Source: Streptomyces graminofaciens
GTDB taxonomy: Bacteria > Actinomycetota > Actinomycetes > Streptomycetales > Streptomycetaceae
Assembly: GCF_030294945.1 (NCBI RefSeq)
Contig: NZ_AP018448.1
Coordinates: 5,858,001-5,922,000 of the forward strand
Direction of reading: 5' to 3'
Length of the DNA: 64,000 nt
The translations under genes and the position numbers were made by a program. Shown here one piece after another: positions 1 to 64,000 of the stretch. The notes under the pieces were generated by a model. That model saw only the letters and a program-made list of their open reading frames with translations, was not told the DNA's origin and searched no databases. Numbering within the stretch: position 1 is the first letter of the stretch; each line of letters opens with the position of its first letter.

Positions 1-1
1 C

Positions 2-1069
2 CAGCGGTGTGCGGGGCTCCCCGTCGACGGGATCATGGGTGTGCAGACCTGGGCCGCCCTGAACCGCCGGGCGGCCCACCCCGAGCCCTGTGTGTCCGAG
101 GGGGTCGCGGAGACCCCGAACGCGTCGGTGTGCGGGCACTCCAGCGCGCGTCCGACCCTGCGCCGGGGCGCGAACGGCGTCGACGTCAAGGAGGCGCAGT
201 GCCGCCTGAACCTGGCGATGGAGCCCGGGCACTACCCGCCGCTGCAGATCGACGGTGACTTCGGCGGCGGCACCGAGAACCGGGTCGTCGAGTTCCAGCT
301 GTGCGCCAACCTGACCGCGGACGGCATCATCGGGCCCAACACGTGGGCGAAACTCGTCGACTGGTCGAGCCGGAACACGTACTGCGAGCCGCCCCGCCCG
401 GCGGGCTACGCCATCGACGGCGTGGACACCGCCAAGTACCAGCACCCCGGCGGCGCCCCGATCGACTGGAACTCCCTGCGCGACGCCGGCGTCGAGTTCG
501 CGACCGTCAAGGCCACCCGTGGCCTGAATGTCACCGACGAGTACCTCGCGAGCGACCTGGACGGCGCCAGGGCGGCGGGCCTCGCCGTCGCGCCGTACCA
601 CTTCTACACCGGCACGGCCCCGGACACGGGTGCCGCCCAGGCCGACCGGTTCATCGAGGCCGTGCGCGCGACCGGTTACACCGGGCAGCGCCCCGGTGAT
701 CTGCCGCCGGTCTTCGACCTGGAGCGCACGGACGACGGCACCGCCAGTTGTCCGCCCTACGCCACGGTCGGCGATGTGACGGCCTGGCTGGACAAGGTGG
801 AGGCGGCGTTCGGCCGGAAACCGATCATCTACACCCAGAAGTCGTTCCTGGACGCCTGCATGGGGTCGACCCCCGCGTTGGCCGCGTATCCGCTCCAGTT
901 GGCCGATTACCGTACGTCGATCACCGCGCCCCCGCTGCCGAACGGCTCGAGCACCTGGCTGATGTGGCAGTACACCGCCTCCGCGCTCTTCGACGGCATC
1001 AAGGCCCCGGTCACCGCGGACGTCTTCAACGGCACCCAGGAGGACCTCGACCGGCTGGCCAACCGATAG
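2..1069 (+). CDS. Secreted GH25 lysozyme with peptidoglycan-binding repeats (5' truncated)
   Basis: The open frame enters from the left edge, so the start and any signal peptide lie outside the window. The first residues are the tail of one peptidoglycan-binding repeat (DGIMGVQTW). A second repeat follows at about residues 60-125 and ends DGIIGPNTW. The rest is a glycoside hydrolase family 25 domain opening with GVDTAKYQ and carrying the catalytic Asp/Glu of VFDLE. The family cleaves the MurNAc-GlcNAc bond of peptidoglycan outside the cell. A smaller gene at 13223-13600 carries a similar binding repeat. A strong hairpin at 1112-1139 ends the transcript. Confidence 0.88.
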   Translation, partial: QRCAGLPVDGIMGVQTWAALNRRAAHPEPCVSEGVAETPNASVCGHSSARPTLRRGANGVDVKEAQCRLNLAMEPGHYPPLQIDGDFGGGTENRVVEFQLCANLTADGIIGPNTWAKLVDWSSRNTYCEPPRPAGYAIDGVDTAKYQHPGGAPIDWNSLRDAGVEFATVKATRGLNVTDEYLASDLDGARAAGLAVAPYHFYTGTAPDTGAAQADRFIEAVRATGYTGQRPGDLPPVFDLERTDDGTASCPPYATVGDVTAWLDKVEAAFGRKPIIYTQKSFLDACMGSTPALAAYPLQLADYRTSITAPPLPNGSSTWLMWQYTASALFDGIKAPVTADVFNGTQEDLDRLANR

Positions 1070-1111
1070 CCCGCCTTTCGGGGAAACGGCGCCCGGCGCC
1101 ATCGCCGTGAT

Positions 1112-1139
1112 GGCCCGTCCGCGCTGTAGCGGACGGGCC
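1112..1139 (+). terminator. Hairpin terminator after the GH25 lysozyme gene
   Basis: A perfect 11-bp stem (GGCCCGTCCGC paired with GCGGACGGGCC) with a 6-nt loop lies 43 bp after the stop codon. No U-tract follows, as is common for Streptomyces terminators. Confidence 0.75.
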
Positions 1140-1319
1140 TCAGTCATACCGTGGACGCCGGGTTCTCGGCAGCCGCGCCGGGCTACGCCGACAGAGGCGT
1201 CGTCGGTGCGCTGGAGATGTTGTCGGCAGGCAGTTCCAGGAGTCAACTCCGGGCACTCGTACAGGGACTGTGGGATTCTGCAGCGCAGACCCTTGACGAT
1301 CGTGGAGTTGCAGGCACGA

Positions 1320-2141
1320 ATGAAGCAATGGTTGGCCAAGCGAGGCATTCAGTATCTTTTCCTCCTTTTCTCCGCAGCCCTCGGTGTGGCCGTTGCCGTC
1401 GTCTCCGTGTGGGCGGATGGGGCCACAGGAAGCGACAAGAAGGATTGGGCTTTCATAGCCGGCATCTCCGCCTTCGGCGTCGTCCTCATCACGCACTTCG
1501 AGAAACGCCTGGTGGAGAAGGGCAAGGAGCGGGCCGAGGATCGCGCCATCCGGGCAGAGGCGGACATGACTCAGCTGTACTCCACAAGGCTTCGCCCACT
1601 GAGCGACACGCTCAAAGAGCTGACCGAGCTCTACGCGACCGCAGCCCCGCTGCCTTCCTCCGTACCTTCCCAGACAGCCTCCGACCTCCGGCAGAGGCGT
1701 AAGGAAATCCTTGATCAGGTCCTGGCCGGGGCAGTCACCCTCACCGCTCCGCCGGTGGGCCCGAGCTTCATCCCTCGGGCCCGGTGCAGCTTCTATCTGT
1801 ATGACGCCACGACGGGTGGTTTCACACTGGAGGGCACGTTTCCCGGGTACCGGACTCCTCGGACGACCATCGACCCTACCGGCGCGGCGCACATGAAGAA
1901 CGAAATCCTGGGCGGAGGCGGCAAGACCTTCCGGATCGACGGCATCCAGGTGGACCACTCCTACTTGGTCCCCGCAGGTACGGGATACAAGGCGGTCATC
2001 GCCGTTCCCGTCATCCATGGGACCAAGGAGATAGGCATACTCTCGGTCGACGCACCCAGCTACTCGGACTTCATCGATCACCACGTCCCACTCATGGAGT
2101 CGCTGGCCAACATTCTCGCGGCGTCCTACGCGCTGGGGTAG
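1320..2141 (+). CDS. Membrane-anchored GAF-domain protein
   Basis: A 273-residue protein from the ATG that begins [13 protein letters not shown] lies about 13 bp upstream. Two membrane helices (about residues 10-30 and 40-57) are followed by a charged helical segment (about 60-120). The C-terminal half (about 140-273) has the pattern of a GAF ligand-binding domain: RCSFYLYD, then [20 protein letters not shown], then a final helix. GAF domains bind small molecules; the ligand cannot be read here. The next gene begins 11 bp downstream, so the two are probably co-transcribed. Codon use is less GC-biased than in neighbours, hinting at an accessory origin. Upstream start codons exist in the same frame but give no membrane-like sequence. 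Confidence 0.7.
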
Positions 2142-2152
2142 GGAGGCTTTCG

Positions 2153-2689
2153 ATGGCGCGACTGCCCTGGTCACGCGGGCGATCCGGTGAACCTCCCATG
2201 CCCCGGTCGATGCCGCGCGTCAGCGACAGTGACTGGGCTCTGCTGAGGGCACACGAGGATGCGTACCGTGCCGCCCTCACTGAGGCACGCCGCCACGTGG
2301 AGGCCGACCTGGCCCGGCCGCGCGAGCGGATTCTGTCGCATCTGAGCGTCACCGCCGTCGCCTCGCTCGCGTTCGGCGTCGTGACCATCATCCTGTCCAC
2401 CATGGGGTTGGGATGGTGGAGCCTCGCACCGGCGGCCCTCATGCTCCCGGCCCTCGTCCTGGCCCTTCACTACTCATGGCAGCTGCTCCGCCCGGAGCCC
2501 CAGGACGACGAGCCAGAACACGAGCCGGACCCAGAACCGGAGCCGGACCCGGAGCCGGACCCAGAACCGGAGCCAGAACCAGAGCCGGAGCCGGACCCAG
2601 AACCGGAGCCGGACCCAGAACCGAGGCCAGATCCAGAACCGGGCCCGGACCCCGGGCCAGACCCTCGCGGTAGCGGCACGACCGGCTGA
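2153..2689 (+). CDS. Small membrane protein with Pro-Glu-Asp repeat tail
   Basis: A 178-residue protein preceded by GGGAGG at a good distance. Residues 20-60 form a charged helix, two membrane helices follow (about 64-82 and 87-106), and the last 65 residues are a repetitive EPEPDP tail. The tail is encoded by tandem DNA repeats between about 2515 and 2660. I do not recognise a family. The gene starts 11 bp after the GAF-domain membrane protein, so the two probably act together. The tail resembles rigid acidic spacers that cross or bind the cell wall, but which side of the membrane it faces is not clear. Confidence 0.65.
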
Positions 2690-2902
2690 CGGTCCCGCCG
2701 ATCAAGCCACGCCCTCTACTCGGCGGACGGCTGCGGCGACGCCTCCGTCGGGTGAGGGCCGCAATTCGACGCGCGGGCCCACAAGCAACGGACCGCCCAG
2801 GCCCGACCGGAAACCCGGCGGCGTGAGGGACCCCGCCCCCGCGTACCCGGACATGCACGAGATGCGCGTCGCCCGAACGCGGGGCGAAAGCGGGACGCGC
2901 TT

Positions 2903-4246
2903 TCACACCCTCGACCGCCCCGCGCGCCCGGCCCGTTCGACCAGCAGCCACCCCACGAGCGTCATCGCCACGGCCGCCGGCGCGGTCACCCGCACGGCGA
3001 TCAGCAGAGCCGTACGCCCCTCCAGCAGCCCGCCGAAACCGACCATCGACAGCCCGAGCACACCGAACAGGCAGAGGGTGACACCGAGAGCGGCTGCAGG
3101 CCCCGAATGCGCCGCTGAACTGGCCGGACGCCGATGCGCGGCAGGCCGTTCGAACCCCCGGAAGGCGGCCACGAGTACGGCGGTGAGCACGGCCGCGCAC
3201 ACGATCCGCAGCGGCAGTTGGACCCACCAGCCCGCCGACGCGGGCACCGGCAGCGGGATGTCGAAGGCGAGCAGCACGCCGTACACCCCGAGCATGGCCG
3301 AAAGATGCCATAGAAACGCCGTCATCGAGACACCGTTGGCCGCCACGACCGCCCGCCACACCTTGGGCCGCTCCAGCCATCGCGCGACCGGCCCGCGCAC
3401 CCACTCCACCGCGCCGACCAGCCACATCCCGTGGCACAGCAGCGCGAAGGTCGGCGGCGCCATGTTCGACACCTTCTCGCCGGGCATCCCGACCATCGAC
3501 AGCGGATACGGCCCGTACGCCACCAGCAGCGCGGCCCCCGCGAGCCCGGCCCCCGCGAGGAGGTACGGCCGGGTCAACCGCCCGTCGGCACGCAGGAACC
3601 CGAGCTGATGGATCGCGAGCCAGACGAAGGCGAAGTTGAGGAACTCCACGAAGGGCACATCGAGCGCGAAGCGGAGGAGATCGACGGCGGCGGCCGCCGC
3701 GACGAGCCCGCCGAACGCGCCCCACCCGTACCTTTCGTGCAGCCTGAGCAGCGGCGGAGTGAAGGCGACCATCGCGAGATAGATCCCGATGAACCACAGC
3801 GGCTGCGCCACGAGCCGCAGCGCCACGTCGAGCAACCCGCCGCCCGCGCCGAGGAGTTGCAGCAGCAGTGCGGCGGCACCCCACACCCCGATGAACACCA
3901 TGGTGGGCCGCAGCAGCCGCTGGAGCCGGGCGCGGAGGAAGGCCGGGTAGAGGGCGTGGCCGTCGCCGGACTTCCGGCTGAGCGACCGATACGACAGGGC
4001 GTGCGAGAAACCGCCGACGAAGAAGAACACCGGCATGATCTGCAGCGCCCAGGTGAGGATCTGCAACCCCGGCTCGACGGCGAGGAGATTGCCCACCTCG
4101 ACCTTTCCGTCACCGCCGGTCGTCACGGCGGCCATCAGCCAGTGGCCGAGGACGACGGTGCCGAGGGAGGCGACCCGGAGCAGGTCGACATACCGGTCAC
4201 GGGTGGACGGGGTGGCGGCGGCGAGGTCGCTCACGCTTGCGGTCAT
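2903..4246 (-). CDS. Acyltransferase 3 family membrane protein
   Basis: A 447-residue protein with about ten membrane helices. The N-terminal RYVDLLRVASLGTVVLGHW segment is the typical opening of acyltransferase family 3, which includes the conserved Arg and His thought to take part in acyl transfer. VFFFVGGFSH and the QPLWFIGIYL segment also fit. Such enzymes O-acylate cell-surface glycans or secondary metabolites; the substrate cannot be read from sequence. It lies 83 bp downstream of ispE on the same strand and may be read through from that operon, but its role is unrelated. Confidence 0.85.
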   Translation of the reverse strand: MTASVSDLAAATPSTRDRYVDLLRVASLGTVVLGHWLMAAVTTGGDGKVEVGNLLAVEPGLQILTWALQIMPVFFFVGGFSHALSYRSLSRKSGDGHALYPAFLRARLQRLLRPTMVFIGVWGAAALLLQLLGAGGGLLDVALRLVAQPLWFIGIYLAMVAFTPPLLRLHERYGWGAFGGLVAAAAAVDLLRFALDVPFVEFLNFAFVWLAIHQLGFLRADGRLTRPYLLAGAGLAGAALLVAYGPYPLSMVGMPGEKVSNMAPPTFALLCHGMWLVGAVEWVRGPVARWLERPKVWRAVVAANGVSMTAFLWHLSAMLGVYGVLLAFDIPLPVPASAGWWVQLPLRIVCAAVLTAVLVAAFRGFERPAAHRRPASSAAHSGPAAALGVTLCLFGVLGLSMVGFGGLLEGRTALLIAVRVTAPAAVAMTLVGWLLVERAGRAGRSRV

Positions 4247-4329
4247 GGGAGTACGGTCGCGCCGACAGCGGGCCTGCCGTCAGCGCGCACGTACTCAACC
4301 CATGTCTGAGTACCCGGGGTTCGCGGGCC

Positions 4330-5232
4330 TCACGAGACGACGGTCGCCCCCGGCGCGGGTGAGGCGGCCACGCGGGCCGCCCGGCAGGTCCCGGAGGCGA
4401 GGAGTCCCTCGGCGACCGTGTGCGCCGACTCCGCGTCCCCGGTCAGGAAGGCCGTGGTCGGCCCCGACCCGGAGACGAGCGCGGCGAGCGCACCCGCGGC
4501 GCGGCCCGCGGCGAGGGTGTCGGTGAGCTCGGGGAACAGGGAGAGGGCGGCGGGCTGAAGCCCGTTGGAGTCCGGGAGGAGGCTCGCGAGGCCGTCCACG
4601 TCCCCCTTGGCGAGGGCGTCGAGGAGTCGCTGGGAGGCGACGGGCTCGGGCACGTCGGTGTGCGCGTTGAGCCGGTCGAACTCCCGGTAGACCGCGGGCG
4701 TGGAGAGCCCGCCGTCGGCGACGGCGAAGACCCAGTGGAACTCCCCGCCGACATCGAGCACGCGGAGCTGCTCGCCCCGTCCCGTGCCGAGGGCGGCCCC
4801 GCCCACCAGGCTGAACGGCACATCACTGCCCAACTCGGCGCAGATGTCGAGGAGTTCCTCGCGGGAGGCGTCCGTGCCCCAGAGCGCGTCGCAGGCGAGC
4901 AGGGCGCCGGCCGCGTCCGCGCTGCCGCCGGCCATGCCGCCGGCGACGGGGATGTCCTTGGCGATGTGGAGATGGACGTCCGGTTCGATCCCGTGCCGCG
5001 CGGCCAGCGCGATCGCGGCCCGGGCGGCGAGGTTCGTCCGGTCCAGGGGCACCTGACCCGCACCCGGCCCCTCGCAGGTGACGGTCAGTTCCCCGGCCGG
5101 GGTCGCGGTGACCTCGTCGTACAGGCCCACGGCGAGGAAGACGTTGGCCAGGTCGTGGAAGCCGTCGGGGCGGGCGGCGCCGACCGCGAGCTGGACGTTG
5201 ACCTTGGCGGGGACGCGGACGGTGACGCTCAC
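4330..5232 (-). CDS. ispE: 4-diphosphocytidyl-2-C-methyl-D-erythritol kinase
   Basis: A 300-residue GHMP kinase that phosphorylates CDP-methylerythritol in the MEP route to isoprenoid precursors. It opens [15 protein letters not shown], with the substrate-binding Lys of the family, and has the GHMP ATP-binding loop [17 protein letters not shown] near residue 100 plus a C-terminal SGSGPT motif. The GTG start overlaps the stop of rsmA by 4 bp (GTGA), which fixes the start and indicates translational coupling. The rsmA-ispE order is conserved in actinobacteria. Confidence 0.96.
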
Positions 5233-6182
5233 GAGCGGGTGGGCTCCTTCGGGGGTTCGGGGGATGTCCCCCGAGAAGGTACCGCCTCGGCGATGGCGGC
5301 GAACTCCTCGACGGTGAGGGCCTCGCCGCGGGCCTGCGGGGAGACGCCCGCGGCGACGAGGGCGGCCTCGGCGGCGGCCGCCGATCCCGCCCACCCGGCG
5401 AGGGCGGCGCGCAGGGTCTTGCGCCGCTGGGCGAAGGCGGCGTCGACGACGGCGAAGACCTCGGCCCTGGTGGCGGTGGTCTTGACCGGCTCGGTACGGC
5501 GCACGAGCGAGACGAGCCCGCTGTCGACGTTGGGCGCGGGCCAGAAGACGGTGCGGCCGATGGCGCCGGCGCGCTTGACCTCGGCGTACCAGTTCGCCTT
5601 GACCGACGGCACGCCGTACACCTTCGAACCGGGTCCGGCGGCGAGCCGGTCGGCGACCTCCGCCTGGACCATCACCAGCGTGCGCTCGATGCTCGGGAAG
5701 TGGTCGAGCATGTGGAGGAGGACGGGGACGGCGACGTTGTACGGGAGGTTGGCGACGAGGGCGGTCGGGGCCGGGCCGGGGAGTTCCGTGATGTGCATGG
5801 CGTCGGAGTGCACGAGGGCGAAGCGGTCGGCGCGGTCGGGCATACGGGCGCCGATGGTGGCCGGGAGGGCGGCGGCGAGGGTGTCGTCGATCTCCACGGC
5901 GGTGACCCTGTCCGCCACCTCCAGCAGGGCGAGGGTGAGGGAGCCGAGCCCCGGGCCGACCTCGACGACCACGTCGTCCGGGCGAACGTCGGCGGTCCGT
6001 ACGATCCGCCTGACCGTGTTCGCGTCGATGACGAAGTTCTGGCCACGCTGCTTGGTGGGGCGCACGCCGAGCGCTGCCGCGAGTTCACGGACGTCGGCGG
6101 GCCCCAGAAGGGCGTCGGAGGAGGGGCTTGGGGAGGGGCTTGGGGAGGGGCTTGGGGAGGGGCTTGGGGAGGGGCTGCTCAC
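5229..6182 (-). CDS. rsmA: 16S rRNA (adenine1518-N6/adenine1519-N6)-dimethyltransferase
   Basis: A 317-residue KsgA/RsmA enzyme that dimethylates two adjacent adenines near the 3' end of 16S rRNA. Visible motifs are [10 protein letters not shown] at the N-terminus, the SAM-binding loop [11 protein letters not shown] and the catalytic NLPYN. The likely GTG start gives an unusual N-terminus of about nine Ser-Pro dipeptides before the conserved domain; a 12-bp tandem repeat encodes it. Upstream starts would run into an intergenic palindrome, so I reject them. The stop overlaps ispE. Confidence 0.95.
6121..6176 (-). repeat. 12-bp tandem repeat coding for a Ser-Pro tract in RsmA
   Basis: Nearly five copies of GAGGGGCTTGGG (plus strand) lie at the 5' end of rsmA. 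Twelve is a multiple of three, so the repeats keep the frame and encode Ser-Pro-Ser-Pro per unit. Copy number can change without breaking the gene. Confidence 0.85.
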
Positions 6183-6257
6183 GGGACCAGGGTACGGGGG
6201 CGGGGGAGAGCTCCGGTGGCTCGGGTGCGTCGCCGAGTGCGGGTGGGTGGGGCCTGG

Positions 6258-6330
6258 TCGCGCAGTTCCCCGCGCCCTTGGAAGCCGGGGCCGCGCCCCG
6301 CGCTTTTCAAGGGCGCGGGGAACTGCGCGA
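6258..6330. repeat. Dispersed intergenic palindrome, copy 1
   Basis: A perfect 23-bp inverted repeat (6258-6280 with 6308-6330) with core GCGCAGTTCCCCGCGCCC and a 27-nt loop, between the RpfB-like gene and rsmA. Related sequence occurs near 9501-9550 and 20150-20223. From memory, this palindrome is very common between genes in Streptomyces genomes. It may act as a terminator or RNA-processing element. Confidence 0.8.
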
Positions 6331-6422
6331 GCAACCACGACGAACCCGCACCCGCCGACGTCCCCAGGCCACCCGAGCTCGTAGGCACCCCACACCTCGT
6401 AGGCACCCCCACCCGAGGCCCC

Positions 6423-7775
6423 TCAGTCGTGCAGCCGCCTTCCGCAGTGCGGCCAAGGGCTCGCCCCCCGCTGCGCATACAGCTTCTTCGCGCGGAACGT
6501 CTGTTCCGCGGCCGGCGCGTCCTGGGGCCGCCCCCTCCCGCCGAGGCTCTGCCAGGTCTGGGTGTCGAACTGGTAGAGCCCGCCGTACGTCCCGGAGGGA
6601 TCCGTCGCGTTCGCCCGGCCCCCCGACTCGCAGGCAGCCAGCCCCGACCAGTTCAACCCGTCCGCCCCGGCCACCGACGTCGGCATCGCCTTCGTCCCCA
6701 CCTTCACCACCTGCTCCCGAGGCTCCCGCACCACCTCGGTCCGGATGCGCCGCGGCTTCTGCTTCACCCCGTTGACGGTCCGCAGCGCGTACGTGATCCT
6801 CCGCACCCCGTTCCGCCCGGCCTGCTCCACGACCTCCGTGCCCTTGAACAGCGAGGGATCGTCCTCCCGCCGCACCTCGAACGGAATCGGCTCCTCCAGC
6901 ACCTCGCGCGATCCGACCACCCGCAGCACGGTCACCGTCTGCCCGTCCCGGGGAAAGCCCGCCCGGTCCACGGAGGTCGTGTCCTGCCCACGCAGGGTGA
7001 CCCCGGCCTGCTCCACGGCCTCACCCACGGTCGCCGCGTTCGTCCGGATCGTCCGCGCCCGCCCGTCCGCCATGACCGTGACGGTCCGCTCGGTACGGAC
7101 GTCCAGCTCCAGCCCGTCCCGCCCGATCCGCCGGGAGCGGGAGGTCGACACATACGCGCCCTCCGCACGCACCCCGAGCTGGTGCAGCGCCCCGTCCACC
7201 GTCCCGGCCGTCGTCCACACCTGGCGCCGATGGCCGTCGAGGGTGAGGTACACGGGACGGCCGTAGCGGACGGCGACCTCGTCGCCGCTGGCGAGGGCGG
7301 TGCCGGGGGCGGGTGCCACGACGTCATGGGCGCCGAAGGCAACGCCCTCGTCGGCGAGGAGTTCGCTCACGTCGTCGGCGAAGGTGTGCAGCGTGCGCGG
7401 CCTGCCGTCGACGATCAGCTCGATCGCCTTGTCCTTCGCCACGAACGCGGAGGTCCCGCCCGCGAGGAACGCCACGACCAGGGCCTGCGGCACCAGCCGT
7501 CGCAGGGCGGTGGGCCGCTCGGCGGCGGCCCGTCTGCGCCGCCCGGCCGCCCGGCGGCCACCACCTCTGCCGTTCTGCTCGGGGAGGACGGCGCTCTCGT
7601 AGGCGGGCCGGTACGTGTCCTCGTACGTGCCCTCGTGGCCTCTGGACGCCCCGGTCGTCACCCCGTAGGGCAGCGTCTCGGCGCTGTGCGGACTCCTGTG
7701 CGGTTCCTCCCCGCCGTAGACCTGCTGCACATCGGGGCCAAAAGCCTCGTACTGCGAAGACTGCACGTTGCTCAC
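6423..7775 (-). CDS. RpfB-type resuscitation-promoting factor (cell-wall lytic transglycosylase)
   Basis: A 450-residue protein with a basic cytoplasmic N-terminus, one membrane anchor (ALVVAFLAGGTSAFVA), three DUF348 repeats (each beginning near a TLxxxADDV or similar segment), a G5-like domain and a C-terminal Rpf lysozyme-like domain. The last contains the catalytic Glu of ACESGG and the GLYQFDTQTW segment. Rpf enzymes cleave peptidoglycan and help dormant cells or spores resume growth. The GTG start at 7775 has GGAG 9 bp upstream; the longer frame to 7877 would swallow a palindromic regulatory site. The tatD-rpfB-rsmA-ispE order is an actinobacterial hallmark. Confidence 0.92.
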   Translation of the reverse strand: MSNVQSSQYEAFGPDVQQVYGGEEPHRSPHSAETLPYGVTTGASRGHEGTYEDTYRPAYESAVLPEQNGRGGGRRAAGRRRRAAAERPTALRRLVPQALVVAFLAGGTSAFVAKDKAIELIVDGRPRTLHTFADDVSELLADEGVAFGAHDVVAPAPGTALASGDEVAVRYGRPVYLTLDGHRRQVWTTAGTVDGALHQLGVRAEGAYVSTSRSRRIGRDGLELDVRTERTVTVMADGRARTIRTNAATVGEAVEQAGVTLRGQDTTSVDRAGFPRDGQTVTVLRVVGSREVLEEPIPFEVRREDDPSLFKGTEVVEQAGRNGVRRITYALRTVNGVKQKPRRIRTEVVREPREQVVKVGTKAMPTSVAGADGLNWSGLAACESGGRANATDPSGTYGGLYQFDTQTWQSLGGRGRPQDAPAAEQTFRAKKLYAQRGASPWPHCGRRLHD

Positions 7776-7858
7776 GACGACACGCTCCAGGGGGATCCGG
7801 GTCGGGCGACGTGAACCTAGCGGACGGTCGTCACCCTCCCAAGCAACGTGGTCACCCT

Positions 7859-7870
7859 GTGTCGCGACAC
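7859..7870. promoter_or_regulatory. Candidate Crp site upstream of the RpfB-like gene
   Basis: GTGTCGCGACAC is a perfect 12-bp palindrome of the form GTG-N6-CAC, the core recognised by actinobacterial Crp. It lies about 85 bp upstream of the chosen start. The match is seen; binding is inferred. Confidence 0.4.
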
Positions 7871-7934
7871 GGGCCACTGATCATCTTTTTGCGCCCCTCG
7901 AACGGCGCAGTGGAGACGACCCGGCCGTGACCCC

Positions 7935-8834
7935 TCAGTAATCGAACGCCCTCGCCGTGTTCGCCGCGATCGCCGTCGCCAGCGCGTCTTCGTCGAGGCC
8001 CCGTACGGCCGCCATCGCGCGGACCGTGACCGGAATGAGATAGGGGGCGTTGGGCCGTCCGCGGTACGGCGCCGGCGTCAGGAACGGCGCGTCGGTCTCG
8101 ACGAGCACGAGTTCGAGCGGGGCCACGGCGAGCGCGTCCCGCAGATGCTGGGCGTTCTTGAAGGTGACGTTGCCGGCGAAGGACATGAAGTACCCGTTCG
8201 CCGCGCACACCTTGGCCATCTCCGCGTCCCCGGAGTAGCAGTGGAAGACCGTCCGCTCGGGGGCGCCCTCCTCCTCCAGCACCCTCAGCACGTCCTCGTG
8301 GGCGTCACGGTCGTGGATGACCAGCGCCTTGCCGTGCCGCTTGGCGATCTCGATGTGCGCGCGGAAGGACCGCTCCTGGGCGGCCTTGCCCTCGGGCCCC
8401 GTACGGAAGTAGTCGAGCCCGGTCTCGCCGACGCCCTTGACCTGCGGCAGCGCGGCCAGCCGGTCGATCTCGGCGAGGGCCTCGTCCAGCGCGGCGTCGC
8501 CGCCCGGCTCGCGCGCGCCCTGCCGGGACCAGCCGTCCGGGTCGCCGTGCACGATGCGCGGGGCCTCGTTGGGGTGCAGCGCGACGGTCGCGTGGACGGC
8601 GTCGTACGCGGCGGCCGTCTCGGCGGCCCACCGGGAGCCCTTGAGGTCGCAGCCGACCTGCACAACCGTCGCCACCCCGACGGAGGCCGCTTTGGCGAGC
8701 CCCTCCGCCACCGTGCCGGACTGCATGTCGAGGTGGGTGTGCGAGTCGGCGACGGGCACGCGGAGGGGTTCGGGCGGCGGGGGCGCGGCGTTCTTGTCGG
8801 TGGCGCTCTTACCGCTCTGGTCGTTCGAAGGCAT
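7935..8834 (-). CDS. tatD: TatD family metal-dependent hydrolase (DNase)
   Basis: A 299-residue TIM-barrel hydrolase. Metal ligands of the family are visible: DSHTHLD, the Glu of GETGLDY, the His of VIHDRDAH, the His of FHCYSGD and the Asp of ETDAPFL. TatD proteins act as 3'-5' exonucleases or general amidohydrolases in the cytoplasm. The first 25 residues are a variable linker, so a shorter start is possible. It lies upstream of the RpfB-like gene in the conserved tatD-rpfB-rsmA-ispE order, with 159 bp between. Confidence 0.93.
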   Translation of the reverse strand: MPSNDQSGKSATDKNAAPPPPEPLRVPVADSHTHLDMQSGTVAEGLAKAASVGVATVVQVGCDLKGSRWAAETAAAYDAVHATVALHPNEAPRIVHGDPDGWSRQGAREPGGDAALDEALAEIDRLAALPQVKGVGETGLDYFRTGPEGKAAQERSFRAHIEIAKRHGKALVIHDRDAHEDVLRVLEEEGAPERTVFHCYSGDAEMAKVCAANGYFMSFAGNVTFKNAQHLRDALAVAPLELVLVETDAPFLTPAPYRGRPNAPYLIPVTVRAMAAVRGLDEDALATAIAANTARAFDY

Positions 8835-8881
8835 GCCCCGATCCTACGAACGGGGCATGCCGTCACGACCGGCGGAGGTGC

Positions 8882-9298
8882 TCAGCTCGCCTTGCGGTGG
8901 AACGGGTGGAGGAGGTCGGACAGGTGCCAGTGGTGGTGCTCCTTGGGCACCTGGGCCGTGTCGGTCTCGGCACCGGCCTCGGTCCCGGCCACGCGCGGCT
9001 TGGGTACGGGGCGCGGCCGGGCGGCGGCCTCACGCACATGCGACACCTGTCCCGCCCGCATGATGCGCACGACATGGCCGTCGCAGTTCTCGCAGGTCGG
9101 CCGGGAAAGCGGGGACGGCACGACATGGCCCTCGGCCACGTACATCACGAAGTCGCGCCCCTGGGCGTCGTTGTGGTGCTCTATCTCGTACGACTGCTCC
9201 CAGCCGTGCCCGCAGCGCATGCAGGCGAAGGAATACGACTCGTGGACGACGGCGGTGGCGGTTTCCCGGAGTACGGCCCGCTCTGCGATCTCGGTCAT
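8882..9298 (-). CDS. Conserved zinc-ribbon-like protein
   Basis: A 138-residue protein starting MTEIAERAV with AGGAG upstream. Two Cys pairs, CMRCG near residue 26 and CENC near residue 70, suggest a single zinc ribbon. A His-rich C-terminus (HHHWHLSDLLHPFHRK) could also bind metal. I know of no assigned function; it looks like an actinobacterial conserved hypothetical protein. It lies 47 bp upstream of tatD on the same strand. Confidence 0.75.
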   Translation of the reverse strand: MTEIAERAVLRETATAVVHESYSFACMRCGHGWEQSYEIEHHNDAQGRDFVMYVAEGHVVPSPLSRPTCENCDGHVVRIMRAGQVSHVREAAARPRPVPKPRVAGTEAGAETDTAQVPKEHHHWHLSDLLHPFHRKAS

Positions 9299-9500
9299 CC
9301 CAGCTCCTCTTGTCCGCTGGACGAGGACGACTGCGCCCTCATCACCCAGTGGACGCCTCTCGGGAGGCGAGCGCACGCGACCTGCCGACTGTTGAAGCCG
9401 ATTTGGAATTCCCTTGTGGGAAGCCCTCATATACGAGGTCCGGCCTTTGCCTTTCTCGGTTTTGCTTTACCACGCCATGGGGCGCATTGAGCGGCAATAG

Positions 9501-9550
9501 GCGCAGATGAGCACCCCTTTAGGAGTGCGGGGAACTGCGCGAGCAACCAC
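9501..9550 (-). repeat. Dispersed intergenic palindrome, copy 2
   Basis: The minus strand reads GTGGTTGCTCGCGCAGTTCC followed by an imperfect hairpin: outer arms GCGCAG/CTGCGC at 9501-9506 and 9535-9540, inner GCACCCCT/AGGAGTGC. It lies just downstream of rsmI and may terminate it. It shares its core with copy 1 at 6258-6330. Confidence 0.7.
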
Positions 9551-9583
9551 AAACAAACCGCACGCGAAAACGCCGCACAACCC

Positions 9584-10432
9584 CTACGACGCAGAGTGTT
9601 TAGAAGCGACCACAGCATCAAAAACTTGCCTCTTCGGCACCCCCGCCTCAACAGCCACCGCAGCAATCGCCTCTTTACGCCGCTCCCCCGCTTCCTCCCG
9701 CACCCGAACCCGCCGCACCAACTCCTCCGCGTCGAGTTCCTGAGGACCCCGCTCGGGGGCGCCCTCCACGACGACGGTGATCTCGCCCCGCACGCCCTCA
9801 GCGGCCCACTCGGCCAACTCCGCGAGAGCCCCCCGCTTGACCTCCTCATAGGTCTTGGTCAGCTCCCGGCACACCGCGGCCCGCCGCTCACGGCCGAAGA
9901 CCTCTGCCATCGCCGCGAGCGTGTCGTCGAGCCGATGCGGAGCCTCGAAGTACACAAGAGTCCGCCGCTCGTCGGAGACCTCCCGCAGCCGCGACAGCCG
10001 CTCCCCCGCCTTGCGCGGCAGGAACCCCTCGAAACAGAACCGGTCGACGGGCAGCCCGGACAGAGCCAGAGCCGTCAGCACGGCAGAGGGTCCGGGAACC
10101 GCCGTGACCCGGATGTCCTTCTCCACGGCCGCGGCCACCAGCCGGTACCCGGGGTCGGACACCGACGGCATCCCGGCGTCGGTCACCAGCAGCACCCGCG
10201 CCCCCTCCACCAGCGCCTCGACCAGCTCCGGCGTACGCGCCGCCTCGTTGCCCTCGAAGTACGACACCACCCGCCCGCCCGGCTGGACGCCCAGCGCCTG
10301 GGTGAGCCGGCGCAGCCGCCGGGTGTCCTCGGCGGCGATCACGTCCGCGGCCGCCAGCTCCTGCGTGAGCCGGGGCGGGGCGTCCGCGACGTCGCCGATG
10401 GGGGTGCCTGCCAACACAAGGGTTCCTGTCAC
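9584..10432 (-). CDS. rsmI: 16S rRNA (cytidine1402-2'-O)-methyltransferase
   Basis: A 282-residue tetrapyrrole-methylase-fold enzyme that 2'-O-methylates C1402 in the ribosomal P site using SAM. It opens VTGTLVLAGTPIGDV and has the family segments AAEDTRR, TDAGMPSVSDPG and PGPSAV. The GTG start at 10432 has a GGGAGGA stretch upstream; longer starts add non-conserved residues. The gene is divergent from the O-mannosyltransferase gene with 85 bp between. The 3' end is noticeably AT-richer than the body. Confidence 0.95.
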   Translation of the reverse strand: MTGTLVLAGTPIGDVADAPPRLTQELAAADVIAAEDTRRLRRLTQALGVQPGGRVVSYFEGNEAARTPELVEALVEGARVLLVTDAGMPSVSDPGYRLVAAAVEKDIRVTAVPGPSAVLTALALSGLPVDRFCFEGFLPRKAGERLSRLREVSDERRTLVYFEAPHRLDDTLAAMAEVFGRERRAAVCRELTKTYEEVKRGALAELAEWAAEGVRGEITVVVEGAPERGPQELDAEELVRRVRVREEAGERRKEAIAAVAVEAGVPKRQVFDAVVASKHSAS

Positions 10433-10517
10433 GCCCCCATCCTCCCAGGGGTGCCCATCTGTCCCCCACAAAGCCCATGCACGGGACTCCCACAGCGCTG
10501 TTCCCTACGATGGCGCG

Positions 10518-12260
10518 GTGACGAGTACCGCGTCCTCCACGGACACCCGGCAGGGCCAGGCCCCCGAAGAGCAGCGGCCGTCGTGGCAGCAGCGGCTGCG
10601 CCGATTCGGTTACACGGCGCCGCCGAGAAGCGATGTCCGCGACCGCCTGGTGCCGCCGTACGCCCTGCCCAGCTCACGTGTCTGGGCGATGTTCGGCCTG
10701 AGTCCGGAGATCTCCGGCCGCGCGATCAGCCACTGGGCGTCCTGGGCGGGCCCCGTCCTGGTCACGATCGTCGCGGCGCTGACGCGGTTCTGGAACCTGG
10801 GCAGCCCGAAGGCGGTGATATTCGACGAGACGTACTACGCCAAGGACGCGTGGGCGATCGTCCACCGCGGGTACGAGGTCAACTGGGCCAAGAACGCCAA
10901 CCAGCTGATCCTCCAGAACAACGGGGACGTGCCGATCCCGACGGACGCGGCGTATGTGGTCCACCCGCCGGTCGGCAAGTACGTCATCGGGCTGGGCGAG
11001 CTGATGTTCGGCTTCGACCCGATCGGCTGGCGCTTCATGACGGCCCTTCTCGGTGTGCTGTCGGTGTGGATGCTCTGCCTGATCGGCGCCCGGCTCTTCC
11101 GCTCGACGTTCCTCGGCTGTGTGGCCGGCCTGCTGATGACGCTGGACGGCCTGCACTTCGTGATGAGCCGCACGGCGCTGCTGGACCAGGTGCTGATGTT
11201 CTTCGTGCTCGCCGCGTTCGGCTGTCTGCTGATCGACCGCGACAAGGCGAGGGAACGGCTGGCGGCGGCGCTGCCCGTGGACGCGGACGGAGTCGTACGC
11301 CCCAACTCCCTGATCGCCGAGACGGCACGCCTCGGCTGGCGCCCGTACCGCTGGCTGGCTGGCCTCTGTCTGGGCCTGGCCTTCGGCACCAAGTGGAACG
11401 CCCTGTACTTCCTGGTGTTCTTCGGCATCATGACGGTCCTGTGGGACTACTCGGCGCGCAAGATCGCCGGTGCCCGCCAGCCGCTGATCGCGACGCTCCA
11501 GCGCGATCTGGGCCTCGCGTTCCTCTCCACGGTCCCCGTGGTGATCACGACCTACCTGGTCTCCTGGACCGGCTGGATCCTCTCCCCGGACGACGGCACG
11601 GGCGGCTACTTCCGCAACTGGGCGGCGACCGACGGCAAGGGCGGCAGCTTCACCTGGCTGCCCGACTGGCTGCGCAGCCTGTGGCACTACGAGTACGAGG
11701 TCTACCAGTTCCACGTGGGCCTGTCGTCCCCGCACAACTACCAGTCGAACCCGTGGAGCTGGATCGTCATGGGCCGCCCGGTCTCGTTCTTCTACGAGGC
11801 CCCGGCGCCCGGCAAGGACGGCTGCCCGACCGGCACGGCCGACAAGTGCGCCCGCGAGGTCCTCGCCCTCGGCACTCCGCTGCTGTGGTGGGCGGCGGCC
11901 TTCGCGATCCTCTACGTCCTGTGGCGCTGGTTCTTCCGCCGCGACTGGCGCGCCGGCGCCATCGCCTGCGGCGTCGCGGCCGGCTACCTCCCCTGGTTCA
12001 TGTACCAGGAACGCACGATCTTCTACTTCTACGCCGTCGTCTTCCTCCCCTTCCTCTGCCTGGCGGTCACGATGATGATCGGCGCCATCCTGGGCCCACC
12101 CGGCGCGACGGAACGCCGCCGAGTGGCGGGAGCGGCGGGCGCGGGCGTCCTGGTCCTCCTGATCGCCTGGAACTTCATCTACTTCTGGCCGCTGTACACG
12201 GGCCAGCCGATCCCGATCGACTCGTGGCGGTCGCGGATGTGGCTGGATACGTGGGTCTAG
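10518..12260 (+). CDS. pmt: Protein O-mannosyltransferase (GT39)
   Basis: A 580-residue polytopic membrane enzyme that moves mannose from polyprenyl-phosphate-mannose to Ser/Thr of secreted proteins during Sec export. The loop-1 acidic motif FDETYYAKDAW and HPPVGKYVIGLGE, both typical of bacterial Pmt, are present, with roughly ten to eleven membrane helices. A GTG start at 10518 gives VTSTASSTD and a 75-residue cytoplasmic lead. In S. coelicolor this gene (SCO3154, from memory) is needed for phage phiC31 infection and for resistance to cell-wall antibiotics. Confidence 0.95.
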   Translation: MTSTASSTDTRQGQAPEEQRPSWQQRLRRFGYTAPPRSDVRDRLVPPYALPSSRVWAMFGLSPEISGRAISHWASWAGPVLVTIVAALTRFWNLGSPKAVIFDETYYAKDAWAIVHRGYEVNWAKNANQLILQNNGDVPIPTDAAYVVHPPVGKYVIGLGELMFGFDPIGWRFMTALLGVLSVWMLCLIGARLFRSTFLGCVAGLLMTLDGLHFVMSRTALLDQVLMFFVLAAFGCLLIDRDKARERLAAALPVDADGVVRPNSLIAETARLGWRPYRWLAGLCLGLAFGTKWNALYFLVFFGIMTVLWDYSARKIAGARQPLIATLQRDLGLAFLSTVPVVITTYLVSWTGWILSPDDGTGGYFRNWAATDGKGGSFTWLPDWLRSLWHYEYEVYQFHVGLSSPHNYQSNPWSWIVMGRPVSFFYEAPAPGKDGCPTGTADKCAREVLALGTPLLWWAAAFAILYVLWRWFFRRDWRAGAIACGVAAGYLPWFMYQERTIFYFYAVVFLPFLCLAVTMMIGAILGPPGATERRRVAGAAGAGVLVLLIAWNFIYFWPLYTGQPIPIDSWRSRMWLDTWV

Positions 12261-12261
12261 C

Positions 12262-12333
12262 CGGGCGGTCACACCAAGGGGGCCTGGCATCCGGCCGGGT
12301 CCTCCTTGGCCGCCCCGGCCGACCGCCAAAAGA
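12262..12333 (+). terminator. Complex hairpin after pmt
   Basis: Nested complementary segments, outer GGCGGTC/GACCGCC and inner CCAAGGGG/CTCCTTGG, begin just after the stop codon. The pairing is interrupted, so the call is tentative. Confidence 0.45.
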
Positions 12334-12378
12334 TGATCAGTAGTGAAAACGTCACACGCGCGCCACAGCCACGCACAA

Positions 12379-12399
12379 GCTGTGTGAACACCCCACAGC
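12379..12399. promoter_or_regulatory. Interrupted palindrome before the 12418 gene
   Basis: GCTGTG and CACAGC are separated by 9 bp and end 18 bp before the GTG start. This is a plausible operator overlapping the promoter, with no assigned regulator. Confidence 0.35.
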
Positions 12400-12417
12400 G
12401 AACGCTAAGACTCACGT

Positions 12418-13167
12418 GTGAGCACATCAACAGCTGACAAGATCAACGCGATCGCCAGCGTCACCGGGGTCGTACTCGGCGCCGGAGCCTTGGTCGCGGA
12501 CCACTACGCGACCCTCCCCGACTGGTTCGGAACAGCGGGCGCCCTCGTGATCGGCGGAGCCCTCGCCCTCGGAGCCTGGCGATGGCTGTCCCCCGCCTCG
12601 CACTCCACGCTGCTGCACCGACTCGTCATCGGTCTGCTGGCGGCGTTGACCGGCGTCGTCGCCGTCCTCGTCTGGCCCGGCCCCAAGCCCACACAGGCGG
12701 ACGCGAAGCCCAGCGGCGACCCCACGAAGGGCATCGACGTCACGAAGGTCGGAGACACCGTCCCCGGACCGGACACCGAGAAGATCAAGGCATGCATCGC
12801 CGTGTCCGGCGTCGGCAAGATGCCCAAGGGATACCAGCTATGGGTGGCCAACAACTTCGACATCGACGGCGAGGCCGACCCGGCGAACCTCTACAACCTG
12901 CAGCGGGTGGTTCAGACCAAGGGGCAGGCCACGTGGCACACCCCGGTGTTCGGTGTGGGGGAAGGGCAGAAGCACAAGGGCACGTACTTCTGGATCCACG
13001 TCTTCCTGCTGCCGCGATCCTCGGACACAGTGCTGCAGAACTTGCTGGGCGACGCTCCGGGCTTCAAGGAGACCTTGCCCGGCACCAAGCCGATCGAGTC
13101 CATCCGAGTCCAGAGCACCGGTGTTTGGAACTGCCCCTACCCTCCGGCGAAGAAGGAGAAGTCGTGA
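12418..13167 (+). CDS. Membrane protein with extracytoplasmic C-terminal domain
   Basis: A 249-residue protein starting at GTG. Three membrane helices (about residues 10-28, 36-54 and 65-84) are followed by a linker and a soluble domain of about 130 residues that begins KIKACIAVSGVGKMPKGYQLW and has one later Cys (WNCPYPP). I do not recognise the family; the soluble part has an all-beta look. No Shine-Dalgarno sequence is visible before the GTG, so translation may be leaderless or the start may be elsewhere. A GCTGTG-N9-CACAGC palindrome at 12379-12399 lies just upstream. Confidence 0.7.
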   Translation: MSTSTADKINAIASVTGVVLGAGALVADHYATLPDWFGTAGALVIGGALALGAWRWLSPASHSTLLHRLVIGLLAALTGVVAVLVWPGPKPTQADAKPSGDPTKGIDVTKVGDTVPGPDTEKIKACIAVSGVGKMPKGYQLWVANNFDIDGEADPANLYNLQRVVQTKGQATWHTPVFGVGEGQKHKGTYFWIHVFLLPRSSDTVLQNLLGDAPGFKETLPGTKPIESIRVQSTGVWNCPYPPAKKEKS

Positions 13168-13222
13168 CCGCGGCAGCGCGGTGACCGGCCCGGGCCGGGC
13201 GATCCCTGGCGACAGCCGGGCA

Positions 13223-13600
13223 TCAGCACGCGAACGCCGTCGAGTTGGCCCAGAAGACGAGGAAGGACCAGGTCTGGGCGCCGACGACACCGTCGCGGAC
13301 TATGCCCGCGCAGGCCTGGAAGCGTTTCGTGGCCGCGTCGGTGACCGGGCCGAAGACGCCGTCCAGGGTGAGGTCGGGGCCCGTCAGGGAGTGGTTCAGG
13401 TAGCACTGGGCCTGCCGGACGGCGGGGCCCGAGGAGCCGAGTTTGAGGGTCGGCCGGCTGATGGTGAAGTTGCAGATGTCCCGGCTGCCGTGTGTGACGG
13501 GGCCCTGGGGCGCCGCGGCGGCCGTGCCTCCCACGCCTCCCACGCCTCCCACCAGGACGAGCGAGGCGACCAAGGTCGCACTGGTGAACAAGCGTCGCAT
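13223..13600 (-). CDS. Secreted peptidoglycan-binding domain protein
   Basis: A 125-residue protein with a clear Sec signal peptide (MRRLFTS, a Val/Leu/Gly-rich core, then TAAAA). The mature part is essentially one peptidoglycan-binding fold: LKLGSSGPAVRQAQCYL, then LDGVFGPVTDAATKRFQ, then DGVVGAQTW. GGGAGG lies 8 bp before the ATG at 13600, better than other in-frame starts. Four Cys in the mature region may form disulphides. No catalytic domain is present, so it probably binds the wall or modulates hydrolases. Confidence 0.85.
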   Translation of the reverse strand: MRRLFTSATLVASLVLVGGVGGVGGTAAAAPQGPVTHGSRDICNFTISRPTLKLGSSGPAVRQAQCYLNHSLTGPDLTLDGVFGPVTDAATKRFQACAGIVRDGVVGAQTWSFLVFWANSTAFAC

Positions 13601-13840
13601 AATCATCACCTCCCAAAAACGCACCTTTGGTACCACCGTGCGCTTCGGCCACACAGGTCGCATCCCGACCCGGTCGCCCCATGCTGATCTAACAATCGGG
13701 GAACACACAGCGAACACCCGCCCCCACGTTCACCTCCCCTGCCTACAGTGACCCCGATCGAGCATTTCTGAACGTGTTCAAAATACTCGGAAACCGTCCG
13801 CAAGGGCACCAACGGGGAAGCAACGGGGAGGAATCGCGAG

Positions 13841-15475
13841 ATGCGCAAGGGAGTCAAGATCGCCATCGTCGGCGGGGTGCTCGTGGCGCTGGTGGGGGGC
13901 GCCGGGTACGGGGCGTACAACTTCGTGGACGCGCTCGGCGACGGTGGTACGAGTGCGGAGAAACGGACCGGGCCACCCAGTGGCGACGAGGTCGAGGAGA
14001 CCACCGAGAAGTTCTTCGCGGCCTGGGAGAAGGGCGACTCGGTCACGGCGTCCTCGTACACGAACAACGCCGGTGACGCCGGAAGGATGTTCACCGGCTA
14101 CTTCGACACCGCGCGCATCGACGACGTGAAGATCGAGGCGGGTGCGCCCACCGGCGCCGGCAAGCGGACCGTTCCGTTCTCCGTCAAGGCCACCGTGGCG
14201 TACAAGGGCAAGAGCGCGGCGCTCACGTACAAGTCGTCCCTCACCGTCGTGCGCGGGAAGACCACCGGGCGGGCGCTGGTGGACTGGCAACCGTCCGTCC
14301 TGCACCCCGAGTTGAAGAAGGGCGACGTGCTGTTCACGGGGGAGGCCGCCGCCCCGCCCATCGAGCCGGTGGACCGTGACGGCGCCGAACTGACCAAGGA
14401 GAAGTACCCCTCCCTCGGGCCGGTCCTCGACACCCTGCGCGAGCGATACGGCGACAAGGCGGGCGGCACCCCCGGCATCGAGCTGGCGATCCAGCACACC
14501 ACGACCGAGGCCGCGGACACCACGCTCCTCACCCTCGCCAAGGGCAAGACCGGCAAGCTGCCCACCACCATCAGCGCCAAGGCGCAGGCCGCCGCCGAGA
14601 AGGCCGTGAAGAAGTACGCCGACTCGTCGGTCGTCGCCGTGCAGCCCAGCACCGGCCAGGTGCTGGCCGTCGCCAACAACCGTACGAAGGACGCCTTCAA
14701 CGCGGCCTTCGAGGGGAAGGTCGCCCCCGGCTCCACCATGAAGATCATCACCGCCGCGATGCTCATCGACAACGGCGTGACCTCGATGAACGGCCCCGCG
14801 CCCTGCCCGGACACCGCCATGTGGCAGAGCCAGACCTTCCACAACCTCCCGGGCCTGAAGGCCGACGAGACCCCGAAGGCCACCCTCGCCAACAGCTTCA
14901 TGCGCTCCTGCAACACCGCCTTCATCAAGCTCATCGACGAGAAGCCGCTGGACGACGCCTCGCTGACGAAGGAGGCCCAGGAACGATTCGGGCTCGGCAA
15001 GGACAACTGGCAGACCGGCATCACCTCCTTCGACGGCAGCGTGCCGCCCTCCACCGGGCCGAACCGTGCCGCCAACGCCATCGGGCAGGGCGAGGTGCAG
15101 ATGAACCCGCTGAACATGGCGTCGGTGACGGCGACCGCGATCACGGGGCAGTTCCGGCAGCCGTATCTCGTCTCGCGGGAGCTGGACGATCGTGATCTGG
15201 CCACGGCGAAGGGACTGAAGCAGAGCACGTCCGCGCAGCTCAAGCAGATGATGCGGCTTACGGCGACGCAGGGGACCGCTCAGCCGGTGATGTCCAAGCT
15301 GACTGGCGACATCGGGGCGAAGACCGGCTCCGCGGAGGTGGATGGGCAGGCGTCGGCGGACAGTTGGTTCACCGGGTTCCGGGGGGATGTGGCCGCCGCC
15401 GCGATGGTGGAGGGCGGTGGGCGCGGGGGCGAGGCTGCCGGGCCCGTTGTCGTGGATGTGCTGCGGGCGGGATGA
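13841..15475 (+). CDS. Penicillin-binding protein (class B-like transpeptidase)
   Basis: A 544-residue membrane-anchored protein. One N-terminal helix (about residues 6-27) precedes an NTF2-like MecA_N domain (about 50-150) and a transpeptidase domain. Active-site motifs are all present: SxxK in PGSTMKI, SxN in RSCNTAF and KTG in GAKTGSAEVDG. It would cross-link peptidoglycan outside the membrane. It is followed after 165 bp by a paralogue with the same architecture. In S. coelicolor the equivalents, from memory SCO3156 and SCO3157, lie next to ssgE, consistent with roles in sporulation septa or spore wall. Confidence 0.92.
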   Translation: MRKGVKIAIVGGVLVALVGGAGYGAYNFVDALGDGGTSAEKRTGPPSGDEVEETTEKFFAAWEKGDSVTASSYTNNAGDAGRMFTGYFDTARIDDVKIEAGAPTGAGKRTVPFSVKATVAYKGKSAALTYKSSLTVVRGKTTGRALVDWQPSVLHPELKKGDVLFTGEAAAPPIEPVDRDGAELTKEKYPSLGPVLDTLRERYGDKAGGTPGIELAIQHTTTEAADTTLLTLAKGKTGKLPTTISAKAQAAAEKAVKKYADSSVVAVQPSTGQVLAVANNRTKDAFNAAFEGKVAPGSTMKIITAAMLIDNGVTSMNGPAPCPDTAMWQSQTFHNLPGLKADETPKATLANSFMRSCNTAFIKLIDEKPLDDASLTKEAQERFGLGKDNWQTGITSFDGSVPPSTGPNRAANAIGQGEVQMNPLNMASVTATAITGQFRQPYLVSRELDDRDLATAKGLKQSTSAQLKQMMRLTATQGTAQPVMSKLTGDIGAKTGSAEVDGQASADSWFTGFRGDVAAAAMVEGGGRGGEAAGPVVVDVLRAG

Positions 15476-15640
15476 CCTGTTCTGGAGGGCGCTGTTGCCA
15501 TGTCCGTTCGAAAGGCGCCCTCCTCTGCCCGGCATATGAGACTTCCGTGGCTCACGTCACCCCTGTCGGTGCGGGACTCTACTGTGGGGAGCCTCGTTGG
15601 AGGCGTGTGGGGCGGTCGGGGGCAGTGGAAGGTCGGGAGC

Positions 15641-17317
15641 GTGGGTAAGAGAAGGCGGGTCGCCGAGCGGACGTCGGCGGCGAAGTCGAAGCGGCCGCTC
15701 GCACTGGGCGGGATGGCCGCCGCGGTGCTCGGCGGTGGCGCGTTCGCCGTGTACTACGTGTTCGGCGGCGGCGCGGTCGCCGAGGTCGGTTCAGCCGGTG
15801 ACGCCAAGGCCGTGAAGACCGGCCCGCTGTCCGCCTCCGAGGTCCGTACGGCCGCCACCGCCTTCCTCACCGCCTGGCAGGGCGGCAGCCCCGCCAAGGC
15901 CGCCGCCGCGACCGACGACTCGGCGGCGGCGAAGACCGCGCTGACCGGCTTCACCAAGGACGCGCACGTCAAGGACGTGAAGCTGACCCGCGGCAAGCGC
16001 GCCGGCGACGAGGTCGCCTTCTCCGTCAAGGGCACGGTCGCCTACAAGGGCACGAGCAAGCCGCTCGCCTACGAGTCCTCCCTCACTGTCGTACGGGCGA
16101 GGAAGGACGGCGAGCCGGTGGTGAGCTGGCAGCCGTCCGTCGTCCATCCCGCGCTGGCCGAGGGCGACCGGCTGGTGACCGGCGAGGCGGGCACGCCTCC
16201 GGTGAAGGCCCTCGACCGGGACGGCGGCGAGATGACGACGAAGAAGTACCCCTCGCTCGGCACGGTGCTGGACGGGCTGCGGGAGAAGTTCGGTGAGAAG
16301 GCGGGCGGCAAGGCGGGCATCGAGCTGCGGGTCGTGCGCGCCAAGGCCGAGAAGGGCAAGAAGAAGACCGCCGACAAGACGCTGCTGGAGCTGAGCGAGG
16401 GCACGCCGGGCACCGTCAGAACCACGCTCAGCCCCACCCTCCAGGCCGAGGCCGAGAAGCGGGTCGGCGCCACCGAGCGGGCCTCGGTCGTCGTGATGCG
16501 CCCCTCGACCGGCGAGATCCTGGCCGTCGCGAACTCCAACCCGAACTTCAACACGGCCTTCCAGGGCTCCCTCGCCCCCGGCTCGACCATGAAGATCGTG
16601 TCGTCCGCGCTGCTCATCGACAAGGGGCTGGCCTCGGCGGACAAGGTCCACCCGTGCCCGAAGTACTCCTCGTACGGCGGCTGGAAGTTCCAGAACGACG
16701 ACAAGTTCGAGATCAAGAACGGCTCGTTCAAGGCGAGTTTCGCCCGGTCCTGCAACACGGCCTTCATCTCGCAGGCGAAGAAACTCGACGACAACTCCCT
16801 GACCCTGGAGGCCCAGCAGGTCTTCGGCCTCGGTATGAACAACTGGGCCATCGGCGTGCCGACCTTCGACGGCTCCGTGCCGGTGCAGAGCGCGGCCCCG
16901 ATGGCGGCGTCGCTGATCGGCCAGGGCGGGGTGCGGATGAACCCGCTGAACATGGCGTCCGTCGTATCGACGGCCAAGACGGGCGTCTTCAAGCAGCCGT
17001 ATCTCGTCTCCCCGTCGGTCGACGGCCGCGCCCTCGCGACCGCCTCCCGTCCCCTGTCGGCCACGGTCCGCTCCCAGCTGACCGAACTCCTGCGGTACAC
17101 GGCGGCGTACGGCACGGCCGCCGAGGCCATGTCCGGTCTCGGCCCCGACTACGGCGCCAAGACCGGTTCCGCCGAGGTCGACGGCCAGGAGGAGCCCAAC
17201 GGCTGGTTCACGGCCTGGAAGGGCGATCTGGCCTCCGCCGGGGTGGTCCAGGAGGGCGGCCACGGCAGTGAGTCGGCGGGGCCGATCGTGGCGGCGCTGC
17301 TGCGCGCGGGCGGCTGA
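15641..17317 (+). CDS. Penicillin-binding protein (paralogue of the upstream gene)
   Basis: A 558-residue protein with the same order as its upstream neighbour: basic N-terminus, one membrane helix, MecA_N-like domain and transpeptidase domain. Motifs are SxxK (PGSTMKI), SxN (RSCNTAF) and KTG (GAKTGSAEVDG). Many blocks are shared almost word for word with the first protein (for example RMNPLNMASV and EVDGQ), so this is a tandem duplication. The GTG start at 15641 (VGKRRR) is chosen because earlier in-frame codons add unconserved residues; GGAAGG lies about 10 bp upstream. Confidence 0.92.
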   Translation: MGKRRRVAERTSAAKSKRPLALGGMAAAVLGGGAFAVYYVFGGGAVAEVGSAGDAKAVKTGPLSASEVRTAATAFLTAWQGGSPAKAAAATDDSAAAKTALTGFTKDAHVKDVKLTRGKRAGDEVAFSVKGTVAYKGTSKPLAYESSLTVVRARKDGEPVVSWQPSVVHPALAEGDRLVTGEAGTPPVKALDRDGGEMTTKKYPSLGTVLDGLREKFGEKAGGKAGIELRVVRAKAEKGKKKTADKTLLELSEGTPGTVRTTLSPTLQAEAEKRVGATERASVVVMRPSTGEILAVANSNPNFNTAFQGSLAPGSTMKIVSSALLIDKGLASADKVHPCPKYSSYGGWKFQNDDKFEIKNGSFKASFARSCNTAFISQAKKLDDNSLTLEAQQVFGLGMNNWAIGVPTFDGSVPVQSAAPMAASLIGQGGVRMNPLNMASVVSTAKTGVFKQPYLVSPSVDGRALATASRPLSATVRSQLTELLRYTAAYGTAAEAMSGLGPDYGAKTGSAEVDGQEEPNGWFTAWKGDLASAGVVQEGGHGSESAGPIVAALLRAGG

Positions 17318-17331
17318 CCGTCGTCAGCCGC
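17310..17331. terminator. Bidirectional hairpin containing both convergent stop codons
   Basis: GCGGCTGA and TCAGCCGC form an 8-bp stem around a 6-nt loop. The TGA of the rightward PBP gene and the TGA of the leftward hydrolase gene each sit inside one arm, so one symmetrical sequence ends both genes. Confidence 0.65.
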
Positions 17332-17944
17332 GGCCCTCGACGGCCGCCTTCTCGTACGTCTCCGCCGACGGCTCCAGGCACCAGTCGAGCAGTGACGGCC
17401 AGTCGCCGTAGCCCGCGTCGGGGTTGAGGTGGGCCTGGCCCGGGATTACGTCGGCGGGCAGGCCCAGGGGTTCGGCGTACTCGGTGGCCGCGCCGCGCGG
17501 GCAGTACGGGTCGTTGTCGCTGCCCACGACGCGGGTGTACGCGGCGGCCTCGGCGAGTCGGGCGGGCGTCAGCGGGGGCGGGGCGAACTCGGCGATCTCC
17601 GGGTTCCGGTGCGCGACGTCGGCGGAGGGTGGGGCGATGAGGAGGACGCGGTCTATGTTCCGGCCGGGCAGGACGTCCTCACGGGCGACCGCGTGCAGCC
17701 ACAGCAGGCAGGCCAGGCTGTGGCAGAGCACGGTGATGGATCTGCCCTCCAACTCGCCCAGCAGTGCGTCGAGTTCGGCGAGCCATCGCTCCAGGTCGGG
17801 GTCGTCGGGTTCCGGGAGCTGCGGGTAGGCGACCTCGTGGCCCAGATCACTGAGCCGGTCTGCCAACCAGTGCTGCCAGTGGGTGGCCGGGCGGTGGTTC
17901 TGCCAGCCGTGGAGGATGAGGAAGGCGCGGTCGTTGACTGTCAT
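17324..17944 (-). CDS. RBBP9/YdeN-type alpha/beta hydrolase
   Basis: A 206-residue serine hydrolase. It opens with FLILHGWQNHRP, has the nucleophile in LCHSLACLLW, the acid in VGSDNDPYCP and the base in IPGQAHLN, the pattern of the small RBBP9/YdeN family. Substrates of bacterial members are unknown. The ATG at 17944 matches the usual family start; an upstream frame adds Arg/Pro-rich residues without similarity. It converges on the PBP gene with six bases between the two stop codons. Confidence 0.88.
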   Translation of the reverse strand: MTVNDRAFLILHGWQNHRPATHWQHWLADRLSDLGHEVAYPQLPEPDDPDLERWLAELDALLGELEGRSITVLCHSLACLLWLHAVAREDVLPGRNIDRVLLIAPPSADVAHRNPEIAEFAPPPLTPARLAEAAAYTRVVGSDNDPYCPRGAATEYAEPLGLPADVIPGQAHLNPDAGYGDWPSLLDWCLEPSAETYEKAAVEGRG

Positions 17945-18096
17945 GCGCCGATGGTGGGCGAGATGGATCAGATTGGTCCAGTGCCGTCTCTGTGGTTGAG
18001 AGGGGGGCCGGTTCATCGGCTGCGGGCAGGTGCGGGCTTGTCGCGCACGCGGAACTCGGTCGCCTCCTCACCGCCCCCACCGCTAGCGTGCCCGGC

Positions 18097-18612
18097 ATGA
18101 CCACGAACCCCTCGCAGGACACCGCCGACTCCGGAGCCCACCCCCGTTTCGCCGAGGCACTCGACACGCTGGGGCTGGGGATGTTGCTCGGTGAGGTCCG
18201 GCGCTTCCCGGAGGCGACCCGGACCGCCACCGAGGCCGCCGCGGCGATCGGCTGCGAGCTGAGCCAGATCTGCAAGTCCCTGATCTTCGCGGCGGACGGC
18301 GTCCCGGTTCTGGTCCTGATGGACGGCGCCTCCCGCGTCGATGTCGAGCGCGTCCGGCAGGAGCTCGGCGCCGACAAGGTGACCCGGCCCAGGGCCGACG
18401 TCGTACGGGAGACGACCGGGTACGCGATCGGCGGTGTCCCGCCCTTCGGCCACCGGACGAAGACCCGCGTACTGGCCGACCGTTCGCTGCTGGAGCACGA
18501 CGTGGTGTGGGCCGCGGCCGGTACGCCGTACACCGTCTTCCCCATGGACCCCAAGTCGCTGATCGCGCACGCCGACGGCAACCTCGTGGACGTGCGCGAG
18601 CAGAGCGCGTGA
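18097..18612 (+). CDS. YbaK/EbsC-type aminoacyl-tRNA deacylase
   Basis: A 171-residue protein of the YbaK/ProX editing family, which removes wrongly attached amino acids from tRNA. The substrate-binding Lys of CKSLIF, the GYAIGGVPPFGH loop and the C-terminal DPKSLIAH segment are all visible. The following transporter gene overlaps its stop by 4 bp (GTGA), so the two are co-translated although no functional link is obvious. The ATG at 18097 lacks a strong ribosome-binding site. Confidence 0.9.
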   Translation: MTTNPSQDTADSGAHPRFAEALDTLGLGMLLGEVRRFPEATRTATEAAAAIGCELSQICKSLIFAADGVPVLVLMDGASRVDVERVRQELGADKVTRPRADVVRETTGYAIGGVPPFGHRTKTRVLADRSLLEHDVVWAAAGTPYTVFPMDPKSLIAHADGNLVDVREQSA

Positions 18613-19454
18613 CGCCCGTCGTCACCGCGGCGGTGCTGCTCGCCGCGGTCACCCACGCCGGCTGGAACGCGATAGCCCACCGCATCACGGACAAGCTGGT
18701 CGGCTTCACGCTGATCGCGGGCGGCGGCGCGCTCATCGGGTTCGTCGCCATCCCGTTCGTACCGGTACCGGCGGCCGGCGCGTGGCCGTATCTGATCGCC
18801 TCCGCGGTGATCCACCTCGGCTACTACATCCTCCTGATGACGTCGTTCCGGCTCGGCGACTTCGGGCAGGCGTACCCCCTCGCCCGCGGCTCCGCGCCCC
18901 TCGTCGTGACCGTCCTCGCCGCCGTCTTCGCGCACGAGGTACCGAACGGCCTGGCGGCCGCCGGCATCGCGGTGAGCTGCGCCGGGCTGACCGGGGTCGC
19001 GCTGTGGGGCATGCGCGGCAGCAGGCCGCACTGGGCGGCGATCGGGGCGGCGCTGGCCACCGGCCTGTCGATCGCGGCGTACACGGTGGTGGACGGTCTG
19101 GGCGTACGGGCCTCGGGGTCCGCCCCGGGCTACATCGCCTGGCTGATGGCGCTGGAGGGGCTGGCGATCCCGGCGTACGCGCTCTGGCGCTGGCGGGGCG
19201 GGACGGTCGCGCGGCTGCGGCCGTACGCGGCGGTGGGGTTGCTGGGCGCCGCGCTGTCCGTGGGGGCGTACGGCCTCGTCCTGTGGGCGCAGACGAAGGC
19301 GGAGCTGGCGCCCGTCGCGGCGCTGCGCGAGTCGTCGATCATCGTGGGCGCGGCGATCGGTGCGGTGTTCTTCAAGGAGCGGTTCGGGGCTCCCCGGATC
19401 GTGGCGGCGGGGTTGCTGGTGGTGGGGATCGGCCTGATGCTGCGGGCCGGGTAG
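18609..19454 (+). CDS. EamA/DMT-family metabolite exporter
   Basis: A 281-residue membrane protein with ten predicted helices in two homologous halves, as in the drug/metabolite transporter superfamily (EamA). Both halves end in segments typical of the fold (PLARGSAPLVV and ALRESSIIVGAAIG). Family members export amino acids, nucleosides or drugs; substrate not deducible. The GTG start at 18609 overlaps the upstream deacylase stop, fixing the reading frame. Confidence 0.88.
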   Translation: MTPVVTAAVLLAAVTHAGWNAIAHRITDKLVGFTLIAGGGALIGFVAIPFVPVPAAGAWPYLIASAVIHLGYYILLMTSFRLGDFGQAYPLARGSAPLVVTVLAAVFAHEVPNGLAAAGIAVSCAGLTGVALWGMRGSRPHWAAIGAALATGLSIAAYTVVDGLGVRASGSAPGYIAWLMALEGLAIPAYALWRWRGGTVARLRPYAAVGLLGAALSVGAYGLVLWAQTKAELAPVAALRESSIIVGAAIGAVFFKERFGAPRIVAAGLLVVGIGLMLRAG

Positions 19455-19546
19455 ACGTGAGTACGCCGGGTTCTCCCCTCCTCCTGCCCGTGCGTCGGCG
19501 GGCCCGGAGGAGCACTCTGGAAGAAGCGGTTCCGGAGGTGATCGTC

Positions 19547-19822
19547 ATGATGCACACCGCTGTCGGATGGCATGTCGAGCTGGAATTCGAGGAGGACGAA
19601 CAGCGCACACGGGCGGCGGCCCTCGTACGGCTTCCCGACGGGAACGAGGTACGGGCCAACGGCTACGCCAGCCGCCACCGCTCCGACTCCAATCAGCCGC
19701 GGGTCGGCGAGGAGATAGCGGGGGCGAGGGCCCTCAACGAGCTGGCGATGAAACTGCTCACCAAGGCACACGGCGAGATCGACGACGCCTCGGGCAGGAC
19801 GTCGCACTCGATAGCGCTCTGA
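19547..19822 (+). CDS. DUF1876 protein
   Basis: A 91-residue acidic protein starting MMHTAVGWHVELEF, with GGAGGTG 7 bp upstream. It matches the DUF1876 pattern: a beta-rich start, RLPDGNEVRANGYASRHR, a conserved Arg/Asp stretch, then a long helix ending SIAL. The fold is dsRBD-like; function is unknown. Such genes are common in several copies in Streptomyces. Confidence 0.85.
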   Translation: MMHTAVGWHVELEFEEDEQRTRAAALVRLPDGNEVRANGYASRHRSDSNQPRVGEEIAGARALNELAMKLLTKAHGEIDDASGRTSHSIAL

Positions 19823-20241
19823 CCGATCCCATGTGTCCAGCCCGGGGCCCGGGGCGCGGCCCCGGGCTGCCGACTGTCCGGGTCTCCCCCGCCCGGTTCC
19901 TTCTCCGTGAATCGTTCACTCTCCGCCAAGTAGCTGTGTAGCGAGAGGCAACGACATGCGCCGGTCTGCGACGCATGCTGGTGTTCGCCGCTTCGGAAGG
20001 CGGTCGTCCGGATCAGGAGGAACGGGCCAGGACACTCGGGGGAGCCCTGGCCCGATCCGGCCGCCGGACGCTCCGCCGGAAGCTCCGCAGGGGGACCGGG
20101 CGCCTTATGACTCGGTGGGGACTGCGATACGGCGACTGCGGGCCGTATGTGGCTGCTCGCGCGGTTCCCCTCGCCCTTCACGGGGCGCGCCCCCACCTCC
20201 CTCGGGGGCGCGCCTCTTCTGATCCCAGGGGCGCGCCCTCT
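19823..20241. other. Gene-poor stretch with dispersed palindrome, copy 3
   Basis: No gene is well supported in these 419 bases. An 88-codon frame at 19956-20222 starts ATG with GAGAGG upstream, but its composition is simply Arg/Pro/Gly-rich and it runs through a repeat. The repeat, about 20150-20223, is a degenerate copy of the GCTCGCGC(A/G)GTTCCCC palindrome also seen at 6258 and 9501. The leader at about 19895-19955 is less GC-rich and could hold a promoter. Confidence 0.5.
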
Positions 20242-21420
20242 CTAGACGCGAGACTCCCGCAGCGCCCGCACCAGCGCCTGCGCCCGTGCGTCCGCCGTCA
20301 CGCTCTTGCGGAAGCCGTTCGTCACGTATCCGAAGGCGAGGCCCGACTCGGGGTCGGCGAAGCCGAGGGCACCACCTCGGCCGGGGTGGCCGAAGGACGT
20401 GGGGGACAGCAGGGGCGAGGCCGTGCCGTGGAGCATGTAGCCGAGGCCGAAGCGGGTGTGGACGACGAGGACGCGGTCGGCGCCGGCGGACTGCTCGGTC
20501 CGGGCCAGTTCGACGGTCTCGGGGTCGAACAGCCGTGTCCCGCCCTCGACTTCGCCGATCAGCGCGGCGTAGAAGCGGGCCAGGGAGGCGGCCGTGGCGA
20601 TGCCGTTGGAGGCGGGCAGGGCGGCGGCGCGGTACGCCGGGTCGTTCTCGTCCGGGAGTGGTGTGATCGCGGCGAAGGCGCGGCGGGTGAGGGAGCCGGG
20701 GTCCTTGTAGGCCTCGGAGACCGACCGCTTGGGGCGGGTCTTCAGGGCGCCCGCCGCCACCGGCGCCTCGACCTGGCCGACCCGGCCCACCCGGCCCGCC
20801 TCCTCCGCGGGCAGCCCTACCCACAGGTCCAGGCCCAGCGGCTCGGCGATCTCGTCCGCGATCCAGTCGCCGATCGCGCGCCCGGAGACCCGCCTGACCA
20901 GTTCGCCGGTGAGCCAGCTGAACGTCTGCGCGTGATAGCCGTGGTCCGTGCCCGGCTCCCAGACGGGGGCCTGCGCGGCGACCGCCGCCGCGCCGAGCGC
21001 CGGGTCGGCCGCCTCCGCCGGGGTCAGCGGCCGGTCCAGGACCGGGACGCCGGCCCGGTGGGAGAGCAGGTGGCGCACCAGCGTCCGTTCCTTGCCCGCC
21101 GTCTTGTACTCCGGCCAGTACTCCCCGACCGGCGCGTCCAGGTCCAGCTCCCCGCGTCGGCGCAGCAGCAGGAGTACGGCGGCGGCGACACCCTTGGTCG
21201 CCGAGCGGACGATCTGCGCGGTGTCCTGTTCCCAGGGCGCGCCACCGTCCTTCAGGTCCCCGTCGAAGTCCCGCGTGCCCGCCCACAGATCGACGACCTT
21301 GCGGCCCTGGCGGTAGACGGCGACCGCCGCGCCCCGTTCGCCGAGCGTGTCGAAGTTGCGTACGAACGCGTCCCTGACCGGCTCGAAACCGTCGGCCACC
21401 AGGCCGCTCACGTCCACCAC
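20242..21420 (-). CDS. Class C beta-lactamase-like serine esterase
   Basis: A 392-residue cytoplasmic-looking protein of the beta-lactamase/EstB esterase family. The SxxK motif is SATKG near residue 73, the Tyr motif is in the DHGYHAQTFSW segment, and the third motif region is FGHPGRGG. There is no signal peptide, which favours an intracellular esterase over an antibiotic-degrading lactamase. It stands alone on the minus strand. Confidence 0.88.
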   Translation of the reverse strand: MVDVSGLVADGFEPVRDAFVRNFDTLGERGAAVAVYRQGRKVVDLWAGTRDFDGDLKDGGAPWEQDTAQIVRSATKGVAAAVLLLLRRRGELDLDAPVGEYWPEYKTAGKERTLVRHLLSHRAGVPVLDRPLTPAEAADPALGAAAVAAQAPVWEPGTDHGYHAQTFSWLTGELVRRVSGRAIGDWIADEIAEPLGLDLWVGLPAEEAGRVGRVGQVEAPVAAGALKTRPKRSVSEAYKDPGSLTRRAFAAITPLPDENDPAYRAAALPASNGIATAASLARFYAALIGEVEGGTRLFDPETVELARTEQSAGADRVLVVHTRFGLGYMLHGTASPLLSPTSFGHPGRGGALGFADPESGLAFGYVTNGFRKSVTADARAQALVRALRESRV

Positions 21421-21487
21421 GCCCGTACTCCCTGCCTGCTCGCACTCACGACATCGAGTGCAACACGGGTACGAGACCTTCGATTCC

Positions 21488-21934
21488 TCAGCCCAGCAGG
21501 ATCGTGACGTCGATGTTGTCGCGGGTCGCGTTCGAGTACGGGCAGACCTGGTGGGCCGCGTCGACGAGCTTGGCCGCGATGCCCTGGTCGATGACCGGGA
21601 GGGAGACGCTGAGGGCGACGGCGAGTCCGTAGCCGCGCTGCTTGTTGGGGCCGATGCCGACCTTCGCGGCGACCGTGGAGCCGGTCAGGTCGTAGCCCTC
21701 GCGGCGGCCGACCAGGACGAGCGCGTTGTGGAAGCAGGAGCTGTACCCGGCGGCGAACAGCTGCTCGGGGTTGGTGCCGTTGCCGTCGCCGCCCATCTGC
21801 GGGGGCATCGCGACCTTCAGCTCGATCTGGCCGTCCTGGCTGGTGATGTAGCCGTCGCGGCCGCCGTGCGCGGTGGCCTCCGCGACGTACATGATTTTCG
21901 TGGGACGGGTGTCAGCTACGGCGTCGTCGGTCAT
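21488..21934 (-). CDS. ohr: Organic hydroperoxide resistance protein
   Basis: A 148-residue OsmC/Ohr peroxidase that reduces organic hydroperoxides through a Cys pair. The two catalytic Cys are in SSCFHNAL and VCPYSNATR, exactly the Ohr arrangement. GGGAGG lies ahead of the ATG at 21934. Its regulator OhrR is encoded just upstream on the same strand, 114 bp away. Confidence 0.96.
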   Translation of the reverse strand: MTDDAVADTRPTKIMYVAEATAHGGRDGYITSQDGQIELKVAMPPQMGGDGNGTNPEQLFAAGYSSCFHNALVLVGRREGYDLTGSTVAAKVGIGPNKQRGYGLAVALSVSLPVIDQGIAAKLVDAAHQVCPYSNATRDNIDVTILLG

Positions 21935-22048
21935 GATCGGCCTCCCCCAGAAACAAGCGCACGCAAGTACATCGTGCACAAGGTACCGAGCGGTAGGCAG
22001 TTATTCATTACCGGGGGGTAGTAACCGCGGGTAACCCACGGTGGGCGG

Positions 22049-22513
22049 TCAGCGTCCGGCCGCCTCCGCCGCCCGCTCCGCCAGCCGCCACAGCTCCTCG
22101 CGCAGCCGGGCCACCTCGCCGCCGTGCAGCCCGGTGGCCGCGAACAGCGTGCCGGGGACGGTGACCGCGCGCTCGCGGAGCTGCTCACCGCGCCCGGTGA
22201 GCGTGACCTGCACCGAGCGCTCGTCGCGGGCCGACCGCTCCCTGCTCAGCAGCCCCGCCGCCTCCAGCCGTTTCAGCAGCGGCGACACCGTGCCGTAGTC
22301 GAGCCGCAGGGCGCCCGCCAGCTCCTTGACCGTGCTCTCGCCGCGCTCCCAGAGGGCCATCATCACCAGGTACTGCGGGTAGGTGAGGCCGAGTTCGTCG
22401 AGCAGCGGGCGGTATGCGGCGGTGACCGCACGCTGGGCCGCGTACAACGCGAAGCACAACTGCTCGTCGAGGAGCAGCGACCCGCGCCACGCGGCGTCCT
22501 CTTGATTCGTCAC
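22049..22513 (-). CDS. ohrR: MarR-family organic peroxide sensor/repressor
   Basis: A 154-residue MarR-type winged-helix repressor. The N-terminal LLLDEQLCFALYAAQRAV contains the redox-active Cys typical of OhrR, which is oxidised by peroxides to release DNA. The winged helix spans about residues 55-115 (ERGESTVKELAGAL ... DERSVQV). It sits upstream of ohr, as in other actinobacteria. A long perfect inverted repeat at 22571-22611, 58 bp upstream, could be involved in its control or end the Cbi operon. Confidence 0.94.
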   Translation of the reverse strand: MTNQEDAAWRGSLLLDEQLCFALYAAQRAVTAAYRPLLDELGLTYPQYLVMMALWERGESTVKELAGALRLDYGTVSPLLKRLEAAGLLSRERSARDERSVQVTLTGRGEQLRERAVTVPGTLFAATGLHGGEVARLREELWRLAERAAEAAGR

Positions 22514-22570
22514 GGCCCCACATTGTCACGGACGCCGTCCGCGACGGCCCACCGGTCGGCATCTACCCTG

Positions 22571-22611
22571 GTTCACTTCGGTAACCGGTTTTACCGGTTA
22601 CCGAAGTGAAC
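22571..22611. terminator. 19-bp perfect inverted repeat between cbiO and ohrR
   Basis: GTTCACTTCGGTAACCGGT, a 3-nt loop, then its exact complement. It begins 12 bp after the cbiO stop, so it reads most simply as the terminator of the leftward Cbi operon. A low-GC, repressor-like sequence leaves an operator role upstream of ohrR possible. Confidence 0.6.
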
Positions 22612-22623
22612 ACCTACCTGTCG

Positions 22624-23409
22624 TCAGCGACTCGTCGTGACCGAGCGCGGGTCGAAGCCGAATGGCAGTTCAAGGCGGTGCGCCCGCATCAGCACGTCGT
22701 CGGCGAGCAGATCACCGGTCGTCCCGTCGGCCGCGATCACGCCCTCGCTGAGGATCAGTGCGCGCGGGCACAGTTCGAGGGCGTACGGCAGGTCGTGCGT
22801 GACCATGAGGACGGTGACGTCCAACGAGCGCAGGATGTCGGCGAGTTCGCGGCGCGAGGCCGGGTCGAGGTTGGACGAGGGTTCGTCGAGGACGAGGATC
22901 TCCGGCTCCATGGCGAGCACGGTCGCCACGGCCACCCGGCGCCGCTGACCGAAGGAGAGGTGGTGCGGCGGCCGCTCCTTGAACTCGGCCATGCCGACCT
23001 GCCCGAGGGCCTTGTCCACGCGCGCTTCCAGCTCGGGGCCCTTGATTCCCGCCGCGGCCGGGCCGAAGGCCACGTCCTCCCGCACGGTCGGCATGAAGAG
23101 CTGATCGTCCGGGTCCTGGAAGACGATGCCGACCTTCCGCCGGATCTCCGCCATGTGCCGCTTGCCGACGGGCAGCCCGGCGACGGTCACCGTGCCCGCA
23201 CCGCCGGTGAGGATGCCGTTGAGGTGCAGCACGAGGGTCGTCTTGCCGGCGCCGTTGGGCCCGAGCAGCGCGACCCGCTCACCGCGCCCGATGGTGAAGT
23301 CGACGCCGAAGAGGGCCTGGTGGCCGTCGGGATAGGCGAAGGCGAGCCCGGCGACTTCGAGTGAGGGGCCCTCAGGCGAGGCGGAGGTCGTGGCGGTCAC
23401 AGGGTCCAT
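22624..23409 (-). CDS. cbiO: Nickel/cobalt ECF transporter, ATPase subunit
   Basis: A 261-residue ABC ATPase powering the Cbi importer. Walker A is GPNGAGKTT, the Q-loop VFQDPDDQLF is of the ECF type, the signature is HHLSFGQRRRVA, Walker B is EILVLDEPSSNLD and the switch His is in VTHDL. The start overlaps the end of cbiQ: MDPVTATT at 23409 or MSVGMDP at 23421, both in frame. The tight overlap indicates co-translation. Confidence 0.93.
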   Translation of the reverse strand: MDPVTATTSASPEGPSLEVAGLAFAYPDGHQALFGVDFTIGRGERVALLGPNGAGKTTLVLHLNGILTGGAGTVTVAGLPVGKRHMAEIRRKVGIVFQDPDDQLFMPTVREDVAFGPAAAGIKGPELEARVDKALGQVGMAEFKERPPHHLSFGQRRRVAVATVLAMEPEILVLDEPSSNLDPASRRELADILRSLDVTVLMVTHDLPYALELCPRALILSEGVIAADGTTGDLLADDVLMRAHRLELPFGFDPRSVTTSR

Positions 23410-24158
23410 CCCAACAGACATACGAGGAGCGCGGCGAACGGAAGGGTGAGGGCGTACGACCACTGGGCCCGGGACGCGGTCACCTCGTCGATGACGGGCA
23501 TGGCACCGGCGTACCCCCGGCTGATCATGGCCAGATGCACGCGCTCCCCCCGCTCGTAGGAGCGGATGAACAGCGCCCCGGCCGACTTGGCGAGCACGCC
23601 CCAGTGCCGTACGCCGCTCGCCTCGAAGCCGCGCGACTCGCGGGCGATCCGCATCCGCCGCATCTCGTCGGTGATGACGTCTCCGTACCGGATCATGAAG
23701 GACGCGATCTGGACGAGGAGCGGCGGCAGTTTGAGGCGTTGCAGGCCGAGGAGGAGTTCGCGCAGTTCGGTGGTGGCGGCGAGGAGTACGGAGGCGGCGA
23801 CGCCGAGCGTGCCCTTGGCGAGGACGTTCCAGGCGCCCCACAGCCCGCTGACGCTGAGGGACAGCCCCATGACCTCGACGCGCTCGCCCTGCGCCACGAA
23901 CGGCATGAGCACGGCGAACCCGACGAACGGGATCTCGATGAGCAGCCGCCGGAGCACGAACCCGGCGGGCACGCGGGCCACGTACGCGACCGCGCCCAGC
24001 AGTACGGCGTAGAACCCGAACGCCCAGACCGCCTCCCGGGGCGTGGAGACGACCACCACGACGAAGGCGAAGACGGCCGCGAGTTTGGTGTGCGGCGGCA
24101 GACCGTGCACGGGCGAGTGCGCGTGCCGGTAGAGCTTGTGTGCGTGACCCGCGCCCAC
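23397..24158 (-). CDS. cbiQ: Nickel/cobalt ECF transporter, transmembrane subunit
   Basis: A 253-residue membrane protein with five or six helices, the coupling subunit that links the CbiO ATPase to the CbiM substrate binder. The MRIARESRGFE segment near residue 170 is the conserved coupling-helix Arg-rich region of ECF T-proteins. The GTG start at 24158 lies 1 bp from the cbiM stop and the 3' end overlaps cbiO. Confidence 0.93.
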   Translation of the reverse strand: MGAGHAHKLYRHAHSPVHGLPPHTKLAAVFAFVVVVVSTPREAVWAFGFYAVLLGAVAYVARVPAGFVLRRLLIEIPFVGFAVLMPFVAQGERVEVMGLSLSVSGLWGAWNVLAKGTLGVAASVLLAATTELRELLLGLQRLKLPPLLVQIASFMIRYGDVITDEMRRMRIARESRGFEASGVRHWGVLAKSAGALFIRSYERGERVHLAMISRGYAGAMPVIDEVTASRAQWSYALTLPFAALLVCLLGWTL

Positions 24159-24159
24159 C

Positions 24160-25218
24160 TCAGGCGACGCTCTTGGGCACGGAGGTGGGCGTGGCGGCGG
24201 CCTGGTCGGTACGGCGTTTGCGTACGGCCCAGAAGACGCCGGTGCCGGCGACGACGGTGACGCCGACGCCGATCACGCCCGCGAGACCGCTGGAGAGCCG
24301 GGCGTCGGTCAGCCCCTCGACGCCGTAGTCGGCGAGGGGGGAGTCGGCGGCGGCGTGGTCCTCGACCTTGGCGTCGATGCCCTTGTCGGCTGCCACCTTC
24401 TCCAGCCCGTCGGGGTTGGCGGAGGCGTAGAAGCTGACGAACCCGGCGAGGAGGAGGGAGACACCGAGCCCGGCGAGCAGCAGTTTGCGGGGGGAGCGGG
24501 CGGCGACGGGGGTGGGCCGCGCTGTTGGCGCGTCGACGAGTTCGCCGCCGACCCGCAGCTTCAGCGGCGCGGTGAGCCCACGGGCCCCGTGCACGAGATC
24601 GGGCCGTACGGCGATGACGGCGCCGACGGTCAGCGCGGTGATCACGGCCTCGCCGATGCCGATCAGCACATGCACACCGACCATGGCGGTGAGAACGGAC
24701 CCGATCGGTACGTCGGTCGTGCCGCCGATCGCGTAGACGAGCGTGAAGGCGACGGCGGCGGCCGGCACGGAGAGCAGCGCGGCCACGAAGGCGGAGACGG
24801 TGACGGAGCGCCGGGTCCTCGGCAGCACCATGACCAGTCCTCGGAAGACGGCGTAGGCGACGACGGATGTCACGACCGCCATGACGGTGATGTTGACACC
24901 GAGCGCGGTGAGGCCGCCGTCCGCGAAGAGGATCCCCTGCATCAGCAGCACGACGGACACGCACAGGACACCCGTGTACGGCCCCACGAGTATCGCGGCC
25001 AGTGCCCCGCCCAGCAGATGCCCGCTCGTCCCGGCGGCGACCGGGAAGTTCAGCATCTGCACGGCGAAGATGAAGGCGGCGACGAGCCCGGCCAGCGGCG
25101 CCGTCCGCTCGTCCAGCTCGCGCCGCGCCCCGCGCAGACTCACGGCGACGGCACCGACGGCGACGACTCCGGCGACCGCCGAGACGGGTGCGTTGATGAA
25201 TCCGTCGGGCACGTGCAT
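24160..25218 (-). CDS. cbiM: Nickel/cobalt ECF transporter, substrate-binding subunit (CbiM-CbiN fusion)
   Basis: A 352-residue protein. The mature start MHVPDGF matches the CbiM N-terminus, where the amino group and His2 coordinate the metal; this and the GAGGAG upstream fix the start at 25218. About residues 1-215 form the CbiM membrane domain with HLLGGALAAILVGP. From about 240 a helix, a loop with PDGLEKVAADKG and a last helix correspond to CbiN, so the usual two genes are fused. A candidate Nur operator lies 70-84 bp upstream. No cobalamin riboswitch fits the short leader. Confidence 0.93.
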   Translation of the reverse strand: MHVPDGFINAPVSAVAGVVAVGAVAVSLRGARRELDERTAPLAGLVAAFIFAVQMLNFPVAAGTSGHLLGGALAAILVGPYTGVLCVSVVLLMQGILFADGGLTALGVNITVMAVVTSVVAYAVFRGLVMVLPRTRRSVTVSAFVAALLSVPAAAVAFTLVYAIGGTTDVPIGSVLTAMVGVHVLIGIGEAVITALTVGAVIAVRPDLVHGARGLTAPLKLRVGGELVDAPTARPTPVAARSPRKLLLAGLGVSLLLAGFVSFYASANPDGLEKVAADKGIDAKVEDHAAADSPLADYGVEGLTDARLSSGLAGVIGVGVTVVAGTGVFWAVRKRRTDQAAATPTSVPKSVA

Positions 25219-25287
25219 GGAGGGCTCGCTCTCCTCGGTCGGGGCCAAGCCACGGCTGGCTGGAACCTTACGATGATAGAGCCTTGT

Positions 25288-25302
25288 TGCAATCCCTTCG
25301 CA
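25288..25302. promoter_or_regulatory. Candidate Nur (nickel-responsive repressor) box
   Basis: TGCAA-TCCCT-TCGCA matches the Nur box tGCaa-n5-ttGCA (recalled from work on S. coelicolor Nur) at nine of ten defined positions. It precedes the CbiMQO metal importer, the kind of gene Nur represses under nickel excess. The sequence is seen; regulation is inferred. Confidence 0.55.
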
Positions 25303-25461
25303 AGAGCGCGTAGTTGCCGATTAGCGACCGGCTTGCCGGAACGGCACCCGGGAACGCTCCGGAAGCGAACGAACGAAAATATGCGACATTAGAGACAAAG
25401 CGGATAGCGGACGCATAGCTTCCGCCCCCTGCTCGGGTAACGCAGCGTGAGGAGCCGATCG

Positions 25462-25809
25462 ATGTCTGTAGTCGTCGAGCAGTACGCCCGGGCCCATGTC
25501 GTCACGGACTCGCCCGAGGCCCAGGACACCGTCCCGGTCCTCTTCCGCTACGACCCCGACGACGCCCAGCCCGCCGCCGTCCACGTCGACCTGCCCGGCT
25601 CCCAGGAGTGGACCTTCTCCCGTGACCTCCTCGAACGCGGCCTGCGCACCCCGACCGGCACCGGAGACGTACGCATCTGGCCCCTGGGCCGCGTCCAGGC
25701 GGTCATGGAACTGCACTCGGCGCAGGGCGTCGCGGTGATGCAGTTCGACTCGAAGACGCTGATCCGCTTCTTGCGGCGGACGTACATGGCGACGCCGGTC
25801 AGGGGCTGA
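25462..25809 (+). CDS. ssgE: SsgA-like sporulation protein, probably SsgE
   Basis: A 115-residue SsgA-like protein (SALP), a family restricted to sporulating actinomycetes that directs septum placement and spore wall processes. The typical core is present: PVLFRYDPDDAQPAAVHVD, the WTFSRDLLERGL segment and GDVRIWP. GAGGA lies ahead of the ATG at 25462. The paralogue is chosen by synteny: in S. coelicolor ssgE (SCO3158) lies near the two PBP genes and the cobalt transporter, as here. SsgE is reported to influence spore release; the assignment is by context, not by alignment. Confidence 0.85.
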   Translation: MSVVVEQYARAHVVTDSPEAQDTVPVLFRYDPDDAQPAAVHVDLPGSQEWTFSRDLLERGLRTPTGTGDVRIWPLGRVQAVMELHSAQGVAVMQFDSKTLIRFLRRTYMATPVRG

Positions 25810-25824
25810 CACCGGTCGCCAGGG

Positions 25825-26682
25825 CTACACGGGGACGGTCAGCGTGGCCGTGTACCCCTTGTCGGTGTCGCCCTTGAGGGTGGCGAGCTGCTGGTCGTAG
25901 CCGTCGCTGAAGATGTTGTCGGTCTCCAGGGAGAGCTGGCCCAGGTTGCTGACGCTCTGGCTGTAGCCGTCCGTCGCGTAGACCGTGTCGCAGACGTCCT
26001 TCGGGAACGCGAGCTGCGAGGTCGCCACGATGTTCTGGGCGGCGGTGGCGTCGTCCAGGCTGCCGTACACCTCGAAGTGGATGTGCGGCCAGCGGCCCGT
26101 GTAGCAGGCCGGGAAGATCGAGGTGAACGTGACCTGGCCCTTCTCGTCCGTCTCCTGGACGCCGCGCAGGTAGTTCTCCTCGGTGACGCCCTCGGAGTAG
26201 AGGGAGTACCGGCCCTCGCGGTCGCAGTGCCAGAGGTAGACGGCCGCGCCCTCCTTCGGGGTGTCGCAGCCGGAGGCCTGGTCGACGACGGTCAGCGTGA
26301 CCGTCAGCGGGATGCCCTCGGCGACACCGCTCGCCGAACCGAAGCTCTTCGTGATGTCCTTGCGGACGACTCCGCTCTCCTTGAGCACGTTCGGGCCGTT
26401 CGAACCGTCACCGGGGTACGGGCCGGCCGTCTCCGTCGGGATGACCTCACAGTCCGAGCCGGACGAGGACGAACCCGATGAGGACGAGCCCGAGGAGGAC
26501 GACGCCGAGTCATCCGAATCCGAACCGCAGGCCACCAACAGCGGGGCCATGCTCGCGCCCGCCAGCAGTCTGATCATGCGGCGGCGGGCGAACATGGGGA
26601 TGTCGTGGGCGAGCCCCCCGTCGATCTCGTGCTCGTCGTCGTGATGGTGGCCGTGGCTGTGACTGCGGGTCTTCTCGCTCAT
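25825..26682 (-). CDS. Intradiol ring-cleavage dioxygenase-like lipoprotein
   Basis: A 285-residue exported protein. The first 30 residues are His-rich (HSHGHHHDDEHE), then an RRRMIRLL twin-Arg-like signal leads to a lipobox LLVAC, followed by a Ser/Gly linker. The catalytic domain has the intradiol pattern: Tyr in TETAGPYPG, Tyr in ACYTGRWPHIHFEVY and its two His. These ligands would bind non-haem Fe(III) for catechol ring opening. Surface-attached members are frequent in Streptomyces, with unknown substrates. It converges on ssgE with 15 bp between. Confidence 0.87.
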   Translation of the reverse strand: MSEKTRSHSHGHHHDDEHEIDGGLAHDIPMFARRRMIRLLAGASMAPLLVACGSDSDDSASSSSGSSSSGSSSSGSDCEVIPTETAGPYPGDGSNGPNVLKESGVVRKDITKSFGSASGVAEGIPLTVTLTVVDQASGCDTPKEGAAVYLWHCDREGRYSLYSEGVTEENYLRGVQETDEKGQVTFTSIFPACYTGRWPHIHFEVYGSLDDATAAQNIVATSQLAFPKDVCDTVYATDGYSQSVSNLGQLSLETDNIFSDGYDQQLATLKGDTDKGYTATLTVPV

Positions 26683-26759
26683 GGTGTGCCTGCGCGTTCT
26701 CTTCGGGTTCCCGTCATGGAATGCGCCAGATGCTATGAGCGATTGCTGTGCGATTGCTT

Positions 26760-26948
26760 TCAGTCCACCGAGAGGTTCTTGAGGAAGAGGGCCCAGGGGG
26801 TGGGGGTGAGGGTGAGGTGGGGGGAGGCGGGGTTCTTCGAGTCGCGGATGTGGATGCTGGTGGGGGCTATGGCTACTTCGACGCAGTCGCCGGCCTCGCC
26901 TGAGCTGCTGTAGCTGCTCTTGAACCAGTGGAGTTCAGTGGCGCTCAT
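26760..26948 (-). CDS. DUF397 protein
   Basis: A 62-residue protein of the DUF397 family: FKSSYSSSGEAGDCVEVA, then IRDSKNP, then an aromatic C-terminus. In Streptomyces such proteins are encoded beside XRE regulators of the WhiJ/AbaA type and modulate development or antibiotic production. The ATG would overlap the stop of the adjacent regulator by 4 bp (ATGA) if that gene's C-run frameshift is corrected. Confidence 0.9.
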   Translation of the reverse strand: MSATELHWFKSSYSSSGEAGDCVEVAIAPTSIHIRDSKNPASPHLTLTPTPWALFLKNLSVD

Positions 26949-26987
26949 AGTCTCCCCAGCGCTTGCTCGATGAAGTCCAGCGACTCC

Positions 26988-27707
26988 CTAGGGGGGGAGA
27001 GCCTGGGCTCGGATCATGCCATACCGCAACTCAAGGGTATGAAGGTCCTTGGGGTGCGTCCCGGCGTGTTCCTCACGGTCGGTCGGCATGACCTGCAACG
27101 TGACGTTCCGCAACCGCGCCACCTCCAGCAGGTGTTCGAGTTGTCGGCGTAGCACCATTTTCCCACCGTAGGGGCGTTCCAGTGTCACCTGTTCCTGGAC
27201 GAAGCTGAGCGTTGGTGCGGGCTCTCGTTCGAAGATCGACTTACGGGCGATGCGTGCGGCGGTCTCTCGCTCCACAACGTCCGGCGAGTACGCGGGCTGC
27301 CACATCTCGAACAACACCCGCGCGTACTCCTGCGTCTGCAACAAGCCATGCATGTTGTGGTTGCTGTAGAGCAGCACCTCGACCGCCCGATCCTCCAGAG
27401 CCTTCAGCTCCCGAACCTTCTTCGGGTAGCGCGCCCTCCTCATGTCCTCCTTGAACGCCTTGAGGCTTCCCCGCGCGCCCAGCACCTCGTCCGCCTTGTC
27501 CAGGGTCTCCGGCCGGGGAATGCGTACCCCGCGCTCCATCTTCCGGACCTGATCCTCGCCGTACCCGAGTGCCTCGGCGAAGTCGGCCGCCCGCAGGCCT
27601 GCGGCCTCGCGGAAGTGCCGCATCAGGCGCCCCACGGCTTCCACAAGGGACGCGATCTCGTCCCCCGGCTCGACATCCCAACCCGCTTCTTCCGCAACGT
27701 CGTTCAT
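26988..27707 (-). CDS. XRE-family regulator (HTH + DUF5753) with C-terminal frameshift
   Basis: A 239-residue regulator: N-terminal helix-turn-helix (about residues 25-80, AADFAEALGYGEDQVRKMERG) and a DUF5753 region with LLQTQEYARVLF. It pairs with the downstream DUF397 gene and the divergent HATPase gene, the WhiJ-type set. It stops after RAQALPP at a run of seven C on the coding strand (26991-26997). Removing one C continues as RESLDFIEQALGRL and ends at 26945 in an ATGA overlap with the DUF397 start, so the frame is broken at the homopolymer. The segment before HPKDLHTLE also looks about 30 residues short. GGAGGTG precedes the ATG at 27707. Confidence 0.85.
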   Translation of the reverse strand: MNDVAEEAGWDVEPGDEIASLVEAVGRLMRHFREAAGLRAADFAEALGYGEDQVRKMERGVRIPRPETLDKADEVLGARGSLKAFKEDMRRARYPKKVRELKALEDRAVEVLLYSNHNMHGLLQTQEYARVLFEMWQPAYSPDVVERETAARIARKSIFEREPAPTLSFVQEQVTLERPYGGKMVLRRQLEHLLEVARLRNVTLQVMPTDREEHAGTHPKDLHTLELRYGMIRAQALPP

Positions 27708-27843
27708 GTCCACCTCCAACGCGCACCCGTACCCGTACGACACCCAGGACAGCCGAGACAAGGCGGGACAAAGCCCGGACAGTTCCCGTACGCACAGGCG
27801 TCACGGCAGGTCACCGCAGGCGGAGTCGGCCACGCTGAGTGAT

Positions 27844-28404
27844 GTGAACCAGGAAACCCCCATCCCCACCTTCAGCGTGCTGCTGTCCCCCACACCGCGC
27901 GGCGCCCGCCTCGCCCGTCTGCTGGCGACGGAGCAACTCCGCACCTGGGGGCTGCCGCTGGACCCGGCGGAGCACATCGTGGCCGAGCTGGCGGCGAACG
28001 CGGCGACCCACGGCCGCGTACCCGGACGCGACTTCCGCCTCACCCTCTACGTCATCGCCGACACCCTGCGCGTAGAACTCACGGACACCCGTGACGACCG
28101 GCTGCCACAGGTCCGACACGACGCGGAACCGGACAGCGAGACGGGCCGGGGTCTGGTCATCGTGGACGCGCTGGCCCATCGCTGGGGCCTGGCGGAGGGG
28201 TTGCGGCCGCGCAAGACGGTCTGGGCGGAAATCGTTCTGCCACCGGAAGCCGGAAACCCGGGCTCCGGTGCCGTGGGCGATCAAAGCCAAAGGACTACCG
28301 GAGTGAGAGAACCCGACCAAGCCCCACCCCATCCCGCCCCGCCGAGCGCAAACTCACCCTCGCGGGTGAACATCGCCAACTCGGCTGGATTTCGGGTCGG
28401 TTGA
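27844..28404 (+). CDS. ATP-binding anti-sigma-factor-like protein (HATPase_c)
   Basis: A 186-residue protein of the RsbW-like HATPase family. The N-box is AELAANAATHG and the G-box regions are ELTDTRDDRLPQ and ETGRGLVIVDALAHRWG. The conserved domain ends near residue 135 (VWAEIVLP); the remaining 50 residues are a Pro-rich tail of doubtful meaning. It is divergent from the XRE/DUF397 pair, reproducing the regulator/DUF397/HATPase set repeated many times in Streptomyces genomes. GTG start at 27844. Confidence 0.85.
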   Translation: MNQETPIPTFSVLLSPTPRGARLARLLATEQLRTWGLPLDPAEHIVAELAANAATHGRVPGRDFRLTLYVIADTLRVELTDTRDDRLPQVRHDAEPDSETGRGLVIVDALAHRWGLAEGLRPRKTVWAEIVLPPEAGNPGSGAVGDQSQRTTGVREPDQAPPHPAPPSANSPSRVNIANSAGFRVG

Positions 28405-28521
28405 TACCTCTACGCTCAGCGCAGCACAACCCCCACAAACAACCGCAGACATGCGACGGCCCCCGCCGGGACGGCAATCCCAATGCGAGGGCCTGACCAC
28501 CGAGGAAGTAGGAGCTTCCCG

Positions 28522-29367
28522 ATGGATACGCAGCACCCTAGCGCGCCCTCGCGCGCCCGGTCCCGCGTTGCGGGCAACAACCACCCGCACCGGCGGCCCC
28601 ACTCCGGCCACTCCGGGGGCGGTCTGATCCACGACCACACCCGCCACACCACCCGCTTCACGGTGGTCGGCAACCATCTGGCCCAGCACCCGGAACTGTC
28701 CGGCCTGGCGATCGGACTGGGTGTGCACATCCAGTCGCTTCCGCAGAACTCCCACGTCGACATCAGGACCCTCGCGGACCGCTTCCCGGAGAGCAGGGCG
28801 CGCGTCGCCGCCGCCCTGCGCGAACTGGAAACCCACGGCTACCTGCGCCGCGAACACGTACGCACCCCCAACGGCCAGATCATCACCCGGACGACCTCCT
28901 GCAACCAGCCGGGCCGCAGGGCGGAGGCCGACGTAGAAACCGAGCCGAGCGCAGACCCGGTACGCCCCGCACCCGCACCCACACCCACACCCACACCCAC
29001 ACCGACGCACCCGCCCGCCCCGAAGAAGCGCGAGCGCGTACCCCGCAAGCCCCTACCCCCCGTACCCCAACCCGCCTATCCCTCCCCCACCCTGCTCCGG
29101 ACAGCCACCGACCTGCTCGCGGACCTCCGCCACCGAGACCCCCGTCTGTTCCTCTCCGCCTGCGACACCAACCACCTCGCCCCGGGCGTCGCGGCCTGGC
29201 TGCAACGCGACGTCGGCCCGACGGCCGTACGCCACGCCCTCACCACCGACCTCCCACCCGAGGGCCTACCTACCAGTACCGGGCCATGCGGGACTTCGTT
29301 CAGTCGATGGACGACACCCTCCCCGGCAAGTTCGAGATCACCAAGGAAGGGATCGTCCACGACATGA
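28522..29367 (+). CDS. Helix-turn-helix protein, C-terminus replaced by a deletion fusion
   Basis: A 281-residue frame starting MDTQHPSAP with AGGAG upstream. Residues 45-125 resemble a winged-helix domain of a Streptomyces-specific family (FTVVGNHLAQHPELSGLAIGL, then TLADRFPESRARVAAALREL, HGYLRREHVRTPNG), followed by a Pro/Thr-rich linker and a helical domain. After HALTTDLPPEGL the family sequence stops. The remaining 30 or so residues read the start of the next gene out of frame and are probably meaningless. From memory, homologues continue for several tens of residues with a Cys-rich end. Confidence 0.7.
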   Translation: MDTQHPSAPSRARSRVAGNNHPHRRPHSGHSGGGLIHDHTRHTTRFTVVGNHLAQHPELSGLAIGLGVHIQSLPQNSHVDIRTLADRFPESRARVAAALRELETHGYLRREHVRTPNGQIITRTTSCNQPGRRAEADVETEPSADPVRPAPAPTPTPTPTPTHPPAPKKRERVPRKPLPPVPQPAYPSPTLLRTATDLLADLRHRDPRLFLSACDTNHLAPGVAAWLQRDVGPTAVRHALTTDLPPEGLPTSTGPCGTSFSRWTTPSPASSRSPRKGSSTT

Positions 29368-29825
29368 TGTCGCCCATCGGGCCGCACGAGCTCACCGTGC
29401 TGCGCCTTCGGAAGCGCCTGGAAAAGGTGATGCCGGAAGAGATCGTGGCCCATACCGGTGAGCCGGACGTGGAAGGCGAGTCCGAAGGCATCATGCGACG
29501 CCCCGAGGTGATGGTGATCGCTGAAGCCGACATGGAGGTCGAAGGAACCTTCGATCCCCGCACGATCTACGCCGCCGAGGTCGTCTCCCGCTCCAACCCC
29601 GACGACGACTGGGTCACCAAGCTGCGCGACTACCCCCTGCTCGGCATCCCCATCTACGCGATCTTCGACCCCCGCACCGGCGAAGGCGCCGTCCTCACCG
29701 ACATGCACTCCACCCCGGACGGCCCCCGCTGGGCCACCCGCAAGGACTTCGTCCATGGCGAGGACGTCACCATCGGCGACTGGACGATCTCGACGGATGG
29801 GCTGCCGCGCTACCCGCAGAAGTAG
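29286..29825 (+). CDS. Uma2-family (DUF820) nuclease-like protein, N-terminally truncated
   Basis: A 179-residue protein of the Uma2/DUF820 family, restriction-endonuclease fold. Core segments are EITKEGIVHDMMSP, RRPEVMVIAE, the Glu of AAEVVSRSNPDDDW and LLGIPIYAIFDPR. Sequence upstream continues in frame as PTYQYRA, which looks like the family N-terminus, but no start codon precedes it, and the ATG at 29286 has no ribosome-binding site. A deletion around 29262-29270 seems to have removed the original start. Many copies exist in Streptomyces; function unproven. Confidence 0.8.
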   Translation: MRDFVQSMDDTLPGKFEITKEGIVHDMMSPIGPHELTVLRLRKRLEKVMPEEIVAHTGEPDVEGESEGIMRRPEVMVIAEADMEVEGTFDPRTIYAAEVVSRSNPDDDWVTKLRDYPLLGIPIYAIFDPRTGEGAVLTDMHSTPDGPRWATRKDFVHGEDVTIGDWTISTDGLPRYPQK

Positions 29826-29843
29826 GCGGAACCGACCCCGACG

Positions 29844-30716
29844 TCACACCACCAGCGGCCGTACCTCCTCCGCCACCCACCGTACGAACCCCTCCGGGTC
29901 CGGTTCGTCGCCCGTCGGCTGGAGGATCACCGTGTCGGCGCCGGCGTCCGTCAGTCGCTCCACGGCCTTCGCCACCGCCGCCGCGTCCCCGGAGACTCCC
30001 AGGTTCGGGACCGAGGACAGGCCCTCGGCGGTCAGCTCGGCTCGCAAGCGGGTGACCGCGTCCGGGCCCGTCGCCGTCAGGAGGTAGACGACCACCTTGT
30101 GGGGGTCCGTGCGGGTCGCCGACTTTCGGCCCTCGTCGATGAGTCGGCGCGCTCTGCGTACGCCCTCCGGGGGCGTGCCCGCGTGGAGGATGGTGCCGTC
30201 CGCTGCCTCGCCGGAGAGGCGCAGGGTGCGGGGGCCCGTCGCGCCGGCCAGGAGCTTGACCTCGCCTTTCGGGGGCCAGTCGAGAGCCACGTCGTCCAAG
30301 GTCACGTATCTGCCGGTCGTCGTGATCCGGTCGCCGTTCAGCAGGGCGCGTAGTGCGGTGAGGTGCTCGCGAAGCAGGGTCAGGGGGGATTCCGGGCGCG
30401 CTCCTACCTGCGCCATCCAGTCCTGTACTCCGTGTCCTACCCCCACGATCGCCCGGCCCGGGAACATGCGCTCCAGCGTCGCCACTTCCATCGCGGTGAT
30501 CGCCACGTTGCGGAGGGGGACGGGCAGGAGGCCCACTCCGATCCGCACCCGTTCCGTCCAGGCGAGGGCGGCCGCCGCTGCCGAGATGCCGCCTTCTCTG
30601 AAGCAGTCCTCCCACAGCCAGAGTTCTTCCAGGCCCGTCTCGTCCGCGAGGCGGGCGACCTCGCGCATGCGTTCGGGGGGCAGTTGGGGGCGGAACACGG
30701 CTCCGAGTCCAGTCAT
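29844..30716 (-). CDS. LLM-class (F420-dependent) oxidoreductase
   Basis: A 290-residue TIM-barrel protein of the luciferase-like monooxygenase class, whose actinobacterial members mostly use coenzyme F420. Typical segments are LADETGLEELWLWED, RVRIGVGLLPVPLRN and the AIVGVGHGVQDWM block. The substrate is unknown. The ATG is at 30716. It lies 55 bp downstream of the DinB-like gene on the same strand. Confidence 0.9.
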   Translation of the reverse strand: MTGLGAVFRPQLPPERMREVARLADETGLEELWLWEDCFREGGISAAAAALAWTERVRIGVGLLPVPLRNVAITAMEVATLERMFPGRAIVGVGHGVQDWMAQVGARPESPLTLLREHLTALRALLNGDRITTTGRYVTLDDVALDWPPKGEVKLLAGATGPRTLRLSGEAADGTILHAGTPPEGVRRARRLIDEGRKSATRTDPHKVVVYLLTATGPDAVTRLRAELTAEGLSSVPNLGVSGDAAAVAKAVERLTDAGADTVILQPTGDEPDPEGFVRWVAEEVRPLVV

Positions 30717-30771
30717 GGCCTCTTCCTATCCAGCCGCCGCCCCATCGACAACAGGGTTTCATCCGGCCCGC

Positions 30772-31281
30772 TCACGCCCCCACCGTTCCGTCCACCCCCT
30801 CCCTCAAGAAGTCGGCGTGGCCGTTGTGGCGGCCGTACTCCAGGAGTACGTGGATCATGACCATCCTCAGCGAGACGTCCTCACCCCATCTCGGCTGGTG
30901 GCCCGCCAAGTCCAGGGAGTCCGCCTCCCGTTCGATTCGGCGTGAGTTCTCCGCCTCCGCCTCCCACGCCCCGAAGGCCTCCGCCCGGGTAGAGGCGCTC
31001 GCGTCGTACGCCGCCTGGAAGCCGATCTCGTCCGACCAGACCATCGGGGCGTCTCCGTCCTCGAAGACCCGGCGGAACCAAGCCCGTTCCACCTCCGCCA
31101 TGTGCCTCACCAGGCCCAGCAGAGAAAGCGTCGACGGGGGCATCGACCGCTGTCTCAGCTCCTCGTCCGTGAGGCCCTCGCACTTCATCGCCAGCGTCGC
31201 CCGGTGGTAGTCGAGGAACGCGCGCAGCATCTCGCGTTCGGTGCCGAAGTTCGGCGGTCCAACGCGGTTGTCGTCGGCCAC
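30772..31281 (-). CDS. DinB/DUF664 family protein
   Basis: A 169-residue four-helix protein of the DinB superfamily. The metal-site His are in VRHMAEVERAW and LLEYGRHNGHADFLRE. Actinobacterial members include mycothiol-dependent enzymes, but the exact reaction here is not visible. The GTG start at 31281 gives VADDNRVGPP; the longer frame runs back through an unrelated transporter gene. A terminator hairpin separates it from the MMPL gene. Confidence 0.9.
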   Translation of the reverse strand: MADDNRVGPPNFGTEREMLRAFLDYHRATLAMKCEGLTDEELRQRSMPPSTLSLLGLVRHMAEVERAWFRRVFEDGDAPMVWSDEIGFQAAYDASASTRAEAFGAWEAEAENSRRIEREADSLDLAGHQPRWGEDVSLRMVMIHVLLEYGRHNGHADFLREGVDGTVGA

Positions 31282-31346
31282 TGGTGCACTCCTCGTCGGA
31301 AGGGTCGTCGGGCAGACGATCAGTTTCCTACGCAAGTACGAAAAGA

Positions 31347-31386
31347 GCCGGTGAGGGCTCCCCGTCCCCACGGGGCCCTCACCGGC
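31347..31386 (-). terminator. Hairpin terminator after the MMPL gene
   Basis: GCCGGTGAGGG and CCCTCACCGGC form a perfect 11-bp outer stem around an inner CCCCGT/ACGGGG hairpin. It starts 26 bp past the MMPL stop and is followed on the minus strand by CTCTTTT. Confidence 0.85.
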
Positions 31387-31412
31387 CGTTCTGATCAGGA
31401 GTCGGGTCCGCC

Positions 31413-33632
31413 TCAGGCGCGTACCAGCTCCCTCTCCTCCACCTCGTCCTTCGTGCGCAGACCCTCGCCCTCGACGTCCACGTTCGGGAGCGCGCGGTCC
31501 AGCCACTTGGGGAGCCACCAGGCCTTCTTGCCGAGCAGTGCGAGGACCGCGGGCACGATGGCCATGCGGACGACGAAGGCGTCGAAGAAGACCGCGATGG
31601 CCAGACCGAAGCCGATCATCTTCACCATCGACTCGCTCGAACCGATGAAGCCCGCGAACACCGCCATCATGATGACCGCCGCGGCCGTCACCACCCTCGC
31701 CCCGTGCTTGAAGCCGGTGACCACGGCCTGGCCGGGGGTCTCGCCGTGGACGTACGCCTCGCGCATGCGCGTCACGAGGAAGACCTCGTAGTCCATGGCC
31801 AGGCCGAAGACCACGCCCACCATGAAGATCGGCATCATCGACATGATCGGGCCGGTCTCCTCGACGCCCAGCACATTCGCCAGCCAGCCCCACTGGAAGA
31901 CCGCGACGACCGCGCCCAGCGCCGCCATGACCGAGAGCAGGAAGCCCAGGGCCGCCTTCAGCGGGACCAGGATCGAGCGGAAGACCACGATCAGGAGCAG
32001 GAACGCCAGGCCCACCACCAGGACCAGGTACGGGACCAGTGCGTCGTTCAGTTTCTGCGAGACGTCGATGTTCATCGCGGTCGCGCCGGTGACCAGGACG
32101 TTCGCGTCCGTGTCCGTCTTGATCTCGGCGCCCGCGTCGCGGATCTCGTGGACCACGTCCTCCGTCGCCACCGAGGACGGCTTGGAGTCGGGGATCACGG
32201 TGATCATCGCCGTGTCGCCGGCCTTGTTGAACGTCGCCGGGGTGACCGAGGCGACGCCCTTCATGTCCTTGATCTCGTCGGCGACGTCCGTCGCGGCGGC
32301 CTTCGGGTCGTCCGCGTTCTTCGCGTCCACCACGACCATCAGCGGGCCGTTGAAGCCTGGGCCGAAGCCCTCCGAGAGGAGGTCGTAGGCGCGGCGCTGG
32401 GTGGTGGAGGTCGGCTGGGTGCCGTCGTCGCCCAGGCCCAGTTCGAGCGAGGAGGCCGGGATGGCCGCCGCGCCGAGGCCCACGATGCCGACGAGGAGGA
32501 CGGCGAGGGGCCTGCGGACCACGAAGCTCGCCCAGCGCGTGCCCAGGTTGGGCTTCGCCGCCTGCTTCTCGACAGAAACCTGCTCCGCCCGCCTGCCGCC
32601 GCCCATCCACCTGGCCTTGTGCCCTGTCGGCTGCACCTTCTTGCCCGCGTAGCCGAGCAGCGCCGGGACCATGGTGAGGGCGATCAGTACGGCGATGGCG
32701 ACCGTGCCCGCCGCCGCGATGCCCATCTTCGTCAGCATCGGGATGTTCACCACCGAGAGGCCGACCAGCGCGATCACGACCGTGAGGCCCGCGAAGACCA
32801 CCGCCGAGCCCGCCGTGCCGGTGGCGCGGCCCGCCGCCTCCTCGCGGTCGCGGCCCTCGGCCAGTTCGGCGCGGTAGCGGGAGACGATGAACAGGGCGTA
32901 GTCGATACCGACCGCGAGGCCGATCATCATGGCCAGGGTGGAGGTCGTCGAGCCCAGGTCCAGCGTGCTCGCCAGTGCCGTGATCGCCGAGACGCCGATG
33001 CCCACGCCGATGAGCGCCGTCAGCAGCGGCAGCCCGGCGGAGACCAGTGAGCCGAAGGTGATGACGAGGACGACCGCCGCGACCGCGATGCCGATGATCT
33101 CCGTGGAGCCGGTGTGCGGCACGGCCTGGAGGGCGTCACCGCCGATCTCGACGGTCATCCCGGTGTCGCGGGCGCCCGCCGCCGCGTCCTCCAGGGCGTC
33201 CTTCGAGGCGTCCTCCAGCTCCATGCCGGAGACCTCGTAGCGCACCTGGGCGTACGCGATCGTGCCGTCCTTCGAGACCGACTTGGTCTTGTACGGGTCG
33301 GTGGCGGAGACGACCTCGGAGCCGGTCCGCAGTTCCTTGACGGTCTGCTCGACGGCCGCCTTGTTGCCCGCGTCCCTCATCTTCTGCCCGTCGGGCGCCT
33401 TGAAGACGACGCGTGCGGTCGCGCCGTCGGCACTGGTGCCGGGGAAGCGCTGGTCCAGCAGGTCGAAGGCCTTCTGGGCCTCGGTGCCGGGGATGGAGAA
33501 GGAGGTCGAGCCCGCGGAGGGCGCGGAGGCGGCGCCGACACCCGCGAGGGTCAGCAGCGCCACCCAGACCAGGGCTACGAAGTGTCGTCGCCGGAAGGCC
33601 GTTCGGCCCAGTTTGTAGAGGAATGTGGCCAC
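31413..33632 (-). CDS. MMPL-family RND exporter
   Basis: A 739-residue membrane transporter with the MMPL layout: helix 1 near residues 15-35, an external domain, six helices (about 175-345), a cytoplasmic linker, a second external domain and six more helices. The helix-4 motif GLAVGIDYALFIVSRYR and its twin VVFGLAMDYEVFLVTRMR carry the proton-relay Asp-Tyr pairs. Such proteins export lipids, glycolipids or antibiotics. A TetR regulator is encoded 166 bp upstream on the same strand, so expression is probably derepressed by the exported compound. Confidence 0.94.
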   Translation of the reverse strand: MATFLYKLGRTAFRRRHFVALVWVALLTLAGVGAASAPSAGSTSFSIPGTEAQKAFDLLDQRFPGTSADGATARVVFKAPDGQKMRDAGNKAAVEQTVKELRTGSEVVSATDPYKTKSVSKDGTIAYAQVRYEVSGMELEDASKDALEDAAAGARDTGMTVEIGGDALQAVPHTGSTEIIGIAVAAVVLVITFGSLVSAGLPLLTALIGVGIGVSAITALASTLDLGSTTSTLAMMIGLAVGIDYALFIVSRYRAELAEGRDREEAAGRATGTAGSAVVFAGLTVVIALVGLSVVNIPMLTKMGIAAAGTVAIAVLIALTMVPALLGYAGKKVQPTGHKARWMGGGRRAEQVSVEKQAAKPNLGTRWASFVVRRPLAVLLVGIVGLGAAAIPASSLELGLGDDGTQPTSTTQRRAYDLLSEGFGPGFNGPLMVVVDAKNADDPKAAATDVADEIKDMKGVASVTPATFNKAGDTAMITVIPDSKPSSVATEDVVHEIRDAGAEIKTDTDANVLVTGATAMNIDVSQKLNDALVPYLVLVVGLAFLLLIVVFRSILVPLKAALGFLLSVMAALGAVVAVFQWGWLANVLGVEETGPIMSMMPIFMVGVVFGLAMDYEVFLVTRMREAYVHGETPGQAVVTGFKHGARVVTAAAVIMMAVFAGFIGSSESMVKMIGFGLAIAVFFDAFVVRMAIVPAVLALLGKKAWWLPKWLDRALPNVDVEGEGLRTKDEVEERELVRA

Positions 33633-33798
33633 GGAGGCGTACTCCCGTTCAGATCGTGGACGTGCGCGAGGGCAGGAGTGATCAGCCCGTGCCAGGGGTG
33701 ATGGGGAAGGGCAGGGGTGATCGGCCCGACGACGTGAGCGGTCGCGTCAGGTACGGCTCAGCCACCCGGGTGGTGGTGGCTACGCGGCGATGTGGACG

Positions 33799-34398
33799 TC
33801 AGTCGGTCGGTACACCGAGGGCTGGGAGGACCACGGCGTCGATGTACGAACGGAGGTAGGCCTGCGTGGGCGGGCGCTCCTCGAGGATGGTCCGCGTGGC
33901 GAACGCGCCCAACAGCATGTGCACGGTGAAATCGATCGCCGGGTTGTCCGCCTGGACCTCCCCGCGGTCGACCGCCCGCTGGACGACCCGCCGGAACTCG
34001 TACATCTCCGGGTTGACCAGATGCTCCCGGAACGCCGCCAGGAGGTCGGGGTTGCCGTGCACCACCATGAACAGCCCACGCATCAGGGCGGAGTTCTGTT
34101 CCATGGCGCAGTCGTCCTCGCGGGCGACGAGGGCGTGCAGATCGCCGCGCAGGGACCCGGTGTCGACGTCGGAGATGTTGCCCGGCTTGCCGGACCGGAT
34201 CGCCTTCGCCACCAGTTCGGCCTTGCCGCCCCACTGGCGGTAGAGGGTGGCCTTGCTGGAGCGGGTGCGGGCGGCCACGGCGTCCATGGTCAGGGCGTCG
34301 TAGCCGACCTCGCGGAGCAGGTCGAGCACGGCCGCGTACAGCTCGGCCTCGCGCTCGGGGGTGAGCCGACTGCGGCGCACCGTCGCGGTCTCAGTCAT
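33799..34398 (-). CDS. TetR-family repressor
   Basis: A 199-residue regulator with an N-terminal TetR helix-turn-helix (about residues 20-65: LREVGYDALTMDAVAARTRSSKATLYRQW) and a TetR_C-type ligand-binding domain. It lies directly upstream of the MMPL exporter gene on the same strand. Two near-identical palindromes 93-155 bp upstream of its start are its likely operators and also face the divergent tricorn gene. Confidence 0.92.
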   Translation of the reverse strand: MTETATVRRSRLTPEREAELYAAVLDLLREVGYDALTMDAVAARTRSSKATLYRQWGGKAELVAKAIRSGKPGNISDVDTGSLRGDLHALVAREDDCAMEQNSALMRGLFMVVHGNPDLLAAFREHLVNPEMYEFRRVVQRAVDRGEVQADNPAIDFTVHMLLGAFATRTILEERPPTQAYLRSYIDAVVLPALGVPTD

Positions 34399-34490
34399 CC
34401 CACTCCCCCTACTCCGTCTGCACGTTCGAGGTGACCAGGCTACCGGTCGCACGCCAGGGGCACGGGCTTCCGGACGACCCAGCCCCGCGA

Positions 34491-34505
34491 ACGAAACTGT
34501 TTCGT
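34491..34505. promoter_or_regulatory. TetR operator palindrome 1
   Basis: ACGAAAC-T-GTTTCGT is a perfect 7-1-7 palindrome between the divergent TetR and tricorn genes. It shares its half-site with the second palindrome 46 bp away. Confidence 0.75.
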
Positions 34506-34536
34506 ACGTTCACAAAGATACCCCGGGAGTCTACGA

Positions 34537-34553
34537 AACGAAACGGTTTCGTT
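34537..34553. promoter_or_regulatory. TetR operator palindrome 2
   Basis: AACGAAAC-G-GTTTCGTT is a perfect 8-1-8 palindrome with the same CGAAAC half-site as palindrome 1. The pair spans the likely promoter region of the TetR gene. Confidence 0.75.
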
Positions 34554-34652
34554 CGCCACGCCTCCGTGACCTGGGTCACGGGGGGAAAGCAGGTCACGCG
34601 AGCACCCCCCACCCAGTTCCACAAGTTGCCGGTGCCTCCGGCCCGGAAAACC

Positions 34653-37600
34653 ATGAGGAGGGTGAGCGACCCGCACGAGACCCCCACCGGCACCACCCCC
34701 ACCGGCAACCCCGGAAACCCCGGCTACCTCCGCTTCCCCCACCTCAGCGGCGACCGCCTCTGCTTCGTCGCCGAGGACGACCTCTGGCTGGCCCCGCTCG
34801 ACGGCCGGGGCCGCGCCTGGCGGCTGACCGCCGACCGTACGAAGGTCGCCCATCCGCGCTTCTCGCCCGACGGCGGCCACATCGCGTACACGAGCTGGCG
34901 CAACCTCGTCCCCGAGATCCATCTCGCGCCGGTGGACGGCGACAGCCCGGCCCGCCGGCTCACCCACTGGGGCAGCCCGGACACCCAGGTCTGCGGCTGG
35001 ACTCCCGAGGGGCAGATCCTGGCGGTCGCCTCCCACGGCGAGCCCTTCTCGTACTTCACCTGGGCCTACAAGCTCCGCCTCGACGGCGAACCCGGCCGCA
35101 AGCTGCCGTGGGGCCCGGTCGCCGACATCCAGACCGCCGAGATCGACGGCGAGCGCCGCACGCTCCTCCTCACCGGCACCCCGCCCCACGAACCGGCCTC
35201 CTGGAAGCGCTACCGGGGCGGCGCCATGGGCCGCCTCTGGCTGCACGGGGAACGCCTGCTGGCCGATCTCGACGGACACATCAGCTCCCCCATGTTCGTC
35301 GGCGGCCGGATCGCCTTCCTCTCCGACCACGAGGGCGTCGGCAACCTCTACTCCTGCGCGTACGACGGCTCCGACCTGCGCCGCCACACCGATCACGACG
35401 CCTTCTACGCCCGGCACGCGGCCGGCGACGGCACCCGGGTGGTGTACCAGTGCGCGGGCGACCTGTGGATCGTCGACGACCTCTCCCCGGACGCCGTCCC
35501 CCGCCGCCTCGACGTGACGCTCGGCGGCCCACGCACCGGCCGGCGGCCGTACCAGGTCCCGGCCGCCCAGCACGTGGACGGCATCTCCGTCGACGAGACG
35601 GGCCGGGCGAGCGCCGTCGTCGTACGCGGGAGCCTGTACTGGCTCACGCACCGCGACGGCCCGGCCCGGACCATCGCCGACACCCCCGGCGTACGCGTCC
35701 GCCTCCCCGAGATGCTGGGCTCCGGCGGCCAGGTGGCGTACGTGACCGACGCGGACGGCGAGGACGCGATCGAGATCGCCCACCTCCCCCGGGCCAGCGG
35801 CCACCGCGAGCCCCGCCGCCTCGCCTCCGGCGCGCTGGGCCGCGTACTGGAACTGGTGTCGGACCCGGGCGGCGAACGCCTCGCCGTCGCGGCGGACGAC
35901 GGCCGCCTGCTCGTCCTCGACACGAGGGAAGCGGCCGGGAACGAGGCCGGGGAGGGGGAGGGGGACGGAGAGGGGGAGGGGAACGCGGACGGGAACGAGG
36001 CCGGGGACGGCCAGAACGGTGGGAGCGAGGTCATCGAGCTGATCGCGTCCGTCAACGGGCCCGTGCGCGACCTCGCCTTCTCGCCCGACGGCGCCTGGCT
36101 GACCTGGTCGCATCCGGGTATCGGCCGTTCCCTCCGTCAGATCAAGATGGCGCGCATAAAGGACCGTCTCATCGTCGACGTCACCAATGGCCGCTTCGAG
36201 GACGAGAACCCGGTGTTCACCCGCGACGGCAGATATCTGGCGTTCTTGTCGTGGCGGGGCTTCGACCCGGTGTACGACGTCCACACCGGCGACCTGTCCT
36301 TCCCGCTGGGCTGCAGGCCCTACTTGGTGCCGCTCTCCTCGGCCACGCCCTCCCCCTTCGCGCTGAACCCGGAGGGGCGTCCGGCGGCCGGGGGCCTGGA
36401 CCCGCTGGAGGACGAGGAGAGCGCGGACGGCGGCACGGTGATCGTCGAGATCGAGGGCCTGGAGAACCGGGTCACGCCCTTCCCGGTCACCGCCTCCAAG
36501 TACTCGGCGCTGCACCCGGTCGCGGGCGGCGGTCTGGTCTGGCTGCGCTGGCCGATCTCGGGCGCGCTCGGCGAGACGTTCGCCAACCCGGACGACATGA
36601 CCGGGCGGCCGACCCTCGAACACTTCACCATCGGCAAGGCGAAGAAGTCCGATCTGGTCGGGCATCTGGACTGGTTCGCGGTGAGCGGCGACGGAACGCG
36701 GCTGGTCGTGGTCGACGAGGGCGACCTGCGGGCCGTCCCGTCCACCGAGTCGGGCGACAGCGACACGATCGTCTGGCTGGACCTGCGGCGCATCCTGCAC
36801 GAGGCCGACCCGGCGGCGGAGTGGCGGCAGTCGTACGAGGAGGCCGGGCGCCTCATCCGCGCGTACTTCTGGGACCCGGGCATGAGCGGCATCGACTGGG
36901 ACGCGGTCCTCGACCAGTACCGCCCGCTGGTCGAACGGGTCGCGTCCCCGGACGAGTTCGCGGACCTGCTCAGGGAGGTCCTGGGCGAACTGGGCACCTC
37001 GCACGCCTATGTGTCCCCCGCCCGCCGCAACGAGGGCCCGCCCCACTACCAGCGCCGCCAGGGCCTGCTGGGCGCCAACTTCGTCCACCGGGAGGAGGGG
37101 TGGACGGTCCGCCGCGTCCTCCCCGGCGACGCCTCGGACTCCAAGGCCCGCTCGCCCCTCGCCGGCACGGGCATCAGAGAGGGCGCCGTCCTGACCCATG
37201 TGGACGGCCGCCCGGTGGACCCGGTCGCGGGCCCGTATCCGCTACTGGCGGGCGCGGGCGGTACGACGGTGGAGCTGACGTTCACGCAGAAGGAGAGCGA
37301 GGGCAGGTCGCGGCGCGTGGCCGTGGTCCCCCTGATCGACGAACGCCCGCTGCGCTACCAGGACTGGGTGGCCAAACGCCGGGCGGTCGTACGGGAGTTG
37401 AGCGGCGGCCGCTGCGGCTACCTCCACATCCCGGACATGGGCGGCTCGGGCTGGGCCCAGTTCAACCGCGACCTGCGGCTGGAGGTGTCCCGGCCCGCCC
37501 TGATCGTCGACGTACGCGGCAACGCGGGCGGCCACATCAGCGAGCTGGTGGTGGAGAAGCTGACCCGCACGATCCTCGGCTGGGACCTCACACGCAACGC

Positions 37601-38036
37601 CCAGCCGGTGTCGTACACCTCCAACGCGCCGCGCGGCCCGGTGGTCGCCCTGGCCGACGAGGCGACCTCCTCCGACGGCGACATGATCACGGCGGCGTTC
37701 AAGCTGCTGAAGCTGGGCCCGGTCGTGGGCCTGCGCACCTGGGGCGGCGTCGTCGGCATGACCGGCCGCCACAGCCTCGGCGACGGCACGGTGATCACGG
37801 TCCCGATGAACGCGGCCTGGTTCGACGCGTACGGCTGGTCCATCGAGAACCGAGGCGTGACCCCGGACCTGGAGGTCCTGCGCACACCCCTGGACTGGGC
37901 GGAAGGCAGAAACACCCAGCTGTCGGCGGCGGTCCAACTGGCCCTGGACCTCCTGGACTCCACAGAGGTCGCCACTCCGCCGGACTACAAGAACGTACCG
38001 AACCGGGCAAGGCCACAGCTGCCGCCGCGTGCTTGA
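34653..38036 (+). CDS. tri: Tricorn protease
   Basis: A 1,127-residue serine peptidase, close to the archaeal tricorn length plus an insert. The N-terminal 650 residues form beta-propeller repeats (FSPDGGHIAYTSW, FSPDGAWLTWSHP), then come a C1 helical domain, a PDZ domain (VRRVLPGDASDS ... VLTHVDGRPVDP) and the S41-type core. Catalytic segments are GTSHAYV (His), ATSSDGDMI (Ser) and SIENRGVTPD (Glu). It trims peptides released by larger proteases in the cytoplasm. A Gly/Glu/Asn low-complexity insert (35939-36030) interrupts the propeller. ATG 34653 or GTG 34662 are both possible starts. A TetR gene is divergent with shared operators. Confidence 0.93.
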   Translation: MRRVSDPHETPTGTTPTGNPGNPGYLRFPHLSGDRLCFVAEDDLWLAPLDGRGRAWRLTADRTKVAHPRFSPDGGHIAYTSWRNLVPEIHLAPVDGDSPARRLTHWGSPDTQVCGWTPEGQILAVASHGEPFSYFTWAYKLRLDGEPGRKLPWGPVADIQTAEIDGERRTLLLTGTPPHEPASWKRYRGGAMGRLWLHGERLLADLDGHISSPMFVGGRIAFLSDHEGVGNLYSCAYDGSDLRRHTDHDAFYARHAAGDGTRVVYQCAGDLWIVDDLSPDAVPRRLDVTLGGPRTGRRPYQVPAAQHVDGISVDETGRASAVVVRGSLYWLTHRDGPARTIADTPGVRVRLPEMLGSGGQVAYVTDADGEDAIEIAHLPRASGHREPRRLASGALGRVLELVSDPGGERLAVAADDGRLLVLDTREAAGNEAGEGEGDGEGEGNADGNEAGDGQNGGSEVIELIASVNGPVRDLAFSPDGAWLTWSHPGIGRSLRQIKMARIKDRLIVDVTNGRFEDENPVFTRDGRYLAFLSWRGFDPVYDVHTGDLSFPLGCRPYLVPLSSATPSPFALNPEGRPAAGGLDPLEDEESADGGTVIVEIEGLENRVTPFPVTASKYSALHPVAGGGLVWLRWPISGALGETFANPDDMTGRPTLEHFTIGKAKKSDLVGHLDWFAVSGDGTRLVVVDEGDLRAVPSTESGDSDTIVWLDLRRILHEADPAAEWRQSYEEAGRLIRAYFWDPGMSGIDWDAVLDQYRPLVERVASPDEFADLLREVLGELGTSHAYVSPARRNEGPPHYQRRQGLLGANFVHREEGWTVRRVLPGDASDSKARSPLAGTGIREGAVLTHVDGRPVDPVAGPYPLLAGAGGTTVELTFTQKESEGRSRRVAVVPLIDERPLRYQDWVAKRRAVVRELSGGRCGYLHIPDMGGSGWAQFNRDLRLEVSRPALIVDVRGNAGGHISELVVEKLTRTILGWDLTRNAQPVSYTSNAPRGPVVALADEATSSDGDMITAAFKLLKLGPVVGLRTWGGVVGMTGRHSLGDGTVITVPMNAAWFDAYGWSIENRGVTPDLEVLRTPLDWAEGRNTQLSAAVQLALDLLDSTEVATPPDYKNVPNRARPQLPPRA

Positions 38037-38038
38037 AG

Positions 38039-38084
38039 CCAGGCGGCGGAGCCGCAGATCAGATTCTGCGGCTCCGCCGCCTGG
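38039..38084 (+). terminator. Terminator of the tricorn gene
   Basis: A perfect 20-bp stem (arms 38039-38058 and 38065-38084) with a 6-nt loop starts 2 bp after the stop codon. It is among the strongest hairpins in the window. Confidence 0.9.
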
Positions 38085-38154
38085 CCGCATCACCGACCCG
38101 CACCCGCCGACCCGCACGCACCCGACAACACACCCACGGCAGACCAAAAACGCA

Positions 38155-38183
38155 GGGTGCCCTCCATCAAATGAAGGGCACCC
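38155..38183 (-). terminator. Terminator of the small charged protein gene
   Basis: GGGTGCCCT and AGGGCACCC form a 9-bp stem with an 11-nt loop, 32 bp beyond the stop of the leftward gene at 38216. Confidence 0.75.
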
Positions 38184-38215
38184 CACGTCATCCAGCCGAA
38201 GCCAGGGCTCAACGA

Positions 38216-38467
38216 CTAGATGTCGTAGTCCTGGTCGAACCGGTCCTGCTCCTCCTGCTGCAGCCGCTCAGTCTCCGACTGACGCCCGCGCTGCGGCTCC
38301 CGCTGCGGCTCCCGCCCGCGCTGCGTCTCCTGCTCACGCTCACGCTGAGCGCGCTCGCGCAGCTCGTCCTCGGACAGGCCCGGCTGGCCCTGCTGCTTGC
38401 CCTGCTTCTGCTTGGCCTGCTGCTTCAGCCGCTCGGCCTTGTCCTGGAACTGGTCCTTCATGCCCAT
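38216..38467 (-). CDS. Small highly charged helical protein
   Basis: An 83-residue protein, MGMKDQFQDKAERLKQQAK onward, made almost entirely of Gln, Glu, Arg, Lys and Asp. It is predicted to be one long amphipathic helix, ending in FDQDYDI. GGGAG lies 9 bp before the ATG. It resembles small CsbD-like or stress-related proteins of Streptomyces in size and composition, but I cannot name a family. It has its own terminator, which supports expression. Confidence 0.75.
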   Translation of the reverse strand: MGMKDQFQDKAERLKQQAKQKQGKQQGQPGLSEDELRERAQREREQETQRGREPQREPQRGRQSETERLQQEEQDRFDQDYDI

Positions 38468-38538
38468 GTGGTTTCACTCCCAGTTGTGGGTGAGGGGATC
38501 GGGCTTCGACCAGACAAACACGCTCGGACAAAGCTCGC

Positions 38539-38771
38539 ATTTCGATCGATTACGCAGCGTTCACGGGGGCGCTCACCGCGCCCGGGTACAGCCCCGCCGA
38601 CGTGCGCGGCCAGCCGCGTTGCCCCCGGGCGGCAAGGTCAGGCTGCGCCTGGCCGGCGTGCCACGCGTCGCCGACCAGGACCTCTCCGTCAACGCGGACG
38701 GCTTCGAGCAGATCCCGGCGACCGAGGCCCCCGTGACCACCGGCGACATCACCGAGTTCGCGGTGTCCTGA
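38539..38771 (+). pseudogene. Possible coding remnant
   Basis: Two protein-like pieces occur in different frames: DYAAFTGALTAPGYSPADV at about 38551-38605 and RLRLAGVPRVADQDLSVNAD onward to EFAVS at 38771. Neither has a start codon with a ribosome-binding site. Composition and codon pattern look coding, so this may be the decayed 3' end of a gene. I cannot identify the parent family. Confidence 0.35.
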
Positions 38772-38883
38772 GCCGAGCCACGCACGGCTGCCCCACACCC
38801 CAGCCCCGTGCGACAGCCCCGCACGACAGCCCCGCACATCGGCCGCGCACGACAACCTCGTACGCGGCTCACGACGCACGGAC

Positions 38884-39771
38884 TCAGACCCCGGCCCCCC
38901 GCTGCCGCTCGTCGGCGGCGCCGCCCGCCCCCACCAGCCCCTTGGGAATCCCGCTCAACCGCCCCTCGAACCGCCGCATTTCCCGCGGCCCGACCGCCCC
39001 GATGATCCCCGGCAGATATCCGCGCACACCCTGCATCCCGCGCAGCCACCACTGGCCGTAGACATGGCTCGACCGGCGCTCGATGCCGGCGACGAGCCGG
39101 TCCACGGCCGGGCCCAGCGGATACGTCTTGTTGGCCGGCCACGGCAGCCGCTGCCGCAACTCACGCATGGCGTCGGTCTGGTCGGCGCCGCGCACCATGT
39201 CGGTGTCGGTCCATGACAGATACCCGACCCCTACGCCGACCCCCTTGTGCCCGACCTCGGCGCGCAGGCAGTGCGCGTACGCCTCGACGCCCGACTTGGA
39301 GGCGCAGTACGCCGACATCATCGGCGCCGGGGTGATCGCGGCGAGGGAGGCGATCTGGAGCAGATAGCCGCGGCTCTCGATCAGCGCCGGCAGGAACACC
39401 CGCCCGGTCACGGCCGACCCCACGAGGTTGACCTCGATCACGCGGCGCCAGGAGTCGAGGTCGGACTCGGCGAAGGGCCCGCCGCCGGCCACACCGGCGT
39501 TGGCGACGACGATGTCGACCCGGCCGAAGCGCTCCTTCACCTCCTCCGCGACCCTGGCCATGGCCTCCTGGTCGGTGACATCGGCGTGCCAGTACGCTCC
39601 CCCACCGCCGTACAGCCGCTCCGAGACCCGCTTCAGCTCCTCCGCCTCCAGCCCGACCAGCGCGATCTTCACCCCGCGCGCGGACAGCTTCCGGGCGAGC
39701 AGCTCGCCGACGCCCCGCGCTGCCCCGGTGACGACCGCGACCCGCCCCTCCAACGCACTGCTTGCGCTCAT
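38884..39771 (-). CDS. Short-chain dehydrogenase/reductase
   Basis: A 295-residue SDR with the cofactor motif TGAARGVGE, the NAG motif VVANAGVAGG, the catalytic Ser in IASLAAITPA and YCASK. The C-terminal 70 residues (YGQWWLRGMQGVRGYLPGII) are typical of SDRs found beside flavin monooxygenases. Its ATG overlaps the end of the hydrolase gene by 4 bp, so monooxygenase, hydrolase and SDR form one translationally coupled operon, probably oxidising a ketone or lipophilic alcohol. Confidence 0.92.
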   Translation of the reverse strand: MSASSALEGRVAVVTGAARGVGELLARKLSARGVKIALVGLEAEELKRVSERLYGGGGAYWHADVTDQEAMARVAEEVKERFGRVDIVVANAGVAGGGPFAESDLDSWRRVIEVNLVGSAVTGRVFLPALIESRGYLLQIASLAAITPAPMMSAYCASKSGVEAYAHCLRAEVGHKGVGVGVGYLSWTDTDMVRGADQTDAMRELRQRLPWPANKTYPLGPAVDRLVAGIERRSSHVYGQWWLRGMQGVRGYLPGIIGAVGPREMRRFEGRLSGIPKGLVGAGGAADERQRGAGV

Positions 39772-40703
39772 GCCCCTGCCTCCTCCAACTCGCCTTGCGT
39801 ACTGGTCAGATGCGCGGCCGACAGCTCCCGTATCCGCTTGGTGACCAGCTCGGGTGCCTCCACCGGTGACATGTGTCCGATGCCCGGCAGTTCGGTCAGG
39901 CCCACGCAGTCGGGCAGGGCGGCGGCCAGCGCCCGCGCGTGCACCGGCGGGGTCAGCCGGTCACACGTGCCGACGACGACGGCCGTCGGCACCGTCAACT
40001 CCCGTACGCCGTGGTCGAGGTCGAGCGAGTCGAGGACGTGCGACCAGGCGTACCGCACCCGGGTCGGGCAGGCGTGCACGATCCGGGCACAGGCCTCGAC
40101 CATGTCCGGCGCCGAACCGGCGCCCATCGTCCCGTACTTGAGGATCCGGCGGGCGATCGGCGTGACCGGCCCGAGCGGCGCCCGCGAACCGAGCACCTTC
40201 CGGGTGAGCCAGGTGCGTGCCCGCCCGGGCCTCATCGGGACGACCAGCGACTCGGCGACCAGCCGTGAACTGCCCGTGCTGCACAACAGCGCCGCCGCCG
40301 TGTGCTCCCGGAAGCCCGGTCGCGCCGAGGCCGCCATCAGGGTCATGCCGCCCATGGAGTGCCCGGCCAGCACGGCCTTCTCGCCGGGCGCGAGCGTGGC
40401 CGCGAGCACCGCCTCCAGATCGTCGGCGAGGGCGTCCACGCCGCACGTCTCGCTCGCCGGGCTGCGGCCGTGGCCGCGCTGGTCGTAGGCGATGACCCGG
40501 TGGTCGGCGGCGAGATCGCGCAGCTGCGCCGCCCAGAAGGCGGTCGAGCAGGTCCAGCCGTGGACGAGGACGACCGCGGGCGCCCCGTCCGGGCCGTGCA
40601 CCTCGACGTGCAGCCGGGCCCCGTCGGCGGAGAGGGCCGTCAACTCCCGTGCGGGGACGGGAGGGGCGTAGGGCCCGTGCTTCACATGCATCAGTCGGGT
40701 CAC
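39768..40703 (-). CDS. Alpha/beta hydrolase in the monooxygenase operon
   Basis: A 311-residue alpha/beta hydrolase: oxyanion segment LVHGWTCS, nucleophile in GHSMGGMT, acid in VVGTCDRLTPP, base His in PGIGHMSPVEAP. The position between a Baeyer-Villiger-type monooxygenase and an SDR suggests it hydrolyses the ester or lactone made by the monooxygenase. It overlaps both neighbours by 4 bp. Confidence 0.92.
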   Translation of the reverse strand: MTRLMHVKHGPYAPPVPARELTALSADGARLHVEVHGPDGAPAVVLVHGWTCSTAFWAAQLRDLAADHRVIAYDQRGHGRSPASETCGVDALADDLEAVLAATLAPGEKAVLAGHSMGGMTLMAASARPGFREHTAAALLCSTGSSRLVAESLVVPMRPGRARTWLTRKVLGSRAPLGPVTPIARRILKYGTMGAGSAPDMVEACARIVHACPTRVRYAWSHVLDSLDLDHGVRELTVPTAVVVGTCDRLTPPVHARALAAALPDCVGLTELPGIGHMSPVEAPELVTKRIRELSAAHLTSTQGELEEAGA

Positions 40704-42220
40704 GCTCCGACCTCCACCTTCGTGTCGTCGCTGTCTCTGCCGCGCACCCGCAGCACCTCGTACTCCGCGAGGTCCACGCGCCGCGTGGCGCTGCGGAACT
40801 CGGTGGTCGTACCCGGCCAGACGGTCGTGTTACGCCCGTTCGCGTCCAGGTACCAGCTCGTGCAGCCGCCGGTGTTCCACACCGTGCGCTTCATCCTTTC
40901 CTGCACCCGGTCGTTCCAGGCCTGTACGGCCTCGGGGCGGGCGTCCAGCGCGGCACGGCCGCCGAGGACGTCCAACTGCCGTACGAAGTCGGCCATGTAG
41001 TTCAGCTGGGACTCGATCATCAGGATCATGCTGGAGTTCCCGAGGCCCGTGTTGGGCCCGATGATCGTCAGCCAGTTCGGGAACCCGGCGGCCGAGGCGC
41101 CCCGCAGCGACCGCATCCCGGTCTCGGCCCAGGCCTGGGCGAGGGTACGGCCGTCGGCGCCCACGACCCGCTCGGCGATGGGCATGTCGGTGACGTGGAA
41201 GCCGGTGCCGAAGACGATCGCGTCGACCTCGGCGGTGCTGCCGTCGGCGGCGACGAGCGTGGACCCGTCGATCTCGGCGAGCCCCGAGGCGAGGACGTCC
41301 ACGTTCTCCCGGGCGAGCGCCGGGTAGTACGTGTTCGACAGCAGGATCCGCTTGCAGCCGATGCGGTAGTCGGGGGTGAGCCTGGCGCGCAGGGCCGGGT
41401 CCTTGACGGCTCGGGCGATGTTCCGCTCGGCCATCCGCTCGACCGGGCCCAGTCCGCTCGGATACTTGGTGAAGGCCTGGACTTGCACCTCCCGGATGCC
41501 CCACAGCAAGCCGCGCCGGAGCTTCGCGGTGAACGGCAGCGTCCGGTGCAGTCGGCGCTCGACATCGCTGATGTCCCGGTCGACGCGGGGCAGCACCCAG
41601 GGCGGGGTCCGCTGGAAGAGGGTGAGGTGTTCGACCTCGGGCTGGATCGCGGGCACGATCTGGATCGCCGACGCGCCGGTGCCGACCATGGCGACGCGCT
41701 TGCCGCGCAGGTCGTAGTCGTGGTCCCAGCGGGCGGAGTGGAAGACCTTGCCGGGGAAGGTGCCGATGCCGGGGACGTCCGGGACCTTGGGGTCGGAGAG
41801 GGGGCCGGTCGCGGAGACGACGACATCGGCACAGAGGCGTCCGCCGCTGGTCTCGATCTCCCAGCACAGCCGTGCCGAGTCCCAGCGCATGCGCTTCACC
41901 TCGGTGTCGAGCCGAAGGTGCGGCCGCAGCCCGAAGCGGTCCGTCACCTGCTCCAGATACGCCCGGATGTGCTCCTGCCCGGAGAAGGTGCGCGGCCAGT
42001 CGGCGTGGGGCGCGAAGGAGAACGAGTAGAGGTGCGACGGCACGTCACAGGCGCACCCCGGGTAGGTGTTGTCCCGCCAGGTGCCGCCCACGGAGCCGGC
42101 CCGCTCCAGCACGACGAAGTCGGTGACCCCTTCGCGCCGCAGCCGCGCGGCGGCCCCGAGCCCCCCGAACCCGGACCCGACGATGGCGACCCGCACATGC
42201 TCGCGCTCGTCCTCGGCCAT
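40700..42220 (-). CDS. Flavin-containing Baeyer-Villiger-type monooxygenase
   Basis: A 506-residue FAD/NADPH monooxygenase. The first dinucleotide motif is VGSGFGGLG, the second is GTGASAIQ, and the Baeyer-Villiger fingerprint FxGxxxHxxxW appears as FPGKVFHSARW. These enzymes insert oxygen next to a carbonyl to make esters or lactones. The downstream hydrolase and SDR fit a short ketone-degrading route. GGGAGG precedes the ATG. A MerR gene is divergent, and an imperfect palindrome sits in the intergenic region where MerR regulators bind. Confidence 0.93.
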   Translation of the reverse strand: MAEDEREHVRVAIVGSGFGGLGAAARLRREGVTDFVVLERAGSVGGTWRDNTYPGCACDVPSHLYSFSFAPHADWPRTFSGQEHIRAYLEQVTDRFGLRPHLRLDTEVKRMRWDSARLCWEIETSGGRLCADVVVSATGPLSDPKVPDVPGIGTFPGKVFHSARWDHDYDLRGKRVAMVGTGASAIQIVPAIQPEVEHLTLFQRTPPWVLPRVDRDISDVERRLHRTLPFTAKLRRGLLWGIREVQVQAFTKYPSGLGPVERMAERNIARAVKDPALRARLTPDYRIGCKRILLSNTYYPALARENVDVLASGLAEIDGSTLVAADGSTAEVDAIVFGTGFHVTDMPIAERVVGADGRTLAQAWAETGMRSLRGASAAGFPNWLTIIGPNTGLGNSSMILMIESQLNYMADFVRQLDVLGGRAALDARPEAVQAWNDRVQERMKRTVWNTGGCTSWYLDANGRNTTVWPGTTTEFRSATRRVDLAEYEVLRVRGRDSDDTKVEVGA

Positions 42221-42249
42221 TGGCGACGCCTCCCTTGCCGTACAAAACT

Positions 42250-42265
42250 GCCAGTGATCGCTGGC
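42250..42265 (-). promoter_or_regulatory. MerR-type operator in the monooxygenase operon promoter
   Basis: GCCAGTGATCGCTGGC is a 16-bp palindrome with one mismatched pair. On the minus strand it lies between TTGCGC and a weak -10-like TTTGTA 17 bp apart, the place where MerR regulators bind. Confidence 0.5.
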
Positions 42266-42364
42266 GCAATGGGGAGCGTAGAGCAGGCCCGTACCGATGG
42301 GTAGGGGTTGGGGGGTAGGCGTTACCGGCGGTAGAGATGGCCACCGACGTCATAGGGTGCCGAC

Positions 42365-43030
42365 GTGGCAGAAGACGGCGAGCGACACGAGTACCGCATG
42401 GAGGAGCTGGCCCGAGAGGCCGGCATCACCGTCCGCACCCTGCGCTTCTACCGGGAGCGCAAGCTGATACCGCCGCCCCGCCGCGAGGGCCGTATCGCCT
42501 GGTACGACGCCACCCACCTGGCCCGGCTGCGCACGATCGCCGCCCTGCTGGAGCGCGGCCACACCCTGAGCGGCATCGCCGAGCTGGCCGAGGCCTTCGA
42601 CCACGGCCGCAACGTGGCCGAACTCCTCGGCCTGGGCGCCCCCACCGAAGAGGTCCCCGTCCGCCTCTCCCCCGAGGACCTCGCCGACCACTTCGGCGAC
42701 CAGGCGACCTCGGAGAACCTCTCCGCCGCCCTCGACCTCGGCTACCTCGCCACGGACGGCGGCGAGATCGTCCACGTCAGCCGCCGGCTGCTGGACGTCT
42801 CGGCGGCCCTGGTCCGCGAGGGCATCCCCCTGGCCGACGTCCTGGCGACGGCCCACCGCGTACGCGAACACGCCGACGCCCTGGCCGCCCTCTTCACCGA
42901 CCTGATCCTCACCCAGCCCGGCCACACGACCGAGGACCTCGCACGCCTACGCCCCCTCGCGAAGAGCGTGGCGGAGGCGGAGTTGTCGATGGCGCTGGAC
43001 CGGCGGCTACAACAGTCGACAAATACATAA
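42365..43030 (+). CDS. MerR-family regulator
   Basis: A 221-residue regulator with the MerR winged helix at the N-terminus (YRMEELAREAGITVRTLRFYRERKLIPPPRREGRIAWYD read in sections) and a helical effector domain without metal-binding Cys clusters, pointing to an organic inducer. GTG start at 42365. It is divergent from the monooxygenase operon and probably activates it. Confidence 0.92.
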   Translation: MAEDGERHEYRMEELAREAGITVRTLRFYRERKLIPPPRREGRIAWYDATHLARLRTIAALLERGHTLSGIAELAEAFDHGRNVAELLGLGAPTEEVPVRLSPEDLADHFGDQATSENLSAALDLGYLATDGGEIVHVSRRLLDVSAALVREGIPLADVLATAHRVREHADALAALFTDLILTQPGHTTEDLARLRPLAKSVAEAELSMALDRRLQQSTNT

Positions 43031-43086
43031 AGCCAGGGCAGGTGGCCGCAGGCGCCCAAATTCACTCGTTCGAGGAAGAAGAATCG

Positions 43087-43115
43087 TTCGGCCACGCCCT
43101 CGCATCGGCTAATGT
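43087..43115 (+). promoter_or_regulatory. Candidate promoter of the 27-codon peptide gene
   Basis: TTCGGC and TAATGT are separated by exactly 17 bp, a housekeeping-sigma-like arrangement, about 60 bp before the peptide's GTG. The stretch is clearly AT-richer than its surroundings. Confidence 0.45.
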
Positions 43116-43174
43116 TTCCACGAATCATCGATCAGACGCTCTCACTTCGTACACCCACTCTAATCAGGAGAGAA

Positions 43175-43258
43175 GTGCGCACGTTTTCCGTCCTCGTCGC
43201 CACGGCTGCTATTTCGGTCATGAACATGACCTCCGCGTTCGCCGAGTGCATTTGGTAG
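43175..43258 (+). CDS. Tiny secreted peptide (27 aa, nearly all signal peptide)
   Basis: A 27-codon gene, GTG to TAG, with AGGAGAG directly upstream. The product starts VRTFSVLVATAAISVMNM and continues TSAFA-ECIW: one basic residue, a hydrophobic core and an AxA signal-peptidase site, leaving only Glu-Cys-Ile-Trp after cleavage. A promoter-like pair lies upstream and a short hairpin (43262-43281) follows. It converges on the SARP-STAND-TPR regulator gene, whose stop is 13 bp away. I read it as a candidate precursor of a short secreted signal. It could instead be the remnant of a longer secreted protein cut by a stop. Too short for routine gene calling. Confidence 0.5.
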   Translation: MRTFSVLVATAAISVMNMTSAFAECIW

Positions 43259-43270
43259 CCCCAGCGGCTC

Positions 43271-46200
43271 TCAGGAGCCGGTAGCACCCCACTCGTCGAA
43301 CAGACGGTGCAGCTCAGCAGCCTCCCCGTCCGTCCCCAGCCTCCGGTAGACCGTCAGCGCGCGTTGCGCGTGGGCCCGGGCGGACGGGAAGTTGCGCATA
43401 CGGAGATGCACCCGGGAAATACCGGCCAGCGCCCGCGCCGAACACAGCGAATAACTGTGCTCGCGCGCTATAGAAAGCGCGTTCCGATACGTGTCCAGCG
43501 CAGCACCCAACCGCCTCTCCCTGTAATGCGTGTCAGCAATTCCGAGGAGAGCCCTTTGCCTCTCATACGAATTGTCAATACGGCGGGCGACCTCCTCCGC
43601 GGCCCCGAAGTGGGCCAGGGCCTCCTCCATGCGTCCGGCACCCGCGCAGGTCTCGCCCAGACAGATGAGGACGTTGACCTCACCGATGGCGTCCCCGCCG
43701 GCCCGGTGGCTGGCAAGGGCCCGCCGGAAGCAGGCGAGCGCGCGTCCCGGCTGCCCCGTGGCGCTGTACACGGCACCGAGGTTCGTGTCGAGGATCGCGA
43801 GCTCCTTCTTGCCCCCGACCTCGCGCATCAGCGCCAGAGCGCGCTTGTAGTGATCGCCGGCCTCCTCGTGGAGCCCCAGGGCCAGCCGGATGTCCCCCAG
43901 GTTGTTCCAAGCGAGGGCCTCGCCGTGGCGGTCGCGCAGTTCCCGGTTGATGTCCAGCATGGTCCGGAAGCAGTGCGTCGCCTCGGCGTACTCCGCCCGG
44001 TGCACCCTGGCCGTACCCTGCACGTTCAGCGTCGCCGCCACCCCGCGCCGGTCGTCGACGGCGCGGTAGAGCACAAGGGCCCGGGCCAGTTCCCGCAAGC
44101 ACGCCTCACCTCGGCCCGCCCCCAGATGGGCGCGGCCGATCTCGAACAGGGCGTCGGCACGGCCCCGGGGATCGTCGAGGCCCTCGAACAGGCTCAGCGC
44201 CTCGGTCGCGGCGGCGAGGGCGGCGCCGTGGTTCTCCCGGGCCAGGACGCTCGCCCGCTCCACCAACGTCTGGGCGAGCGCCGGCCGGTCCTCGCCCGAG
44301 CGGAGTGCGGTGAGGGCGGCGGCGTGCAGTTCGGCGGTGATGCGGTGCGTGCCCCAGAGCTGCAGGGAGTACGCGAGGACGTGCGGGAACAGACCGGCGA
44401 ACTCCGGGAACTCCCCCGCGGCCGTACGCGCCACGGCCAGCAGATTTCCGCGCTCCACCGTCAACCACACCGACGCCTCGTCGGCGGCGGACTCGGCGTG
44501 TGGACCCATGGTGAAACCGGGCGTGATCGGTGCCGTCAGCTCCGGCGGGACAGGTCGCCTGCGGCGCCGGGGGTGGGCGAGCCGATCCGCCCGGTCCGCG
44601 GCCGTGACGTAGTACGACATCAGGCGCCGCAGCGCCGCGCGACGCTCGGCCGGAAGTTCCTCCCGGCGACCCAGGCGACCGCCGAACGCGCGGGCCAGGT
44701 CATGGAGTTGGTAGCGGTCCCGGACCCGTTCGTCGAGGAGGTGGCGGTCCAGCAGGGCATCCGCCGCTCGGCGCACCGCGCCCGGTTCGACGTCCCCGGA
44801 CAGCGCCATCGCGGCCTCCAGGGTGATGTCGGGACCCGGATGCAGTGCCAGCCTGCGGAACAGTCTTCGTGCCGGGACGTCGAGGTCGGCGCACGACAGT
44901 TGCAGGGCGGCCGCGACCCGCTCGTCGAACTCGTCCAGCCGGTCGGTGGCCCCGTCCAGCCGGTCCGCGACGTACTCCAGGTCCCAGGTGTCCCGGTGGC
45001 GGAACCGGCTCGCGAGCAGTTGCACGGTGAGCGGGTGACGGCCGCACAGTTCCACGACGCGACGCAGGACCCCGGTGTCGGAGACCCGGGCCGCCCCCGC
45101 GATCCGGGCGAAGAGCGCACCTGCCTCGGACACCGACAGCACGTCCAGATGCAGCGAGGTGGCGCCGTCCAGCTCGGAGAGCCGGTTGCGGCTGGCCACG
45201 ATCGCGTGGCAGTCCGGCGAGCCGGGCAGCAGCGGCCGTATCTGTTCGGCGTCCCGGGCGTTGTCGAGCACGACCAGCACCCGGTGCTGGGCGGTCCACT
45301 CACGCCAGCGCGCGGTCCGCTCGTCCAGGGTGACCGGCAGCGGATCGGGGACGCCGACGGTGTGCAGCAGAAACGCCAGGGCGTCCGCGGGATCGTAGGG
45401 CGGCTGATCGCTGTAGGCGCGCAGGTCCACATAGAACTGACCGTCCGGGTAGCGGCCGCGCATCCGGTGCGCGGCATGCACGATCAACGCGGACTTGCCC
45501 ACCCCGGGCATACCGTGCACGACGGTGACCGGCAGCGCCGTCCCGTTGCCCTCGGGAACGGGATCGGCGAGCAGGATGTCGAGCTCGCTCGTGCGGCCGG
45601 TGAAATCCCTGGTGTCGCGCGGCAGGCTGCTCCCCGGATGGCCGACCGCACGGTCCGCCGCCCGCACGGCACCCCCCTGGCCGCTCCCCGGCACACCGGT
45701 CGCCGGGCTGTGCTCCCGCAGGGCGGGGTCCTGGCCGAGGATGCGAACCTGCAGCTCCTGTAGTTCTGTGCCGGGGTCGATGCCGAGTTCCTCGCCGAGC
45801 CGGTGCCGCGTGGTGCGGTACAGGGCCAGGGCCTCGCCGTCCCGGCCGGACCGGTACAGGGCCAGCATCAGGGCGGCTACCGCCTGCTGGGCCAAGGGGT
45901 TCAGGGAGACGAGCTCGTGGAGTTCGCCCAGGAGGTCGGCGTGGCGGCCCAGTTCCAGCTCCAGCCGGATGCGCTCCTCCCGGATCCGACGGTGGTCCTC
46001 GGTCAGCCGAGCCCGGGCGGAGGCGGCCCAGTCGCCGGTGAACTCCGCGAACGGCTCCCCCCGCCACAGCGACTCGGCGGTGTGCAGCAGACCGACGGCG
46101 TACTCCCGGTCACCGCGCCCGGCAGCCGCCCGGGCCTCGGCACGCAGCCGTTGCAGCCGGACGAAGTCCACGTCGTCCGTGTGCTGGACACGCAGCCGGT

Positions 46201-46474
46201 AGCGGCGCGGGGACGGACGCTCCAGCCGCGCCAGATCACCGACGGCGCGGCGCAGCCGGGTGCGCAGCCGGGAGAGATAGGTGTGCAGGGTCTCCACGGC
46301 GGTCACGGGCACTTCGTCGTCGTCCCAGACGCGCTCGAGGAGCGTGTCGAAGGCGACCGGATCCCCTTGGGCGTACAGCAGGACCGCCAGCACCCTGCGC
46401 TCCTTCAGAGATCCGAGCGGGTACTGCCGTCCCCGGTGCCACAGTTCGAGCGGCCCGAGCGCGAGAAGGTGCAC
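43271..46474 (-). CDS. SARP-STAND-TPR transcriptional regulator (AfsR-like)
   Basis: A 1,067-residue regulator. Residues 1-90 are the OmpR-like winged helix of SARP activators (LGPLELWHRGRQYPLGSLKE), about 95-245 the BTAD helical domain, and about 290-560 an NB-ARC NTPase with P-loop HGMPGVGKSAL and Walker B RVLVVLDNARD. A helical region and about eight TPR-like repeats fill the rest (AWNNLGDIRLALGLHEEAGD, ILDTNLGAVYSATGQPGRAL). AfsR-type proteins switch on antibiotic or developmental genes after ligand or phosphorylation input. Tandem GTG codons at 46477/46474 are the likely start, right beside a 19-bp repeat array. No biosynthetic genes lie adjacent. Confidence 0.9.
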   Translation of the reverse strand: MHLLALGPLELWHRGRQYPLGSLKERRVLAVLLYAQGDPVAFDTLLERVWDDDEVPVTAVETLHTYLSRLRTRLRRAVGDLARLERPSPRRYRLRVQHTDDVDFVRLQRLRAEARAAAGRGDREYAVGLLHTAESLWRGEPFAEFTGDWAASARARLTEDHRRIREERIRLELELGRHADLLGELHELVSLNPLAQQAVAALMLALYRSGRDGEALALYRTTRHRLGEELGIDPGTELQELQVRILGQDPALREHSPATGVPGSGQGGAVRAADRAVGHPGSSLPRDTRDFTGRTSELDILLADPVPEGNGTALPVTVVHGMPGVGKSALIVHAAHRMRGRYPDGQFYVDLRAYSDQPPYDPADALAFLLHTVGVPDPLPVTLDERTARWREWTAQHRVLVVLDNARDAEQIRPLLPGSPDCHAIVASRNRLSELDGATSLHLDVLSVSEAGALFARIAGAARVSDTGVLRRVVELCGRHPLTVQLLASRFRHRDTWDLEYVADRLDGATDRLDEFDERVAAALQLSCADLDVPARRLFRRLALHPGPDITLEAAMALSGDVEPGAVRRAADALLDRHLLDERVRDRYQLHDLARAFGGRLGRREELPAERRAALRRLMSYYVTAADRADRLAHPRRRRRPVPPELTAPITPGFTMGPHAESAADEASVWLTVERGNLLAVARTAAGEFPEFAGLFPHVLAYSLQLWGTHRITAELHAAALTALRSGEDRPALAQTLVERASVLARENHGAALAAATEALSLFEGLDDPRGRADALFEIGRAHLGAGRGEACLRELARALVLYRAVDDRRGVAATLNVQGTARVHRAEYAEATHCFRTMLDINRELRDRHGEALAWNNLGDIRLALGLHEEAGDHYKRALALMREVGGKKELAILDTNLGAVYSATGQPGRALACFRRALASHRAGGDAIGEVNVLICLGETCAGAGRMEEALAHFGAAEEVARRIDNSYERQRALLGIADTHYRERRLGAALDTYRNALSIAREHSYSLCSARALAGISRVHLRMRNFPSARAHAQRALTVYRRLGTDGEAAELHRLFDEWGATGS

Positions 46475-46483
46475 CACTTCCCC

Positions 46484-46597
46484 CAGGTGGTTCCGCTTCT
46501 TCCAGGCGTTGCGCGACTTTTCAGGTGGGGCGCGACTCTTCAGGTGGGGCGCGAATTTCCAGGTGTGGCGCCGCTGTCCCGGCGATGCGCTTTTCTC
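46484..46597 (-). repeat. 19-bp tandem repeat array upstream of the SARP regulator
   Basis: Five units begin at 46484, 46503, 46522, 46541 and 46560, each exactly 19 bp, with consensus CAGGTGGGGCGCGACTCTT on the plus strand; a sixth degenerate unit starts at 46579. The array ends next to the GTG start of the regulator. Nineteen is not a multiple of three, so no protein repeat results even if a longer frame is translated. It is most likely an iterated binding site or RNA-level control element. Confidence 0.8.
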
Positions 46598-46867
46598 GCG
46601 TCGGCGGTTCCCGCACGGGGCACCCGACGGGTCGCACACCAGTCCACCTCATGTCTCACTGTCGCCACCTCGACGGATGGAACAGAGGTGTAAAGCAGGG
46701 CGCACAGTCGCGCGAAGGGGCGCACAGAGCCGGGCAGGAGACCGGCGTCCGAGAAGTGCAAGTTTTCTGCAAGCCCGCCGTCCAAACACCCGGGGAGACC
46801 TGAGCCGTGGCCGCGCACGACATACCGGCCGCACACCTCAACTCGGTTGCCACACGGGGGAGTTCCC

Positions 46868-48130
46868 ATGAGCCTGCTGATGCCGGACGCCGACCGGCGC
46901 CCTGCCGTGCCGCTGCGTCTCGATGTCGAACGCTGGGCGACCTTCCGCATCCGCAAGCGGGTGCTCGCGGTCGTGCACACGGTGACCTCCGCCCGGCGGT
47001 TGCTGGACGCGGTCCGGCTGCTGGAGGGCGACCCTCGGGTGCAGGTCCTGTTCACGGTGGCCGGTGACGTCTTCAACCACGGCGTGGACGAGTTCCTCGA
47101 GGACACCAGGGCCCTGGTCGTGCCGTGGGGCCAGGCCGTGCACACACGCTTCGACCTCGCGCTGGCCGCGAGCTACGGAAGCCTGCACGAACTGAACGTG
47201 CCGGTGATCGTGCTCCCGCACGGCGCCTCGTACAACCGGCGCATCTCCGTGCCCGACGGCCGCCGCGGCCGTCTGCCCGCGCTGCGCGAGGTGTACGGGC
47301 TGGGCCGGCAGTGGCTGGTCCGCGACGGGGTGGTGGTGCCCGCGGCGATCGTCCTGGCCCACGAGGACGACCGCACCCGCCTCGGCCGGGAGTGCCCCGA
47401 GGCGCTGCCCGTGGCCGAGGTGGTCGGGGACCCCTGCTACGACCGCGTCGCGGCGAGCCTGTCCGCGCGGGACCTGTACCGGACTGCACTGGGCGCGGCA
47501 CCCCGCCAGGAGGTGGTGCTCGTCTGCTCTACCTGGGGGCCCGATTCGCTTCTCGGCCGCCACTGGGACCTGCTGGAGCAGCTGGCCGCCCAACTCCCCC
47601 GGGAGGACTTCCGCATCGTCGTCATGCTCCACTCGAACGTCTGGAACGCCCACAGCGAATGGCACATCCGCAGTGCGTTCGCCGGGCTGAGCCGCTGTGG
47701 CGTCGGACTGGTCAGCCAGCACGCGGAGTGGTGCGGCGCCCTGGTCGCGGCCGACTACATCGTGGGAGACCACGGCTCCGTGTCGCTGTACGGGACGATG
47801 ACGGGCGCCCGCCTGCTGACCGCCGGCTCCCCGGACACCGACCTCGATCCCTCCTCACCGATGGCCGAGTTGCGCTCGCTGGCACCCCGGATCGACGCGG
47901 ATCGGCCTCTGCTCCGCCAGCTGCGGCGAAGCTCCGCCACGTACCGCCCGGACCGGTACGCGCGGGTCGCGGCCCGGATCAGTTCGGAGCCGGGCCTGTT
48001 CGCCCGAAGGATGCGCACCCTGCTGTACCGGAAGCTGCGCCTGCGCGCCCCGGTCGCCCGCCCCGCGCCGGAATCAGCGGCACTGCCGGTCCTGTTGCGG
48101 TACGGCGAGCCGGGGGGTGCCAGGCCGTGA
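46868..48130 (+). CDS. TagF/CDP-glycerol-transferase-like GT-B protein (actinobacterial family)
   Basis: A 420-residue protein starting at ATG 46868 after GGGGGAG. I recall similar Streptomyces proteins labelled 'translation initiation factor 2', which nothing here supports. Spaced motifs suit a GT-B fold related to TagB/TagF teichoic-acid transferases: [10 protein letters not shown] near residue 190, [12 protein letters not shown] near 220, [14 protein letters not shown], and [16 protein letters not shown] near 300 in place of the TagF DYSS block. The donor and acceptor are unknown. It is divergent from the SARP regulator and overlaps the next gene by 4 bp. Confidence 0.75.
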
Positions 48131-48504
48131 GTACGGCAGCGCGGCGGGCGCCGGGGCCGTGGGCCCGGTACGTCCGCGTCACACCGCCGGGACCGGACGG
48201 CGGTCCGGCGGCCGTGGACGAGCATCTGCGGGTGGAACTGCCCGCCCCGCCGCCCTGGCCCGCCCTCGCCGACGTGCTGGTGGCGCCGGGGGCGGGAAAC
48301 GGTGCGGCCGACGAGCTCGCCGCCGCCAATCCGGGCGCGGCGGTGGTGGCGGTGCACACCGGGGCCGGGAGCTGCTGGCTGCGCGTGGGCCCGCACGGGC
48401 GCGTGCCGCTACGGCTGGTCCTGACCGAGCGGCACGCGGCCGTGTGCCCGTGGCCGGTCTGGGCGTCACTGGCGTATGCCTGGCTGGTGACGGGCGCACG
48501 GTGA
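48127..48504 (+). CDS. Small uncharacterised protein coupled to the GT-B protein
   Basis: A 125-residue protein whose GTG overlaps the upstream stop by 4 bp (GTGA), so it is co-translated. The middle reads [34 protein letters not shown] and the end is [18 protein letters not shown] recognise no domain. The repeated [15 protein letters not shown] and [10 protein letters not shown] strand-turn-helix pattern resembles half of a Rossmann-like fold. Confidence 0.65.
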
Positions 48505-48639
48505 ACGGTGCCCGCGGCAGCACGGTGTCGCGGCACGGGGGCCGGCGGTTCCCTACCGCGGTTCGGTTGCGGCGACGGCGGCTCGGTCACCGGAGACGGC
48601 CGTCCGGGCCCGCGGTACAGCAGCCTGGTCGCCAGACGA

Positions 48640-48870
48640 CGGCGGTTCAGACGCCAAAGTTCGGCAGCCCGGTCACCAGGCGACGACCGTCCAGCCGCAG
48701 GAGACCACCAGCCCAGCCACCAAGCAACAACCGTCCAACCGCAAGAGACCGCCAGCCCAGCCACCAAGCAACAACCGTCCAACCGCAAGAGACCGCCAGC
48801 CCAGCCACCAAGCAACAACCGTCCAACCGCCACGTACCGCAGGCCCGGTCGCCGGGCGACGGTGGTTGCC
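48640..48870. repeat. 44-bp tandem repeat array between convergent genes
   Basis: Marker positions recur at 48645, 48689, 48733, 48777, 48821 and about 48865, exactly 44 bp apart. The units from about 48722 to 48834 are nearly identical; the outer ones have diverged. The plus strand is rich in AACCG and CCAACC, giving regularly spaced GG pairs on the minus strand. It fills the gap between the 125-aa gene and the STAND gene, whose stops face each other. There are no spacers, so it is not CRISPR. Confidence 0.8.
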
Positions 48871-48887
48871 GTCCCGCGTCGGCCCGG

Positions 48888-51092
48888 TCAGTCGGCCCCG
48901 TCGTCCTCGCCCAGCAGCCGCAGTCGCGCACGCAGTTCGTCGGCTTGTCTTGGCTGGTTCGCCGCGACGGCCAGGGCGAGCGCCTGGTGATAGCGCTGCC
49001 GGGCGAGGGCGCGCTGCCCACGCCCCTCGGCGACCTCGGCCAGGGCCCGGAGCGCACGGGCCGTCTCCGAATCGGCTCCCACGGCACCGAGATCGGCCAG
49101 TGCTCCGGAGAGCAGCCGCTCCGCCTCGTCGAGCCCGCCCCGGAGCAGGGCGGACCGGCCGAGCAGGGTGGTGGCACGTGCCGCGTTGTAGGGGTCGTCC
49201 ACGGCCACCAACGCGGCGCGTGCCGCGGCGGCACCTTCGGCGGCCCGCTCAGGCCGGCCGCGGGCGAGCTCGATGTCGGCCGCGTTGAGCCGGGCGAGCC
49301 CACCCGCCCGCTCGTCCCCGTGCCTCGGGAGTTCGACGGCCGCGCGGTCGAACAGCACGGCTGCTTCGTCCAGTTGCCCCAGGCGCTGATGAGCCAGTCC
49401 GCGGTAGTTGAGCGTACGGGCATGGCCGAGGAGGTCCCCGACGGAGGCGAAGAGCCTGGCCGCCTCCTCGAACATCTCCAGCGCCCGCTCGTGCCGTCCA
49501 CGCCCCAGCTCGCCCTGGCCCCCGGACGTCAGCATCCGGCACGCGGCCTGTGTGTCGCCCACCTCGTGCGCCGCGACCAGCCCCTCCTCGTACACCGCGT
49601 GCCACTCGTCGTAGTGCTTGCGGCGGATGAAGAGCGGCCCCATGGCATCGGCGAGCTGCCAGCAGGCGGCCGCCGCGCCCGCCGCCCTGGCGTGCCGGAT
49701 CACCGCCATCAACTGGGGCAGCTCCCGCTCCAGCCAGTCCAACGCCGCCCGTGGGCCGGGGCCGGGGTCCCCCTCGACCACCGGACCGGGACCGTAGGAC
49801 CGCTCACGCAAAGGGTGGTACGGCTCGACGGCCTTCTCCGCCCGGGTCGCGGTGGCCAGATAGTGGTCGGCGATACGGCGGAACGCGGCGGCCCGTCCCG
49901 CCTCGGATTCGTCCTGCGCGGCCTTCTCGGTGGCGTGCAACCGGACGAGGTCGTGGAATCGGTAGCGGTCCTCGCCCACGTCGATCAGCAGATTGGCGTC
50001 GTACAGGTTCTCCAGCGACCGCTCCACATCGGGCAGGACGGCGCCGGACCCCGGCCCGTCGGCGGCGGACCCCGGCCCGTCGGCGGCGGACCCGCGCCCC
50101 AGGACCGCCGCCGCCACCGCGCTCCCGAACTCCCTTCCCGGGTGGACACCGAGCAGCCGGTAGAGCTGGGCCGCCGTCTCGGGCAGCCCCCGGTACGACA
50201 GGTCGAGCGCGGCGCGTACGCCGTGGTCGCCGTCGATCGCGAGCGCGTCCAACCGCCCCTGCTCGGCGGCAAGGGCCCGCACCATCGTGGTGATCCGTCT
50301 GCCCGGCCGGGCGGCGAGCCGGGCTCCCGCGACGCGCACGGCGAGCGGCAGCCCGGCGCACAGACCTACGAGGGCCCGGGCGTCGTCGGCCTGGGTGGCC
50401 ACCCGATCGTCGGCGAGGGTCGCCGCGAGCAGCTCCATCGCCGCTTCCGGGGCGAGTGGCTCCAACTGCATCTGATAGCAGCCCTCGAGTGCCAGTCCGG
50501 ACATCCGCCGACGGCTGGTCACGAGGGTGACGTTCGAGCCGCCCGGCAGCAGCGGCCGCACCTGGGCCGCCGATGCCGCGTCGTCGAGCAGGACCACGAC
50601 GGCGCGCTCGGCGGTCAACGAGCGGTACAGCGCCGCCCGTTCCGCCAGACCGTGGGGCACCTGCCGGGGCGGCACGCCCAGGCCACGCAGGAATCCGCTC
50701 AGCACCTCGGCGGGATCTGCGGGCCCGGCCGGCGACTGGGCGCCCAGGTCCGCGTACAACTGGCCGTCCGGGAAATCCGGGCGCAGCCTGTGCAGCCAGG
50801 ACAGGGCGAGGGCGGTCTTGCCCACCCCGCCCAGTCCGCTCACCGTGGCGAGGACGGGATGGCCCCGGCGGGCGGCGGAGGCCCGGTGGTGTTCCAGGCG
50901 CTCGACTTCGGCCGTGCGGGCGGTGAGGGGAACCGGGGGCGGGAGCTGCCACGGCAGCGGGGTGCGCGGCTGTGATGCGGCCGGATCGCCGGTACGGACG
51001 TGGACGTCGCCGTACACGACGGCGGCCTGCACGCTGGGACCGTGCACGACGCCGCTGAGCTCGTTGTGGTCGCCCCGTTCCTGCCCCCGCAC
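48888..51092 (-). CDS. STAND (NB-ARC) NTPase with TPR repeats, no SARP domain
   Basis: A 734-residue protein from the GTG at 51092 (GGGAGAC upstream). A short N-terminal segment, HNELSGVVHGPSVQAAVVYG, is the Ser-Gly/His-Gly beta motif often seen ahead of actinobacterial STAND proteins. The NB-ARC domain has P-loop SGLGGVGKTALAL near residue 88 and Walker B VVVLLDDA. A helical arm leads to C-terminal TPR repeats (about 480-730). A Gly/Ser/Ala/Asp insert repeated twice (GSAADGP) sits mid-protein. It lacks a DNA-binding domain, so it signals through partners. Confidence 0.85.
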   Translation of the reverse strand: MRGQERGDHNELSGVVHGPSVQAAVVYGDVHVRTGDPAASQPRTPLPWQLPPPVPLTARTAEVERLEHHRASAARRGHPVLATVSGLGGVGKTALALSWLHRLRPDFPDGQLYADLGAQSPAGPADPAEVLSGFLRGLGVPPRQVPHGLAERAALYRSLTAERAVVVLLDDAASAAQVRPLLPGGSNVTLVTSRRRMSGLALEGCYQMQLEPLAPEAAMELLAATLADDRVATQADDARALVGLCAGLPLAVRVAGARLAARPGRRITTMVRALAAEQGRLDALAIDGDHGVRAALDLSYRGLPETAAQLYRLLGVHPGREFGSAVAAAVLGRGSAADGPGSAADGPGSGAVLPDVERSLENLYDANLLIDVGEDRYRFHDLVRLHATEKAAQDESEAGRAAAFRRIADHYLATATRAEKAVEPYHPLRERSYGPGPVVEGDPGPGPRAALDWLERELPQLMAVIRHARAAGAAAACWQLADAMGPLFIRRKHYDEWHAVYEEGLVAAHEVGDTQAACRMLTSGGQGELGRGRHERALEMFEEAARLFASVGDLLGHARTLNYRGLAHQRLGQLDEAAVLFDRAAVELPRHGDERAGGLARLNAADIELARGRPERAAEGAAAARAALVAVDDPYNAARATTLLGRSALLRGGLDEAERLLSGALADLGAVGADSETARALRALAEVAEGRGQRALARQRYHQALALAVAANQPRQADELRARLRLLGEDDGAD

Positions 51093-51221
51093 GTCTCCCC
51101 CATCCGACGGGTAAGTACCGCCTCCTGGGGATGAGTATTTCCGCACGGCAATCGAACAACCGGTGCCGCACGGCGTGGTGCGTCGCAGACCTGTGACGTT
51201 GGTCGCCCCGTCAGTGACGGA

Positions 51222-52013
51222 TCACTCGTAGACCACGGTGACGGGCGCGTGATCCGACCACCGCTCCCCATGCGTGGCCGCCCGCTCCACGACCCCCTTG
51301 ACCGCCCTGCCGGCGAGCCCCGGTGTCGCGACCTGGTAGTCGATGCGCCAACCGCTGTCGTTGTCGAAGGCCCGCCCCCGGTAAGACCACCAGGTGTACG
51401 GCCCCTCGGCGTCCGGATGCAGCGCACGCAGCACATCCACGTACCCCCCGTCATCCGGCTCGAACACCCTCCCGAGCCACTCCCGCTCCTCGGGCAGGAA
51501 CCCGGAGTTCTTGGTGTTGCCGCGCCAGTTCTTGAGGTCGGCCTCGCGGTGGGCGATGTTCCAGTCTCCGCACACCACGACCTCCCGTCCGCCCGCGGCG
51601 GCCCGCTCCCGCAGCTCCTTCAGGTAGGCGAGGAACTCCCCCATGAACCGGATCTTCTCGTCCTGGCGCTCGGTGCCGACCTCCCCGGAGGGCAGGTAGA
51701 GGCTGGCGACCGTGACCCCCGGCAGATCGGCTTCGACGTAGCGCCCGCTGTCGTCGAACTCCTCCGACCCGAAGCCCACCTGGATCCGGTCGGGCTCACG
51801 CCGGGTGTAGAGGGAGACCCCCGCGCGCCCCTTGGCGGCGGCCGGGGCGTGCACGACATGCCACCCGTCGGGCTGCCGCACCCCCTCGCTCAGCTGCTGC
51901 GGCTCGGCGCGCACCTCCTGCAGACAGATCGCGTCGGCGGAGGTGTCGGCGAGCCACTCCACGAAGCCCTTCTTGGCGGCGGCCCGCAGCCCGTTCACAT
52001 TTACAGAGGTCAC
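51222..52013 (-). CDS. xth: Exodeoxyribonuclease III
   Basis: A 263-residue exonuclease/AP endonuclease of the ExoIII family for base-excision repair. Motifs: SVNVNGLRAA, the metal Glu of LQEVR, GDWNIAHREADLKNW, and the C-terminal SDHAPV with the catalytic Asp-His. GTG at 52013 (VTSVNVNG) has GAGGTG 6 bp ahead; 52022 is an alternative. It stands alone between the STAND gene and a divergent acetyltransferase. Confidence 0.95.
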   Translation of the reverse strand: MTSVNVNGLRAAAKKGFVEWLADTSADAICLQEVRAEPQQLSEGVRQPDGWHVVHAPAAAKGRAGVSLYTRREPDRIQVGFGSEEFDDSGRYVEADLPGVTVASLYLPSGEVGTERQDEKIRFMGEFLAYLKELRERAAAGGREVVVCGDWNIAHREADLKNWRGNTKNSGFLPEEREWLGRVFEPDDGGYVDVLRALHPDAEGPYTWWSYRGRAFDNDSGWRIDYQVATPGLAGRAVKGVVERAATHGERWSDHAPVTVVYE

Positions 52014-52090
52014 AGTGAGCACCTCGGCACGATACCGGCACACTGGGACGCGCAGACAACAGCCGAGCGCATGGATATACGATAATCAAC

Positions 52091-52567
52091 ATGAATATAC
52101 GTCCCGTCCCGTTCGACCATCCCGACGCCGTGAAGCTCAACGACCAGGTACAGGCCGAGTACGCGGTGCGCTACGGCGACGGCGGCGACGAGACCCATCT
52201 GGACCCGGCGATGTTCGCCCCGCCCTCGGGCCTCTATCTGATCGCGTACGACGACTCGGAGAGCCCCGTCGCCACGGGCGGCTGGCGTTCCCAGGAGACG
52301 AACCCCGAGGGCTATCTGGACGGCGACGCCGAGCTCAAGCGCATGTTCGTCGTCCCCCAGGCCCGCGGTCTCGGCCTCGCCCGCCGCATCCTGGCCGCCC
52401 TGGAGGAGGACGCCCGCGCGGCCGGCCGCCTCCGCATGGTCCTGGAGACCGGCGACAAGCAGCCGGAGGCCATCGCCCTCTACGCCTCCAGCGGCTACGA
52501 ACTCTGCCCCAAGTTCGGCTACTACCGCGACAGCCCGCTGAGCCGCTGCTTCGCGAAGGCCCTGTAG
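52091..52567 (+). CDS. GNAT-family N-acetyltransferase
   Basis: A 158-residue GNAT protein. The acetyl-CoA-binding motif A is KRMFVVPQARGLGLARRILAALE read in two parts, followed by LETGDKQPEAIALYASSGY. The acceptor is unknown. It diverges from xth with 77 bp between and ends at a strong hairpin. Confidence 0.88.
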   Translation: MNIRPVPFDHPDAVKLNDQVQAEYAVRYGDGGDETHLDPAMFAPPSGLYLIAYDDSESPVATGGWRSQETNPEGYLDGDAELKRMFVVPQARGLGLARRILAALEEDARAAGRLRMVLETGDKQPEAIALYASSGYELCPKFGYYRDSPLSRCFAKAL

Positions 52568-52586
52568 AAACCCGCGGCCAACACGT

Positions 52587-52622
52587 CGAAGCCCCAGTCG
52601 GTGTTCACCGACTGGGGCTTCG
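52587..52622. terminator. Bidirectional terminator between GNAT and tRNA-Ala genes
   Basis: Two 17-bp perfectly complementary arms around TT (CGAAGCCCCAGTCGGTG and its complement). It serves the rightward GNAT gene and also lies just beyond the 3' end of the leftward tRNA gene. Confidence 0.88.
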
Positions 52623-52630
52623 AGCTGCGT

Positions 52631-52703
52631 GGACCTGTGGGGATTTGAACCCCAGACCCCCTCGATGCGAACGAGGTGCGCTACCGGACTGCGCCACAGG
52701 CCC
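52631..52703 (-). tRNA. tRNA-Ala (anticodon CGC)
   Basis: A 73-nt cloverleaf. The acceptor stem GGGCCTG/CAGGTCC includes the G3:U70 wobble that identifies alanine tRNAs. The anticodon loop is TTCGCAT with CGC at 34-36 inside a CCTCG/CGAGG stem, and the T-arm is GGGG-TTCAAAT-CCCC. It reads GCG codons. CCA is not encoded. Confidence 0.95.
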
Positions 52704-52797
52704 TTGCAACGAGTGAAACTCTAGCATCCCGATCCGGGTGCTTGGAAATCCGTTCCCGGCTGGTCAGCGGAGCAGGAAATCCGACGGCGACGCCGGG

Positions 52798-54132
52798 TCA
52801 CTCGTTCGCCGCCCGGGGCCGGTCGCCGTCCTCGTACTGGTCGAAGAGGGGTGTGCGGCCCCGCTCACGGGAGCGCCGGGCGGAGGCCGCGCGGCGGGCG
52901 TCCGAGCGGCCGTCGTCGGGGGCGCCGGCCACCTCCGGGTGCTCGTCGGCGTCGGGTTCCGGCTCCTCCGGCTCCCGCGAGGAGCCGTTCGGGTCGGCCG
53001 AACTCGACCGCGCGGAACTCCACGCGTCCGGCGCCCCGAGGTCCACGTCGGACGTGCTCCGAGGGGCCACCGGCGCGGTCACGTACGTCGGGAGCGGCAC
53101 GGGCACCGGGTCCCAGCTGTCGCCGTGGCCCGGTCGCCGCTGCCGCTCGCGCTGCTGGTCGACCCACTCGGCGTGGTCGGTCTGCTCGACGAGGGCACGG
53201 CGGTCGGCGGCGAGCGCGGTGAGGTCGGGCCTGGTCTCCTCCGACTCGGGTCCGTCCTCCGGCTCGTCGAGGTCCGGCTCGGGCTGCGGCCGCCGCCGGG
53301 GCCGGCTCTCCCTCAGCCGCTGCGCCGCCACCTCGGCCCGCCGCCGGTCCATGGTGAAGGCGAACCGCCGCCGCTCCTGGACACGCAGGTGCGCGATGTA
53401 CGCGCTCAGCAGCACCGCCGGTACGGCGGGCGCCCACAGGAACGCGACCCCGCCGACCGCCGCGACGACCGCGCCGAGCGTGAAGGCCATGAAGAGCATC
53501 ACGGTCGTACGCCGTCGGCGCGCGAGCGCCTTCGAGCGCCGGGCCCGTGCCTTGGCCTCCGCCGAGGAGCCTCGGCGAGCGCCGGATACTCGCTTCGCGG
53601 GAGCGGGCTTGGCGGCGGACTTACCGGCCGGCTTCGCGGCGGACTTACCGGTGGGCTTGCCCGTGGGCTTGCTGGCGGCCTGGGCGGCCTGGGCGGCGGA
53701 AGCGTGGGCCGCACCGGACCCGGCGGACGCACCTGACGTACCTGACGCACCCGACGCCGCTGCCGCCCTGCCCGCCTGGCGTGCGCCCTGCTGCGGTGAC
53801 ACCCCGGGCTGCGACGGCTCACCCCGCTCCACCGGGAGTTGGGCCTTCGTCTGCGCCCTGTACGGGGGCATGGCGAAGGCCCGGACGTCCACCGAGTCGG
53901 TGACGGCGTCCGGATCGGCGCTGGGCTCCCCCTCGTCGGCGGAGCGCGCCCGCAGGTCCTTGGCGTATCGGCGCTCCATCCCCGCCCGGCCGGAAAGCAG
54001 CCGGATGGCGGTGCTGAAGCGTTCCGTCGGACGGGCTTCGTTCAGCTCGTCCTGCCTACGGAGCCACATCGGCACCAAGTAGGCGGCCCAGGCCCCGACG
54101 ATGACTGCGTAGATGAGGCCGCTGCTGCTCAC
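52798..54132 (-). CDS. sepX: SepX/GlpR-like divisome membrane protein
   Basis: A 444-residue protein: N-terminal helix (GLIYAVIVGAWAAYLVPMWL), a long cytoplasmic Ala/Lys/Pro-rich linker (about 110-205), two adjacent helices (about 212-250) and a charged, disordered C-terminus. This layout and its place at the end of a galU-glp-rimJ block fit SepX, the actinobacterial membrane protein needed for stable septa in Streptomyces and counterpart of corynebacterial GlpR. The glp product is then its expected partner. Identification rests on layout and synteny. An AT-rich leader of 187 bp separates it from rimJ, so it probably has its own promoter. Confidence 0.8.
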   Translation of the reverse strand: MSSSGLIYAVIVGAWAAYLVPMWLRRQDELNEARPTERFSTAIRLLSGRAGMERRYAKDLRARSADEGEPSADPDAVTDSVDVRAFAMPPYRAQTKAQLPVERGEPSQPGVSPQQGARQAGRAAAASGASGTSGASAGSGAAHASAAQAAQAASKPTGKPTGKSAAKPAGKSAAKPAPAKRVSGARRGSSAEAKARARRSKALARRRRTTVMLFMAFTLGAVVAAVGGVAFLWAPAVPAVLLSAYIAHLRVQERRRFAFTMDRRRAEVAAQRLRESRPRRRPQPEPDLDEPEDGPESEETRPDLTALAADRRALVEQTDHAEWVDQQRERQRRPGHGDSWDPVPVPLPTYVTAPVAPRSTSDVDLGAPDAWSSARSSSADPNGSSREPEEPEPDADEHPEVAGAPDDGRSDARRAASARRSRERGRTPLFDQYEDGDRPRAANE

Positions 54133-54319
54133 GCCTCACACCGTAGAGGGGTTTCCGCGAGGCCATCGGCCAATTGGGCCGGTGTGTCGCACGATCCGGC
54201 TGATATTTCGAGCTTTTTTTGTGACCGATGCGATCAGCAGGCTGCCGAGAGCGTGAAATTAACGCACCGAGACCGCTTCGACTCGATCACCAATGATACG
54301 AATATTTCGAACACTTATT
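54133..54319 (-). promoter_or_regulatory. AT-rich leader and likely promoter of sepX
   Basis: This gap is far AT-richer than anything around it, with a run of seven T, the palindromic CGAATATTTCG (near 54299) and a second ATATTTCGAG (near 54202). On the coding strand a GACAC element, the WhiA core sequence, lies near 54185. It most likely holds an independent, regulated promoter. Confidence 0.5.
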
Positions 54320-54943
54320 TCATTTACCGTTGTTGCGGCCTTCCGGCGCCGCGTCCCGCGCCCGTTCCCGCTGCCAGCGGCCGAGCAGGCCCTCGGGCAC
54401 TTCCTCGGCGGTGAGCGCGAAGACGAGATGGTCACGCCAGGCACCGTCGATGTGAAGATATCGTGGACGAATCCCTTCGTCGCGGAATCCGAGTTTCTCC
54501 ACGACCCGCCGACTGGGGCGGTTCTCGGGGCGAATGCAGACCTCGATGCGGTGCAGCCCGACGGTCCGGAAGCAGTGGTCGACGACGAGCGCGACCGCCG
54601 TGGGGATCACGCCCCGCCCGGCGACCGACTCGTCGATCCAGTAGCCGACGTGCCCGGAGCACATCGAGCCCCAGGTGATCCCGGCGACCGTCAACTGCCC
54701 TACGAGCCGCCCCTGGTACTCGACCACGAACGGCAGCATCCGGCCCGCGTGCGCCTCCGAGCGCAGATGGCGGACCATCTGACGGTACGTCGGCCGGTGC
54801 GCTATGGGCCCGCTGGGCGTGGGCGGCGGAATCGTCGCCTCCCAGGGCCGCAGCCAGTCCCGGTTGCGCCGGTTGACCTCGCGCCAGGCCCGTTGGTCGC
54901 GCAGCTTTATGGGCCTCAGGACGACCTCGCCGTCCGTCAGCAC
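54320..54943 (-). CDS. rimJ: RimJ-type GNAT acetyltransferase
   Basis: A 207-residue GNAT protein of the RimJ/RimL type, which acetylates N-termini of ribosomal or other proteins. Features: EVVLRPIKLRDQRAW, GHVGYWIDESVAGRGVIPTA (acetyl-CoA motif), then CIRPENRPSRRVVEKLGF. Membership of the galU-glp-rimJ-glpR block is conserved from corynebacteria to Streptomyces. It starts 20 bp after the moaB-like gene ends. Confidence 0.9.
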   Translation of the reverse strand: MLTDGEVVLRPIKLRDQRAWREVNRRNRDWLRPWEATIPPPTPSGPIAHRPTYRQMVRHLRSEAHAGRMLPFVVEYQGRLVGQLTVAGITWGSMCSGHVGYWIDESVAGRGVIPTAVALVVDHCFRTVGLHRIEVCIRPENRPSRRVVEKLGFRDEGIRPRYLHIDGAWRDHLVFALTAEEVPEGLLGRWQRERARDAAPEGRNNGK

Positions 54944-54963
54944 GACAGGCCAGGATGGGCTGT

Positions 54964-55563
54964 TCAGCTCGCACCCCCATGGGGTCCGGAGGGGTCAGCG
55001 TCGGCCGCGGGGCGCTCGCCGACGGCCGGTCTCGGGTGGTCGCCGCCGCGGATCTGGTCGACGGCGTGGATCAGGAGGGGCGCCAGGACGGCCAGGCCGT
55101 CCCGCACCCCGCCGGTGGAGCCGGGCAGGTTGACGATCAGGGTGCGGCCCGCGACTCCGGCGAGGCCCCGGGAGAGCGCCGCCGTGGGCACCTTCTCCCG
55201 GCCGTACGCGCGGATCGCCTCGGGGATGCCCGGCACCTCGTGGTCGAGCACCGCGCGGGTCGCCTCGGGGGTGCGGTCGGTCGGCGAGACGCCCGTACCG
55301 CCGGTCGTCACGATCACGTCGTACCCGGCGTCGACGCCCGCCCGCAGCGCCGCCTCCACCGGGTCGCCGTCGGGCACGACCTGCGGGCCCTCGACGGCGA
55401 AGCCGAACCCCGAGAGCCCCTGGGCGATCAGGGGCCCGCCCTTGTCCTCGTACACCCCGGCGGCGGCCCGGTTGGAGGCGGTCACGACCAGGGCGCGGTA
55501 AGGGGAGGCCGGGGCGTCGCCGACCGGCGCGCTCCCGGTGGGTGGATGCGGTGAGGTTGTCAT
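54964..55563 (-). CDS. MoaB/Mog-family molybdopterin adenylyltransferase
   Basis: A 199-residue MoaB/Mog domain protein that would adenylylate molybdopterin. Motifs: [36 protein letters not shown] and [12 protein letters not shown]. The ATG overlaps the moaC stop by 4 bp. Flexible extensions at both ends are longer than in E. coli MoaB. Its genomic partners are moaC and glp/moeA. Confidence 0.92.
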
Positions 55564-56042
55564 GACCGGCTCCAGTCGCCGGACTTGCCGCCCGTCTTCT
55601 CCTCCACGCGCACGTCCGTGATGACCGCCCCCTTGTCGACCGCCTTGACCATGTCGATCACGGTGAGCGCGGCGACGGAGACCGCGGTCAGGGCCTCCAT
55701 CTCGACGCCCGTGCGGTCCGTGGTCTTCACGGTGGCGAGGATCTCGACCGCGTCGTCCGCGACCGACAGGTCGAGCTTGACGCCCGACACCGACAGCGGG
55801 TGGCAGAGCGGGATGAGGTCGGGGGTGCGCTTGGCACCCATGATGCCCGCGATACGCGCGGTGGCGAGAGCGTCGCCCTTGGGGACGCCCTCGCCCCGGA
55901 GCAGTTCGACCACCTCGGGCGAGATCAGGACGCGGCCACTGGCGCGGGCGGTGCGCGCGGTCACGTCCTTCCCCGATACGTCGACCATGCGCGCGGCGCC
56001 CGCCTCGTCGATGTGGGTCAGTCGGTCCTGCGGCGTACTCAT
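55560..56042 (-). CDS. moaC: Cyclic pyranopterin monophosphate synthase
   Basis: A 160-residue MoaC, the second step of molybdenum cofactor synthesis. All key blocks are present: [29 protein letters not shown] and [19 protein letters not shown] with the final KAVDKGA. The ATG is at 56042. It overlaps the moaB-like gene and lies 152 bp below glp, in a gap partly filled by 34-bp repeats. Confidence 0.96.
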
Positions 56043-56130
56043 GGTGGTGTGGCGCTCCCGGTCCGGGCCCGGCGCGGTGCGGCGCGCGGCCTGTTGTGCG
56101 CGACACGGTACGCCACCCTCGGCGGTTCGG

Positions 56131-56220
56131 CCGAGCAGGACCACCCGCTCCCCCGGCCGGTCGGCCGAGCGACACCGTGCCGGCACCCGGCCGGTCAGCC
56201 GAGCAGGACGACCTCGACCT
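56131..56220. repeat. 34-bp tandem repeat spanning the 3' end of glp
   Basis: CCGAGC-starting units recur at 56131, 56165 and 56199. The third lies inside the last codons of glp; the other two are downstream. The glp stop sits where the third unit meets the second, so a piece of the gene end appears to have been tandemly duplicated. Confidence 0.65.
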
Positions 56221-57517
56221 CCGTACCGGGCTCCGCCGACTCGACGCCCTCGGGGATCACGATGAGCGCGTCGGCCTGCGCGAGGGCCGCGACCAGGTGC
56301 GATCCCGCGCCCCCTACGGGGGTGACCCTGCCCTCGGCGTACGAACCCCGCAGATACTGCCGGCGCCCGGCGGGCGAGGTCAGTGCCTTGGGCGCGTCCA
56401 GGGTGGCGGTGACCGTGGGCCGGTGGACGTCCGTCAGGCCCATCAGCGTACGGATCGCGGGCCGGACGAAGATCTCGAAGGAGACGTACGACGACACGGG
56501 GTTGCCGGGAAGGGCGAGCAGCGGGATGTGGTCGGGGCCGATCGTGCCGAAGCCCTGGGGCTTGCCGGGCTGCATGGCGAGCTTGCGGAACTCGATGCCG
56601 GCGCCCTCCTCGTCCTCGTCGCCGACGGACTCCAGGGCCTCCTTGACGACGTCGTACGCCCCGACGCTCACGCCTCCCGTGGTGACCACCAGGTCGGCGC
56701 GGACGAGCTGGTCGTCGATGGTGGAGCGGAGCGTCTCGGCGTCGTCGGCGACGGCGCCCACGCGGTAGGCGATCGCCCCGGCGTCGCGGGCGGCGGCGGT
56801 CAGCGCGAAGCTGTTGGAGTCGTAGATCTGGCCGGTGGCCAACTCGCCGCCCGGCGGGATCAGTTCGCTGCCGGTGGAGAGCACCACCACGCGCGGGCGC
56901 GGGCGCACGCGTACCGAGGCGCGGCCGATGGCGGCCAGCAGGGCGATCTGCGGCGGGCCGAGGATCGTGCCGGCGGCGAGGGCGCGGTCGCCCGCCTTCA
57001 CATCGCTGCCCTTCGCGCGTACGTGCGCGCGTGCCTCGGCGGCGCGGTGGACGGCGACCTGGCCGGTGGCGCCCTCGGGGCTCGCGCTGCGGGCCCGCAT
57101 CCCGGAGACGGGGCCCTCGCCGAGGCCGCCGTCGGTCCACTCCACGGGGACGACCGCCTCGGCGCCGGGCGGCAGGGGGGCGCCGGTCATGATGCGGGCG
57201 GCCTCGCCGGGGCCGACCTGGACCTGCTCGGCCTGGCCCGCCGCCACGTCCCCGACGACCGTGAGCACGGCCGGGAACTCCTCGCTCGCGCCCGCGATGT
57301 CCGCGACCCGCACCGCGTACCCGTCCATCGAGCTGTTGTCGAACGGCGGCAGCGACAGCGGCACCGTGACGTCCTCGACCAGGACGCAGCCCTGGGCGTC
57401 GAGGAGTTGCAGCTCGATGGGTTCCAGGGGGTGGACGGTGGCGAGGATGTCCTCCAGGTGTTCGGTCACCGACCAGAGGTGGTCCGGGTCGGTGGCGGGG
57501 GTGGCGGCGCTGCTCAA
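56195..57517 (-). CDS. glp: Glp (gephyrin/MoeA-like protein)
   Basis: A 440-residue MoeA-fold protein. Domain blocks: [60 protein letters not shown] and [16 protein letters not shown]. MoeA inserts molybdate into molybdopterin. The corynebacterial relative encoded between galU and rimJ-glpR (Glp) instead binds FtsZ and the membrane protein GlpR. The same order here suggests that Glp role, and both functions are possible. GalU is encoded 5 bp upstream. Confidence 0.88.
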
Positions 57518-57522
57518 AGTGG

Positions 57523-58425
57523 CTACATCTCCTCGGCTACGTAACTGCGAAGCCAGGTCCGGAAGTCCGGGCCCAGGTCCTCACGTTCGCATGCGAGCCT
57601 GACAATGGCACGCAGATAGTCGCCACGGTCGCCGGTGTCATAGCGGCGGCCCTTGAAGACCACGCCGTGCACGGGACCGCCGACCTTCTCGTCCGCGGCG
57701 AGCTGCTGGAGGGCGTCGGTGAGCTGGATCTCGCCGCCGCGGCCCGGCTCGGTCTTGCGCAGTATCCCGAAGATGCTGGGGTCGAGGACGTAGCGCCCGA
57801 TGACCGCGTAGCTGGACGGGGCGTCCGCCGGGTCGGGCTTCTCGACCAGGCCGGTCACCCGGACGACGTCGCTGTCCTCGGTGGCCTCCACGGCCGCGCA
57901 GCCGTAGAGGTGGATCTGCTCGGGTGCGACCTCCATGAGCGCGATGACGCTGCCGCCGCTCTGCTCCTGGACCTCGACCATGCGCTTGAGGAGCGGGTCG
58001 CGGGGGTCGATCAGGTCGTCGCCGAGGAGGACGGCGAAGGGCTCCTGGCCGACGTGCGGTGCGGCGCAGAGCACGGCGTGCCCGAGGCCCCTGGGGTCGC
58101 CCTGGCGGACGTAGTGGATGGTCGCGAGGTCGCTGGACTCCTGGACCTTGGCCAGTCGGCCGGCGTCGCCCTTCTTCTGCAGGGCCGACTCCAGCTCGTA
58201 GTTGCGGTCGAAGTGGTCCTCGAGGGGCCGCTTGTTCCGACCGGTGATCATCAGGACATCGTCCAGCCCCGCCGACGCGGCCTCTTCGACCACGTACTGG
58301 ATCGCCGGCTTGTCCACGACCGGCAGCATCTCCTTGGGAGTGGCTTTGGTGGCCGGCAGGAAGCGGGTTCCGAGACCCGCGGCGGGGATGACAGCCTTGC
58401 TGATCCTGGGGTTCGCCTCAGTCAT
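57523..58425 (-). CDS. galU: UTP-glucose-1-phosphate uridylyltransferase
   Basis: A 300-residue nucleotidyltransferase making UDP-glucose for wall, glycan and trehalose synthesis. The opening [20 protein letters not shown] and [10 protein letters not shown] are the nucleotide-binding signature; [11 protein letters not shown] and GEIQLTDAL follow later. It heads the leftward glp-moaC-moaB-rimJ block and is divergent from the 5-FCL gene, with 94 bp between. Confidence 0.97.
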
Positions 58426-58519
58426 GCCCGCAACCTTATCCGGTGCCTTTATGAAGAATCTGTGGTTCCGGTTAATTCGCTCTCATATAAGCCGATTACG
58501 AAGGGTACTGGAGCAACCT

Positions 58520-59137
58520 GTGAGTCAGATGGGTCCCGGAGCGGAGCCTGCCAAGCGAATGTTGCGCAAAGAGTTCCTCATGGTGAGAGGCAGGTTGACG
58601 GCCGATGACGTCCGGAGAACGGCCGAGGCCCTTGCCGCCCGCGCCCTGGACCTGCCCGAGCTGGCGCATGGGCGCACGGTCGCGGCGTACGTCTCCGTGG
58701 GGAGCGAGCCCGGCACGCTCGCGCTCCTCAACGCGCTCCGCGCGCGCGGGGTGCGCGTCCTGCTGCCGGTCCTGCTGGCGGACAACGACCTCGACTGGGG
58801 CGCGTACGAGGGCGAGGGTTCCCTCGCGCGCGTGCAGCACGGCGGTGGCCGGATGGCCCTGCTGGAGCCCGTCGGTGAGCGGCTCGGCCCGGACGCCGTG
58901 ACCGGCGCCGACGCCGTCCTGCTGCCGGGCCTCGCCGTGGACGCGCGCGGGATGCGCCTGGGCCGCGGCGGCGGCTCGTACGACCGTGTCCTGGCCCGCC
59001 TCGAACGCGCGGGCGCCGACCCGGCCCTGGTGGTCCTGCTGTACGACTCGGAGGTCGTGGACCGCGTCCCCGAGGAGCCGCACGACCGTCCGGTGCACGC
59101 GGTGGTGACGCCTTCGGGGGTGCGGCGCTTCAGATGA
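58520..59137 (+). CDS. 5-formyltetrahydrofolate cyclo-ligase
   Basis: A 205-residue enzyme that turns 5-formyl-THF into methenyl-THF using ATP. It has the Lys/Arg-rich N-terminus AKRMLRKEFLMVRGRL and the ATP-binding motif GMRLGRGGGSYDRVLARL. GTG at 58520 has GGAG 6 bp upstream; ATG 58529 is an alternative. Opposite galU, the arrangement is shared with corynebacteria. Confidence 0.94.
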   Translation: MSQMGPGAEPAKRMLRKEFLMVRGRLTADDVRRTAEALAARALDLPELAHGRTVAAYVSVGSEPGTLALLNALRARGVRVLLPVLLADNDLDWGAYEGEGSLARVQHGGGRMALLEPVGERLGPDAVTGADAVLLPGLAVDARGMRLGRGGGSYDRVLARLERAGADPALVVLLYDSEVVDRVPEEPHDRPVHAVVTPSGVRRFR

Positions 59138-59147
59138 CCGGCGCATG

Positions 59148-59183
59148 AAAAACGGCCCCCACGCGTGCGTGGAGGCCGTTTCC
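59148..59183. terminator. Bidirectional terminator after the 5-FCL gene
   Basis: AAACGGCCCCCACGC pairs with GCGTGGAGGCCGTTT (one mismatch) around GT. The A-run on one side and T-run on the other make it a proper terminator for both converging genes. Confidence 0.88.
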
Positions 59184-59202
59184 GTCGGCAGCCGGTGACT
59201 GG

Positions 59203-62013
59203 CTACGGCTTGAGCAGCAGCGTGTCACTCGTGTTCTTGTCGACCGCCTTCTCCGAGAAGGACCAGGTCAGCAGCTCGCCCTTGACCCACTCGTCCGTCT
59301 GGTCGGTGTAGTGGGCGTTGTAGGCGTGCCCGGAGGCGCCGGTGAGGTTGATCCACTTGGACTTGTCGAGGTCGCCGAGGTTGACCACCATCCGCATCGA
59401 CGGCACCCACACGACCTCGTAGCCTCCGGCCGCGTTCCAGCCGGTGGCGTTGACCGTGGCCTCGCCGCCGCCCAGCTTCCAGGGGCCGCGGTTGAGCAGG
59501 TACTGCACGATGTCGGGGCCCTCGGTGCCGAGCGTCTGGTTCTTCAGGAACAGGCGGTGCAGCCGGCCCCAGCTCCAGGTGTCGATGTCCTTGCCGAGCT
59601 TGGCGGTCAGCTCCCAACGGGCGTCGCGCATGGCCCGCTTGAACAGCTCGTCACGGGTGTCGGCGGCCGTCTGGGTGCGCGTCTTCGGCGTGGACCACCA
59701 GTTGTTGTCCTCGTCGTCGATGATCCGGCGGACCACCTCGAACCAGCGGTCGCCGCCGTCCGGCTGCGCCTGGTCCGCGTCACGCTGACCGCACTCGCGC
59801 ACGGCCTGGTTCGCGTCTGCGGGCCCGGTGGTGTCGACCGGCGCGACGTACAGGCACTGGCCCTCGACCCGCAGCTCCTTGGGCAGCTTGTTGCCGAAGG
59901 CGAGCTTGAGGATGTTGCGCCACACCGAGTTGAAGTAGGCGGCGGCCGCCGAGTCGGCGTCCTGGGTGTAGTCCCAGCCCTCCAGCAGCTTCTGCGCCTC
60001 GCGGACGTGCTTGTCGTCGACGTCGATCTTGAGCAGCAGGGGCACCAGCAGCTTGGCGATCTCGCTGCTGTTGTCCATCTGCATCTGACGCATGTCGTCG
60101 GACGAGATCTTGCCGCCGTCCTTGATCTTCGACTCGATCAGGCTGGAGATCCGCTGCGCGCGCGTGCCGTAGCCCCAGTCCGTGGTGAGGGTGTACGGGT
60201 ACTTCTTGTCGACGACGGCCTGGTTGGCGGTGACGATGTAGCCGCGCTTGGGGTTGTACTCGTAGGGCAGTTCGTCCTGGTCGATGTACCCGGTCCAGCG
60301 GTACTTCGCGTCCCAGCCCGGCGCCGGCACCGAACCGTCGCCCTTGCCGCGCGTGGGGATCTTGCCCGGCAGCTGGTAGCCGATGTTGTCCTTGGTGTCG
60401 GCGTAGATCAGGTTCTGCGAGGGGACGTCGAACAGGGCGGCGGCCTTGCGGAAGTCGGTCCAGTTCGCGGCCTTGTCCATGGCGAAGACGGCGTCCATGG
60501 AGGTGCCCGCTTCCAGGGCGGTCCAGCGCAGGGCGATGCCGTAGCCGTCGCCGCGGTCGGGTGCGTCCTGGTCGACCTCGGCCTTCCTGCCGACCTTGAC
60601 GAGCTCGTCGTTGCGGTCGGACAGCAGGGGGCCGTTGTTGGTGGTGCGGACGACGATCTTCTTGGACTCGCCCCCGGCGACCTTGATGGTCTCCTCACGG
60701 GTGTCGAACGGCAGCACCTTCTCGCCGAACTGGTACCCGTCGCCGGTGAGCTTCTCCAGGTAGAGGTCCGTGACGTCGACCCCGGAGTTGGTCATGCCCC
60801 AGGCGATGTTCCCGTTGTGGCCGATGACCACGCCGGGCATGCCCGCGAAGGTGTAGCCGGCGACGTCGTACTGGCACTTGCTGGTGACGGCCTTGCAGTG
60901 CAGGCCCATCTGGTACCAGACCGACGGCAGCGTCGCCGACAGGTGCGGGTCGTTGGCGAGCAGCGGCTTGCCGGTGATGGTGTGGTCGCCGGAGACGACC
61001 CAGGAGTTGGAGCCGATGCCGTTGCCGTTCACGCCGACCGCGTCGGGGATGTCCTCCAGGACCTTGTAGAGGCCCGTCAGCTGGGTGGTGACGGCCGAGG
61101 AGTCCGAGGAGGTCCCCGCGGTGCTCCCGGTCGTTCCCGTGCCCGCGGTGCCCTGCGTGGAGCCGGTGGCGTTCTGCGTGCCCGCGGCGCCCGGGGTGCC
61201 CGCGGTGCCCTGGCTCGGCGTCGAGCCGTCGGTCCAGGTCTTGGTGAGCTCGTCGTACGAGCCCGTCTGCACGATCGTCTTGTTCCGGTCGTACGGGTAC
61301 GCCGGGTACAGATCGGCGATCTGCTTCGGGCCGAGGCGGCTGGTCATCAGAGCGCGGTCGATCTCGTCCTGCATGTTGCCGCGCAGGTCCCAGGCCATCG
61401 CCTTCAGCCAGGCGACCGAGTCGACCGGGGTCCACTTCTCGGGCTTGTAGTCGTTGACGAAGCCCAGGGCCGCGTACTCCAGGGAGATGTCCTCGCCGTC
61501 CTTGCCTGACAGGTAGGCGTTGACCCCCTTGGCGTACGCGTCGAGGTACTTCTTCGTCTCCGCCGAGAGCGTGCTCTTGTACTCCTGCTCGGCGACGCGG
61601 TCCCAGCCGAGGGTGCGCAGGAACTCGTCGTTGTCGACCTGGCTCTCACCGAACATCTCCGAGAGGCGGCCGGCCGTCAGGTGGCGGCGCACGTCCATCT
61701 CGTAGAACCGGTCCTGCGCCTGGACGTAGCCCTGCGCCATGAACAGGTCCTCGTCGGAGGAGGCGTAGATCTGGGGTATGCCGTAGCCGTCGCGCTTGAC
61801 GTCGACCGGCCCGGACAGGCCGTCCAGGGTGATCGAACCCTTGGTCTGCGGGAAGGAGGCGCGGACGGTGCTGACCGACCAGAACGCCCCGTAACCGACG
61901 CCTCCGATGATGGCCAGGACCAGAATGATCAGGAGAAGTCGGACTTTCCGCCCCTTCTTCCTGCCGGACTTGCCGGACTGCTGGCCGGAGGAGGCGGTGG
62001 TGTTGGGGGGCAT
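59203..62013 (-). CDS. Penicillin-acylase-family (S45) Ntn-hydrolase
   Basis: A 936-residue membrane-anchored hydrolase. A Lys/Arg-rich start and one helix (about residues 24-46) precede the alpha chain (SGPVDVKRDGYGIPQIYA, MAQGYVQAQDRFYEMD). A Gly/Thr/Ser/Ala-rich spacer (about 265-306) comes before the self-cleavage point. The nucleophile should be Ser335 in GIGSNSWVVSG, freed by autocleavage. The family deacylates penicillins, acyl-homoserine lactones or antibiotic lipids. The ATG at 62013 is chosen over an upstream frame without a ribosome-binding site. It is divergent from the antiporter gene. Confidence 0.92.
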   Translation of the reverse strand: MPPNTTASSGQQSGKSGRKKGRKVRLLLIILVLAIIGGVGYGAFWSVSTVRASFPQTKGSITLDGLSGPVDVKRDGYGIPQIYASSDEDLFMAQGYVQAQDRFYEMDVRRHLTAGRLSEMFGESQVDNDEFLRTLGWDRVAEQEYKSTLSAETKKYLDAYAKGVNAYLSGKDGEDISLEYAALGFVNDYKPEKWTPVDSVAWLKAMAWDLRGNMQDEIDRALMTSRLGPKQIADLYPAYPYDRNKTIVQTGSYDELTKTWTDGSTPSQGTAGTPGAAGTQNATGSTQGTAGTGTTGSTAGTSSDSSAVTTQLTGLYKVLEDIPDAVGVNGNGIGSNSWVVSGDHTITGKPLLANDPHLSATLPSVWYQMGLHCKAVTSKCQYDVAGYTFAGMPGVVIGHNGNIAWGMTNSGVDVTDLYLEKLTGDGYQFGEKVLPFDTREETIKVAGGESKKIVVRTTNNGPLLSDRNDELVKVGRKAEVDQDAPDRGDGYGIALRWTALEAGTSMDAVFAMDKAANWTDFRKAAALFDVPSQNLIYADTKDNIGYQLPGKIPTRGKGDGSVPAPGWDAKYRWTGYIDQDELPYEYNPKRGYIVTANQAVVDKKYPYTLTTDWGYGTRAQRISSLIESKIKDGGKISSDDMRQMQMDNSSEIAKLLVPLLLKIDVDDKHVREAQKLLEGWDYTQDADSAAAAYFNSVWRNILKLAFGNKLPKELRVEGQCLYVAPVDTTGPADANQAVRECGQRDADQAQPDGGDRWFEVVRRIIDDEDNNWWSTPKTRTQTAADTRDELFKRAMRDARWELTAKLGKDIDTWSWGRLHRLFLKNQTLGTEGPDIVQYLLNRGPWKLGGGEATVNATGWNAAGGYEVVWVPSMRMVVNLGDLDKSKWINLTGASGHAYNAHYTDQTDEWVKGELLTWSFSEKAVDKNTSDTLLLKP

Positions 62014-62366
62014 CGCTGTCCTTGCTGTCCTAACACGAGCGGCAGGTCGGGCTGTGCTTTGTACTGAACGCTGGAGCAACCATAGGCGCAGGGCCCGACA
62101 CGACTTGACGCGGAGTCGAGAACTGGCGCGGACGGACGTTCGATCTTGCCCTCTGGAGCGTCAAGAAATCGTCAAGAGTTAGGTAAGGTAACGAAGTGTT
62201 GGCGCTGAAGTAACCGCAGCACACCTGCTTCCGTGATCGGCTTTCGCAGGTCCACGCACGCGTGGACCCCGCCCCGGGGACTCGGTTCCGGCGCTCCAAC
62301 CCCATACACAGCTCGGACCCACGCACCCTGACGCGCGGGTCCGGATCGGCGAGAAAGGAACGGCCG
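62014..62366. other. Structured intergenic region before the antiporter gene
   Basis: No gene in 353 bp. On the antiporter side GGTCCACGC-AC-GCGTGGACC (62249-62268) is a perfect 9-2-9 palindrome, and GGACCC/GGGTCC arms flank a second hairpin around 62316-62343. A TTAGGTAAGGTAAC stretch near 62178 resembles part of an iron box. TTGACG occurs twice on the minus strand near 62160-62176, a likely -35 region for the acylase gene. Confidence 0.5.
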
Positions 62367-63872
62367 CTGACTGTTCACCACCTCAACCAGCTCCTGCTCG
62401 TCTGCTCGCTCGTCCTGCTCGTCGCTGTGGCCGCGGTCCGGATCTCGTCGCGCAGCGGGCTCCCCAGCCTGCTCGTCTACCTGGGCATCGGCGTCGCGAT
62501 GGGCCAGGACGGCATCGGCGACATCCAGTTCGACAACGCCGAACTGACCCAGGTCATCGGCTACGCGGCCCTCGTCGTGATCCTGGCGGAGGGTGGCCTC
62601 GGCACGAAGTGGAAGGAGATCAAACCGGCTCTGCCTGCCGCCGCCTCGCTGGCGCTGGTCGGAGTCGCGGTGAGCGTCGGCGTCACGGCCGCGGGCGCGC
62701 ACTACCTGATCGGGCTGGAGTGGCGGCAGTCACTCATCATCGGGGCGGTGGTCTCCTCCACGGACGCCGCCGCGGTCTTCTCCGTCCTGCGGAAAATCCC
62801 CCTCCCCGCGCGTGTGACGGGCACTTTGGAGGCCGAGTCCGGCTTCAACGACGCCCCGGTGGTCATCCTCGTCGTCTCGCTGTCCCAGACGGGGCAGGTC
62901 GAACACTGGTACGTCCTGATCGGCAAAATAGCCCTGGAGCTGGCCATCGGCGCGGCGATCGGCCTCGCCAGCGGCTGGCTCGGCGCCTACGCGATGCGGC
63001 ATGTGGCGCTGCCCGCCTCCGGCCTCTACCCGATCGCCGTCATGGCCATCGCCGTCACCGCGTACGCCGCCGGCGCGCTCGCCCACGGCAGCGGATTCCT
63101 CGCCGTCTACCTGGCCTCCATGGTGCTCGGCAACTCCAAGCTGCCGCACTGGCCGGCCACGCGCGGCTTCGCCGAGGGGCTCGGCTGGATCGCCCAGATC
63201 GGCATGTTCGTGCTGCTCGGCCTGCTGGTCACCCCGCACGAGATGGGCGACGACATCTGGCCCGCGCTCGTCATCGGCCTGGCGCTGACCATGGTGGCCC
63301 GGCCGCTGAGCGTCGTCGTGGCGCTGCTGCCGTTCCGGCTGCCCTGGCGTGAGCAGACACTGCTGTCATGGGCCGGACTGCGCGGCGCGGTGCCCATCAT
63401 CCTGGCGACGATCCCCATGGTCGAGGGCGTCGAGGCCAACCGCCAGATCTTCAACATCGTCTTCGTCCTGGTCGTCGTCTACACCCTCCTACAGGGCCCG
63501 ACACTGCCGTGGCTGGCCGCCAAGCTCCGCCTGGGCGGCGACCCGGAGGCCGCCGACCTCGGCATCGAGTCGGCCCCCCTGGAGCGCCTGCGCGGCCATC
63601 TCCTGTCCGTCGCCATCCCGGAGAAGTCCCGGATGCACGGCGTCGAGGTCAACGAACTGCGACTGCCCGCGGGCGCCGCCGTCACCCTCGTCGTCCGCGA
63701 CGGCACGTCCTTCGTCCCCCTGCCGTCCACGGTGCTGCGGCGCGGCGACGAGCTGCTGGTGGTCGCCACCGATCCCGTCCGGGACGCCGCGGAGAAGCGG
63801 CTGAGGGCCGTCGGCCAGGGCGGAAAGCTGGCGGGGTGGCTGGGGGCCGGGAACGGCGCGTCGCGGAGTTAG
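62367..63872 (+). CDS. K+/H+ (CPA1-type) antiporter with TrkA-C domain, probable CTG start
   Basis: A 501-residue transporter: about 13 membrane helices of the Na+/H+ exchanger family (GLPSLLVYLGIGVAMGQ, the SSTDAAAVFS ion-site segment and SGFNDAPVVILV with its Asp), then a TrkA_C ligand domain (about residues 405-480) that usually senses nucleotides such as c-di-AMP. The conserved N-terminus begins LTVHHLNQLLLV. The only start codon well placed after the AAAGGAA ribosome-binding site is CTG at 62367, 7 bp away. A GTG at 62262 would add 35 unlikely residues through hairpin DNA. It probably sets cytoplasmic K+ and pH. Confidence 0.9.
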   Translation: MTVHHLNQLLLVCSLVLLVAVAAVRISSRSGLPSLLVYLGIGVAMGQDGIGDIQFDNAELTQVIGYAALVVILAEGGLGTKWKEIKPALPAAASLALVGVAVSVGVTAAGAHYLIGLEWRQSLIIGAVVSSTDAAAVFSVLRKIPLPARVTGTLEAESGFNDAPVVILVVSLSQTGQVEHWYVLIGKIALELAIGAAIGLASGWLGAYAMRHVALPASGLYPIAVMAIAVTAYAAGALAHGSGFLAVYLASMVLGNSKLPHWPATRGFAEGLGWIAQIGMFVLLGLLVTPHEMGDDIWPALVIGLALTMVARPLSVVVALLPFRLPWREQTLLSWAGLRGAVPIILATIPMVEGVEANRQIFNIVFVLVVVYTLLQGPTLPWLAAKLRLGGDPEAADLGIESAPLERLRGHLLSVAIPEKSRMHGVEVNELRLPAGAAVTLVVRDGTSFVPLPSTVLRRGDELLVVATDPVRDAAEKRLRAVGQGGKLAGWLGAGNGASRS

Positions 63873-64000
63873 GCGAGGGGGCCGGCGACCGGGTCGACGG
63901 CAGGTTCGTACCGTTCACACCCTCCTGAATCAGAGGCGGGGCCCGCCATAGTGCTCATTTTCACAGGTCACCCGCCCCATGTCCCTGTACGATGAAGGCG

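Follow-up and report, generated by a model that had tools for sequence, protein, structure and literature searches.

A small gene convergent with a SARP-STAND-TPR regulator of Streptomyces, and the peptide ligand it may encode

The closest described systems are the RRNPP(A) families of Bacillota (Rap-Phr, NprR-NprX, PlcR-PapR, Rgg-SHP), for which one account lists a propeptide of 10-100 aa, Sec export (PptAB in Rgg/PrgX), a receptor of 250-500 aa, TPRs and adjacent genes (PMC10075063). According to the same account, signalling in Actinomycetota typically relies on enzyme-made small molecules, peptides being the way of Bacillota. Signal-peptide precursors with repeated tails are described for RRNPP systems (PMC11343458), leaderless forms for RopB systems (PMC10518010), and type-II XIP peptides of ComR-ComS with a C-terminal WW (PMC5131902). 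For Streptomyces, the relevant passages of a 2026 quorum-sensing review name gamma-butyrolactones alone (PMC13220807), and in S. coelicolor BldK is reported to import an oligopeptide that serves as a signal (PMC11303876). Large SARPs such as AfsR have a SARP + NOD (NB-ARC) + TPR architecture; inducer binding to the TPR sensor domain of AfsR 'remains elusive' (PMC10936776), and the passages on AfsR and large SARPs in two accounts name no peptide partner (PMC10936776, PMC10972967). One SARP, NosP, is said to sense a peptide (PMC10972967, citing Li et al. 2018 on 'peptidyl and small-molecule ligands'). Searches of open-licence full-text articles in PMC showed no account of a SARP with a peptide gene as its partner.

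The window analysed here, a stretch of 64,000 nt from Streptomyces graminofaciens (NZ_AP018448.1, 5,858,001-5,922,000; home genome 11.6 Mb), carries a mini-gene convergent with a large SARP-type regulator (Table 1). Its product, VRTFSVLVATAAISVMNMTSAFAECIW, has a single match in the home genome at E up to 10. A first-pass annotation of this DNA had described the GTG frame together with its Shine-Dalgarno-like word and promoter-like pair, all of which were confirmed, and had given the gap to the regulator as 13 bp; measured from the regulator stop codon at 43271-43273 on the minus strand, it is 12 bp. TAATGT is also found upstream of the mini-gene in L144 and L032, and TAGCAT in L033 (L-numbers label the compared loci from other genomes). 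The hairpin noted behind the frame is indeed present but weak (z -1.58; 14 of 200 shuffles equally stable), no T run lies 3' of it in the window sequence, and its loop contains the regulator stop codon.

Table 1. Features of the mini-gene and its surroundings (positions within the window)
Feature	Position	Strand	Remark
Promoter-like pair	43087..43115	+	TTCGGC (43087-43092)-N17-TAATGT (43110-43115); from sequence
Shine-Dalgarno-like AGGAGAG	43166..43172	+	SD-like word also required by the strict test
Mini-gene	43175..43258	+	GTG start, 27 codons plus TAG; AFA site, then tail ECIW
Small hairpin between convergent genes	43265..43280	not applicable	stem 43265-43270/43275-43280
SARP-STAND(NB-ARC)-TPR regulator	43271..46480	-	inferred start 46480 or 46477 (reading frame); frame open from 46639
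Direct repeat TGCAAG-N5-TGCAAG, candidate SARP operator	46757..46773	+	11-bp spacing; before enzyme gene
TagF-like GT-B enzyme, 419 aa	46871..48130	+	from fold model
125-aa protein, no assigned family	48127..48504	+	start overlaps end of enzyme gene
Second STAND-TPR protein, 752 aa	48888..51146	-	no DNA-binding domain found

The neighbour proved to be what had been claimed, a SARP-STAND regulator with a TPR array. Over a length of approximately 1,068-1,070 aa, PF00486 (Trans_reg_C, OmpR-type DNA-binding), PF03704 (BTAD), PF00931 (NB-ARC) and PF13424 (TPR_12) all exceed the Pfam cut-offs, TPR_12 being joined by other TPR matches, and the regulator thus has the full large-SARP architecture. Its TPR domain (43274-44482 in the window) is modelled as a TPR superhelix, and this model fits Rap/NprR in a fold comparison, which speaks only for the families it lists. 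The regulator shares the domain order of AfsR but falls below the cut-off of the AfsR equivalog NF053617 (492.8 versus 1430 bits), as it does for HaaT, a protein with TPRs that belongs to cyclophane RiPP systems (NF041717; 381.8 versus 1125 bits). Just upstream of the likely SARP start, the window contains 3.2 copies of a 19-bp repeat (46511-46571), and in L036 (~11195-11297) the regulator frame continues for about 100 bp past the point where it normally ends, so that it overlaps with the mini-gene.

Ten full-length regulator orthologues of 53-85% identity came from a pattern-limited scan that covered 84,980 species by one genome each. Searches with the enzyme in 199 and then in 392 Streptomyces genomes detected copies of at least 62% identity, a cut-off of our own, in 15 genomes and copies at E up to 1e-140 in 26, the home genome being counted. 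Duplicate genomes were dropped before counting (L145, L148 and L100, equal to L032, L041 and L033, respectively), and L003 is the same place as L106. The comparison set comprised 33 distinct loci including the window, with regulator orthologues 49-89% identical; 31 loci were readable for regulator and flank, L149 being dropped as its contig ends ~220 bp past the regulator. The strict test asked for a frame of 8-80 aa on the opposite strand, close to the regulator stop, that combines an aromatic tail and an SD-like word. It was passed by 28 of the 31 readable loci (28/32 counting L149), a rate that is favoured in-sample because the tail motif derives from the loci compared first and was extended to [MIY]W once L153 was known. 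Among nine distinct loci obtained after the motif was first recognised, six pass with the original motif and L153 with the widened one only, while L152 fails and L149 ends too early. In the passing loci the mini-gene stop lies at -147 to +161 bp relative to the regulator end, negative values being inside the regulator frame. Degenerate forms occur in two further loci, L101 (MFYKLLQWMW, weaker SD) and L112 (WMW in a longer frame), and L152 has no mini-gene at the regulator end. None of 48 control rows of other large SARPs passed (44 distinct places, four rows repeating a place), as against 28 of 31 orthologous loci, which confirms the mini-gene as more than a chance occurrence. Random anchors, drawn from sequences that contain real mini-genes, passed in 90 of 6000 cases. 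In the 100 bp past the regulator stop, singled out for comparison in the first-pass annotation, the four nearest genomes retain the start codon, the hydrophobic core, the AxA site and the tail, and the strict test finds the mini-gene kept in nearly all of the wider orthologues.

The C-terminus, which had been expected to vary, turned out to be the conserved part of the peptide. The tail ECIW characterizes the window's clade of four genes, preceded in each by an AFA or AHA site (window ...AFAECIW; L144, L032 and L033 ...AHAECIW), whereas the tails elsewhere are mostly RWMW, QWMW, xMW or FMWWWRG, as in L107 (...VVFRWMW), L103 (...GAAQWMW), L039 (...KDQLMW), L034/L151/L154 (...FMWWWRG(R/L)), L153 (...EDIMYW) and L106 (MFYKLLQWMW). 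Over the last 13 codons, all pairwise differences among L144, L032 and L033 are synonymous (3, 3 and 2 bases); the window departs from these three by 3-4 nonsynonymous bases, which affect S and F ahead of the cleavage site and leave ECIW unchanged. Judged by this pattern of substitutions, the 27-codon frame is a real gene under selection. The stop directly follows the motif in most orthologues, with short extensions in L034, L038, L041, L110, L150, L151 and L154 and a long frame in L112. The S. umbrinus precursor carries three tails (NQVMW, QQVMW, QQVMW); two of its four relatives have three and two have two, one copy reading NQVTW, so that repeats of this type consist of two or three QV(M/T)W copies. 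The named sources annotate these precursors as 'hypothetical protein'. A relative of L102 ends in RWMRADQWMW. The possibility that the frame is the broken 5'-end of a longer secreted protein, raised at the outset, is rejected on account of these own stops after the motif and the two or three in-frame motif copies.

The window peptide has 27 aa and the other 28 have 10-71 aa. A hydrophobic leader, defined as a 15-residue stretch with a mean KD of 1.3 or more, is present in 22 of the 29 peptides; the seven others have soluble leaders (L034, L041, L151, L154) or are frames of merely 10-12 aa (L101, L105, L106). A signal-peptide-like start followed by an AxA site, as initially described, is kept in the window's clade, and a hydrophobic export-like leader is not universal.

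Compared with the RRNPP(A) systems, the locus likewise has a small propeptide gene beside a TPR receptor, a short C-terminal signal part in one to several copies, co-diversification with the receptor, and the fit of the TPR model to Rap/NprR. It differs in that the receptor is actinobacterial, has a SARP DNA-binding domain and NB-ARC, and binds its peptide only putatively. Because three of the five listed RRNPP characteristics were found here (peptide length, receptor TPRs and adjacent genes, the last at 28 of 31 loci) and the receptor far exceeds the 250-500 aa range, the system would be RRNPP-like in its working, if our reading holds, and not a member of the family. A short peptide that has two Trp close to its C-terminus and a small ORF immediately behind the receptor gene recall ComR-ComS; in contrast, the motif is WMW, FMWWW or CIW rather than WW, and the receptor contains SARP and NB-ARC domains. 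The shortest frames resemble the leaderless communication peptides of RopB systems, but here leaderless and signal-peptide forms occur inside one regulator family. With NosP the regulator would share a peptide as ligand of a SARP; NosP, however, is reportedly small and without TPRs, its ligand being a RiPP leader peptide.

In the reading we favour and hold to be fairly probable, the product of the mini-gene is a peptide that the adjacent SARP-STAND-TPR regulator binds as its ligand. The 27-aa precursor of the window would probably be inserted into the membrane or passed through it, and cleavage after AFA would release ECIW. This tail would be re-imported via an oligopeptide importer, for which at least 17 SBP_bac_5 genes of the genome are candidates, and leaderless variants may act intracellularly. 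Binding of the tail to the TPR superhelix would relieve autoinhibition of the SARP domain, and the relieved SARP would turn on the divergent operon of the TagF-like enzyme. What the sequences show is the gene, its selection, its link with the regulator and the co-diversification of the two; we infer translation, export, uptake, binding by the TPRs and the direction of the effect. In this reading the peptide is probably an exported pheromone that follows RRNPP-like logic. Rather unlikely, though deserving of weight, is that the peptide acts on the regulator as a ligand but carries no signal between cells; it would then be a mini-protein in the membrane or cytosol of the producing cell, where it holds or tunes the regulator. 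The seven peptides without hydrophobic leader would suit such a role, as would the RWMW class, in which one hydrophobic stretch directly followed by the motif resembles a small membrane protein whose tail faces the cytoplasm. The AFA/AHA site before every ECIW argues for export instead, and the signal peptides of L099, L102 and relatives, which look cleavable and have long spacers, suit secreted and processed signals, as do the tandem tails.

Seven tail types, assigned by us, require 8 changes when mapped onto the 30 rows of the regulator tree, whereas 300 label shuffles needed 13-17 (one tree, quick method). Tail type thus follows the regulator tree, which is co-diversification. At 11 loci where the enzyme was found without a SARP (L108 and ten with 38-43% enzyme identity), no convincing peptide was detected, the only one to pass the filter (L165) being a 76-aa frame that is not signal-peptide-like. 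The peptide tracks the SARP and not the enzyme. In L157-L162, L164 and L165, the TagF-like enzyme (38-43%) occurs with a STAND-type match and no SARP DNA-binding part was found in the stretch, so the enzyme-STAND pairing may extend beyond the peptide system. Beside the enzyme of L156 and L163, no STAND-type match and no SARP were found.

In the 32 other loci, the enzyme and a tblastn match to the 125-aa gene are always present (in L154 over 46 residues only, at the contig end), the regulator in 31 (all but L108) and the second STAND-TPR gene in 31 (the contig of L154 ends). Among ten loci with called genes, the outer flanks match those of the window in L032 and L033 only, plus one weak match in L041; since they differ in most of these loci, the unit behaves as a cassette. 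The enzyme has no match in Pfam, and its best Foldseek match is TagF (3l7i; 12% identity, TM about 0.5) for a model with a pLDDT of 70.9 and a poor N-terminal third. The second STAND protein falls below the HaaT cut-off (NF041717; 242.6 versus 1125 bits). The 17-base pattern of the candidate operator, TGCARRNTTYCTGCARG, occurs once in the 11.6-Mb genome at up to 1 mismatch, namely at the window site, and its 11-bp direct-repeat spacing resembles SARP sites. The strict TGCAAG repeat was found in 24 of 29 enzyme upstream regions, with near forms by eye in the remaining five, in none of 28 regions upstream of the second STAND gene, and, under less strict matching, in 4 of the 20 regions upstream of sister enzymes. 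A SARP operator common to mini-gene and enzyme is rejected, as none of 29 mini-gene upstream regions carries the repeat. By eye, a TGATCA-like word is common among the mini-gene upstream regions, and many enzyme promoters show repeated GGCGCA words ~19-20 bp apart, possibly a second operator. Between the convergent 125-aa and STAND genes the window has 3.8 copies of a 44-bp tandem repeat (48665-48830, 93% matches), and elsewhere it contains the Rfam Streptomyces sRNA scr4677 (28261-28521, 202 bits).

The cassette could also be read as a RiPP-like pathway, in which the tail is a core modified by the TagF-like and 125-aa proteins into a small product. We consider this improbable. A conserved Trp-rich short tail after a variable leader, tandem cores and two conserved cassette proteins without assigned function would fit, but no convincing peptide was found at enzyme genes without SARP, sister loci that have the enzyme show a different motif, and Pfam reveals no known maturase among the conserved genes; a known RiPP class is not favoured. 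More improbable still is a defence module in which the STAND proteins stand guard and the peptide is an antimicrobial effector or a bait. It would accord with two STAND-TPR proteins per cassette and with the patchy occurrence (enzyme at E up to 1e-140 in 26 of 392 Streptomyces genomes, own genome included; differing outer flanks where checked); the only PADLOC matches, however, are a generic one to TPRs and a weak one to PDC-S39 (15.8 bits), which does not favour an anti-phage system, and one of the two proteins is a transcription factor of the SARP type, whose single candidate operator lies ahead of the enzyme operon. A chance frame or a DNA-level element of the convergent region is scarcely credible: the weak hairpin overlapping the regulator end is outweighed by tail changes confined to third positions among L144, L032 and L033, by the varying stop position, and by differing tails and in-frame tandem ones.

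Related regulators have small ORFs of their own. In sister loci (L113-L132, L166-L170, L172; enzyme 43-48%, SARP 32-36% identity), where the order is enzyme, STAND, SARP, a small ORF on the same strand starts 83-285 bp behind the SARP, mostly with a hydrophobic leader and with a C[ILM] motif. By strict test this ORF was found at 13 of 18 true SARP ends, the motif being derived from the same loci as counted; a nineteenth anchor (L117) was excluded as lying on the STAND gene, with the SARP beyond the stretch examined. Five further ORFs (L119, L122, L125, L129, L130) were recognised by eye in three-frame translations without a start-codon check, those of L119 and L122 not being signal-peptide-like. 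Six new sister loci all have a C[ILM] ORF, as judged by eye for a short motif that is present in other frames too. None of 27 large SARPs outside both clades has one, these being the 31 control loci minus the sister loci L006 (= L113), L022 (= L131), L005 and L010 (= L129, L130); among all 31, a hydrophobic small ORF occurs in three, two of them with C[ILM] (L006 and L022). Behind 17 sister SARPs there was no class of W-ended mini-ORFs. L121 has enzyme and STAND genes and no SARP end, L173 and L174 have no SARP in the stretch, and L171 ends before it. On these sequences, the sister regulator clade seems to have its own peptide class.

Tentatively, we extend the proposal to a large-SARP group of actinobacterial cytoplasmic receptors for linear ribosomal peptide pheromones, made up of a CIW/WMW clade, in which the peptide would control the teichoic-acid-polymerase-like operon, and the C[ILM] sister clade. 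If true, peptide quorum sensing through TPR receptors would have arisen outside the RRNPP family, in Actinomycetota and by use of a STAND switch. The candidate ligand is here encoded beside its receptor at ~30 loci, in several sequence types with matching receptors; the peptide looks like the missing signal of the regulator and would represent a new form of bacterial peptide communication. Silent clusters could also be addressed in practice with a peptide that switches on genes under SARP control. Sister tails read, for example, ...ARICIPT, ...NICIPSS, ...NEVCMPS, ...RCIII and ...TCIAY, and to judge from CIMYL/CIMIW in the sisters and IMYW/CIW in the window's clade, the two peptide classes may be related.
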